Source of the DNA: Flavobacteriia bacterium
Lineage (GTDB): Bacteria > Bacteroidota > Bacteroidia > Flavobacteriales > Flavobacteriaceae
Length of the DNA stretch: 34,657 bases
Assembly: GCA_030626085.1 (NCBI GenBank)
Contig: DAOUPQ010000003.1
Coordinates: 1 to 34,657 of the forward strand
Direction: 5' to 3'
This document shows, piece by piece, positions 1 through 34,657 of this stretch. Under the pieces are notes generated by a model. It did no database searches and had not been told where the DNA came from. It saw only the letters and a list, made by a program, of their open reading frames with translations. Every line of letters begins with the position of its first letter. The first letter of the stretch is position 1. The position numbers were made by a program, and so were the translations under genes.

Positions 1-118
1 AAATAATATATTTATTTCAGCATTATCACATTTCACCTTTTTTCAACAAATCTCACAACCAACAAATCGTTCCACTAATCGTATACTTAAATTTATTGAA
101 ATATCAACAATTATTGGC

Positions 119-1639
119 TTATGCGCTACGCTTATGTTTAAAAATTATATTAAAAATTGCCTTAAAAAAATATTTAGTATCTGTTGTATAAGGGTTTTTG
201 ATTTTTTCTTCCAAATAATCTTTTTCAGATTGCAATACACTCATTACATTACCATTACGATTTAATGCAACATAAGGTGGAATACAGCCTGGTTTTTGAG
301 TTAAACGAAGTTTTTGCATCTCTTTAGGAATATCTTGAAAATATCTTTGAGAAACAGGGCGAATACCTACTAATTTCATATCTCCTTTTAATACATTAAT
401 TAACTGAGGTATTTCATCAAACCAAAACTTTCGCATAAATTTACCCCATGTTGGTATTCTAAAATCTTCTGCTGGTTTACCAGTTTCAGCATATCCATTT
501 ACTTTCAATACATAGTCTTGCAGGTATTCACTGTACGGATGCATGGTTCTGAATTTATAAACCTTAATTATTTTGCCATTTTTGCCTAATCTGGGCATTC
601 TATAAACTGGCCCATAACTTGGATTTAAATCAAATTCAGGTTCATTTTCCTTTTTTACTATAAAATAAATTAATCCATCATAAGTTTTATAATCCATTAT
701 TTTAAAACCACTGCTTACCAATCTGCCTAAACCTTCGGCTTTTGACAATAATCTGTCATTACCTTTAGTAATATCAAAATAGTATTTTTTTGTAAATGAT
801 AATTTTGGCAGAATTCTTTTAAATAAAAATTCTACTAAAAAATAAAAATCCCTAATCACGGGTATATTATTAATGTTCTTTCGATTTTTTCTGGCAGTAA
901 AAGTCTCTAAACACCCGACAAAAATTCCATCTTTTGGTAATTTAGAATTAATTTTTTCTAAATATTTATTAATATACCTTACATCATTTACTTTTTGTAA
1001 ACTTATTATACTCTTAGTATTATTAATCTTATCTAATTTGATACTATTAGCATCTTGTATGATCAACAAGTTTTTATCAGAAAAATCAACATAATTATCT
1101 AAATATCTAAATATATCAATATTTGATATCTTTTTAAATAAAAGTTTATACTTATTATATTCAGAATTATTTTCTCTAAGATCTTGAAGATTTCTGTTTC
1201 TTAATTCTACAAAATCCTGACTCCATTTGAGAAATTTATCTTGAGTAATATTTTCTCTATTACAAATTTCAGCTACACTTGTCGCACCACTTTTCCCTTC
1301 AATAACAATTTTAAACTTGTCATCCTCAGAGAGTTTCGTTCTCTGTAGAGAATTGTTGATAGATTTAGAATTGTTGATTTTTAAAAATTCTTGGCTCCAT
1401 TGATAAAACATCGATGGAGTAATTTTTTCTCTTATACACAACTCACCAATAGTAATACTTCCACTTTGTCCTTCAATAACAATTTTGGTTCTCTCTTTTG
1501 TTGTGAATTTTTCCTTTAAGTTGATATGATTTCCCCCACTCGTAGAATTTAGGAGGTTCTTTCGAAAAACATTTTGGTATTGATCTAAAATGTTTTGTTT
1601 GGGTAATTTTATTTTCATAGCAAGCAATTTATAAATCAA
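119..1639 (-). CDS. Sugar transferase (initiating phosphoglycosyltransferase) with two N-terminal transposase-type HTH repeats
   Basis: The C-terminal part (about residues 335-506) is a PglC/WcaJ-type bacterial sugar transferase, the family that moves a sugar phosphate from a nucleotide sugar to undecaprenyl phosphate. Visible motifs are KVYKFRTMHPYSEYL, the Asp-Glu pair at 408-409 (WFDEIPQLINVLKGDM) and LVGIRPVS. The N-terminal five-helix membrane bundle of WcaJ is absent, as in the short Bacteroidota relatives. Residues about 43-88 and 101-146 are two copies of an IS3-OrfA-like helix-turn-helix unit (KIVIEGxSG, then ELC or EIC, then WSQ). A linker of about 190 residues follows. The start is unsure: Met8 (MKIKLPKQN) is equally possible. 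It is the last minus-strand gene of the locus and lies divergent to the lipoprotein gene. The enzymatic part is sure at family level; the role of the HTH repeats is unknown. Confidence 0.88.
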   Translation of the reverse strand: MIYKLLAMKIKLPKQNILDQYQNVFRKNLLNSTSGGNHINLKEKFTTKERTKIVIEGQSGSITIGELCIREKITPSMFYQWSQEFLKINNSKSINNSLQRTKLSEDDKFKIVIEGKSGATSVAEICNRENITQDKFLKWSQDFVELRNRNLQDLRENNSEYNKYKLLFKKISNIDIFRYLDNYVDFSDKNLLIIQDANSIKLDKINNTKSIISLQKVNDVRYINKYLEKINSKLPKDGIFVGCLETFTARKNRKNINNIPVIRDFYFLVEFLFKRILPKLSFTKKYYFDITKGNDRLLSKAEGLGRLVSSGFKIMDYKTYDGLIYFIVKKENEPEFDLNPSYGPVYRMPRLGKNGKIIKVYKFRTMHPYSEYLQDYVLKVNGYAETGKPAEDFRIPTWGKFMRKFWFDEIPQLINVLKGDMKLVGIRPVSQRYFQDIPKEMQKLRLTQKPGCIPPYVALNRNGNVMSVLQSEKDYLEEKIKNPYTTDTKYFFKAIFNIIFKHKRSA

Positions 1640-1998
1640 TTAATAAACTAAACCCTATAAAAACAAAAAAAAGTATCCTAAAAAATAAAAAGTTATTTTT
1701 AAAAACAACTAAGTTTTCTTTAGCATACCAACTATTTATATGAGGGGAGCATATAATTGACATTTATTATTTCTTTTTCTTAACGCTGTAAATATACAAA
1801 ATTTTTATTAAAATAATTAGATTTAATGTGAAAAATTAGCTGAATCTATCTTGTAGATAATAGTAAATGATTGATATTCAATATAAATCAAATTTTTGTT
1901 CATCATAATAGTGAAATAAGAAATCTACAAACTTATAAATACATTATCCCTTTCTAAAAATATAATTATATTTGTAGTTATCAATTTCAATTAGAATT
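1640..1998. other. Divergent intergenic region, 359 bp
   Basis: No ORF is supported here. It is very A+T-rich and separates the minus-strand sugar transferase from the plus-strand lipoprotein gene, so both promoters should lie inside it. A plus-strand -7 box is listed separately. A minus-strand match to TAnnTTTG (TAAGTTTG, read from plus 1928-1935) would give a leader of nearly 300 nt for the sugar transferase, and its -33 partner is weak. A short hairpin (ATCTA/TAGAT) sits near 1845-1860. Nothing else was recognised. Confidence 0.5.
1967..1974 (+). promoter_or_regulatory. Candidate Bacteroidota -7 promoter box (TATATTTG)
   Basis: The sequence matches the Bacteroidota consensus TAnnTTTG exactly and would start transcription near 1980, about 20 nt before the ATG at 1999. 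No good TTTG is visible at the expected -33 position, so this is a candidate only. Confidence 0.4.
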
Positions 1999-2826
1999 AT
2001 GGCAATCAAAAATATTATTTCCTTTCTTATCTTACTATTTGTTCTTACATCATGTGAAAAGAAGACAAATAATTTAACAAAAATTATAAACATTATGGAA
2101 ACTATAAAAGATGTACCTCAAAAAGAATGGGATCTGTTGGCTAACAAAAAGATCTTTTTCGGGCATCAATCTGTTGGCTATAATATGATTGATGGAATTG
2201 AAACCATCTTAAAAGAGAGTTCAAATATCAAACTAAATATCAAAAAAGGAAAAGACTTAAACTTATTTATATCTCCTGTTTTTGCACATAATAACAATGG
2301 TTCCAATAGAGATCCAAAATCTAAAATTGATGCTTTTTGTAAAGCAATGGAAGAAGGATTAGGCGATAAGGTTGATATGGCAGGTTTTAAATTTTGTTAT
2401 GTTGATTTTGAAGACGGTTCTGATGCTCTGGAAATTTTTAATTATTATAAAAAAAAGATGGATGAAATAACCATAAAATATCCAAAAGTTAAAATTATTC
2501 ATTTTACCTGCCCAATTAGATCTTTACAAAAGGGACCAAAAGGTATTATAAAGAAACTTTTAGGTAAAGATATTGGTATTAAAGATAATATTGCAAGACA
2601 AGAATTTAATGAACTTTTGTTAAAGGAATACAAAGGTAAGGCTGTTTTTGATCTTGCTAAAGCTGAATCTACTTATTCTGATGGAAGTAGAGAATATTCA
2701 GAAGTTGATGGTAAAAAGATTTTTACAATGATACCAGCATATACGAATGACGGAGGTCATTTATCAAAAAAAGGTAAACTTATTATTGGAAGTGATTTTT
2801 TATTTTTCTTAGCAAACCTTATCTGA
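1999..2826 (+). CDS. SGNH/GDSL-like hydrolase lipoprotein
   Basis: The N-terminus is a lipoprotein signal (hydrophobic stretch, lipobox LTSC, Cys19), so the protein is expected to be exported and lipid-anchored. The mature part resembles the SGNH hydrolase fold: FFGHQSVGYN near residues 53-62 occupies the nucleophile-block position (Ser58), and DGGHLSKKG near 251-259 supplies the C-terminal Asp/His. SGNH proteins in glycan loci often add or remove O-acyl groups, which is the inferred role. The HQS form of the first block differs from the usual GDS, so catalysis is not certain. The stop overlaps the next start (TGATG), so it is translationally coupled to the GNAT gene. These two are the only full plus-strand genes in the window. 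Confidence 0.72.
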   Translation: MAIKNIISFLILLFVLTSCEKKTNNLTKIINIMETIKDVPQKEWDLLANKKIFFGHQSVGYNMIDGIETILKESSNIKLNIKKGKDLNLFISPVFAHNNNGSNRDPKSKIDAFCKAMEEGLGDKVDMAGFKFCYVDFEDGSDALEIFNYYKKKMDEITIKYPKVKIIHFTCPIRSLQKGPKGIIKKLLGKDIGIKDNIARQEFNELLLKEYKGKAVFDLAKAESTYSDGSREYSEVDGKKIFTMIPAYTNDGGHLSKKGKLIIGSDFLFFLANLI

Positions 2827-3842
2827 TGGCAGAAATAATTAGAAGAATTGAAGAAAGAGATTTTGAGGCTGTATCAGCAATTTATGATGGAAGAAAAAGT
2901 GTAGAGGAGTTAAAATGGTTGTTTACGGATCCTGATGACTCAACAATTTATAATGCTTTTGTAGCTCTTAAAGGCCAAGATGAAATTATTGGAGTAATTG
3001 GATATCTTACATCTATTTATATTCAAAATAAAACTGAAGTTAAAGGTGTAATTCCAATTTCTTGGAAAATCAAATCAAATTATAAGGGAATTGCAGGTAT
3101 AACTCTATTTAAAGAAGTATTCAAAAAAAGTGATTTTGGTATTACTATAGAAGGGTCAAAATCTGCTCAAAATCTATATTCAATTTTTAAATTTAAATAT
3201 TTTTCAAATATTGATGTTTATTATAAAATTTTAAATATTCCTGAATTTTATAATTCTCTAAATCTAAAGAATTTTTTCAAAAAGACTGGGTTATTTTTAT
3301 TTCTGCTGCCTAGTTTTTTTCGTAAAACTAACAAAGAATCGCTATATAAAGATGTTGAATTTATTAATTATGATGGAAATAACTTTTTGGAAGACAGAGA
3401 GTATGACATTGTTTTTAAGAAAAAAATCACTAAGAATTATATTGATTGGTTACTTGATTGCCCTATACTAGATACTTATGCTTTTAATATTAAAAAAGGC
3501 AAAGAAAATCTTGGTGTTTGTATTTTGTATATTCAAAAAATAAATAACGTAAAAAAAGGAAGAATTGTGCACATTCCATTTTTGGGTTTTGACAATAATA
3601 TATGGAATAGTGTAATTAAAAAATGTTTAACATTTTTTAGGAAAGAAGGATGTTGTGTCGTTACAGGTTTAGCACATCATAAAATGAGCCACCTTGGTTT
3701 TGTAGGTATAGGATCAAAAAAAATAAAGAAACACCATAAACCTTTATTTATAAAAGATATCAATCATAATTTAACATCAATCAATTTAGATAATTGGCAT
3801 TTACAGTATTCGGAAGGAGATAAGGCATATAGAGGGATTTAG
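2826..3842 (+). CDS. GNAT-like N-acetyltransferase domain protein
   Basis: The N-terminal half looks like a GNAT fold: IRRIEERDFEAVSAIYDGR at the start, a central strand IIGVIGYLTS, and a segment KSNYKGIAGITLFKEVFK at the acetyl-CoA loop position. The C-terminal half (about 180-338) is a second, poorly conserved region that could be a second GNAT-like domain, as in GNAT/FemAB-like proteins of polysaccharide loci. No catalytic residue can be assigned. The start overlaps the stop of the lipoprotein gene, so the two probably act together, perhaps in acyl modification of the glycan. The gene ends 15 bp from the convergent hexapeptide transferase. Family placement is moderate; substrate unknown. 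Confidence 0.62.
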   Translation: MAEIIRRIEERDFEAVSAIYDGRKSVEELKWLFTDPDDSTIYNAFVALKGQDEIIGVIGYLTSIYIQNKTEVKGVIPISWKIKSNYKGIAGITLFKEVFKKSDFGITIEGSKSAQNLYSIFKFKYFSNIDVYYKILNIPEFYNSLNLKNFFKKTGLFLFLLPSFFRKTNKESLYKDVEFINYDGNNFLEDREYDIVFKKKITKNYIDWLLDCPILDTYAFNIKKGKENLGVCILYIQKINNVKKGRIVHIPFLGFDNNIWNSVIKKCLTFFRKEGCCVVTGLAHHKMSHLGFVGIGSKKIKKHHKPLFIKDINHNLTSINLDNWHLQYSEGDKAYRGI

Positions 3843-3857
3843 GAAGACTTATAAAAT

Positions 3858-4487
3858 TTAAATTTCCATTTTTAATCTAAGTTTTTCAATATTTGCTATT
3901 CTTTTTACATAACGCTTCCCATCTCTTTCATACCAAGCCTTAGCACTACTTTTGATTATTGCAGGTGTGCCTGCCAACAAAACATTTGAGGTTGATATTG
4001 ATTTATTGACTAGAGAATTTGATGCAACTGAAATATTATCTCCTAATATAATATCTGAGCCCATAATTAGAGCCCCAGAAGATAAATAAAGACCATCTCC
4101 AATTAGTTTTCCTCCCCCCCCAATACAAGTTGAGGTGTGTAAAACACAAAAATTCCCCGCTTTTATTGAACTATTTATAACAATTGTTCCATAATGAGGT
4201 ATAAGCAAACCATATCCAAATGTATTATACCCTATGGTAAATCCTAATTTAACTCCTAATCTTTTATAACGCCATCTATGGAAATAGCATTTAAATCCAA
4301 CAACTTTACTATTTCTTTTTACATTATCATAATATGCAACATACCTCATTGAACGTAAAAACATTAAGATATAGTTAGGTGAAGTAAAATTTTTTAACCT
4401 TTCTCTACAATTAATTTTTGCTGATTTATTAGCGATAATTCTATCTGCCGAAATATAAAAAAGTAATTCTTTTTTTGATAAAATCAT
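3858..4487 (-). CDS. Hexapeptide-repeat (left-handed beta-helix) acetyltransferase, serine acetyltransferase-like
   Basis: The C-terminal two thirds carry hexapeptide turns of a left-handed beta-helix: IGYNTFGYGLLIPHYGTIVI, then AGNFCVLHTSTCIGGGG, SSGALIMGSDIILGDNISVASNSLV. The His-containing segments (IPHYGTIV, LHTSTCIG) sit where CysE-like enzymes keep catalytic histidines. LLAGTPAIIKSSAK is the usual C-terminal cap. At 209 aa it is shorter than CysE and fits the serine-acetyltransferase-like O-acetyltransferases found in surface polysaccharide loci, using acetyl-CoA on a sugar or lipid-linked acceptor. It lies 63 bp downstream of the deacetylase gene. A role in sugar O- or N-acetylation is inferred; the acceptor is unknown. 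Confidence 0.8.
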   Translation of the reverse strand: MILSKKELLFYISADRIIANKSAKINCRERLKNFTSPNYILMFLRSMRYVAYYDNVKRNSKVVGFKCYFHRWRYKRLGVKLGFTIGYNTFGYGLLIPHYGTIVINSSIKAGNFCVLHTSTCIGGGGKLIGDGLYLSSGALIMGSDIILGDNISVASNSLVNKSISTSNVLLAGTPAIIKSSAKAWYERDGKRYVKRIANIEKLRLKMEI

Positions 4488-4550
4488 TTTTTTATCTAAT
4501 ATTAGAGTATAATTAAGTAGTATTTATTGTTTCCAGTTTAAATCTGTATT

Positions 4551-5330
4551 TTATACATAAAAATACTTTTTAATTATATTTTTTACATTTTGTAATACAA
4601 GTTCTTTGGCCCATAGTAAGGAGTTCTTATGCCACCTTTGAGGATGAAAAGTAAACATTATTTTTTTAGGTAATTCGGAAGAATTTATTGCTTTGATTAT
4701 CTGATTAGTAGAATGGTACTTTTGTTCAAAGGAACCATTAACTTTATCTCTAACACTAACTTTATGACCATCCCACCTTCTACCTGTATCTGTTAAATAA
4801 AATACTTGGTTAAAATCAACGTCAAAATAGGGTTCGCCAATTATGTCAAAATCCAAATAATTATATTTTTTCCATAGTTCTTTATTATCAAATTTTGATC
4901 TAGGACTTCCATGCATACAGATAGTCTCAACATTTACCAATTCCCTTATTTCATTTAAATGCTGTTCGAATTGATCTATTGCTAAATCAACATCTCCTCT
5001 TGCTGTATCCATTGTTTCATAATGATAGCCTAATTCATGACCTAAACTATCAATTTGCAATATAATATCTTCATCCCAACTCTCAGGAACTGCTCTAAAA
5101 TAATAAGATCCTTTTATACCTAATTTATTCTGAATCTGAGCAAATTTCAAAGAATTTTGTGGTAATAAATCAACATCATGCCTTAGAATTACAACTTTAT
5201 TTTTAGGTTTTTTAATAAACTCTTCAAAAGTCTGAAAAGAATAGTTTTTTTCCTTAAGAGTTGTAATTAATTCAGTATATTTTTTTAAAGTAAAATCCAT
5301 TTTATTTTTTAAATAAATTTTGATAATCAA
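4551..5330 (-). CDS. Polysaccharide deacetylase (NodB-like) family protein
   Basis: Seen motifs fit a NodB-type, metal-dependent deacetylase: VVILRHDVD at about 46-54 (the His-Asp-x-Asp block), GHELGYHYE at about 97-105 (the His motif), ICMHGSPRS and a late IMFTFHPQRW. No signal peptide is visible, so it probably acts in the cytoplasm on a nucleotide sugar or lipid-linked intermediate. The ORF opens with MIIKIYLKNK, but Met11 (MDFTLKKYTEL, codon at 5298-5300) is a more natural start. It sits 81 bp after the DUF354 gene and 63 bp before a hexapeptide acetyltransferase, so deacetylation followed by a new acylation is one reading. The substrate is unknown. Confidence 0.8.
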   Translation of the reverse strand: MIIKIYLKNKMDFTLKKYTELITTLKEKNYSFQTFEEFIKKPKNKVVILRHDVDLLPQNSLKFAQIQNKLGIKGSYYFRAVPESWDEDIILQIDSLGHELGYHYETMDTARGDVDLAIDQFEQHLNEIRELVNVETICMHGSPRSKFDNKELWKKYNYLDFDIIGEPYFDVDFNQVFYLTDTGRRWDGHKVSVRDKVNGSFEQKYHSTNQIIKAINSSELPKKIMFTFHPQRWHKNSLLWAKELVLQNVKNIIKKYFYV

Positions 5331-5411
5331 TATTATCTTTTAGAGTTACCCATTTAAGTCGCAAAATCATAATAGATAAAGACTTTTAAACCCAATGAAC
5401 ATATATGACGA

Positions 5412-6533
5412 TTAGATATTTTCATAGAATTTAAAATTTTGATTACAAATCAGTTCTTTGAGAACTAAATGGGTAACCCTATTATCTTTAATAATACTAA
5501 CACTTTTTGGATAATTTTCTATAAACCAAATTAAAAACCCAGTAACATCTATTTTATCTTTTAACAAAGCTTTTCTTTTATCTATCCAATTATTTTGTTT
5601 ACTATTTTTAATAATTTCTTCAGCTTTATAAATTGCTAAAATTTGATCATCATGACTCTCAGTAAAATTAAATACTAAACCATATTTTTTTTCAAGTTCA
5701 TTTGTATATAAACGACCTGTATCATCAATGTATATTCCAGGAGTACCAAGAACGGCTCCTTCAGATATCATTGTTCCACTTTCTCCAAATATTAATGATG
5801 CAAATGCCATAGCATCATGAATTTTTTCAGGTTTTAGCGGAAACTTATATTTTAATAAATCGGGAGGTAATTTTTTTTCTGATGATATAAATACTTTTGA
5901 GTATTTAGATAAAGTTTTTACTACTTTTATTTTGTTCTCAATTGACATCCCACTATGATTTATATCATGTGTAGCTTCCCAACTAACAAATCTAACAATA
6001 CAAAACTTTTCTCCTTGTGATAATCCTAACTCATTTATCACTTTACTATTTGGTGTAAATCTATTGGGATGTAAATATGCTAACTCATGATAACCAGAAT
6101 ATTCTATTGTTTTAGCTCCTAAAAATGGATGCATATAATCTGATGTTAAAATAACAGAAGTAAATGGTTTATATAATCTAATTTGCTCAAAATTAAATGT
6201 GTCTTCAAATGATATGTGGGATTTCCTCATTAACCAAGCAATTTGAGCAGCGTAAATTGAACCATGACTCAAAAAAAGATTAGGTTTAAATTTTAAAGAA
6301 ATAACAAACAACTTAAAATTAAATAAAAATAAACCTATAATTTTTCCAAATGATGTTTTAAATTTTTTCCCAAAAGATACATACTCAAAATTATACTTTT
6401 TTAACAAATCAATCTCAAATTCTTTCTCCCTACATGTAAATAATATCTTATGTCCTTTTTTTTGCATTTCCCATGCAAAATTTTTAAACAGATGAACATG
6501 TGCCGGATGGCCAATATCTATCAAAACTTTCAT
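5412..6533 (-). CDS. DUF354 family protein (glycosyltransferase/UDP-GlcNAc 2-epimerase-like fold)
   Basis: The N-terminus MKVLIDIGHPAHVHLFKNFA is the hallmark of DUF354, a family with a two-domain GT-B-like fold related to UDP-GlcNAc 2-epimerases and MurG. Other matching blocks are FLSHGSIYAAQIAWLMRKS, EKIHDAMAFASLIFGESGTM (the nucleotide-sugar-binding region of GT-B folds) and LGTPGIYIDDTGR. Its length of 373 aa is about normal. The start codon overlaps the end of the decarboxylase-like gene by 4 bp (ATGA), so the pair is coupled, and the ATP-grasp gene is just upstream. It may be a glycosyltransferase or epimerase; no reaction is established for the family as far as I know. Confidence 0.82.
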   Translation of the reverse strand: MKVLIDIGHPAHVHLFKNFAWEMQKKGHKILFTCREKEFEIDLLKKYNFEYVSFGKKFKTSFGKIIGLFLFNFKLFVISLKFKPNLFLSHGSIYAAQIAWLMRKSHISFEDTFNFEQIRLYKPFTSVILTSDYMHPFLGAKTIEYSGYHELAYLHPNRFTPNSKVINELGLSQGEKFCIVRFVSWEATHDINHSGMSIENKIKVVKTLSKYSKVFISSEKKLPPDLLKYKFPLKPEKIHDAMAFASLIFGESGTMISEGAVLGTPGIYIDDTGRLYTNELEKKYGLVFNFTESHDDQILAIYKAEEIIKNSKQNNWIDKRKALLKDKIDVTGFLIWFIENYPKSVSIIKDNRVTHLVLKELICNQNFKFYENI

Positions 6534-7333
6534 TCTTCTGCAATTATTGTTTTAATGGCAAAAATCTGTTCTCCTAATTTCACTTTTACCTTGTATCTTA
6601 CAGGGATTATTAAATCAACCTGACTTCCAAAACGAATCATGCCAAACCATTGACCCTGTTTTAGCTCTTGACCAATTTTTACATATGAATCAATTCTTCT
6701 TACCAGTCTTGATGCAGTTTGAACAATTCCAACTGTCATTCTATCATTTTTGATTACCAACGTATTTCTCTCATTTTCTAAAATTGCTTTTGGCTCTTTA
6801 AGAGATAAAAATTTGCCAGCAATATGTTTATTTAGTATTACTTCACCTTTAATCGGTGCACAGTTCTTATGAACATCAAAAGGTGTCATATTAATACCTA
6901 TCAGCCAACATGGAGTTTCTAATAAATCGGTTTGAGTTATTTCATTTAATTTTGCTTTTAAACCTTTTTTTATAGATATTGGAACCTCTCCTTTATTGAT
7001 TTTTTTTATATAAATTATATTTCCATCTGCTGGTGAAACCATTTCGTTTTTCTTAGCATCAATTTTTCTATTTGGGGTTCTCCAAAATCTAATCATGGTT
7101 AATGTAAATGCAAAACCTAAAACCAAAATCGGAATAAGAAAAAATAATAACCAATTATAATTTGGTGGTATTAATCTAACCATAATAAAACAAGTTAAAA
7201 ATGTCAATATTATGGCAATTATATTGTCTTTATACAAATATGTAAGACTAATTCTTGTTTTTTTATGTAAATACAAATAAGTTAAAGAACTTATTATTAA
7301 GCTTTCAAATAAATATGTTAATAATGTAATCAT
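6530..7333 (-). CDS. Phosphatidylserine decarboxylase-like pyruvoyl enzyme with N-terminal membrane segments
   Basis: Residues from about 98 match the phosphatidylserine decarboxylase family in order: MVSPADGNI, NMTPFDVHKNCAPIKGE, LENERNTLV, RLVRRIDSY and FGMIRFGSQVDLIIP. In this family the chain cleaves itself before the Ser of the C-terminal GS(T/R) motif to form a pyruvoyl group; here that is Ser237 in FGSQ. About three hydrophobic helices precede the domain, so it is a membrane protein. The upstream ATP-grasp gene ends 6 bp before it and the DUF354 gene overlaps it by 4 bp, an arrangement not expected of housekeeping phospholipid synthesis. A dedicated decarboxylase acting on a seryl or similar group attached to the glycan precursor is possible (inference); ordinary PE synthesis is the alternative. 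Confidence 0.85.
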   Translation of the reverse strand: MITLLTYLFESLIISSLTYLYLHKKTRISLTYLYKDNIIAIILTFLTCFIMVRLIPPNYNWLLFFLIPILVLGFAFTLTMIRFWRTPNRKIDAKKNEMVSPADGNIIYIKKINKGEVPISIKKGLKAKLNEITQTDLLETPCWLIGINMTPFDVHKNCAPIKGEVILNKHIAGKFLSLKEPKAILENERNTLVIKNDRMTVGIVQTASRLVRRIDSYVKIGQELKQGQWFGMIRFGSQVDLIIPVRYKVKVKLGEQIFAIKTIIAEE

Positions 7334-7339
7334 CTTTTT

Positions 7340-8488
7340 TTATCGTTTTAAAATAAAATATGGAAAATATATAATTTCAAAAATTGCAGGTTTTATATCC
7401 TCTAATTCCCATACCGCATATTTAGTGTTTTTTTTAGTCTTAGGATAATTTATGTTTAATAATTTCATTTTAATCATTGTAGGAATATCAGTAACCAAAT
7501 GTCTAAAAGTAGCACTTTCCTGATTATTTTTAATTATTGGCTCTAAGTTATAAATATGATGATATAGGCTCATCAAAATTGGAGACAAACTTTTTTCTGT
7601 CATTGAATGCCATTTCCAAGTACGAGGATTAACTTCTAAAAACTTATAGGTATTGTCTCTTGTGTCAAATTTAAATTCTACTTCACAAACTCCAGTAAAA
7701 CTAACTTTTTTTAATATTTTTTTAGCATATTCGACTAACTCAGGCATTTCAACTGTTTCAGCATAGGTTGTTGCATTTCCAAAATCAGGTGGGTGTTGCC
7801 TTGCTCGTCTTGCAGAAAGTGTAACTAATGGTCTATATCCATCAAACATAAAACAAACAGAATATTGATGTTCACTATTTCCTGGGATAATATCTTGAAT
7901 AATAACTTCTTCATTTGGTATCAATGCTAATGCTTTTTGATAATTATCTTTCAATTCAGTATAGTTTTTACATACAAAAACCTTTTTTTTTGTCTTTGAG
8001 TAAAAAGTATGCATTACAGCAGGTTTAATTATACATGGATAAGTAATGTCTAATTCTTCAATCTCATTCCAACTATTAGCCATCCATGTTTTTGGAATTA
8101 AAATATTTAAATCTGCTGCTAATTTATACGTAAGTCTTTTGTTAAAAAAATATTGAAGTATATCAAAATTGACTGTGCTAACCTTGAAATATTTAGACAA
8201 TTCGTTTTTATTTTCTCCTAATATTCCCACAACTAAATCATTGGTGGGCATTAGCAACCAGTTTTTATATTTACTGTTTTTTCCTAAAAAAAATAATTTA
8301 TTTAATAATTCCCCTTTCTTATATTTTATAAACTTTTTGCAATATTTTGAATGTCGCGTTAAATTAATGATAGTATGATCTAAAAGAATTACAGGAATAT
8401 TATTTTTACCATATATTCTTGTAATTCCCAGTCCTTGTACATGACCTCCAATCACTATTACACCTGGTTTATCTTTATTAATAATCAT
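7340..8488 (-). CDS. ATP-grasp family carboxylate-amine ligase
   Basis: The N-terminal GVIVIGGHVQGLGITRIYG resembles the pre-ATP-grasp nucleotide-like fold. The ATP-grasp core shows YPCIIKPAV (first ATP lysine), EEVIIQDIIPGNSEHQYSVC and the metal-binding end FTGVCEVEFKFD and YKFLEVNPRTWKWH, the ExNPR motif. Such proteins activate a carboxylate as acyl phosphate and join it to an amine or thiol. At 382 aa it is typical of the ATP-grasp proteins seen in surface glycan loci. It is the first gene of a tight group with the decarboxylase-like and DUF354 genes, suggesting that it attaches an amino acid to a sugar carboxylate or similar group. The substrate is not readable from sequence. Confidence 0.85.
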   Translation of the reverse strand: MIINKDKPGVIVIGGHVQGLGITRIYGKNNIPVILLDHTIINLTRHSKYCKKFIKYKKGELLNKLFFLGKNSKYKNWLLMPTNDLVVGILGENKNELSKYFKVSTVNFDILQYFFNKRLTYKLAADLNILIPKTWMANSWNEIEELDITYPCIIKPAVMHTFYSKTKKKVFVCKNYTELKDNYQKALALIPNEEVIIQDIIPGNSEHQYSVCFMFDGYRPLVTLSARRARQHPPDFGNATTYAETVEMPELVEYAKKILKKVSFTGVCEVEFKFDTRDNTYKFLEVNPRTWKWHSMTEKSLSPILMSLYHHIYNLEPIIKNNQESATFRHLVTDIPTMIKMKLLNINYPKTKKNTKYAVWELEDIKPAIFEIIYFPYFILKR

Positions 8489-8738
8489 TATATTATACTT
8501 TTAATGATTTAATCGAAAATAATTCCTTGAGGCTTTGCCTCGGGGTTTCCAATTAAACCTCTCCTAAAAGGAGAGGTCAAAACTGTTTTTATAGTTTTGG
8601 GTGAGGTTTAAATAAATAAATTTCGTTTTTTGCACCTTTAAGTCAAAATGAAATGAGCGCCCGCCTGCCGGTCGTGGCAGGAAATACCTCTATAGCTCTG
8701 CCTCGAGGATAGTTCGTTTCAAGAAATTTTTTATTTTT
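8489..8738. repeat. Intergenic mosaic of hairpin-forming repeats
   Basis: This 250 bp spacer contains no ORF but three clean hairpins: GAGGC/GCCTC (8529-8541), ACCTCTCCT/AGGAGAGGT with a 3-nt loop (8557-8577) and a G+C-rich CCTGCC/GGCAGG (8664-8681). The middle one is followed by a block ending ttttgggtgaggttt. These resemble the repeated intergenic filler common in Bacteroidota genomes, and their G+C content stands out from the surroundings. Any of them could end transcription of the ligase gene before the ATP-grasp operon, but none has a classical T-tract. Confidence 0.6.
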
Positions 8739-10190
8739 TTATTTCTTCCCTGTAGATTTAATCATCATTTTATCTAAAAACTCAAATTTTTGAGGAATTT
8801 TATATAACGCTAATCTATCCTTGCATTGCATTAAAATTTCTTTTTTAATTAACTCTTTCTTATCAAATCGATCTATTACCACAATGGCTTTTAATACTTC
8901 TCCTAAAACATCATCATAAACTCCTTTTATCGTACAATCTACAACCAAAGGTACTGATAAAATAACTTCTTCAATTTCTTTAGGGCTTATTCTTTTCCCA
9001 CCAACTTTTATGATCTCTTTTTCTCTGGCAACAATATAAATATATCCATCTTTATCCATTTTTGCCAGATCTCCTGTATAAAGCAAGCCTTCTTTTAGGA
9101 CTTCCTTAGTTCCTTCGGGATCTTTATAGTATCCTGACATTATATTACCTCCTTTTGCAACAATTTCTCCGACTTCACCTAATGGGGGTTCGTTACCTTC
9201 TTTATCAACAACTTTAAGTATTACTTCAGGTATGGCTTTACCAATCGATCCCAATTTACTTAATACCAATTCCGATGGTAAATAAGATAATCGTGCCGTA
9301 GCCTCGGTTTGCCCATACATCACATTAAAATTAATATCCGGAAAAGTTTCAACAAATTCTTCGATAAATACGTTGTGTAATTTCCCACCGGCTTGCGTTA
9401 CATATCTTAGATCCGGGAATTTGGTCTCTTTAAATGATTTTGATTTTTTTAATAACATTTGATAATGACTGGGTACACCAGAAAAACCTGTACATCTAAA
9501 CTTCTTTAAATCATTTATTACTGTACCTAAAAACATAAATGTATTGTTAAATACAACCTGACCACCAACTCTTAAATGTGTATGAAGCAATGATAGTCCA
9601 AAACAATAATAAAATGGTAAAACAATCAATTGAATATCCTTTGATGTTAATCCTAAATATTCTATAATTGAATCAGTATTTGAAATAATATTTTGATGGG
9701 TAATCATTACCCCTTTTGGTTTACCTGTTGAACCGGAAGTGAAAATTATTTCCGCCAAGTTTTGACTAACAAAAACACTATTAAGATCAATAATATTTTG
9801 ATTTTTAAGAATTTTATCAAATTTATCTTCATCTATAATAGTTTTAAACCCTTTTAGATCTAATTTCGATTCTATTTTTTTATCACAAAAAATTAGATCA
9901 CTCTCTGTTGTATTAGAAATAAAATTTAAATTTTCCTGTTCAATTGAAAAATCTAATGGTACGCAAACATTTCCCGATTTCATAATACCTAAATATACAG
10001 TAATAAAAAAAACTGAATTTTGATTTATTAATACAATCTTTTTATCAATACCGATACTTTTATTTAAATAGGCAGCAATTTTAAGACTATTGTTATAAAG
10101 CTCTTTATAAGAAATTGTTTCTTTATTTCCTATCACAAAATCTTTTTCCAGATATTTTGTTTCTTTAAAAAAGTAATCAAATACATTCAT
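8739..10190 (-). CDS. AMP-forming acyl/aryl acid ligase (ANL superfamily)
   Basis: All main motifs of the adenylate-forming (acyl-CoA synthetase/NRPS A-domain) family are present: IIFTSGSTGKPKGV (about 148-161), VMYGQTEATARLSYLP, LYTGDLAKMDKDGY, VAREKEIIKVGGKRISPKEIEEV, and a final KSTGKK carrying the catalytic lysine. The protein stops one residue after that lysine, so the usual short tail is missing. With an ACP gene nearby, it most likely adenylates a carboxylic acid and loads it on the ACP phosphopantetheine, comparable to the ligase/ACP/amidotransferase sets of exosortase-associated EPS loci. The acid is unknown. An octamer tandem array begins 13 bp before its start codon. Confidence 0.87.
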   Translation of the reverse strand: MNVFDYFFKETKYLEKDFVIGNKETISYKELYNNSLKIAAYLNKSIGIDKKIVLINQNSVFFITVYLGIMKSGNVCVPLDFSIEQENLNFISNTTESDLIFCDKKIESKLDLKGFKTIIDEDKFDKILKNQNIIDLNSVFVSQNLAEIIFTSGSTGKPKGVMITHQNIISNTDSIIEYLGLTSKDIQLIVLPFYYCFGLSLLHTHLRVGGQVVFNNTFMFLGTVINDLKKFRCTGFSGVPSHYQMLLKKSKSFKETKFPDLRYVTQAGGKLHNVFIEEFVETFPDINFNVMYGQTEATARLSYLPSELVLSKLGSIGKAIPEVILKVVDKEGNEPPLGEVGEIVAKGGNIMSGYYKDPEGTKEVLKEGLLYTGDLAKMDKDGYIYIVAREKEIIKVGGKRISPKEIEEVILSVPLVVDCTIKGVYDDVLGEVLKAIVVIDRFDKKELIKKEILMQCKDRLALYKIPQKFEFLDKMMIKSTGKK

Positions 10191-10514
10191 TTTTTAATGC
10201 TGTAATGGGGTAATGTGTTAATGAGATAATAAGATAATGCGTTAATGAGATAATGCGTTAATTGTATAATATTTATCATTGATTATTTGTCCAATTAGCA
10301 TCATCCATGTTCGATTTATTTTGAACGCTGATGACGCGGATTAAACTGATCTGCACTGATTTCTTATCTGTGACTATCCATATAATCTGTGTTCTGTTTT
10401 GTAGAGATCTCTCTATTCCGTTTCACTACAATCGAAATGACATACAACTCTAGATTTGTAAACTAATCTACTGATACTACTTACTTTTTGAACTTTTAAC
10501 TTTATACTTTTAAC
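10191..10514. other. Intergenic region, 324 bp, filled with repeat remnants
   Basis: No gene is visible. From left to right it holds the octamer array, a block with acgctgatgacgcggatt and gatctgcactgatttc (about 10323-10396), a TCATTTCGA-type palindrome remnant (10401-10443, read on minus as GTCATTTCGATTGTAGTGAAA) and a heptamer array at the end of the NAD synthase-like gene. I recognise these as the kind of short dispersed intergenic sequence common in Bacteroidota. No convincing promoter for the ligase gene was found. Confidence 0.55.
10203..10266. repeat. Octanucleotide tandem array (TAATGNGN), about 8 units
   Basis: Reading the plus strand, TAATGGGG TAATGTGT is followed by TAATGAGA, TAATAAGA, TAATGCGT, TAATGAGA, TAATGCGT and TAATTGTA in strict 8-nt register. 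Within it the 16-mer TAATGCGTTAATGAGA is partly repeated. The array ends 13 bp before the ATG of the AMP-forming ligase gene, so it forms that gene's 5' leader. Confidence 0.85.
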
Positions 10515-10517
10515 TTA
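10490..10517. repeat. Heptanucleotide tandem array (NAACTTT) at the 3' end of the NAD synthase-like gene
   Basis: Four 7-nt units, GAACTTT TAACTTT, ATACTTT and TAACTTA, run up to and include the stop codon (10515-10517) of the NAD synthase-like gene. The register is exact. Confidence 0.7.
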
Positions 10518-11495
10518 AAAGATCGATCTCATCCTTAAATATTCAGTAGTTTTTCTTTTCCTTTCAAAATTCTTATAATTATTCTCAATTTCCTCCGTAG
10601 TTTTTCTCATTATTTTTCCCACTTCTTCGGCAGAATAGTCATTTTCCCATCCGTACCAGATTAAATCCATCTCTTCAAAAGGCATTTGATAGAAAAAATC
10701 TTCCTGAGTTTGTTCTGCAGTATAGGTATCTGTTGTTGGCGTACGATCAATTATTTCCTGAGGCACACCAAGATATTTTGCCAATTGATAAACCTGTGTT
10801 TTATACAGTTGTCCGATTGGCATTACATCAGCTGCTCCATCACCATGTTTAACAAAAAAACCTTGTTCTACTTCATGCTTATTTGGTGTTCCAATAACAG
10901 CATAATGCAATCTTTCAGCATGATAATAAAGCATGGACATCCTACTGCGTTGTTTAAAATTTGTTGAGGCAACAATTTGTAGATATTCTTTTACAGGTAA
11001 GATCTTACTTTTAACATCACCATTTGGTTTTATAACGGTAATGGAAGATATTGCAGGCATATTCTGACTTATATTTTGCTTGATCTCAATTTTTGCTTTA
11101 TCCACTTTAGGATCAAAATCAGTAATTACGCTGGAAATTGCTTTATCTCTTCTTTGGTAACAACCAAAACCATCCAATGCATTTGTTATATCTTCAATTA
11201 AAGTAGAAACGCCGAATTTATCTGCCAATTTTCTTGCTAACATTTCACTATCGCCACTTGAATCCTGTTCAGGCAACATAATTCCTGTTACTCTTTTAGA
11301 TCCGAATGCTTTAGCAGCTAGTGCCATAACAACAGAAGAATCAATACCTCCACTAATACCTATGATAGCTCCTCTTCGTTGTAGCTGACGAGTAACATCA
11401 TTTTTTAATTTATCAATAATTTCACTGCATACCTTTTCAATATTTTCAATATGTAAAATATCTTTTGAAAATGGTTTTTTATCTTTTGTTATCAT
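10515..11495 (-). CDS. nadE: NAD(+) synthase-like adenylating amidotransferase
   Basis: The protein shows the N-type ATP pyrophosphatase loop IGISGGIDSSVV (about 45-56) and the NadE-specific order of blocks: PEQDSSGDSEMLARKLA, FKQRSRMSMLYYHAERL, VIGTPNKHEVEQGFFVKHGDGAADVMP and LYKTQVYQLAKYLGVP. NadE adenylates nicotinate-adenine dinucleotide and amidates it with ammonia. The late substrate block reads RTPTTDTYTAEQTQEDFF, divergent from the usual form of housekeeping enzymes. No glutaminase domain is present, so ammonia must come from outside. Its place between an AMP-forming ligase and an asparagine synthase suggests a specialised amidation in glycan modification rather than cofactor supply (inference). 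True NAD synthesis remains possible; the symbol records family only. Confidence 0.85.
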   Translation of the reverse strand: MITKDKKPFSKDILHIENIEKVCSEIIDKLKNDVTRQLQRRGAIIGISGGIDSSVVMALAAKAFGSKRVTGIMLPEQDSSGDSEMLARKLADKFGVSTLIEDITNALDGFGCYQRRDKAISSVITDFDPKVDKAKIEIKQNISQNMPAISSITVIKPNGDVKSKILPVKEYLQIVASTNFKQRSRMSMLYYHAERLHYAVIGTPNKHEVEQGFFVKHGDGAADVMPIGQLYKTQVYQLAKYLGVPQEIIDRTPTTDTYTAEQTQEDFFYQMPFEEMDLIWYGWENDYSAEEVGKIMRKTTEEIENNYKNFERKRKTTEYLRMRSIF

Positions 11496-11946
11496 TGTTT
11501 CTTATTATATTTTTTATTTTTTTACTACTTACATGAATTTAGTTGAAAATTCATTATCAATAATTTTTGATTGTTTTTATTAGGTTAGTTTATAATACTA
11601 TTTATTCTTTTTCTCATTGATGGAAAAAGAAACAAAAAGATCTAGGCTTCAAAATCATAAACTAATCTGTTCATTACCTACTAATCAAATCCATCAAGTT
11701 AATGAATTCAAATCTTATCTAATTATTTTTAATGATTTTTTACCCCCAACCCTAAAGGGTGAAATCATTAAATACTAAGCTTTTTTGACTCCCTTTAGGG
11801 TAAGGGGAAAAACAAAAAAGCTAGAACTTATTAATATTGGTCTGTCCGACAAGGCAGGCTTTAGGGAAGGGGTCAAACAAAAAAGCGCAATATGTCAATA
11901 TTCACAATCCTTTTAATTTGTTTTATACTTTATAATCGGGGTGATT
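11496..11946. other. Intergenic region, 451 bp, with CCCTAAAGGG-type repeats
   Basis: There is no ORF. The left half is plain A+T-rich DNA with a block cattgatggaaaaagaaac resembling common Bacteroidota filler. The right half carries an inverted repeat (listed separately) and a third related piece, gtccgacaaggcaggcttta, followed by gggaaggggtc up to 11874. No promoter box could be assigned. Confidence 0.5.
11749..11801. repeat. Inverted repeat ACCCTAAAGGG / CCCTTTAGGGT
   Basis: Perfect 11-bp arms (11749-11759 and 11791-11801) flank a 31-nt loop, and each arm is itself nearly palindromic. C-rich and G-rich runs just outside extend the pairing imperfectly. It may fold in the transcript between the asparagine synthase and NAD synthase-like genes. 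Confidence 0.7.
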
Positions 11947-13920
11947 TTAATCAATAACCACTTTATCCAATACAACCAAATCCTCTTCACTTAATTTAGG
12001 CATAGATCTCTTAACAAATAAATCATACAAAATCTGAGTTGATAAAATCCCTGTCAATGCCATATTATCTATTTCCGAAACTTGTTTTTTTGAATGCATT
12101 TTAGTTAGAAGTAATTTTACATGTTTCAAATTAAAGATTCCATAAGATATTATTCTATCATCAGAAAACATTTCCTTTAGATACTTCGGTAAAACACTGG
12201 AAATAAAAGTGCTTTTTATAGGAGCTCTATAAGCCTGTTTTGATCGGTTTAAAATACTATCAGGTAATCTGCCTTTCATCATTTTCTTTAACAGATATTT
12301 TTCATTTAAACCATGAAGCTTAAGATCGGGGTTTAGTTGCATTGCAAACTCAATCACTCTATGATCTAAAAAAGGATATCTTCCTTCTATTGAATTCGCC
12401 ATAGCCATCCTATCTCCTTGTGAAGATAATAAATAACCCGACATAAAAATATTTAATTCAATCCATTGAGCCTTAGTTAAAGAATCATAACCTTCTAATC
12501 TATCCTTAAGCAGCTTTTCAATAGTATTAATTGGATTATAATCTCCAATTAAATCTTTATACTCCTTAGATAAATAATTCTTTATACGAGAAGTATTATT
12601 CCACCTTAATAAATGCGAATAAATTGGTGATTCTGTTTCATTGAGTTTATAGCCAAAGAACATTTTTAAAATATTGCTATTGGCACTCTTCATTTGAGGT
12701 AAATATGGATATAATTTTTTTAGTAGAAGTGAACGGTATTTTGATTGTGGATCTTTAGCCCAAAAACGTCTGATCTTAGTTTCCTTAAAAATATTATAAC
12801 CTCCTAAAAGTTCATCTGCACCCTCACCTGTTATAACAACTTTAATATGATGATCTTTTACGTTTTTCGCAAGTAAACTCATGGGAGTAGGAGCTGTACG
12901 TAGCAATGGAGCTTCTGTATACCAAACCACTTCTTTAAAATTTTTTGCTATTTCTTTTGGACTACAAGTTATACTTGAATGCTGTGTGTCAAAGTATTTT
13001 ACTGCAGTATTTTGATAAGAAGATTCATCAAAATCTTTTTCGGTAAATCCAATAGAAAATGTTTTAAGATTCTTAGGTGATATTTTCTTTATAAAAGAAG
13101 TCGTTATACTTGAATCCAGACCTCCACTTAAATAGGCCGCAACCGGCACATCAGCTCTTAATCTTAATTTAACCGCATCCAAAAAAATTTCTTCAAACTC
13201 TTTTGATGCTTCTTCAATATTGTTGTATTTATATTCATTTGGTTTATGAATAGGTAATTTCCAGTAGTTTGTCTTTTTTATACCTTTTTTATTGATGACC
13301 ATAAAAGATCCTGGAGGTATTTCAAAAATTCCTTCAAAAGCAGTATTTGGACTTAAAGATGTCCAAAAAGTAAAATATTCTGAAAGGTTCTTTGCGGATA
13401 TTTTAAATTCCATTTTAGGAAATTCTAAAAAGGATTTCATCTCTGATGCAAAAACAAAAGAACCTCCAACTACCGTATAAAACAAAGGTCTTATCCCTAC
13501 TCTATCTCTTGCCAGAAACAATTCTTCTTTCTTTTTATCCCAGATTGCAATAGCAAATTGTCCATTAAGTTTGTTGAGGAAATCCGAACCGTATTCTTCA
13601 TACAAATGAAGAACTACCTCTGTATCACTATTGGTTTTAAACTGATGACCCTTTTTAAACAATTCTTCTCTGAGTTCAATATAATTAAAAATCTCACCAT
13701 TAAAAACAATCCATAATGAATCATCATAATTGGATATTGGCATTGTCCCCGATACAAGATCGATAATACTTAAACGCACACTACCTAAAGCAACCTGATC
13801 GGATATAAAGACACCGCTTTCATCCGGACCACGATGCTTAATTCGGGTTAGCATCCGTTTTAGAATACTCTGCGATTCTTCTTTATATAAATTTGGATAA
13901 AAACCTGCTATTCCACACAT
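11947..13920 (-). CDS. Asparagine synthase (glutamine-hydrolysing)-type amidotransferase 1
   Basis: The N-terminal class II glutamine amidotransferase domain starts MCGIAGFY with the nucleophile Cys2 and includes RIKHRGPDESG, VRLSIIDL and FNGEIFNY. The C-terminal synthetase domain has the ATP loop SGGLDSS (265-271), VVITGEGADELLGGY and IEGRYPFLDH. Glutamine-derived ammonia would be passed to an adenylated carboxylate. At 657 aa it is a full-length member. In glycan loci such AsnB paralogues usually amidate uronic acids or carrier-bound acids instead of aspartate. It is one of two in this cassette, which also has an ACP and an AMP ligase. Free asparagine synthesis is the alternative. Confidence 0.9.
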   Translation of the reverse strand: MCGIAGFYPNLYKEESQSILKRMLTRIKHRGPDESGVFISDQVALGSVRLSIIDLVSGTMPISNYDDSLWIVFNGEIFNYIELREELFKKGHQFKTNSDTEVVLHLYEEYGSDFLNKLNGQFAIAIWDKKKEELFLARDRVGIRPLFYTVVGGSFVFASEMKSFLEFPKMEFKISAKNLSEYFTFWTSLSPNTAFEGIFEIPPGSFMVINKKGIKKTNYWKLPIHKPNEYKYNNIEEASKEFEEIFLDAVKLRLRADVPVAAYLSGGLDSSITTSFIKKISPKNLKTFSIGFTEKDFDESSYQNTAVKYFDTQHSSITCSPKEIAKNFKEVVWYTEAPLLRTAPTPMSLLAKNVKDHHIKVVITGEGADELLGGYNIFKETKIRRFWAKDPQSKYRSLLLKKLYPYLPQMKSANSNILKMFFGYKLNETESPIYSHLLRWNNTSRIKNYLSKEYKDLIGDYNPINTIEKLLKDRLEGYDSLTKAQWIELNIFMSGYLLSSQGDRMAMANSIEGRYPFLDHRVIEFAMQLNPDLKLHGLNEKYLLKKMMKGRLPDSILNRSKQAYRAPIKSTFISSVLPKYLKEMFSDDRIISYGIFNLKHVKLLLTKMHSKKQVSEIDNMALTGILSTQILYDLFVKRSMPKLSEEDLVVLDKVVID

Positions 13921-14004
13921 AAAAGGTTAAGTGTTTTTTGTTGATGTGTTTGTCTGTGTATTTGTTAAACTCACTACCCTATATTAATTCTAAAAACGAA
14001 TGTT

Positions 14005-14044
14005 GTCATACTGAGCGAAGTGATAACGTAGTCGAAGTATCTCT
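14005..14044. repeat. TCAT-type intergenic repeat element
   Basis: The stretch gtcatactgagcgaagtg followed by gtagtcgaagtatctc is a copy of the TCATnCTGAGCGnAG...GTCGAAGnATCTC element found repeatedly between genes in Bacteroidota. It lies in the 207 bp gap between asparagine synthase 1 and the ACP gene. Related but diverged copies are at 10401-10443 and 34173-34252. Confidence 0.6.
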
Positions 14045-14107
14045 TTCTTTTTTTACTGACTATCTGTCTAATCAGTGTTATCCGTGTTCCTTTTTCTTCT
14101 CAACATT

Positions 14108-14149
14108 AGACCTTTGACTTTCGACTTTCAACCTTTGACTTTGGACTCT
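14108..14149. repeat. Heptanucleotide tandem array (YGACTTT) across the ACP stop codon
   Basis: Six units in exact 7-nt register (AGACCTT, TGACTTT, CGACTTT, CAACCTT, TGACTTT, GGACTCT) span the stop codon of the ACP gene at 14128-14130. The last ACP residues, ESKVKG, are encoded by the repeat. Confidence 0.8.
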
Positions 14150-14385
14150 AATAACTTTCCTTCAACAAATTCAACAATACTATTAATAGATTCAAAATTT
14201 TTAGGATTAAGCTCATCATCATCTACCTCTACATGATAATTCTCATTGAGAAACTCAATAAGAAAGAGAAGACCCATAGAGTCTAAAAGACCAGTGTCAA
14301 AGATTAGTGTATCGTCTTTGATCTTATTTGCATCTGAAAGCGATGCTTCAATAATGTAGTTTTTGATTTCTTCTTTTGTTTTCAT
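14128..14385 (-). CDS. Acyl carrier protein
   Basis: This is an 85-aa protein with the size, acidic character and four-helix pattern of an acyl or peptidyl carrier protein. The phosphopantetheine attachment motif is DTGLLDSMGLL, with Ser36. A 4'-phosphopantetheinyl transferase from elsewhere in the genome would activate it. Lying between two asparagine synthase-type genes and near an AMP-forming ligase, it is probably a dedicated carrier for an acyl or aminoacyl group that is amidated or transferred to a sugar, not the fatty-acid ACP. The C-terminal ESKVKG comes from a heptamer array crossing the stop codon, so the tail has probably been changed by repeat insertion or expansion. Confidence 0.88.
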   Translation of the reverse strand: MKTKEEIKNYIIEASLSDANKIKDDTLIFDTGLLDSMGLLFLIEFLNENYHVEVDDDELNPKNFESINSIVEFVEGKLLESKVKG

Positions 14386-14439
14386 AACATTAATTATTTT
14401 AAGGGGATTAATATAAGTCTATTATTAAAATTATTCTAT

Positions 14440-16269
14440 TTAATTATTATCAATAAATTTTCGAAACCAAAGTTCTAGATTTATCCATTTCCAGATTTCT
14501 TTTGAAATATCAATTTTACCTTCGAGATGTCTTTTATATTGTATATTGGCAATTTCACTATCAAAATAACCTCTATTTTTAAAACTATCTGAATTAATTA
14601 ATTCAAAAATAAATTTATCAAATTTTTGAGTTCTAAACCATTTATCTCTTGGATTATCGAAACCTTTTTTATCTTTTCTTTGTGTAATTTTATCAGGTAA
14701 AATATCTTTTAATGCTTCTCTTAACAAATGTTTAGTTTCTCCTCTGTTAATTTTTTGATCTGACGGTGTAGATAACGTAGCTTCAACCAACCTATGATCT
14801 AGAAAAGGCACTCTGGATTCTATTGAAAAATGCATTGCATTTAAATCTTCCCAACGCAATAAATGCTCTAATTTATATTCAAAATGTTGTAATAAGGATT
14901 CATTTAAGCTTTTGGGATCATAAAGCATATTATTTATACCACTATCCATTTTGTAAGTATCATAAAATTTCTTATCAATTGAAGAAAATATTTGGTTACT
15001 TATTTTATTTTGCAATTGAGTCGGGAGTATGTAATATAAAAAATATTTAAGTGCGTTAATAGATTTATGTTTTCTTAAATATTCAATATTTTCTTTTACA
15101 AATGTTATCAATTTCATTTGTTTAATCAACTCAATATAAAAGCTTCCAAAAAAATAATGATAACCTGCCAATTGTTCATCTGCTCCTTGACCATCAAGTG
15201 TAACGGTAACCTTTTTTGATGCTAACTCCATCACTTTATATTGTACATAAGGATTTGTATCAGGTACAGGTTCATTATGAGTATCAATAAATTTTGTAAA
15301 ATCTTCAAAAAATGAATCAGAATCAGGAGAAGTAAAATGCATGTTTTTTACTATTGGTCTAAATTGATCAATAAATTCACTTTCATCAGTCGACTCATTT
15401 TTACCAAAAACAGCTGAAAATGTATTTATATTCACTAATTTAAAATCATTGACCAATGATGCAACAATAGAAGAAGAATCAATTCCACCACTAAGTGACA
15501 CACCAACTGGTACATCAGCACGAAGTCTTAATTTTAAAGAATCTTTAAATAATTCTCTATATTCACTTGCAGATAAGGAAATATTATTTTTTACTTTGTC
15601 ATTGATATCATACCATCTCTCAAAAGCCAGTTTTTTATTCTTTATTTTTAACCATGAGCCATGTTGTAATTTCCTTATTCCCTTAAAAAAAGTTTCTTCC
15701 GTATGATCTGTTCGATTAAATAATAAATAATCATAAATAATTTGATCATTTGCTTCTTTCTTTTCTAGTAATGGTAAAATTGATTTTATTTCAGATGCAA
15801 ACAAAAACCTTTCATCATCAAAATAATAATAAAAGGGTTTAATACCAAACCTGTCCCTGGCACCAAATAATTCTTTTGTCTTAGTATCAAATATCACAAA
15901 GGCAAACATGCCATTAAATCTATCCAAACAGTGCTCTCCCCATTCCTGATAAGCGGCCAGAATGACTTCTGTGTCAGTACCAGTTCTAAATTTATATTTT
16001 TCTTTTAATTCTTCGCGAATTTCAATATAATTATATACTTCACCATTAAAAATAATTACAAATCTATTGTCATGACTATACATTGGTTGATGACCTGCAG
16101 GACTTAAATCTAAAATACTTAACCTTACAAATCCCAAACCAACATTCTTATCAATAAACAAACCTTCATCATCAGGTCCACGATGCTTCATTTTATGCAT
16201 CATTATTCTGATATTTGTTTCTTCAACAAGTTTATTATTAAAATTGATTATTCCTGATATACCACACAT
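14440..16269 (-). CDS. Asparagine synthase (glutamine-hydrolysing)-type amidotransferase 2
   Basis: Cys2 of MCGISGIINF starts a complete class II amidotransferase domain (KMKHRGPDDEG, VRLSILDLSPAGHQPM, FNGEVYNY, GARDRFGIKPFYYY). The synthetase domain follows with SGGIDSS (260-266), VTLDGQGADEQLAGY and IESRVPFLDHRLVE. At 609 aa it is full length and clearly diverged from the first copy, so the two are not a recent duplication and may have different acceptors. The start overlaps the stop of the upstream GT4 gene (TAATG), and the ACP gene follows after 54 bp, so it connects the glycosyltransferase block to the acyl/amide block. The acceptor is unknown; an adenylated or ACP-bound acid or a uronic acid is likely. 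Confidence 0.9.
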   Translation of the reverse strand: MCGISGIINFNNKLVEETNIRIMMHKMKHRGPDDEGLFIDKNVGLGFVRLSILDLSPAGHQPMYSHDNRFVIIFNGEVYNYIEIREELKEKYKFRTGTDTEVILAAYQEWGEHCLDRFNGMFAFVIFDTKTKELFGARDRFGIKPFYYYFDDERFLFASEIKSILPLLEKKEANDQIIYDYLLFNRTDHTEETFFKGIRKLQHGSWLKIKNKKLAFERWYDINDKVKNNISLSASEYRELFKDSLKLRLRADVPVGVSLSGGIDSSSIVASLVNDFKLVNINTFSAVFGKNESTDESEFIDQFRPIVKNMHFTSPDSDSFFEDFTKFIDTHNEPVPDTNPYVQYKVMELASKKVTVTLDGQGADEQLAGYHYFFGSFYIELIKQMKLITFVKENIEYLRKHKSINALKYFLYYILPTQLQNKISNQIFSSIDKKFYDTYKMDSGINNMLYDPKSLNESLLQHFEYKLEHLLRWEDLNAMHFSIESRVPFLDHRLVEATLSTPSDQKINRGETKHLLREALKDILPDKITQRKDKKGFDNPRDKWFRTQKFDKFIFELINSDSFKNRGYFDSEIANIQYKRHLEGKIDISKEIWKWINLELWFRKFIDNN

Positions 16270-17279
16270 TATTTTTCTATCACATTTTTATAAACATCAA
16301 TAATCCTTTTGGCTACAACACTTGATTCCAAGTGTTTAACATCTTCTCTTCCTGTTGTTCTTTTTCCAAAGTTTAATGCTTTTTCAATTTTATCAGCAAC
16401 ATCTTCTGGGTCAAATGTTGTAATAAAACAACCTTTTGTCTTACCTATTACCGCCTTAACATCACCAACATTAGTAGAAACAATTGGTATGTTACAAGCC
16501 ATAGCTTCTTTAACTACATTAGGAGACCCCTCATGAAAGGATGTTAATAATAGACAATCTGCCGAATTATAATAATTCACTAAATTTTCTTGATCAATAC
16601 CGTGAATATATTTAAGTTCAACATTTTTATCAGATAAGTAACTCATTGCCTTATTTGCTAATTTGAAATTTTTTTCAGGTCTATCAGGATCAGAACAAAA
16701 TAAAAGTTGTTTTATATATAATTTTTCTTTTAAAAACCCTCGAGCTTTATCTTTATTAATTTCATAAAATCTATCAAAATCTACACCATTGGGAATAACA
16801 TCGCTATTAGTTAAATCAAGGACATTCAACATTTCCTTAGACTTAACGATACTATAATGAAAAAAATATTTTCCAAAAATTTTATTTATAAATACCTGAA
16901 TTTTACTATAGGTTGTGATATTCCCATTGAGATCATTTGAACCAACTAGATCATCCCCCATAAAAGAAACGACTAACTTTTCTTTCTTTTTGCCAAAAAA
17001 AGCGACTAAAGCAGATAAACCATAGTGAGCGTGTATGATATTATACTTCTTCTCTTTAATAATATACTTACGTAATGCTATAATACTTGTTAAATAGTTC
17101 TTTATCCCTTTACCGTTTATTGAAAAATAATCAACATCAATCTTTTCATTTTTCAAAGATTCTCCCTGACTTTTAATAAAAGGTACTATTCCATATTGTG
17201 AATTAGCACTACTTACAAATAAAACCTTTATATCGATGTTATTCTTCAATCCTTTTATAAATAGTTTTAAATTCATCAA
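16269..17279 (-). CDS. Glycosyltransferase family 4 (GT-B)
   Basis: The C-terminal domain carries the GT4 signature around HEGSPNVVKEAMACNIPIVST (the E-x7-E region binding the donor), and DRPEKNFKLANKAM resembles the usual segment at the start of that domain. The N-terminal half (KVLFVSSANSQYGIVPFIKSQ, YNIIHAHYGLSALVAFF) is the acceptor-binding domain. The ORF begins 41 bp inside the upstream GT4 gene; the leader MMNLKLFIKGLKNNID is unlike the usual MKVLF start, but no other ATG is close. It ends in a TAATG overlap with the amidotransferase. It should transfer one sugar of the repeat unit; donor and linkage cannot be read. Confidence 0.88.
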   Translation of the reverse strand: MMNLKLFIKGLKNNIDIKVLFVSSANSQYGIVPFIKSQGESLKNEKIDVDYFSINGKGIKNYLTSIIALRKYIIKEKKYNIIHAHYGLSALVAFFGKKKEKLVVSFMGDDLVGSNDLNGNITTYSKIQVFINKIFGKYFFHYSIVKSKEMLNVLDLTNSDVIPNGVDFDRFYEINKDKARGFLKEKLYIKQLLFCSDPDRPEKNFKLANKAMSYLSDKNVELKYIHGIDQENLVNYYNSADCLLLTSFHEGSPNVVKEAMACNIPIVSTNVGDVKAVIGKTKGCFITTFDPEDVADKIEKALNFGKRTTGREDVKHLESSVVAKRIIDVYKNVIEK

Positions 17280-18330
17280 CCATATTTGATATATTGAATT
17301 TTTTAATCACAATTTTTTTTGCTTTTTCACCATAGCTTATACGATCTTGTTCATTATTTAATAAACGCAATATCTTATTTTTCAATTCTTTAGGAGCTTT
17401 TTGATTTATTAAAAATCCTGAAACATTGTGTTCAATAATTTCTCCATTACCTCCTCCAAAAGTTGCAATTACAGGTTTAGATAATGCAGAAAACTCTAAT
17501 ATTGCATTTGAAATACCCTCTCCATGCTTCTCATTATTTGTAATTAAAACACCAATATCGCATATATTCATAATTGACTCAACTCTATCTTGTTTACCTA
17601 AAAAAAGAATATTACTTATATTTTTTTCTGGAACCATTTGTTCAAATTTGCTATAATCTCCAGAACCAATACATAAAAAAGTGATATTATTATTTTTCTC
17701 TAATATGAGATTTGCGGCTTCAATATATGTAGTATAGTCTTTCCTTTCATTAAAAGAAGCGACCATTCCTACAGCATATCTAGTTTTAATATTAAATCTT
17801 TGTCGTAATAAACTTTTATCTTCAAGATCTTTGATTCTATTAAAATCAAATCCATTATAAATTACTAAACTCTTATTTTTGGGAGCACTATAAGCATTTA
17901 ATCCAGCGTATGTATTAGCAATAATCACATCAGAAAATGGAAATGTAAGCGTATGTTCCAAAAAAGAATTTGAAACATTTAAAGGTGCATTTGTAATTTG
18001 ACTATTAATCATAGGTGTTTTTAAAAAAACCTTAGTTGGAATTGCATAAATAGCTACCAAATTACCCCAAACATGAATAATATCCGGTTTAAATTTACTA
18101 GCAATTTTATAAAATTTATAAAATAATCTAGGGTCCTTTTTTAAGCCTTTTCTTACTATATAATGTATATTAATATTAGTTGATAAGATATCTGTATAAT
18201 GAATTACTTCTTTTGTTAAAACCAGCTCCATTTCTAGATTCCCATCTTTAGAAAGACCTTTTATCAATTCTACCAAACGTCTCTCTTTACCTCCTGAACC
18301 CAAACTTTCAATAAAAAAAAGGACTTTCAT
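17239..18330 (-). CDS. Glycosyltransferase family 4 (GT-B)
   Basis: The start MKVLFFIESLGSGGKERRLVEL is a textbook GT4 N-terminus with the glycine-rich loop. The C-terminal domain shows VGMVASFNERKDYTTYIEAA, FLCIGSGDYSKFE, VLFLGKQDRVESIMNICDIG and the donor-binding block HGEGISNAILEFSALSKPVI. At 363 aa it is complete. It follows another GT4 gene after 101 bp and overlaps the next by 41 bp, so coupled translation is likely. It is predicted to be a cytoplasmic, membrane-associated retaining enzyme; donor and acceptor are unknown. Confidence 0.9.
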   Translation of the reverse strand: MKVLFFIESLGSGGKERRLVELIKGLSKDGNLEMELVLTKEVIHYTDILSTNINIHYIVRKGLKKDPRLFYKFYKIASKFKPDIIHVWGNLVAIYAIPTKVFLKTPMINSQITNAPLNVSNSFLEHTLTFPFSDVIIANTYAGLNAYSAPKNKSLVIYNGFDFNRIKDLEDKSLLRQRFNIKTRYAVGMVASFNERKDYTTYIEAANLILEKNNNITFLCIGSGDYSKFEQMVPEKNISNILFLGKQDRVESIMNICDIGVLITNNEKHGEGISNAILEFSALSKPVIATFGGGNGEIIEHNVSGFLINQKAPKELKNKILRLLNNEQDRISYGEKAKKIVIKKFNISNMVDEFKTIYKRIEE

Positions 18331-18431
18331 ATCAGGTTATAAGATTATAAAAATATTTCATTGTAATTAATTTAATAATGTGCTTTATCTATTTTGAACT
18401 TTTTTAAAACAAACATTTGATAAAATAGATT

Positions 18432-19622
18432 TTATTTTTTATAATCATTAAAAAGAAAATCGGTTAGTTTTTCTTTATAAAGCATATAGTCAAAATATAT
18501 TTTTGCTGATTTAATAGCATTTTTAGATAAAATTGGTGCAATTTCATTATAATTATCAATTAATTGCATTATTCTTAAAGCAAAATCATCTGAATTTTCA
18601 GCATCAACTACAATAACATCTTTACCATCTTTTAAATATTTAAGATTATCACTAACGTCTGTTAGTAAAACTGGTGTGCCACTTACTATATATTCGGATA
18701 ATTTTGTAGAAAATCCATATTTATTTTGTAATGTTTCTCTTCTAGGTAAAACTAAGAGTTGCTGTTGTTTTAATATATCAACAATTTCATTTTGACGAAC
18801 CTTTCCATGATATATTACATTCTTCGTTATATTTTTTTGTTCCAATAATTCGTTTAATTCATTTAATTCATCATTTGAAACACTTCCATATAAATTCAAA
18901 ACAATATTATAATCTTTCTTTATAACTTTAGATAATGCATCAAAAAAGATATTAAAGTTTTCTTTTTTAATACTAATAGAACCTGCAAAACCAATGTTAA
19001 AAACTAATCCATCGTATTTCATCAAATAATTAGGATCAACATCCCTTAAGTCTGATAAAATAGGAATTAAAATAGATCTACTATTATACTTTGAATAATA
19101 CTTTTGAATATTTGTTGAAATACATATCAAACCATCATAATATTTTGCCAATCGTTCATTTAAACTATGCTTTAAATAATTAATTTTTATCTTTTCACTC
19201 AAAAAAGAAACCGAATATTTTCTTACTTCATTCACTTCATAAAAAACCCTTTTATCTTTGACTTTTTTTAAATAAAATAGAACTGCCATATCAAATGTTA
19301 CATATGATGAAGGATAAAGCAAAAATGACATATTATCGCTATCCTTTACTAAAGACAGTATACTTTTCAAAAAACCTATTATTCTTTTTTTGTGACTTTT
19401 ATAAGTATATTGATTATTTGCATTTACCGAACCATAATAATAAATATTTGAATTATTTTTATCTTTTTTTAAAATTGCTGTAGAATCATACTCCAAGAAA
19501 CTTGCAAAAATCACTTTAACACCGCTATTTGCTAGGGCATATGCATAATTCTTTGTTCTTGCAACTCCAGCAGAATCATTATCTTGAAATCTCATGACGC
19601 TAAGTATAACTAGAGTCTTCAT
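18432..19622 (-). CDS. Glycosyltransferase family 4-like protein
   Basis: The N-terminal domain (VILSVMRFQDNDSAGVARTKNYAYAL) and C-terminal domain (FNIGFAGSISIKKENFNIFFDAL, VIYHGKVRQNEIVDILKQQQ, GFSTKLSEYIVSGTPVLLTD) form a GT-B enzyme of the GT4 type; KLSEY keeps one of the conserved glutamates. It has 396 aa and no membrane segments. Its start codon overlaps the stop of the hexapeptide transferase gene by one base (TAATG), tying it to the acylation cassette. It is probably the sugar transferase whose product that cassette modifies, but this is only positional inference. Confidence 0.85.
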   Translation of the reverse strand: MKTLVILSVMRFQDNDSAGVARTKNYAYALANSGVKVIFASFLEYDSTAILKKDKNNSNIYYYGSVNANNQYTYKSHKKRIIGFLKSILSLVKDSDNMSFLLYPSSYVTFDMAVLFYLKKVKDKRVFYEVNEVRKYSVSFLSEKIKINYLKHSLNERLAKYYDGLICISTNIQKYYSKYNSRSILIPILSDLRDVDPNYLMKYDGLVFNIGFAGSISIKKENFNIFFDALSKVIKKDYNIVLNLYGSVSNDELNELNELLEQKNITKNVIYHGKVRQNEIVDILKQQQLLVLPRRETLQNKYGFSTKLSEYIVSGTPVLLTDVSDNLKYLKDGKDVIVVDAENSDDFALRIMQLIDNYNEIAPILSKNAIKSAKIYFDYMLYKEKLTDFLFNDYKK

Positions 19623-20176
19623 TATTTATCTATTTTAAAAAATCCTTTTTTTAAGAAATTTTTTTCTGAAGAAGAAAGTAATATCCTTTTTTTATCTTCT
19701 TTACTTAAGCCTTTAGTACCAAAATTATATTCATTTATTTTTTCAAGAAAATCAAATGTTTTCCCTATATATACTGCAGGATTTCCTGCTACAATAGAGC
19801 CTTTTGGGACACTTTTTGTTAAAACAGAACCAGCACCAATAATGCAATCATCTTCAATAGTAACACCAGGCATTATTTTCGCATCTTTTCCAATATAACA
19901 ATTATTCTTAATAATTATTTTGCCAAAATAATCTAGATTTGGATTTTTATTTCTAAATGGCCATGTACCACCATGAGTAAAAAAGTTTACTCCAGGCGCA
20001 ATTCTTACATTATTACCAATAGTTATGAGGTATGGTTCGCCACTAAAACTTTTAGTATCAATATAACAGCTTTTCCCAATATTAACTCCAATCCTTCTTG
20101 CATATTCTTCTGGAGAAAAAACTCTTTTAGCAAGCTTATCTGATATTATAAAATATTTTAATATATTTTTTATCAT
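19622..20176 (-). CDS. Hexapeptide-repeat acyltransferase (left-handed beta-helix)
   Basis: The 184-aa chain shows regular hexapeptide turns: IGVNIGKSCYIDTKSF, ITIGNNVRIAPGVNFFTHGG, IIIKNNCYIGKDAKIMPGVTIEDDC and IIGAGSVLTKSVPKGSIVAGNPA. The His in FFTHGGTWPF is in the usual catalytic position of maltose/galactoside O-acetyltransferase relatives, and the GNPAVYIGK cap is typical. It lies 1 bp after the SGNH gene and overlaps the following GT4 gene by 1 bp. It most likely O-acetylates a sugar in the cytoplasm, next to an MBOAT/SGNH pair that could acylate outside. The acceptor is unknown. Confidence 0.87.
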   Translation of the reverse strand: MIKNILKYFIISDKLAKRVFSPEEYARRIGVNIGKSCYIDTKSFSGEPYLITIGNNVRIAPGVNFFTHGGTWPFRNKNPNLDYFGKIIIKNNCYIGKDAKIMPGVTIEDDCIIGAGSVLTKSVPKGSIVAGNPAVYIGKTFDFLEKINEYNFGTKGLSKEDKKRILLSSSEKNFLKKGFFKIDK

Positions 20177-20177
20177 T

Positions 20178-21068
20178 TTAATTAATTTTATTTGATATAT
20201 CTTTAGAAAATTCTTCAGCTCCTAATCTATTCATATGAAGCTGATCTCTAAAATAAATGGGCTTTTTGTATAGTTTTGGAAAATCTGAATAATTATAAAA
20301 ATCAATATTATGATTTTTAAAAATAGAATCCAGTTTATTAATTATTCTGTTATTTCTATCAAATTTTATAAAAGTAGGAGAAACTACACCAATTAATTTA
20401 ATATTATTCTTTTTACACAGGCTAATAATTTTATTCAAATAATCTATTTTCGTTTTGTCAATTTTTTCACTTTGCAAAAAAAATGGTATAAAATCATTAG
20501 GATTTACTTGATCCTGTAGAGGAATATATCCATTATTATTTTTTATGCTTTTCTGTAAATAATTTTTGATAAAATCATAACCTGTAGAGTTATAAATATA
20601 TAAATTTGAAATCAATTCTAAATTTGAAAATTTTGGATCTAACTTAATAATTTCTTTAAAAGATTGATATTTATTATAATAAGGTAAAAATAAGTTCAAT
20701 TTTGAATAAGATCTATTGTCAATAAGAATATTTGGAGATAAATCTAAAATTACAATATCTGGACTATTGTTTTTTATCCTTTCATTCAGAACTGCATATT
20801 CATAAAATAAACCATGCCCTCCCAACCCTGAATTATAACAAGAAATATTTAAATTTTTTGATAAAATATTTGGATCATAATGATGCATAGCTCTTGAACT
20901 ACCTAAAATTAAAACTTTTGAATCTGACTTTAAACCCTCATTTATTCGACCATATGTACCTGAAGATATATTAAAAAAATGCTTCTTTAAAAAATATCCT
21001 CCAGCAAAATCTACAAATACTATTAAACTAAAAAATAGTATAATATTTTTAATATTTGAATACATCAT
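20178..21068 (-). CDS. Membrane-anchored SGNH-type protein, partner of the MBOAT acyltransferase
   Basis: One N-terminal membrane helix (about 8-25) is followed by an SGNH-like domain with KVLILGSSRAMHHYDP (Ser58 in the GDS position), YNSGLGGHGLFYEY, DIVILDLSPN and DQLHMNRLGAEEF carrying the C-terminal Asp275 and His278. It is 296 aa. The gene overlaps the MBOAT gene by 1 bp (TAATG), the same pairing as AlgI with AlgJ/AlgX, PatA with PatB and DltB with DltD. In those systems the MBOAT exports the acyl group and the SGNH protein transfers it to the polymer, which is the role inferred here. The domain should face the periplasm. Confidence 0.8.
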   Translation of the reverse strand: MMYSNIKNIILFFSLIVFVDFAGGYFLKKHFFNISSGTYGRINEGLKSDSKVLILGSSRAMHHYDPNILSKNLNISCYNSGLGGHGLFYEYAVLNERIKNNSPDIVILDLSPNILIDNRSYSKLNLFLPYYNKYQSFKEIIKLDPKFSNLELISNLYIYNSTGYDFIKNYLQKSIKNNNGYIPLQDQVNPNDFIPFFLQSEKIDKTKIDYLNKIISLCKKNNIKLIGVVSPTFIKFDRNNRIINKLDSIFKNHNIDFYNYSDFPKLYKKPIYFRDQLHMNRLGAEEFSKDISNKIN

Positions 21069-22477
21069 TAAAATTGAAAATAGATAAATTGCCCTCCATC
21101 AAAAACACCAATCATTAAAATTACACATATCAGTAATGAAAAATAAATTGCTGTTTTGTAATTTAGATTTGAATTCAAAAGAATTGAATCATTATTTTTT
21201 TCAATGATAAAATCAGTAATAAACAGGATTATTAATCCAATTAATCCGTAAAAAAACACTTTACTATCAACAAAAAGATCTGTACTTATATTTGCAATAT
21301 TCCTAACAATGTAAAAAGCTTCATTTAAATTATTAGCTCTAAAAAATATCCAAGCAAAATCTACTAATAAAAAAACAATAAATATTCTTATGATTCTTTC
21401 AAGAAATGACACCTTAGTCTTTCCAATTACTTGAAGTTTTAACATATTCTCAATCATAATATAAAGACCATGTAAAGCTCCCCAAATTATGAATGTCCAA
21501 CTAGCCCCATGCCACAATCCACTAACTAAAAAAGTCAAAAATAAGTTCATGTACCATCTAGGCTTTGTAACTCTACTACCCCCAATTGGAATATAAAAAT
21601 AATCTCTAAACCATGTCGATAATGAAATATGCCATCTGTGCCAAAAGTCACCTATTGAATTAGCAAAATAAGGTCTTTTAAAATTTGTCATCAATTTATA
21701 TCCCATAATCCTTGCTATTCCAATTGCTATGCTGGAATACCCTGCAAAATCACCAAATATTTGAAAAGCAAATAAAAAAGTCGCAACAATAAAAGTTGAA
21801 CCAGAATGTTGATATACATTATTATATACAGAATCTACATATAAAGCTAATCTATCAGCAATGACAAGTTTCATGAAATAACCCAAGATAACCCACTTCA
21901 TCCCAATAATAACATTACTAAGAGTTATTTTGTGTTCTACTCTAAACTGGGGTAATAATCGAGTACTTCTTTCAATTGGTCCGGCTACAAGTTGAGGGAA
22001 AAATGAAACATATAAAGCATAAATCCCAAAATGCCTTTCAGTTTTCATATTTCCTTTGTAAACATCTATTGAGTAACTTAATGTTTGAAATGTATAAAAA
22101 CTTATCCCAACAGGTAATAAAACCTTTAAATAAGGTATTTGCTGTTCTACGTTAAAAGAATTAAAAACGGAATTTAATGATGTTCCAAAAAAATTAAAAT
22201 ACTTATAGAAAAAAAGGACTCCCAGACTTACTACAATTGAAATAGTTAAATAAATCTTCTTAATACTATGAGATTTTGAACTTTCAATTTTAATAGCAGT
22301 ATAATATGAAATTACAGTGGTAAAAAGTATTAAAAATACATAATTCACATTCCAACTCATATAAAAATAATAACTTGAAATCAATAAAACGAACCATCTC
22401 CATTTAAATGGACTTAAATAATATAGTACTAATACTATTGAGAAAAAATATATAAACTGAATAGAATTAAATAACAT
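21068..22477 (-). CDS. MBOAT family membrane O-acyltransferase (AlgI/PatA-like)
   Basis: This polytopic protein of about ten hydrophobic segments has the AlgI-type signature blocks QTLSYSIDVYKG, FPQLVAGPIER, FGDFAGYSSIAIGIA, GDFWHRWHISLSTWFRDY (His280 and His283) and LVSGLWHGASWTFIIWG with the presumed catalytic His323. At 469 aa it is full length. Members move acetyl or longer acyl groups from a cytoplasmic donor across the membrane to a polysaccharide. It is coupled to an SGNH gene and then a hexapeptide transferase, so it begins a three-gene acylation cassette. Acyl group and target sugar are unknown. Confidence 0.93.
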   Translation of the reverse strand: MLFNSIQFIYFFSIVLVLYYLSPFKWRWFVLLISSYYFYMSWNVNYVFLILFTTVISYYTAIKIESSKSHSIKKIYLTISIVVSLGVLFFYKYFNFFGTSLNSVFNSFNVEQQIPYLKVLLPVGISFYTFQTLSYSIDVYKGNMKTERHFGIYALYVSFFPQLVAGPIERSTRLLPQFRVEHKITLSNVIIGMKWVILGYFMKLVIADRLALYVDSVYNNVYQHSGSTFIVATFLFAFQIFGDFAGYSSIAIGIARIMGYKLMTNFKRPYFANSIGDFWHRWHISLSTWFRDYFYIPIGGSRVTKPRWYMNLFLTFLVSGLWHGASWTFIIWGALHGLYIMIENMLKLQVIGKTKVSFLERIIRIFIVFLLVDFAWIFFRANNLNEAFYIVRNIANISTDLFVDSKVFFYGLIGLIILFITDFIIEKNNDSILLNSNLNYKTAIYFSLLICVILMIGVFDGGQFIYFQF

Positions 22478-22625
22478 TAAAGAATGATGACAAAAGAATT
22501 GTAACTGAATTTATAAAATTGAACTTTTTTAATCTTTCTATTAAACAATTAAATCACTTTATAATGAATAAGGGTTAACAATTTTTTTATTTATATAATT
22601 CTTTACCCTAAATCTTTTGTGATTT

Positions 22626-23582
22626 TTACCTCTTCAATCTATAATAATCTATCATCCAATCAATGGTTTTCTTAACCCCTTCCTCAAGCGATATTGTTTC
22701 TTTATGATTCAACTCTTTAATCGATAGATCATTATTTAATTTTTTTATTTTTGTGGTAAGTACTTCTGCTTCTTTATATTCAATCAATTTTTGTGGAGCC
22801 TTGGTATATTTCCAAATAATATCAGCTAAAGTTTCAATATCATGAAATTCATTGCTACCTATATTATAAACCCTACCCGTTATAAAGTTTTCACTAATAT
22901 TTGCAACAGTTCTTACACAATCATCAATATAAGTACTAGATCGGAAATATCCTTTATATACTGTTATTGGCAAACCATGTAAAGCATGATAACAAAACTT
23001 GCAATTGACTGATCTATATGGGTGGTAAAATTCTCCTTGCCCATAAGTATTAAATAATCTTACTACAACGGTTTCAGTATCAAATAATTTTATAGAATTA
23101 CGTATTTGCATTTCGTTTGCCCATTTTGAAATGGCATAATCATTCATTTGTTTTATTTCAACAGTATCCATTACACTCTCTAACATTTCTTCATCGTAAT
23201 CACCATACACCTCAGAGCTGGAAAAATGCACTAATTTAAACTTATGATCCTCTTGCAAACGAATAATATTCTTTAATCCAATTAGATTAGATTTCCACAT
23301 TTGCTCAAAATAATCTTCACCATTCCATCTACCAAATTCAGCAGCACAGTTATAAACCAAATCAAAAGGTCCTGCTTCTTTGATTACCCTTTCAATTTGT
23401 CTATATTCTCCAATATCACATCTTGAATAAGTCCATTCTTCATTACTCATTCTTTGAATATACCCTACTTCTCCCGGATGGTGTTGGATATCAACACCAA
23501 AAACAGAATTTCCTCTTTCTGCTAATTCCTGTACTAATTTTTGACCTACTACTCCTTTAGACCCTGTTACTAAAATTCTCAT
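22626..23582 (-). CDS. NAD-dependent epimerase/dehydratase (extended SDR)
   Basis: The Rossmann start MRILVTGSKGVVGQ keeps GxxGxxG (Gly7, Gly10, Gly13). The active site reads HFSSSEVYGD with Tyr149 and Lys153 in NDYAISKW, followed by RLFNTYGQGEFYHPY and the substrate-domain block RSSTYIDDCVR. At 318 aa it is a normal extended SDR such as a nucleotide-sugar 4-epimerase, 4-reductase or decarboxylase. It stands 221 bp after the Gfo/Idh/MocA gene and 148 bp before the MBOAT gene, so it belongs near the deoxysugar cassette but is not tightly coupled. Its precise step (for example a C4 reduction or epimerisation) cannot be read. Confidence 0.88.
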   Translation of the reverse strand: MRILVTGSKGVVGQKLVQELAERGNSVFGVDIQHHPGEVGYIQRMSNEEWTYSRCDIGEYRQIERVIKEAGPFDLVYNCAAEFGRWNGEDYFEQMWKSNLIGLKNIIRLQEDHKFKLVHFSSSEVYGDYDEEMLESVMDTVEIKQMNDYAISKWANEMQIRNSIKLFDTETVVVRLFNTYGQGEFYHPYRSVNCKFCYHALHGLPITVYKGYFRSSTYIDDCVRTVANISENFITGRVYNIGSNEFHDIETLADIIWKYTKAPQKLIEYKEAEVLTTKIKKLNNDLSIKELNHKETISLEEGVKKTIDWMIDYYRLKR

Positions 23583-23803
23583 TTTTTCTATTTTAAAAGT
23601 TAACTATATTTTAAACTAATGGTTTTTGTTTTATCATTAATTTTGGGCTATAAAATTTCTATTTTAAGTTTTGTTAATTGCATTAATGGGTTCCATTTTA
23701 TAAAAATTATCAGTAATTTAAATATTCATTTTTTTAATCAATTCACTAATTTCTAAAAGTATCTAGTAAAAAATGTATGAAACTAAAATCAAGCAATACT
23801 CAT

Positions 23804-24766
23804 TTAATCTTTGTATATATTAATCTCCTCTAATGATCTTGCCTGACAAACTATCTCTTCGATCCACTTTTGTCTTGTTTTAATATCATTTAAATTATTA
23901 CAAAAATAATTAATTTCCTCTACAAAATGATTGCAATGATCCATACTAAATTCTTTTACTTCACCTTGTTTTTCAAGCAATAGAGTAGAACGAAAGTCTG
24001 GAGGTAAAGAGAATGCTCGACTTAAACTAATTACTCCATCAGTTCCCCAGATAACATATTTATTTTGATACATATTGTTAAAACCGAAAACAAGGCTTGC
24101 TGTTTTTCCTTGTCCAAAATCAAGCATTACAGACCCTTTGATTTCAACTTCTTTATCTCCTTTTTCAATGGCAGAATGTACTGCAATAGGTTCTGTTTCA
24201 AAAAAATGTCTTGCTGCATGTATTGTATATGATCCAGCATCTAATATAGCCCCACCACCTAATTTATTATTATATCTGAAATCATTGTCTGCCAATGGAG
24301 GAAATCCAAACCAGGCCTGAAAATGAAATGGCTCACCAATTTCTCCACTTTCAATTAAATCCTTTACAAAATTATGTTGCGAATGAAACTGATACATAAA
24401 TCCTTCAAACAAAGCAACTCCATTTGATCTACATACTTGTACAATTTCATTGACTTCTTGCAAATTAATAGCTAAAGATTTCTCGCAAAGAATATTTTTT
24501 TTATGATTGGCCGATTCAATTATTATTTGTTTATGAGTGCCAATTGGAGATGAAATATAAACTGCGTCAAATTCAAAATTTACTAGTGCATCATTTAATG
24601 ATGTTGCAAAAGGTAAATTAAATTTACTTTGGATTTCTTTTCCTTTCTCTATATTTGGATCAATACAGACACTAATTGTAGTCTTACTACATTCCAAAAA
24701 AGCAGGAATTGTTGACTTCAAAGCAATATTTCCACAGCCAATCACGGCAAACTTCATTTTTTTCAA
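23804..24766 (-). CDS. Gfo/Idh/MocA family oxidoreductase, candidate NDP-sugar 3-ketoreductase
   Basis: The N-terminal Rossmann motif is FAVIGCGNIA, and the family EKP motif appears as CEKSLAIN (Lys96). GGGAILDAGSYTIHAARHFF carries the conserved Asp-x3-His pattern of the catalytic region. It is 320 aa; Met4 could also be the start. The gene overlaps the aminotransferase gene by 4 bp (ATGA), which follows an EvaA-type 2,3-dehydratase. In actinomycete pathways (SpnN, KijD10) an enzyme of this family reduces the C3 keto group made by the 2,3-dehydratase, so that is the inferred reaction, on a dTDP-3,4-diketo-2,6-dideoxyhexose. It is clearly distinct from the WbpB-like family member at the other end. 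Confidence 0.85.
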   Translation of the reverse strand: MKKMKFAVIGCGNIALKSTIPAFLECSKTTISVCIDPNIEKGKEIQSKFNLPFATSLNDALVNFEFDAVYISSPIGTHKQIIIESANHKKNILCEKSLAINLQEVNEIVQVCRSNGVALFEGFMYQFHSQHNFVKDLIESGEIGEPFHFQAWFGFPPLADNDFRYNNKLGGGAILDAGSYTIHAARHFFETEPIAVHSAIEKGDKEVEIKGSVMLDFGQGKTASLVFGFNNMYQNKYVIWGTDGVISLSRAFSLPPDFRSTLLLEKQGEVKEFSMDHCNHFVEEINYFCNNLNDIKTRQKWIEEIVCQARSLEEINIYKD

Positions 24767-25905
24767 TTATATATTTTATTTAATACAGTATGCATGACAT
24801 CTATACAATATTCCAATCCTGTTTCGGCTAATTCAGTATAAAATGGTAAACGAAGAAGTCTTTTTGCAAGATCTTCAGTTATCGGTAAATCTTCGGGTTT
24901 ATACCCAAACTTCAATCCCATCGGTGAAGAGTGTAAAGGTAAGTAACCAATATATGCCGCAATATCATACTCTCGTAAAATGTTCATAAAACTAACTTTA
25001 TTTTCTTCAGTATCAAAAATAACCCAAAATGCGTGATGATTAATTTTTTGATAGCTCTTAGGGTGTAGGGTTTTAATTTTATCCTGCTCTACAAAGGGTT
25101 TAAATAACTCTATATAGGCCATTGTAATTAATTTTCGTTTCATTTTAGTTTCTTCTTCATTCTCAAGTTGAGCCAGCAACATAGCAGCAAGAATGTCTGA
25201 TAACAAATAACTTGACCCCTTGTCAACCCAACTATATTTATTTTTAACACCATTCAATACTAATCTCCTATCCGTTCCTTTTTCTTGCAAAAAATAAGCT
25301 CTTTCTTCCCATTCCGGGACATTAACAACAAGGGCTCCACCTTCTCCAGCATTATAATTTTTTGTTTCATGAAAACTAAATGCAGCTAAATGAGGTTGTG
25401 TACCGCAAGCTTTATTTCTGTTATAACTACCATAACTCTGAGCACAATCCTGCATTACAATAAGATTATATTTATTAGCAATTTGCATTATCTCATCCAT
25501 TTCACATGGAATTCCTGCATAATCAATAGGTAAAATCATTTTTGTTTTTTTGGTTATTAACCTTTCGATTTTATTAACATCTATATTCATAGAAGTAGGG
25601 TCTACATCACAAAAAATGGGTTTACCTCCAAATAAAACAATTGCATTTACTGTAGAACTAAAAGTATAAGAAGGCAAAATTACTTCATCACCTGGTCCTA
25701 TACCTGCCAAAACAGCACCCATTTCGAGGGATGCGGTACAAGAAGGAGAAAGATACACTTCACCAAATTCATATTTACTTTTCATTAAATTGATAACCTT
25801 CTGACCATAACTATAATTTCCACAATGTTTACCAGAATGCAAAGCATCTAGTATATACTTTTCTTCATTTCCGGTAAAATAAATTTTATTAAAAGGTATT
25901 TTCAT
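24763..25905 (-). CDS. rffA: dTDP-4-amino-4,6-dideoxygalactose transaminase-type aminotransferase (WecE/RffA-like)
   Basis: The whole 380-aa chain follows E. coli WecE/RffA closely: MKIPFNKIYFTGNEEKYILD, LSPSCTASLEMGAVLAGIGP, GDEVILPSYTFSSTVNAIVL and the PLP lysine in FSFHETKNYNAGEGG (Lys182), then WVDKGSSYLLSDILAAMLLA and YLPLHSSPMG. PLP Asp153 is in MQDCAQSYG. WecE uses glutamate to aminate C4 of dTDP-4-keto-6-deoxyglucose. Here the gene lies between an EvaA-type 2,3-dehydratase (11 bp upstream) and a Gfo/Idh/MocA reductase (4 bp overlap), so the substrate may be the 2-deoxy form. The family is sure; the exact substrate is inferred. Confidence 0.92.
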   Translation of the reverse strand: MKIPFNKIYFTGNEEKYILDALHSGKHCGNYSYGQKVINLMKSKYEFGEVYLSPSCTASLEMGAVLAGIGPGDEVILPSYTFSSTVNAIVLFGGKPIFCDVDPTSMNIDVNKIERLITKKTKMILPIDYAGIPCEMDEIMQIANKYNLIVMQDCAQSYGSYNRNKACGTQPHLAAFSFHETKNYNAGEGGALVVNVPEWEERAYFLQEKGTDRRLVLNGVKNKYSWVDKGSSYLLSDILAAMLLAQLENEEETKMKRKLITMAYIELFKPFVEQDKIKTLHPKSYQKINHHAFWVIFDTEENKVSFMNILREYDIAAYIGYLPLHSSPMGLKFGYKPEDLPITEDLAKRLLRLPFYTELAETGLEYCIDVMHTVLNKIYN

Positions 25906-25916
25906 TTTTTAACAAT

Positions 25917-27362
25917 TTAAATAAAGTTTATAGCAGATAGTAAACTTCGAGATTGAATATTTAAATAATTATTAAACTTAACAAAGGTGTGCAATTGACC
26001 TAATGTTATCCACATATAATTTTCCGGTACTTCAATTGAGAAAGAATCATCAACTTCAATTATCATATTTTTATTTTGTTCCCTAAAAAAACGACCTCCT
26101 TCTTCAGATTGAAGTGTGCTAAATCGAATTTGATTGGGTCTGGTGTTTAACACGTCTTTAAGAAAGGGTAAATCTTTGGAGTTTTGATAACTCCCCGTAA
26201 GACATTGAACAGTTGGTGCCATTTCAATAATATCAAAATTACCACATTCAAGTTTTGCCTGAACCAAAAAATGAAAAATACCATTTATTTTTTTTATAAT
26301 AAATACTATTAGCCCTTCTTGAAGTGGTTCAACTAAAGGTTGTGTCCATTTTTGCACTTCTCTATTTTCAATCTCAACTTGTGCAGCTATTACTTTAAAA
26401 TAATTATTATCTATATGATGAATTTCAGTCGAAGTTATATTCCAATCACTAATTTCAAAAATTGAAACAGGAGTAATTTCTAATTCATATTTAGATTTTA
26501 AAAAAGTTATCCAGTTAATTATCTCTTCAAACGTATTAAGAGGTGATACTTTATCAAAAACTGATAATAGCATTGAAGTTCCATAATCATTAATAAATAG
26601 GAAATTTTTCAACTCATCGGTTGCATTTATTGATGTTTGATCATCAGCAAAAGAAATACAAGAAATTACTGTTCTCGTATCCATATTAACTAGATTATCA
26701 TATAATATGAGCTTTTTTATTTGACCTAAACTTAACCAAATGAAATCATCATGAATTTGAATATCTTCTTCAAGAATAATAATAATATTTCTATTTCTTT
26801 TTCTTAAAAAACGCGCCCCTTGTTCTGACTGAAGCTGATCTAATACGACCTGATTTCTTGTGGCATTTTGAAAATATTCCAGATATAAAGGTTTTTTTCC
26901 TTTATGAATTTGTGAATAGTTACTTTTTGTTGCCTGAAGTGTTGGTGAAAGCTGCACATTATTTGTATTTCCAGGCTCAATTTTAGCCTGTAGCAAAAAA
27001 TATAAAATTCCATTAAATTCCTTAGTAATTATTCCTAGATACCCAATTTCCGGTTGATTGATGATTGGTTGTTGCCATTCATGTACATTTCCCCAATTTG
27101 TTTTAACATTTATTCCTTGAATAGTAAAAAAATGTCCGGAAACATGACCAAGTACGCCTTTATTTCGATCAAATTTCCATTTATCCATTTGGTCAAATTG
27201 TATTTTATTGACATTTACTTTTGTGGCATTATTGCGCTCAACCAGCCACTTTACTACTTCCAATGTAGAAATAAAAGGATTGGTTTCAGTTAATGCTGAT
27301 TTTAGAAATATATTATTACAGCTCATATTTGATTTACAATTCCATTTAAAAAAATCTTTCAA
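25917..27362 (-). CDS. NDP-hexose 2,3-dehydratase (EvaA family)
   Basis: The protein consists of two homologous halves, as in EvaA, TylX3 and SpnO. Half 1 has VHEWQQPIINQPEIGYLGII, FLLQAKIEPGN, VQLSPTLQATKSNY, LQSEQGARFLRK and WLSLGQIKKL. Half 2 has VQKWTQPLVEPLQEGLIVFI, FLVQAKLECGN, EMAPTVQCLTGSY, LQSEEGGRFFRE and WITLGQLHTF. Family members remove the C2 hydroxyl of dTDP-4-keto-6-deoxyglucose, giving an unstable 3,4-diketo-2,6-dideoxy sugar that a reductase or aminotransferase must capture. Both partner types lie directly downstream (11 bp gap, then 4 bp overlap). The family is best known from antibiotic deoxysugar pathways, so its presence in a surface glycan locus is notable. Length (481 aa) is normal. 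Confidence 0.92.
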   Translation of the reverse strand: MKDFFKWNCKSNMSCNNIFLKSALTETNPFISTLEVVKWLVERNNATKVNVNKIQFDQMDKWKFDRNKGVLGHVSGHFFTIQGINVKTNWGNVHEWQQPIINQPEIGYLGIITKEFNGILYFLLQAKIEPGNTNNVQLSPTLQATKSNYSQIHKGKKPLYLEYFQNATRNQVVLDQLQSEQGARFLRKRNRNIIIILEEDIQIHDDFIWLSLGQIKKLILYDNLVNMDTRTVISCISFADDQTSINATDELKNFLFINDYGTSMLLSVFDKVSPLNTFEEIINWITFLKSKYELEITPVSIFEISDWNITSTEIHHIDNNYFKVIAAQVEIENREVQKWTQPLVEPLQEGLIVFIIKKINGIFHFLVQAKLECGNFDIIEMAPTVQCLTGSYQNSKDLPFLKDVLNTRPNQIRFSTLQSEEGGRFFREQNKNMIIEVDDSFSIEVPENYMWITLGQLHTFVKFNNYLNIQSRSLLSAINFI

Positions 27363-27579
27363 ATAATTAATTATTCTAATTGTTTCTTTCTTTAGTTAAA
27401 ATATAATACTTTACCGAAAATTCACTTTTCCCAAATAATTCCTATTTGATCAATAAATTTTTCGTCATTTATTCCTAACATACCACTTATTTAAAATTAT
27501 TCTTGACAAATTTCCAAAACATCACTAAATTTTATTCTTTGAAATATACATCAAGATATTAGTAATTTTATTTATTATT

Positions 27580-28317
27580 TTAATCTAACCAATTATGAAG
27601 GGTCAAATAAGAATTCCTTATCGTAAAACCTAATTTAGAAAATACTCTATTTACTGGATAGTTTGTGTTTAGTACATTATGCTCTTCCCAGTCTAATCCA
27701 ATAGAATTCCCCCATATAAGCCCTTGAAGTGTAAGTGTTGAAAAAACGTTTTTACTACGAAATTTACTTGAAACAGCTCCTATACCACCAGCAGCATATT
27801 TAAAATTATTCTTTTTAAATAGTTTAAAAGATAAAAACCCCGCAAGTTCTCCGTCTATTTCCGCAACTAAAACTTTGTCTGCAATATTATTATCGATAAT
27901 AGACCTATGTATCCAATCATCATATATTTTACGGCAAAGTCTTTTATCTAAACGATTATCTGCGAAATAATGACCATATTCTTCAAATGATTCTTTTGAA
28001 ATAGTAGTCAATTCCATAATATCAATATCTTTTGCATCTCTGATAATGATATCAGGGTTTAAAAATGATAAATTAATTTTGTATTTATTAATTTCAAATC
28101 TATATGTTGACTGTACATCCATAATTCTAAACCCAATATTTTCAAGGTGATTAATTTCATTAATATTTTCAGTAGAAATCCTTGAAATAATCAATTTAAC
28201 TTCTTCAATTTTAAATACTTCAAGAATATTCTCTCTTTGAAGAATTTCAAAGTCATTTACTTTTGCAATATTAAATCCAAACCGATTGCTATCAATTGTA
28301 CTTATATAAGTTCTCAT
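27580..28317 (-). CDS. WecD-like dTDP-4-amino-sugar N-acetyltransferase (GNAT)
   Basis: The chain follows the WecD plan: an N-terminal half starting near RFGFNIAKVND, then a GNAT domain with IRDAKDIDIMELTTISKESF, YGHYFADNRLDKRLCRKIYDDWI, the acetyl-CoA region AAGGIGAVSSKFRSKNVFS and the ending NYPVNRVFSKLGFTI. In E. coli WecD N-acetylates the 4-amino sugar made by WecE. Both partners occur here with the dehydratase gene between them, so a 4-acetamido product is the best inference. The protein is 245 aa, close to WecD. The next gene follows after 217 bp of A+T-rich DNA in which I found no promoter box. Confidence 0.82.
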   Translation of the reverse strand: MRTYISTIDSNRFGFNIAKVNDFEILQRENILEVFKIEEVKLIISRISTENINEINHLENIGFRIMDVQSTYRFEINKYKINLSFLNPDIIIRDAKDIDIMELTTISKESFEEYGHYFADNRLDKRLCRKIYDDWIHRSIIDNNIADKVLVAEIDGELAGFLSFKLFKKNNFKYAAGGIGAVSSKFRSKNVFSTLTLQGLIWGNSIGLDWEEHNVLNTNYPVNRVFSKLGFTIRNSYLTLHNWLD

Positions 28318-28455
28318 GTTTTTATTTATAAATTTGTACCGATACTATTTAAATATTTTTCTCTTTCATCTACTATTCTAACACAATAATTTTGAATTAA
28401 ACTATACAAACAACTAATAAAAAAAATCTATACTAAAATATTTTAAATATTTAGA

Positions 28456-29739
28456 TTATATATGGGTTAGTATCTTTTTAAATTTATTAATGAATACATC
28501 CTGAGTTAAATTTTCTAGCGCAAGTTTTCTACAATTCATTGACATGATTTGTTGTTCCTCTTCTTTTAAAAAAAGAATCTCTTTTATCCCTTTAGCTAAA
28601 TCATCTATGTTACGTAATTCAGCTAAATATCCTGTCTTTTTAGGTATTACCAAATCAAAAGCCACACCCATTTCAAATGAAACAACTGGAGTACCACTCA
28701 TAATGGATTGATTGATCATCATGGGACCAGCATCTTCTATTGAAGGGCAAACAAAAACATCAGATACTTGATAAGCCGATGCAAGCTGTGTGTTATTCTC
28801 TAATACCCCTAAATATTTGTATTCAAAAAGTAAATCCTCCTTTATAAACTCAAAGTGATTACCTGCAATAAGAAGAAATAAATCCATATCCTTTTGTTGA
28901 TCATAAATTAACTTAAGTGCTTCAGTCAAATACTTCATCCCTTTTCTCTTTGATTGTAAAGAACCTGCACCAAAAAAAATAATTTTTTTTTGTTTGGGTA
29001 AATTAAGTTTTTCTCTTAAATCATTCTTTAAACCAGGTTTAAACAACCCACTATCTATAGGTAATAAAATTTTATGAATTGGTTTATTTTTATACAATAA
29101 GCTTTCCTTCGATTGTTGAAGAAGTCTTTCAGTACCGGCGATAATGTGAATATCCGTTTTATCTAAATAAAACTTTTTATATTTGAAATTAATAGCCGTT
29201 TGATCATTTTCGTCATTAGAATCCAACCCTGGACATTTACCACATCCTGTAGTATAACCCTTGCAATCCCAAAAAAAATGACAACCTCCTGTTAAAGCTG
29301 CAGAATCCATCAGATACCAAAAGACTGGTGCTTCAGTTAATTTATTAATTTCATATAAATTCTTAGCATTTAAAAACCTTTGTGGAAATAAATAAAGTAT
29401 TATATCTGGTTTAAAATCAATTTTTTTTAAAACATCTTTTGTTTTATAATATTGAATTGTAAGATCATAATTATGTATTGTGTAATCTGAATTTATCCTC
29501 TTTGCATTCTTAAAATTAAAATATTTTGTAAAGATTTTGTTAATCTTTTTTTTAATTTTAGCAATAATAACATCACTCTTTTTTTCAATACAAATAATAT
29601 CTTTATCCCTATAATTCCCATAATCTCTAACTAATATTTTTGTATTGTACCCTTTCTTTTTTAAACCTTTAAATAAATAATGAGCAACAATCCCTGCATT
29701 AATATATGGATTAGAATTAGTCAAAATTAATATATTCAT
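28456..29739 (-). CDS. Glycosyltransferase family 4 with N-domain Cys cluster
   Basis: The N-terminal domain starts MNILILTNSNPYINAGIVAHYLFKG (shown in part) and contains LTGGCHFFWDCKGYTTGCGK and the following CPGL, a cysteine cluster known from a WcaC-like subset of GT4 enzymes. The C-terminal donor domain has IIFFGAGSLQSKRKGMKYL, YKYLGVLENNTQLASAYQVS and SIEDAGPMMINQSIMSGTPV. At 427 aa it is complete. The flippase gene ends 10 bp before its start. It is expected to add one sugar of the repeat unit in the cytoplasm; the four cysteines may bind a metal or form a structural site. Confidence 0.88.
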   Translation of the reverse strand: MNILILTNSNPYINAGIVAHYLFKGLKKKGYNTKILVRDYGNYRDKDIICIEKKSDVIIAKIKKKINKIFTKYFNFKNAKRINSDYTIHNYDLTIQYYKTKDVLKKIDFKPDIILYLFPQRFLNAKNLYEINKLTEAPVFWYLMDSAALTGGCHFFWDCKGYTTGCGKCPGLDSNDENDQTAINFKYKKFYLDKTDIHIIAGTERLLQQSKESLLYKNKPIHKILLPIDSGLFKPGLKNDLREKLNLPKQKKIIFFGAGSLQSKRKGMKYLTEALKLIYDQQKDMDLFLLIAGNHFEFIKEDLLFEYKYLGVLENNTQLASAYQVSDVFVCPSIEDAGPMMINQSIMSGTPVVSFEMGVAFDLVIPKKTGYLAELRNIDDLAKGIKEILFLKEEEQQIMSMNCRKLALENLTQDVFINKFKKILTHI

Positions 29740-29749
29740 AATTGGGTAA

Positions 29750-30988
29750 CTATTTTGACCAAATACCCTTGGCTTTATTATTAATTAATTTAGTATATTG
29801 AATGGGAGCCAAAATTAAACCATAAAAATTACTTACAGTAGAAGCTATAACAAGCCCAACAATACCCACTTTGAAATATTTAATTAATATCACAGCAAAT
29901 AATAAAAATAATATGGCGCCAATGATACCACTATACATTTGTAGCTTCACTTTACCTACTCCATTTATAAACATATTAAAAACTCCTCCAAATGAAAGAG
30001 TGATAAAGTATAATAATAAGGCAAATGACAATTCAAAAGGGATAATCACTTTATCACCTATCCATAGATAATAAAATTTATCAGAAAAAATCAACATTAT
30101 AATTCCCATAATACTTATCAAACCCCATATTTTTAGTAATTTTTTAATAGTGTTTTTTATCCAAATTATATCATCATTAACCCAAGCCTCAGTATAAGCA
30201 GCCCAGAAAGGAGAAATAATTATTGTAAAAATCATCATTAAAATTGAAAAATATTTATAGGCTATATTATAAGTTGTTACCTCAGAAGGACCAAAAAATT
30301 GTGCAATAATGATATTACTGGTTTGATAAACTACTAGACCTACTATTTGAATAATAAAAAATTTAACTCCTAAATTAAGAAGATCTTTTGCTTGGCTAAA
30401 TTCAATAAATTTAACAGAGGGAGATATTCTCTTGTAATCTGTTTTATAAAAATAAATAGTTGCTATAATAAGTATAACAATCGGGACCACACTTAATACC
30501 CAACCAAGATAAATTAAAGAGCTTTCTGTTGTTTTTGTTAATATAAAAATTAATATCAAAGCAATTAAATTACCTATTGGTCCAAAAGTGTTAGCAACTG
30601 CCGGTCGCTGATCAGCAGTTAGTACAATACTAATTAACTTTAATACAAACCTTAAAAAGAAAAAACCAAAAACTATAAATGCTAAATTGGTTAATTCACT
30701 AGACATGTTACTATCAGTATTTAAAACTATAGTCCAATCAATATAAAAATTAGCAACAAAAAACAAAAATGCTACAATACTAATCACAATAGTTAATATT
30801 GCATAAGTTGTACTTACATATATTTTTCCTAATTTATAATCTTTATTGGCTAATGCTTCTGCTAGTTTGTTCTTAAGCCCACTACCCAATCCTATTTCAA
30901 AAAAAGTAAACCAGGTAATAAATGAAGTCAATGTTAACCAGATACCATACTTAGTCTGATCTAAATAATCTAAAACGACTCTAACCAT
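29750..30988 (-). CDS. wzx: Wzx-type flippase, O-antigen/polysaccharide transporter (MOP superfamily)
   Basis: The protein is almost entirely hydrophobic helices with the start-of-family pattern YGIWLTLTSFITWFTFFEIG and LGSGLKNKLAEALANKDYKL, typical of Bacteroidota Wzx proteins of the MATE-like MOP superfamily. It would flip the lipid-linked repeat unit to the periplasmic face. The ATG at 30988 is probably internal: the same frame stays open for about 38 more codons upstream and encodes KKNIIASFAIKGLSIIVGF, the usual first helix of the family, but no ATG, GTG or TTG occurs there. With that extension the protein has a normal length. Family call is firm, start codon unresolved. Confidence 0.88.
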   Translation of the reverse strand: MVRVVLDYLDQTKYGIWLTLTSFITWFTFFEIGLGSGLKNKLAEALANKDYKLGKIYVSTTYAILTIVISIVAFLFFVANFYIDWTIVLNTDSNMSSELTNLAFIVFGFFFLRFVLKLISIVLTADQRPAVANTFGPIGNLIALILIFILTKTTESSLIYLGWVLSVVPIVILIIATIYFYKTDYKRISPSVKFIEFSQAKDLLNLGVKFFIIQIVGLVVYQTSNIIIAQFFGPSEVTTYNIAYKYFSILMMIFTIIISPFWAAYTEAWVNDDIIWIKNTIKKLLKIWGLISIMGIIMLIFSDKFYYLWIGDKVIIPFELSFALLLYFITLSFGGVFNMFINGVGKVKLQMYSGIIGAILFLLFAVILIKYFKVGIVGLVIASTVSNFYGLILAPIQYTKLINNKAKGIWSK

Positions 30989-31102
30989 TAAAAAGCCAAC
31001 AATGATACTTAAACCTTTAATTGCAAAAGAAGCAATAATGTTTTTTTTAGCTTTTACAGTACGCTTATTACCCTTAAAAAAATTATAAAATGTATTCTGT
31101 AT
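30989..31102 (-). other. Probable 5' coding extension of the flippase gene without a canonical start
   Basis: Translating upstream of the flippase ATG in frame gives QNTFYNFFKGNKRTVKAKK and then NIIASFAIKGLSIIVGFL, which reads as a basic N-terminus plus the first membrane helix. The frame closes at a TAA at 31115-31117. The region has no in-frame ATG, GTG or TTG; ATA at 31100-31102 or ATT codons are the only near-start options. It overlaps the last codons of the polymerase gene. An 8-A run and a 7-T run are possible indel sites, but the other two frames hit stops quickly. Confidence 0.6.
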
Positions 31103-32378
31103 TCTGATATGTTTTTAAATTTTTATGTTGACTATAATATCTATCTGCAACCAATACAATTATTAATCCCATTTCAAAAACTGAAAAAGCTACTAATGTT
31201 AAATTAGCGATTGCAAATCCTATAAACGCCAAAAAAGGAGCCCATATTCCTGTTTTATTAGCATTTTGATATAATTTTTTTAGTAAAAGATATAAAAAAC
31301 TTAAAAATAAAAATCCACCAATCAACCCATACGTGTAAAATAATGATAAATAACCAACATGAATTTGTGAAGATCTTCCTTTTAAGATACTTCTTAATTT
31401 ATAGTCCTGTTTACCGACCCCACCCATACCATATCTAATAGCACCTACACCGAAAAAGGGATGACTCCAATACAATTGATCAAATGCTTTAAAAGCTAAA
31501 AGTCTTGTACCTGCTGATTTTTGACTAATAGATTTTTTATCACCTTCTAAGATTCTATCTTCAACAATTCCTTTAGTATTAATTCCTACTATATCTAATA
31601 CAATATAAGAAATAAAAAAAATAATTGGTAAAATAAACAAATACTTTATAAATTGTAAAAACTTATCTTTATGATTAATAAAAAATATAAAAAATACTAA
31701 AAAAATATTAACCATTACCCATCTAGCTTTGGTAAGGAATGCAAATATTATCCCCATTATGATCCATAATAATACTTTTTTTTTCTTTTTATCTAAATCT
31801 TCAACAACAAGTATTAAAATTGGTATAAAAGAAAAACCCGATGAATTTGAATTTAACCATGAATAAATGGAAGGTAATCTATCAGTATTTCCAGCTTCTG
31901 ATTCAGATATGAAATTTTGCATAAAACGACTGGAATCTACAAAAAACCTAGGATTAATCACTTGTTGAAAAATAATAACCAATACAGCAATTATTAATAT
32001 ATTCTTACTTGTTTTTATTATAAAATTGTAATATTTTTTTGATATAACTAAATTTTCAATAATAAACATCATATTGAAAGCTCCAATTAAATTATTTGAA
32101 AATAAATACATCACCTTGAATTCTCTACCCAACTGAATAAATGCTGAGTAGAAAACATATAAAATAAATAATAAATAAAACAGTAAATATCTTGGAAATT
32201 TTATTGGGTATTTGTTGCTTCTAAAAAGTAATAAAAGTATGACACCAACATAAGAAAAAAGTTGCATTATCCTATTAAAATCCATATTCAAATAGGACAG
32301 AGTAATAAATGCAACAAAAGGTGCAAAAACAAAAATTGTTATTAGAATTCGATTGTATTTAAAAATAAAATTGTTCAA
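31083..32378 (-). CDS. wzy: O-antigen polymerase/ligase-like membrane protein (Wzy)
   Basis: The 431-aa protein has about ten to twelve hydrophobic segments and one large outer loop (about 255-345) containing AGTRLLAFKAFDQLYWSHPFFG and HVGYLSLFYTYGLIGGFLFL. The HPxxGxG pattern followed by a HxxYL segment is typical of the Wzy_C/O-antigen ligase superfamily. Its place between WbpB and the flippase supports a polymerase that joins repeat units at the periplasmic face. Sequence alone cannot separate Wzy from WaaL ligases; the context favours Wzy. Its end overlaps the probable N-terminal extension of the flippase gene. Confidence 0.82.
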   Translation of the reverse strand: MNNFIFKYNRILITIFVFAPFVAFITLSYLNMDFNRIMQLFSYVGVILLLLFRSNKYPIKFPRYLLFYLLFILYVFYSAFIQLGREFKVMYLFSNNLIGAFNMMFIIENLVISKKYYNFIIKTSKNILIIAVLVIIFQQVINPRFFVDSSRFMQNFISESEAGNTDRLPSIYSWLNSNSSGFSFIPILILVVEDLDKKKKKVLLWIIMGIIFAFLTKARWVMVNIFLVFFIFFINHKDKFLQFIKYLFILPIIFFISYIVLDIVGINTKGIVEDRILEGDKKSISQKSAGTRLLAFKAFDQLYWSHPFFGVGAIRYGMGGVGKQDYKLRSILKGRSSQIHVGYLSLFYTYGLIGGFLFLSFLYLLLKKLYQNANKTGIWAPFLAFIGFAIANLTLVAFSVFEMGLIIVLVADRYYSQHKNLKTYQNTEYIL

Positions 32379-32420
32379 TTTATAAATTCAAATGCTTTTA
32401 CATAAATTATAATTATCCAT

Positions 32421-33398
32421 TTAATAATTCCCATTCTTAAATGGGTGATTGACCAATGGCAACTTTGCTAAAGGGTGATAATCTCCTTTTAAAGAAGAAA
32501 TTTTCTTTGTTCTAATATTATGTACAATATCAATAGATTGTTTTGCATCGTCTAATATAAAACCCTTACCATCCATAATATTTTGATAACTTTTTGTATG
32601 CAGGTCAAAAAATCCATCACTAAATTCAATTTCTTTTCCATCAACAGTTATAGAACGATAGGTTCGTTGTCCTTTTTCTGCAATATCTTTTGGTAATACT
32701 TTATCATTAATAGATAAAAACCATCGTACCCTTGCCTTCTTAAATTCTAAATAACCTGCTGCTCTATCATGTGTATGGATATGTGCTATATTGATTTTTA
32801 CTTTTCCGAATATCCAAGATAACATATCATAAAAATGAATACCAATGTTAGTTGCTATTCCTCCTGACTTTGTTACATCACCTTTCCATGATGTATAATA
32901 CCAATTTCCTCTTGAAGTCAGATAAGTCAGGTCAACATCATAAATTTTATCTTTTGGGCCATTGTCTATTTTCTTCTTTAAAGCAATGATACTTGGGTGT
33001 AAGCGCAATTGTAATATAGTATAAATTTTCCTCTTATACTCTTTCTCAATATCAGACAATGCATCTAAATTCCATGGGTTTAAAACCAGTGGTTTTTCAC
33101 AAATTGCATCTGCTCCACTTCTCAATGCCATACGAATATGGGAATCATGTAAATAATTTGGTGTGCAAATACTCATATAATCTAATTGAACATTTTTCTT
33201 TTTACGAAATTTTTCAATATGACGATCAAATCGTTCAAATTCAACAAAAAATGATGCATCAGGAAAATATGAATCCATAATACCAACACTGTCAAATTTA
33301 TCCAATGCCACTAAAAGATCATTTCCAGTATCTTTTATAGCTCTTAGGTGACGTACAGCTACATAGCCTGCTACACCAATCATTGCAAAATTTTTCAT
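32421..33398 (-). CDS. wbpB: UDP-N-acetyl-D-glucosaminuronate 3-dehydrogenase (WbpB/WlbA)
   Basis: The protein follows Pseudomonas WbpB closely from end to end: MKNFAMIGVAGYVAVRHLRA, IKDTGNDLLVALDKFDSVGI, LDYMSICTPNYLHDSHI, CEKPLVLNP (Lys102), LTYLTSRGNWYYTSWKGD, ATNIGIHFYDML, ARVRWFLSIN and TYRSITVDGKEIEFSDGF. WbpB oxidises C3 of UDP-GlcNAcA to the 3-keto sugar, which WbpE aminates and WbpD acetylates on the way to 2,3-diacetamido uronic acids. Family members keep NAD tightly bound and recycle it with 2-oxoglutarate. None of wbpA, wbpD or wbpE is in this window, and no gene precedes it for 1.2 kb, so it is the first gene of the minus-strand run here. Confidence 0.92.
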   Translation of the reverse strand: MKNFAMIGVAGYVAVRHLRAIKDTGNDLLVALDKFDSVGIMDSYFPDASFFVEFERFDRHIEKFRKKKNVQLDYMSICTPNYLHDSHIRMALRSGADAICEKPLVLNPWNLDALSDIEKEYKRKIYTILQLRLHPSIIALKKKIDNGPKDKIYDVDLTYLTSRGNWYYTSWKGDVTKSGGIATNIGIHFYDMLSWIFGKVKINIAHIHTHDRAAGYLEFKKARVRWFLSINDKVLPKDIAEKGQRTYRSITVDGKEIEFSDGFFDLHTKSYQNIMDGKGFILDDAKQSIDIVHNIRTKKISSLKGDYHPLAKLPLVNHPFKNGNY

Positions 33399-33587
33399 AT
33401 AAAATTAATTTTTTTAATAAAGTTATCAAATCTTACCACCCTTATCCGTTTGAGTTCTTCTTATATAAAAGATTTTATTTACTACAACTCATTCGTTCAA
33501 ATATCTGTATTTCTTAAAACAAAACATTCTATCGTTTCTTTATTCTTTCATCTCTTTATAATCAAGATATTCACTCAATCTTAATTG

Positions 33588-33615
33588 TCAACTGTAACTG
33601 AATACTGTATACTGT
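33588..33615. repeat. Short tandem array with ACTG cores
   Basis: Four ACTG cores are spaced 6, 7 and 7 nt apart in caactgtaactgaatactgt and the following atactgtc. It is the same style of mini-array as those at the ends of the NAD synthase-like and ACP genes, but with a different core. Confidence 0.5.
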
Positions 33616-34172
33616 CAAATACGGCTTCGCCCTTATCAATCCCAAAAATTAATTTGATTTATTTTCCTATGACCCTGCCTTTACTAGATATTCTACAGTT
33701 AGGTAGATGGGCAATCTTGCCATTTTCAGTCCCATATTTTAAACGGTACTAATTTATTTCTAATCGTTAAATCACAATAATAAAGTATTATTCTAGAACT
33801 TTATTATCACAATATTACAACATCCCTAAAAGATAGTTTATTTATATTTATAGAAGGGGATGAAGACATTTAATTTAAAGCTATTTTCTTATTCTACAAT
33901 GAATCCAAAATTAAACAAATTTTTATACTTTGAATCATTTTAAACAGTAGAAGTTTTTTATACAATTTATAAACGAAATATATTATTTATAATTGTATAA
34001 GAATCAAACTAAAAATTGAAATTCTAAAAAGAAAGCTTTGGCTTTTAAAGTTAAATTAATTAAAAATCATAAGATTTTTCCGTTTAGTCTGATCGGCCTA
34101 GTGTGGTATTATCACTCCACTACAACAGTCGTTGTGCCAGATAAAAAGAGACTTTCAGAAAAGACATATAGT

Positions 34173-34252
34173 GTATCATTTTGAGCGGAGTATAAAAGGC
34201 TTGTGCTTTATTAATCAAATATTTAGATTTCTCCATTTTAGTCGAAATGACA
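34173..34252. repeat. Palindromic TCAT element, about 80 bp with terminal inverted repeats
   Basis: The left end reads tatcattttgagcggag and the right end ttagtcgaaatgaca, so the termini TCATTTTGA and TCGAAATGA are inverted copies differing at one base. The size and structure resemble a small non-autonomous palindromic element. It is related to the copies at 10401-10443 and 14005-14044. Confidence 0.5.
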
Positions 34253-34469
34253 GATTAGCCTGCCAAATTTGAAGAATAAGCAAGTAAAAAGATAATAAGC
34301 TTTTGATCCTGCTTAGCGGAATTAGCCTTCCACGCCGGCTTTCTATAGACTGCCTAGATCTAGCTCAATTCAGATAGGTACCGGAAAAGCACAGGCAGCT
34401 AGATTAGCATACCAAACTGTATATGGCAGATTCAACCTGCTGATTTTTAAATCTTGTAAAGTAAATGAG

Positions 34470-34512
34470 ATCCCGCTTGATACTGAAACAAGTTCATCGC
34501 AGGCAGCGGGAT
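34470..34512. repeat. Inverted repeat ATCCCGC / GCGGGAT
   Basis: Seven-base perfect arms (34470-34476 and 34506-34512) enclose a partly palindromic centre, cttgatactgaaacaag. The centre resembles the CTTGTTTCAG core of common Bacteroidota intergenic repeats. Confidence 0.5.
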
Positions 34513-34554
34513 TAACTCGCCTGCCTGCGTGGCCAATGTCAGTAAGTTAAGAAA

Positions 34555-34591
34555 ACTAACCCTCTAAATATTTGTTTTTTAGAAGGTTAGT
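34555..34591. promoter_or_regulatory. Strong imperfect hairpin ACTAACCCTCTAAA / TTTAGAAGGTTAGT
   Basis: Fourteen-base arms with a single mismatch surround a 9-nt loop. The hairpin lies 41 bp before the plus-strand ATG at 34632, and the TTTG of a possible -33 box lies in its loop. It could be an operator, a transcription terminator or the end of a mobile element; the sequence does not decide. Confidence 0.5.
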
Positions 34592-34602
34592 TAGTATATT
34601 TA
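34571..34602 (+). promoter_or_regulatory. Candidate Bacteroidota promoter for the right-edge gene
   Basis: TTTG at 34571-34574 and TATATTTA at 34595-34602 (one mismatch to TAnnTTTG) are 20 nt apart, close to the expected -33/-7 spacing. Transcription would begin about 20 nt before the ATG at 34632. Confidence 0.4.
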
Positions 34603-34631
34603 AGTATGTAAAACTAATAAAATATACAATT

Positions 34632-34657
34632 ATGACAAATTTAAGAAATTTATCCAA
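34632..34657 (+). CDS. Start of a plus-strand gene cut by the window edge
   Basis: Only eight codons are visible (MTNLRNLS). The upstream hairpin and promoter-like spacing support a real start, but the product cannot be named. It would be divergent from the polysaccharide locus. Confidence 0.35.

Follow-up and report, generated by a model that had tools for sequence, protein, structure and literature searches.

A phosphatidylserine decarboxylase-like protein in a recurrent glycan-locus gene set with a probable role in amine decoration of the bacterial sugar coat

Why would a locus for glycan biosynthesis encode a member of the phosphatidylserine decarboxylase (PSD) family, tightly coupled to the genes for an ATP-grasp ligase and a DUF354 protein? 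The question is raised by contig C39 (34,657 nucleotides; henceforth the window) of a 1.5-Mb, 51.6%-complete assembly of a Flavobacteriia bacterium. The original prediction, made from this sequence alone, was that an amino acid such as serine may be ligated to a sugar carboxylate or lipid-linked intermediate and then decarboxylated, and that no system of this form had been described. Using comparative genomics and structure prediction, we find that the gene set is a real, recurrent module of a kind already known, namely the decoration of glycans with amino acids or amines, in which the decarboxylase-ligase set probably equips the sugar coat with an amine group. The setting is apparently new for a PSD-family enzyme and the module apparently undescribed so far; our literature search likewise found no description of such a ligase-plus-PSD glycan module.

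A four-gene unit in a flavobacterial glycan locus

The unit lies on the minus strand and is transcribed in the order ATP-grasp ligase (382 aa; positions 7340..8488), PSD-like pyruvoyl decarboxylase (267 aa; 6530..7333) and DUF354 protein (373 aa; 5412..6533). All three reading frames are intact and all three products exceed their Pfam cut-offs. On re-check the coupling of these genes proved exact, with 6 bp (7334-7339) between the first two and a 4-bp overlap (6530-6533) between the last two. While the three genes stand as originally described, the unit as then drawn was one gene short: a NodB/CE4-like gene (259 aa; 4551..5330, minus strand), located 81 bp downstream of the DUF354 gene and shared by 28 of 39 related loci, is also part of it. 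The unit sits within a long glycan locus that further codes for glycosyltransferases, Wzx- and Wzy-like proteins, an MBOAT protein, two AsnB-like amidotransferases, an NDP-hexose 2,3-dehydratase and a bacterial sugar transferase. A DNA repeat was considered as the cause of the gap upstream of the unit and set aside, the window yielding one palindrome only.

The first gene codes for a putative amide-bond-forming ligase, which is recognized by the CPSase_L_D2 (PF02786; score 37.8, cut-off 19.8) and ATP-grasp_3 (PF02655; score 25.5, cut-off 23.2) profiles. Comparison over 21 relatives revealed that E271, E285, N287 and R289 are invariant and K155 near-invariant, so that the catalytic acidic and Asn residues for ATP and metal are kept; the nearest solved relatives, CarB, 2pn1 and the L-amino-acid ligase 3vot, are remote. 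The DUF354 protein (PF04007; 41.8 bits, cut-off 22) is predicted to adopt a GT-B fold closest to that of the UDP-GlcNAc 2-epimerases, the best PDB match of its AlphaFold model (pLDDT 88) being 1f6d (E 6e-12, TM 0.68), with MurG and other glycosyltransferases further down. Searches of the 259-aa protein against Pfam and NCBIfam gave no match; nevertheless, its motifs and a weak fold match point to a putative CE4-like deacetylase. It contains CE4 motif 1 (xHDxD) and motif 2 (HExGxH), and the RHDxD, HE(I/L)GYH and MHGSP signatures are kept across 19 relatives. The top PDB matches of its model (pLDDT 90) are CE4 deacetylases, weak but consistent (2vyo at E 1.6e-4; range E 1.6e-4 to 9e-4, TM about 0.4-0.5).

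The PSD-like protein spans positions 1-197 of the 198 in the PF02666 profile (136.4 bits, cut-off 22) and reaches 168.6 of 225, 168 of 183 and 165.2 of 230 against the NCBIfam equivalogs for phosphatidylserine/archaetidylserine decarboxylase. The PSD motifs noted originally, including FGSQ at the self-cleavage site, are confirmed (SPADG, DVHKN and FGSQ, the last with Ser237). In E. coli PSD, D90, D142, H144 and S254 drive self-cleavage and decarboxylation (PMC7952604); alignment places D103, D153, H155 and S237 at these positions, the first three being kept in 41/41 rows of the clade defined below and S237 in all 38 rows that reach that position. A further E. coli residue, Tyr137, contacts the lipid phosphate (PMC7952604). 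Its position is occupied by N148 in the window protein and by N, A, T, G or I in the glycan-locus clade, by F in six ordinary PSDs and by Y in four PSDs linked to GCS2-like ligases. This change only hints at a substrate without that phosphate, because the Phe of ordinary PSDs cannot make that hydrogen bond either. The extra membrane helices attributed to the protein are borne out in part: its N-terminal part exceeds that of the host's ordinary PSD by about 30 aa, and 27 of 40 clade proteins display three hydropathy segments where ordinary PSDs have two at most, but the window protein itself shows only two segments over threshold, as does the host's ordinary PSD.

A maximum-likelihood tree of 70 PSDs, obtained by a quick method with an arbitrary root and moderate support, unites 40 glycan-locus proteins in one group (SH-aLRT 81), 26 ordinary PSDs in another (89) and the four GCS2-linked proteins in a third (100). 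Judged by sequence, the glycan-locus clade is a distinct subfamily, apart from ordinary PSDs. A search for sequence relatives of this clade in the PDB recovered none at E 0.01. The FGSQ/GSQ motif and an insertion of about 20 residues were rejected as hallmarks of the clade, for both are also present in the PSDs of loci L109, L110, L112, L113 and L115. Likewise, close orthologues were not found in the host's order, where no match in 298 genomes exceeds 43% identity; those of the best matches that were placed in the tree group with ordinary PSDs. Plasmid carriage of the gene was also dismissed, as the plasmid matches are only ordinary-looking PSDs of at most 34.5% identity.

Recurrence of the gene set across bacterial phyla

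Searches with the ATP-grasp protein gave the first related loci in other genomes, a PSD being present in four of the seven loci of its clade. With an alignment of four PSDs from those loci as the query, a scan of 84,980 species genomes recovered 48 loci, which were annotated by profiles and tblastn. The window's type of PSD occurs in 39 of these and other PSDs in the remaining 9. The same ATP-grasp clade is encoded in 39/39 of the former and 0/9 of the latter (Fisher p 6e-10), and it is directly adjacent to the PSD gene in 37/39. The non-adjacent cases are L091, with one DUF354 gene between the two, and L108, with four genes between; these lie on the same contigs as L064 and L062, respectively. 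DUF354 genes accompany the pair in 33/39 loci and NodB/CE4-like deacetylase genes in the 28 mentioned above, with several of the loci that are short of partners sitting on truncated contigs; L107 and L108 have neither. In most loci the genes are tightly packed, neighbours lying a few bases apart or overlapping slightly; a few larger overlaps represent open-frame extensions. An apparent PSD-DUF354 fusion in L088 was discounted, since its upstream part is the PSD gene read out of frame.

Carriers were found in Bacteroidota, Ignavibacteriota, Cloacimonadota, Omnitrophota and Acidobacteriota; one of them, Nafulsella turpanensis ZLM-10 (L075), is represented by an isolate genome. Two additional records, labelled Chloroflexi and Methanomicrobiales, fall within Bacteroidota branches of the PSD tree and may be misbinned contigs. 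The association of these genes is not due to chance, and the three families originally noted do co-occur in other glycan loci.

Other loci combine the ATP-grasp, DUF354 and CE4-like genes with no PSD beside them (L060, L061 and L063). One of these, L060, is a second locus within the host assembly, its ATP-grasp protein being 71% identical to that of the window; further, an ordinary PSD is the only one encoded in genomes G357 and G407. Since the ligase, DUF354 and deacetylase genes co-occur without it, the PSD appears as an optional part, which fits a late tailoring step; it is also possible that the ligase in PSD-less loci works with another amine.

Candidate chemistry and its alternatives

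From the observed gene set and linkage, the subfamily and its conserved residues, together with the predicted folds, we infer substrates, an order of steps and a product as follows. The four genes would constitute a transferable glycan-decoration module in which deacetylation, side-chain ligation and decarboxylation yield an amine-tipped amide, a reading to which we assign a probability of roughly 0.4. The CE4-like hydrolase would free an amine on a lipid-linked amino sugar. The ATP-grasp enzyme, in keeping with the chemistry of its family, would activate a carboxylate of an amino acid and couple it to this sugar amine, leaving the alpha-amine and alpha-carboxylate of the attached residue free, as in a gamma-glutamyl or beta-aspartyl group. 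The PSD-like enzyme, probably membrane-associated and predicted from its conserved residues to self-cleave at Ser237 (GSQ), would then link its pyruvoyl group to the free alpha-amine as a Schiff base and remove CO2. The product would be an amide of the 4-aminobutyryl or beta-alanyl type whose amine is free and positively charged. The DUF354 protein, given its predicted fold, may add or convert the sugar bearing the group, while the PSD-less loci might generate the same decoration with the carboxylate kept.

The family to which the decarboxylase belongs (PF02666) and its membrane segments could speak for a paralogue acting on a lipid, whether a phospholipid with a seryl group or an unusual lipid that anchors the glycan, to give a phosphatidylethanolamine-like head group, with the ligase working separately. 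The genome-wide search for a second psd bears on this: the host does encode one (217 aa, FGSR) on contig C77, directly behind a cdsA-like gene, along with a pssA gene (107.2 bits against a cut-off of 107, its neighbours in the frame included). Had the window's gene been the only PSD gene of the genome, this would have counted against the original prediction, but it is not. Another, ordinary psd is found in 15 of 18 carriers, that is, the host and 14 of 17 others; by source, these are four from the ATP-grasp search (G000, G360, G436 and G461) and 11 of 14 further carriers. In the three carriers with no other PSD (two Cloacimonadota and one Omnitrophota, all MAGs of uncertain completeness) neither a TIGR00473-type nor an E. 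coli-type phosphatidylserine synthase scored over the cut-off. Because most carriers own an ordinary psd and the remaining three show no such synthase, the PSD-like enzyme probably does not make phosphatidylethanolamine, and the pattern in the latter, whose assemblies are perhaps incomplete, suggests that it does not need phosphatidylserine. Moreover, no homologue of the PssA-like proteins encoded beside L114, L116 and L117 is present in the glycan loci, and the PSD is strictly linked to the ATP-grasp gene. A lipid substrate is accordingly an improbable one. Less probable still is that genes of separate routes are merely neighbours here: shuffling occurs readily in glycan loci and some sets dispense with the PSD, but co-occurrence in 39/39 against 0/9 loci, adjacency in 37/39 and a spread over at least five phyla strongly disfavour it.

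The remaining alternatives concern the order of the two reactions. The mechanism of PSDs proceeds through a Schiff base between the pyruvoyl group and the free amine of the substrate (PMC7952604), and therefore a serine whose own nitrogen is tied up in the amide cannot be decarboxylated by this route. Thus, the scheme originally favoured, in which serine is joined via its amine to a sugar carboxylate and decarboxylated afterwards, is very unlikely, even though a ligation that precedes decarboxylation would agree with the gene order and with the PSD being optional. This leaves two options, decarboxylation as the earlier step or attachment of the amino acid through a different group. In the former case serine, phosphoserine or a seryl lipid would be converted to an ethanolamine-type amine that the ATP-grasp enzyme then joins to a uronic acid. 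This is sound chemistry with a precedent in Cj1436/Cj1438 of Campylobacter jejuni (PMC12409886), and homologues of a UDP-sugar dehydrogenase are encoded in L060, L071, L075, L081 and L096. Yet no such dehydrogenase is seen among the annotated window genes, nor in most related loci by searches with the L060 and L081 homologues as sole queries; the PSD-like enzyme looks membrane-embedded, which is odd with a soluble substrate; members of the ligase clade operate in loci and genomes that lack a second PSD; and there is no obvious phosphatase among the annotated window genes. As for the headgroup, the altered phosphate contact and the presence of a deacetylase as partner argue against one resembling phosphoserine. 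We consider decarboxylation before ligation doubtful, and prefer the reverse order in view of three features: the module includes a deacetylase, the PSD-like enzyme is located at the membrane, and the PSD is optional. The general idea of glycan decoration by a ligase and a decarboxylase survives as the best reading.

If this is true, the name phosphatidylserine decarboxylase is wrong for many genes that now bear it in Bacteroidota, Ignavibacteria, Cloacimonadota and other groups, and these genes point to an amine-type decoration of surface polysaccharides that has so far been hidden. Where glycans carry positive groups, their charge, their recognition by phages and the immune system, and their material properties change. 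DUF354 and the as yet unassigned CE4-like family would also acquire roles, and the mechanism predicts a gain of 44 Da per glycan repeat in a mutant that lacks the PSD gene.

Parallels and comparison with known systems

A further pairing of an amide ligase with a PSD-like protein is seen in L110, L112, L113 and L115, which come from Clostridia (three near-identical) and Subteraquimicrobium. Their PSD-like proteins share the GSQ motif and the insertion, and are encoded after a GCS2-like carboxylate-amine ligase, which in the Clostridia itself comes after a fusion of a GT2 glycosyltransferase and a PIG-L N-deacetylase. The GCS2 match of the L110 ligase in Pfam is weak (22.3 bits, cut-off 21), and L112 gave none; the L110 ligase is 52% identical to the clostridial one. 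Neither type of phosphatidylserine synthase scored over the cut-off in these genomes. Ligase, deacetylase and glycosyltransferase are all non-homologous to those of the window and the pairs were seen in two lineages only, but the recurrence of an amide ligase, a deacetylase and a glycosyltransferase beside a PSD-like protein is suggestive. Against the parallel, these PSDs keep Tyr at the Tyr137 position. A tentative extension, possible though we would not lean on it, is that enzymes of the PSD family left their phospholipid substrates and came to decarboxylate amino acids after these had been ligated to membrane-bound glycans. This as yet undescribed logic would have arisen two or more times, with partners that are not homologous, and would yield surface sugars that are amine-tipped and possibly zwitterionic. 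The partner sets would be ATP-grasp, CE4-like and DUF354 proteins in Bacteroidota and relatives, and GCS2-like, PIG-L and GT2 proteins in Clostridia.

With the bacterial phosphatidylserine/archaetidylserine decarboxylases (PF02666; PRK05305, TIGR00164) the window clade shares the fold family, the D/H/S self-cleavage residues and a membrane-anchored N-terminus. It differs from them in scoring below every NCBIfam equivalog cut-off, in its separate tree group and altered Tyr137 position, and in always occurring with an ATP-grasp ligase, several carriers having no detectable phosphatidylserine synthase.

A precedent for the proposed mechanism is butirosin biosynthesis, where the ATP-grasp enzyme BtrJ attaches Glu via its gamma-carboxylate and BtrK removes the alpha-carboxylate, so that a 4-aminobutyryl group comes to be placed on an amino-sugar amine. 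Of these two, BtrK is documented as the PLP decarboxylase of that pathway (PMC2922099). Both schemes would thus have ATP-grasp ligation of an amino acid followed by decarboxylation, whereas the butirosin route is carrier-protein based, relies on a PLP decarboxylase and leads to a soluble antibiotic rather than a surface glycan. The Cj1436 protein of Campylobacter jejuni is also a PLP enzyme. It converts serine phosphate to ethanolamine phosphate, which Cj1438C uses to amidate glucuronic acid, and Cj1435 removes the phosphate (PMC12409886). Although in this ethanolamine/serinol amidation of the capsule a soluble serine phosphate is decarboxylated before ligation, a phosphatase acts after it, and PSD-family, CE4-like and DUF354 proteins are not reported, it resembles the set described here in that a surface glycan is decorated by the joint action of a decarboxylase and an amide ligase.

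Possible amidation or acyl-activation genes and the second glycan locus

Upstream of the ATP-grasp ligase, PSD-like decarboxylase and DUF354 unit, the genes at window positions 8739-14385 encode an AMP-forming acyl ligase, a NAD(+) synthase-family protein (PRK00876; 425 bits against the NCBIfam cut-off of 313), AsnB and an acyl-carrier-like protein (14128-14385), which possibly constitute a separate amidation or acyl-activation set. Between these genes and the unit lies a 250-bp gap with a palindrome-like sequence, CTCTCCTAAAAGGAGAGG (8559-8576), which occurs only once in the window.

The whole four-gene set is repeated in a second, similar glycan locus of the same assembly (L060; contig C121, 20001-40000), with identities of 92% for the acyl-carrier-like protein, 87% for the NAD synthase-like protein, 83% for the AMP ligase and 81% for AsnB; the ATP-grasp proteins are 71% identical. 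This locus lacks a PSD and codes for a UDP-sugar dehydrogenase, and is either paralogous or a strain variant within the bin.

Module-type loci in other genomes

In four loci (L079, L083, L090 and L102) the module is followed by an inverted CE4-like gene; the ORF after that gene is very long, at 1331-2311 aa, and may code for a large surface protein. Two module carriers, L090 and L103, are labeled Methanomicrobiales and Chloroflexi in their records and branch inside Bacteroidota in the PSD tree, indicating either misbinned contigs or recent transfer.

PSD-like genes linked to GCS2-like ligases

PSD-like genes also adjoin genes for GCS2-like carboxylate-amine ligases (e.g. L113:7296-10711 and L110:4335-6184). 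No phosphatidylserine synthase exceeded the profile cut-offs in genomes with such GCS2-linked genes. In Clostridia, a GT2/PIG-L fusion precedes the GCS2-like ligase and PSD-like genes.

Follow-up and report, generated by a model that had tools for sequence, protein, structure and literature searches.

Four consecutive genes in a polysaccharide locus of a Flavobacteriia bacterium probably make a dTDP-activated 2-deoxy 4-acylamino sugar for a surface polysaccharide, most likely the 4-acetamido sugar of D-lyxo configuration. The pathway is based on the families of the four proteins, their catalytic residues, the order of their genes, the recurrence of the set and the clade of the aminotransferase. 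For the substrates, the order of the steps, the acyl group, the stereochemistry and the incorporation into a glycan, we infer the following course. RmlA and RmlB would provide dTDP-4-keto-6-deoxyglucose, from which the EvaA-type enzyme would remove water across C2-C3 to give dTDP-3,4-diketo-2,6-dideoxyglucose. The KijD10-like Gfo/Idh/MocA enzyme may then reduce C3 to yield dTDP-4-keto-2,6-dideoxyhexose, a specialised WecE-type enzyme would aminate C4, and the WecD-like GNAT would acylate the 4-amino group. The predicted product is dTDP-4-acylamino-2,4,6-trideoxyhexose, in its likeliest form 2-deoxy-Fuc4NAc, and this dTDP-activated 2-deoxy amino sugar would be supplied to the surface polysaccharide of the Wzx/Wzy-type locus in which the genes lie.

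The gene cluster and its setting

The window, that is, the whole stretch of DNA analysed, is an entire contig of 34.7 kb from an assembly of 1.51 Mb in 143 contigs with an estimated completeness of 51.6%. The first-pass annotation had named five genes with their families and order, and all five open reading frames were recovered on the minus strand, the four genes of the proposed pathway being consecutive and the SDR gene lying next beyond the Gfo/Idh/MocA gene:

27580–28317, minus strand: WecD-like GNAT N-acyltransferase, proposed to carry out 4-N-acyl (acetyl) transfer (weak match to NF008212, hhalign match to WecD, GNAT folds matched by a low-confidence model)
25917–27362, minus strand: EvaA-type dTDP-4-keto-6-deoxyglucose 2,3-dehydratase (PF03559, 4J7G, E129 and E180)
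24763–25905, minus strand: WecE-type PLP aminotransferase of an EvaA-linked clade, proposed to carry out 4-amination (NF008687, 4PIW, SFHETKN, tree)
23804–24766, minus strand: Gfo/Idh/MocA reductase, proposed sugar 3-ketoreductase (PF01408, PF22725, KijD10 3RBV, K96 and Y180)
22626–23582, minus strand: SDR, nearest to Mth373 (UDP-xylose synthase), probably outside the pathway (PF01370, 8W3U)

The EvaA, WecE and Gfo genes are tightly coupled, with 11 bp between the first two and a 4-bp overlap between the last two, while the GNAT and SDR genes are set apart by 217 bp and 221 bp, respectively. The locus also encodes Wzx-like (flippase-like) and Wzy-like (polymerase-like) membrane proteins, several glycosyltransferases and a sugar-phosphate transferase, and a Wzx/Wzy-type surface polysaccharide is therefore the natural reading. 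RmlA and RmlB are absent from the window; in the profile search both were found above the cut-offs elsewhere in the same assembly.

The first-pass annotation had suggested a search of other genomes for the four-gene set, and the order GNAT, EvaA, WecE, Gfo, again with short spacers, was found in Flavobacterium luteum (L044) and in the Bacteroidetes MAG SP103 (L043). Since the same order recurs in these two loci, it is not a product of chance, although both were found by similarity to the window EvaA and their count is not an unbiased frequency.

Several other genes of the window were noted. The open reading frame of the sugar-phosphate transferase (119–1639) matches a transposase HTH model in its N-terminal part. 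Inside the polysaccharide locus lie a phosphatidylserine decarboxylase-like gene (6530–7333), an NAD-synthase-like gene (10515–11495) and two asparagine-synthase-like genes (11947–16269).

The putative acyltransferase and the acyl group

The WecD-like protein scored 38.1 bits against NF008212 (E 1.4e-9), where the cut-off is 219. Comparison with E. coli WecD by hhalign gave E 3e-6, and Foldseek matched its AlphaFold model, with a mean pLDDT of only 48, to GNAT folds (E 1.1e-5), a match that lends support only; a PDB search with the protein sequence returned no useful match. A search of 100 further genomes of the family gave a single match to it, a WecD-like gene in genome G042 that follows a GT2-like gene and immediately precedes an ordinary WecE gene. 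In the SP103 and F. luteum loci, the GNAT gene lies directly upstream of EvaA. The GNATs of the three loci all fall below the WecD cut-off and are only 20–25% identical to one another, and the acyl group may therefore differ.

The cluster had earlier been read as a route to a 4-acetamido-2,4,6-trideoxyhexose. The 2-deoxy step, the C3 reduction and the C4 amination of that route are well supported by the families, the catalytic residues and the conserved linkage in three lineages, whereas the word acetamido depends on a GNAT that scores far under the cut-off for WecD, and the acyl group may be another one. Alternatively, then, the 2-deoxy-4-amino sugar could be formed as proposed, with the GNAT or another enzyme adding a non-acetyl acyl group, for instance a hydroxyacyl. 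We regard this as unlikely. The divergence of the window GNAT is in keeping with it, as are the AMP-binding ligase and FabG-like reductase genes directly upstream of the GNAT gene in the SP103 locus, and a sugar with an N-dihydroxyhexanoyl amide is found in the O-antigen of F. psychrophilum (PMC6519341). However, the F. luteum GNAT, the most WecD-like of the three (E 1e-30), has no recognised acyl-activation genes beside it, and the AMP ligase, ACP and DltB-like MBOAT of the window fit a separate Dlt-like system. Transfer of an acetyl group is kept as the preferred form of the last step.

These three window genes, an AMP ligase (8739–10190), an ACP-like protein (14128–14385) and a DltB-like MBOAT (21068–22477, E 9.1e-44), share one locus, which suggests a Dlt-like acylation system acting on the glycan.

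Proposed dehydration, reduction and amination

The EvaA-like protein matches PF03559 (E 8.4e-146) in two stretches, corresponding to two tandem domains, and the EvaA structure 4J7G with E 9.3e-109. Its E129 and E180 align with the catalytic glutamates of pocket A, E139 and E190 of EvaA, and mutation of these abolishes the activity of EvaA (PMC8987622). The window enzyme thus shares its sequence family and catalytic residues with EvaA of chloroeremomycin, and differs in having paired glutamates in both pockets. The second pair (QAKLECGN, LQSEEGG) is likewise kept in many Bacteroidota homologues, whereas pocket B of EvaA is reported to be inactive (PMC8987622).

The reductase matches PF01408 and PF22725, and its best PDB match is KijD10 (3RBV, E 3.7e-42), the next distinct protein being at 4.9e-24. 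Its K96 and Y180 align with the catalytic Lys and Tyr of KijD10, the Lys being the residue changed in structure 3RCB. The window reductase therefore has the family and the catalytic residues of KijD10, the sugar 3-ketoreductase of kijanimicin. The F. luteum Gfo belongs to a different branch from that of the window, and the outcome at C3 may therefore differ between them. EvaA and KijD10 are enzymes of antibiotic pathways; in the window their counterparts instead accompany a WecE-type enzyme within a polysaccharide locus of Bacteroidota.

The aminotransferase scored 436.9 bits against NF008687, the WecE equivalog model (cut-off 375), which the SP103 and F. luteum enzymes also pass; against TIGR02379, the model for WecE of enterobacterial common antigen, it scored 371.8 bits, below the cut-off of 434.85. 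It matches PDB entry 4PIW (E 1.2e-87), and its PLP-lysine motif, SFHETKN, begins at residue 177. The enzymes of the window, SP103 and F. luteum are 69–73% mutually identical and form a separate clade in the tree (support 100/99), outside E. coli WecE and the ordinary flavobacterial WecEs, in a tree whose long branches and unsettled bootstrap make the deeper joins uncertain. Ordinary flavobacterial WecEs are 49–58% identical to E. coli WecE, while identity of the window enzyme to E. coli WecE and to the ordinary flavobacterial enzymes is only 38–47%. About 30 positions are fixed in the three enzymes where 19 or more of 21 ordinary WecEs share a different residue, including positions that are invariant in all 21; examples, in E. 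coli numbering, are H127 to D, E151 to Q, N212 to D and H320 to G. Judged by its sequence, the aminotransferase is a member of a distinct EvaA-linked clade and not an ordinary WecE.

The WecE/WecD branch that makes Fuc4NAc for enterobacterial common antigen resembles the window set in its WecE-type aminotransferase and WecD-like GNAT, and the order GT2-wecD-wecE is also that of G042; the window differs in the added EvaA and Gfo/Idh reductase and in the separate clade of its aminotransferase. The F. luteum order, GT2, GNAT, EvaA, WecE, Gfo, looks like the G042 arrangement with EvaA and Gfo added. It is nevertheless not a simple insertion of these two genes, because the WecEs of the G042 and F. 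luteum types belong to different clades. The earlier proposal of a wecE/wecD-type pathway with an inserted 2,3-dehydratase and reductase is supported in part.

The position of amination allows for another scheme. The product of EvaA bears ketones at both C3 and C4 (PMC8987622), and the EvaA loci L038 and L040 pair EvaA with FdtB-type aminotransferases. The window aminotransferase might accordingly aminate the diketo intermediate at C3, leaving C4 to be reduced by the Gfo/Idh enzyme, to give a vancosamine-type 3-amino-2,3,6-trideoxy sugar. This is very improbable, as the window aminotransferase passes the model for WecE, a C4 enzyme, and clusters in the tree with E. coli WecE, not with FdtB, and the nearest solved relative of the Gfo is a 3-ketoreductase. 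Reduction at C3 followed by amination at C4 is the course that we favor.

Vicenisamine is a 4-amino-2,4,6-trideoxy sugar. The pathway for this sugar of vicenistatin in Streptomyces (VinA, B, D, E, F, G) is similar to that proposed here, by family only, in its set of 2,3-dehydratase, 3-ketoreductase and aminotransferase, and VinD, VinE and VinF are characterised precedent enzymes (PMC11284099). The vicenisamine pathway ends in N-methylation and supplies an antibiotic, whereas the window has a WecD-like GNAT, an aminotransferase of the WecE-related clade and a Wzx/Wzy-type surface-glycan locus. None of the four clustered genes was identified by family profiles as a methyltransferase; a GNAT gene is present instead.

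Possibly modular EvaA loci and the neighboring SDR

A pattern scan of genomes gave seven loci encoding EvaA relatives, those of F. luteum and SP103 among them. EvaA is rare, occurring in about 0.3–2% of related genomes. It was found once each in 200 other genomes from the family and in 300 from the genus of G128, and in 2 of 395 genomes from the phylum, 3 of 397 from the order and 5 of 344 from the class; these samples overlap in part. In 15 of the 16 Bacteroidota EvaA loci with readable neighbors, EvaA has a Gfo/Idh gene at most two genes away, the exception, L035, having a divergent EvaA. The finishing genes near the EvaA-Gfo pair vary: they encode SDRs, aminotransferases of other kinds, or an enzyme of the EvaA-linked WecE clade together with a GNAT, and RmlB is found near EvaA in L028, L029, L031 and L044. 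On balance, we lean toward the view that EvaA and Gfo/Idh constitute an interchangeable "2-deoxy module" of Bacteroidota surface-polysaccharide loci, variously finished to give a family of 2-deoxy sugars, of which the window version would be a 4-acylamino-2,4,6-trideoxyhexose.

In locus L030, the EvaA-Gfo pair stands apart from a wecD-wecE pair of the ordinary kind; the two are separate modules, and co-location alone is therefore no proof of one pathway. By this example, EvaA and Gfo (with an SDR) could make a 2,6-dideoxyhexose in the window while WecE and WecD make ordinary Fuc4NAc, but there is little chance of this, given that in the window, SP103 and F. luteum the WecE gene lies between those for EvaA and Gfo and its product belongs to a clade of its own, and that the window SDR resembles UDP-xylose synthase. 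A single pathway through all four genes is the preferred interpretation.

In a recent review of nucleotide-sugar dehydratases, the characterised 2,3-dehydratases that are named all come from antibiotic pathways (PMC8987622). In the open-access literature, as far as it was read, no surface glycan was found to contain a 4-acetamido-2,4,6-trideoxyhexose that lacks an amino group at C2. The repetition of the gene set in Bacteroidota polysaccharide loci indicates that 2-deoxy sugars may belong to bacterial surfaces, where they could alter antigenicity, acid lability and recognition by phages or lectins. Such sugars on bacterial surfaces would not be wholly new, because 2-deoxy sugars occur in some mycobacterial surface glycolipids. 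The set can also serve as a source of new enzymes for the synthesis of rare sugar nucleotides, and it is present in a named strain, F. luteum NBRC 112527.

The SDR was considered as a finishing enzyme of the sugar and set aside. It matches PF01370 (E 1.4e-35), and its best PDB match is 8W3U (Mth373, E 2.9e-87), with the next distinct protein at 2e-20; Mth373 is annotated as a UDP-xylose synthase (PMC12820599). F. luteum has no SDR at that place after Gfo, a comparison afforded by this locus only, since the SP103 locus ends about 300 bp past the reductase gene. A second SDR copy, 93% identical, lies on a short contig of the same genome (C124, 2637–3599). These features place the SDR probably outside the sugar pathway. 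The C124 copy adjoins an open reading frame resembling a REP/IS200-type transposase, a family assigned by eye.
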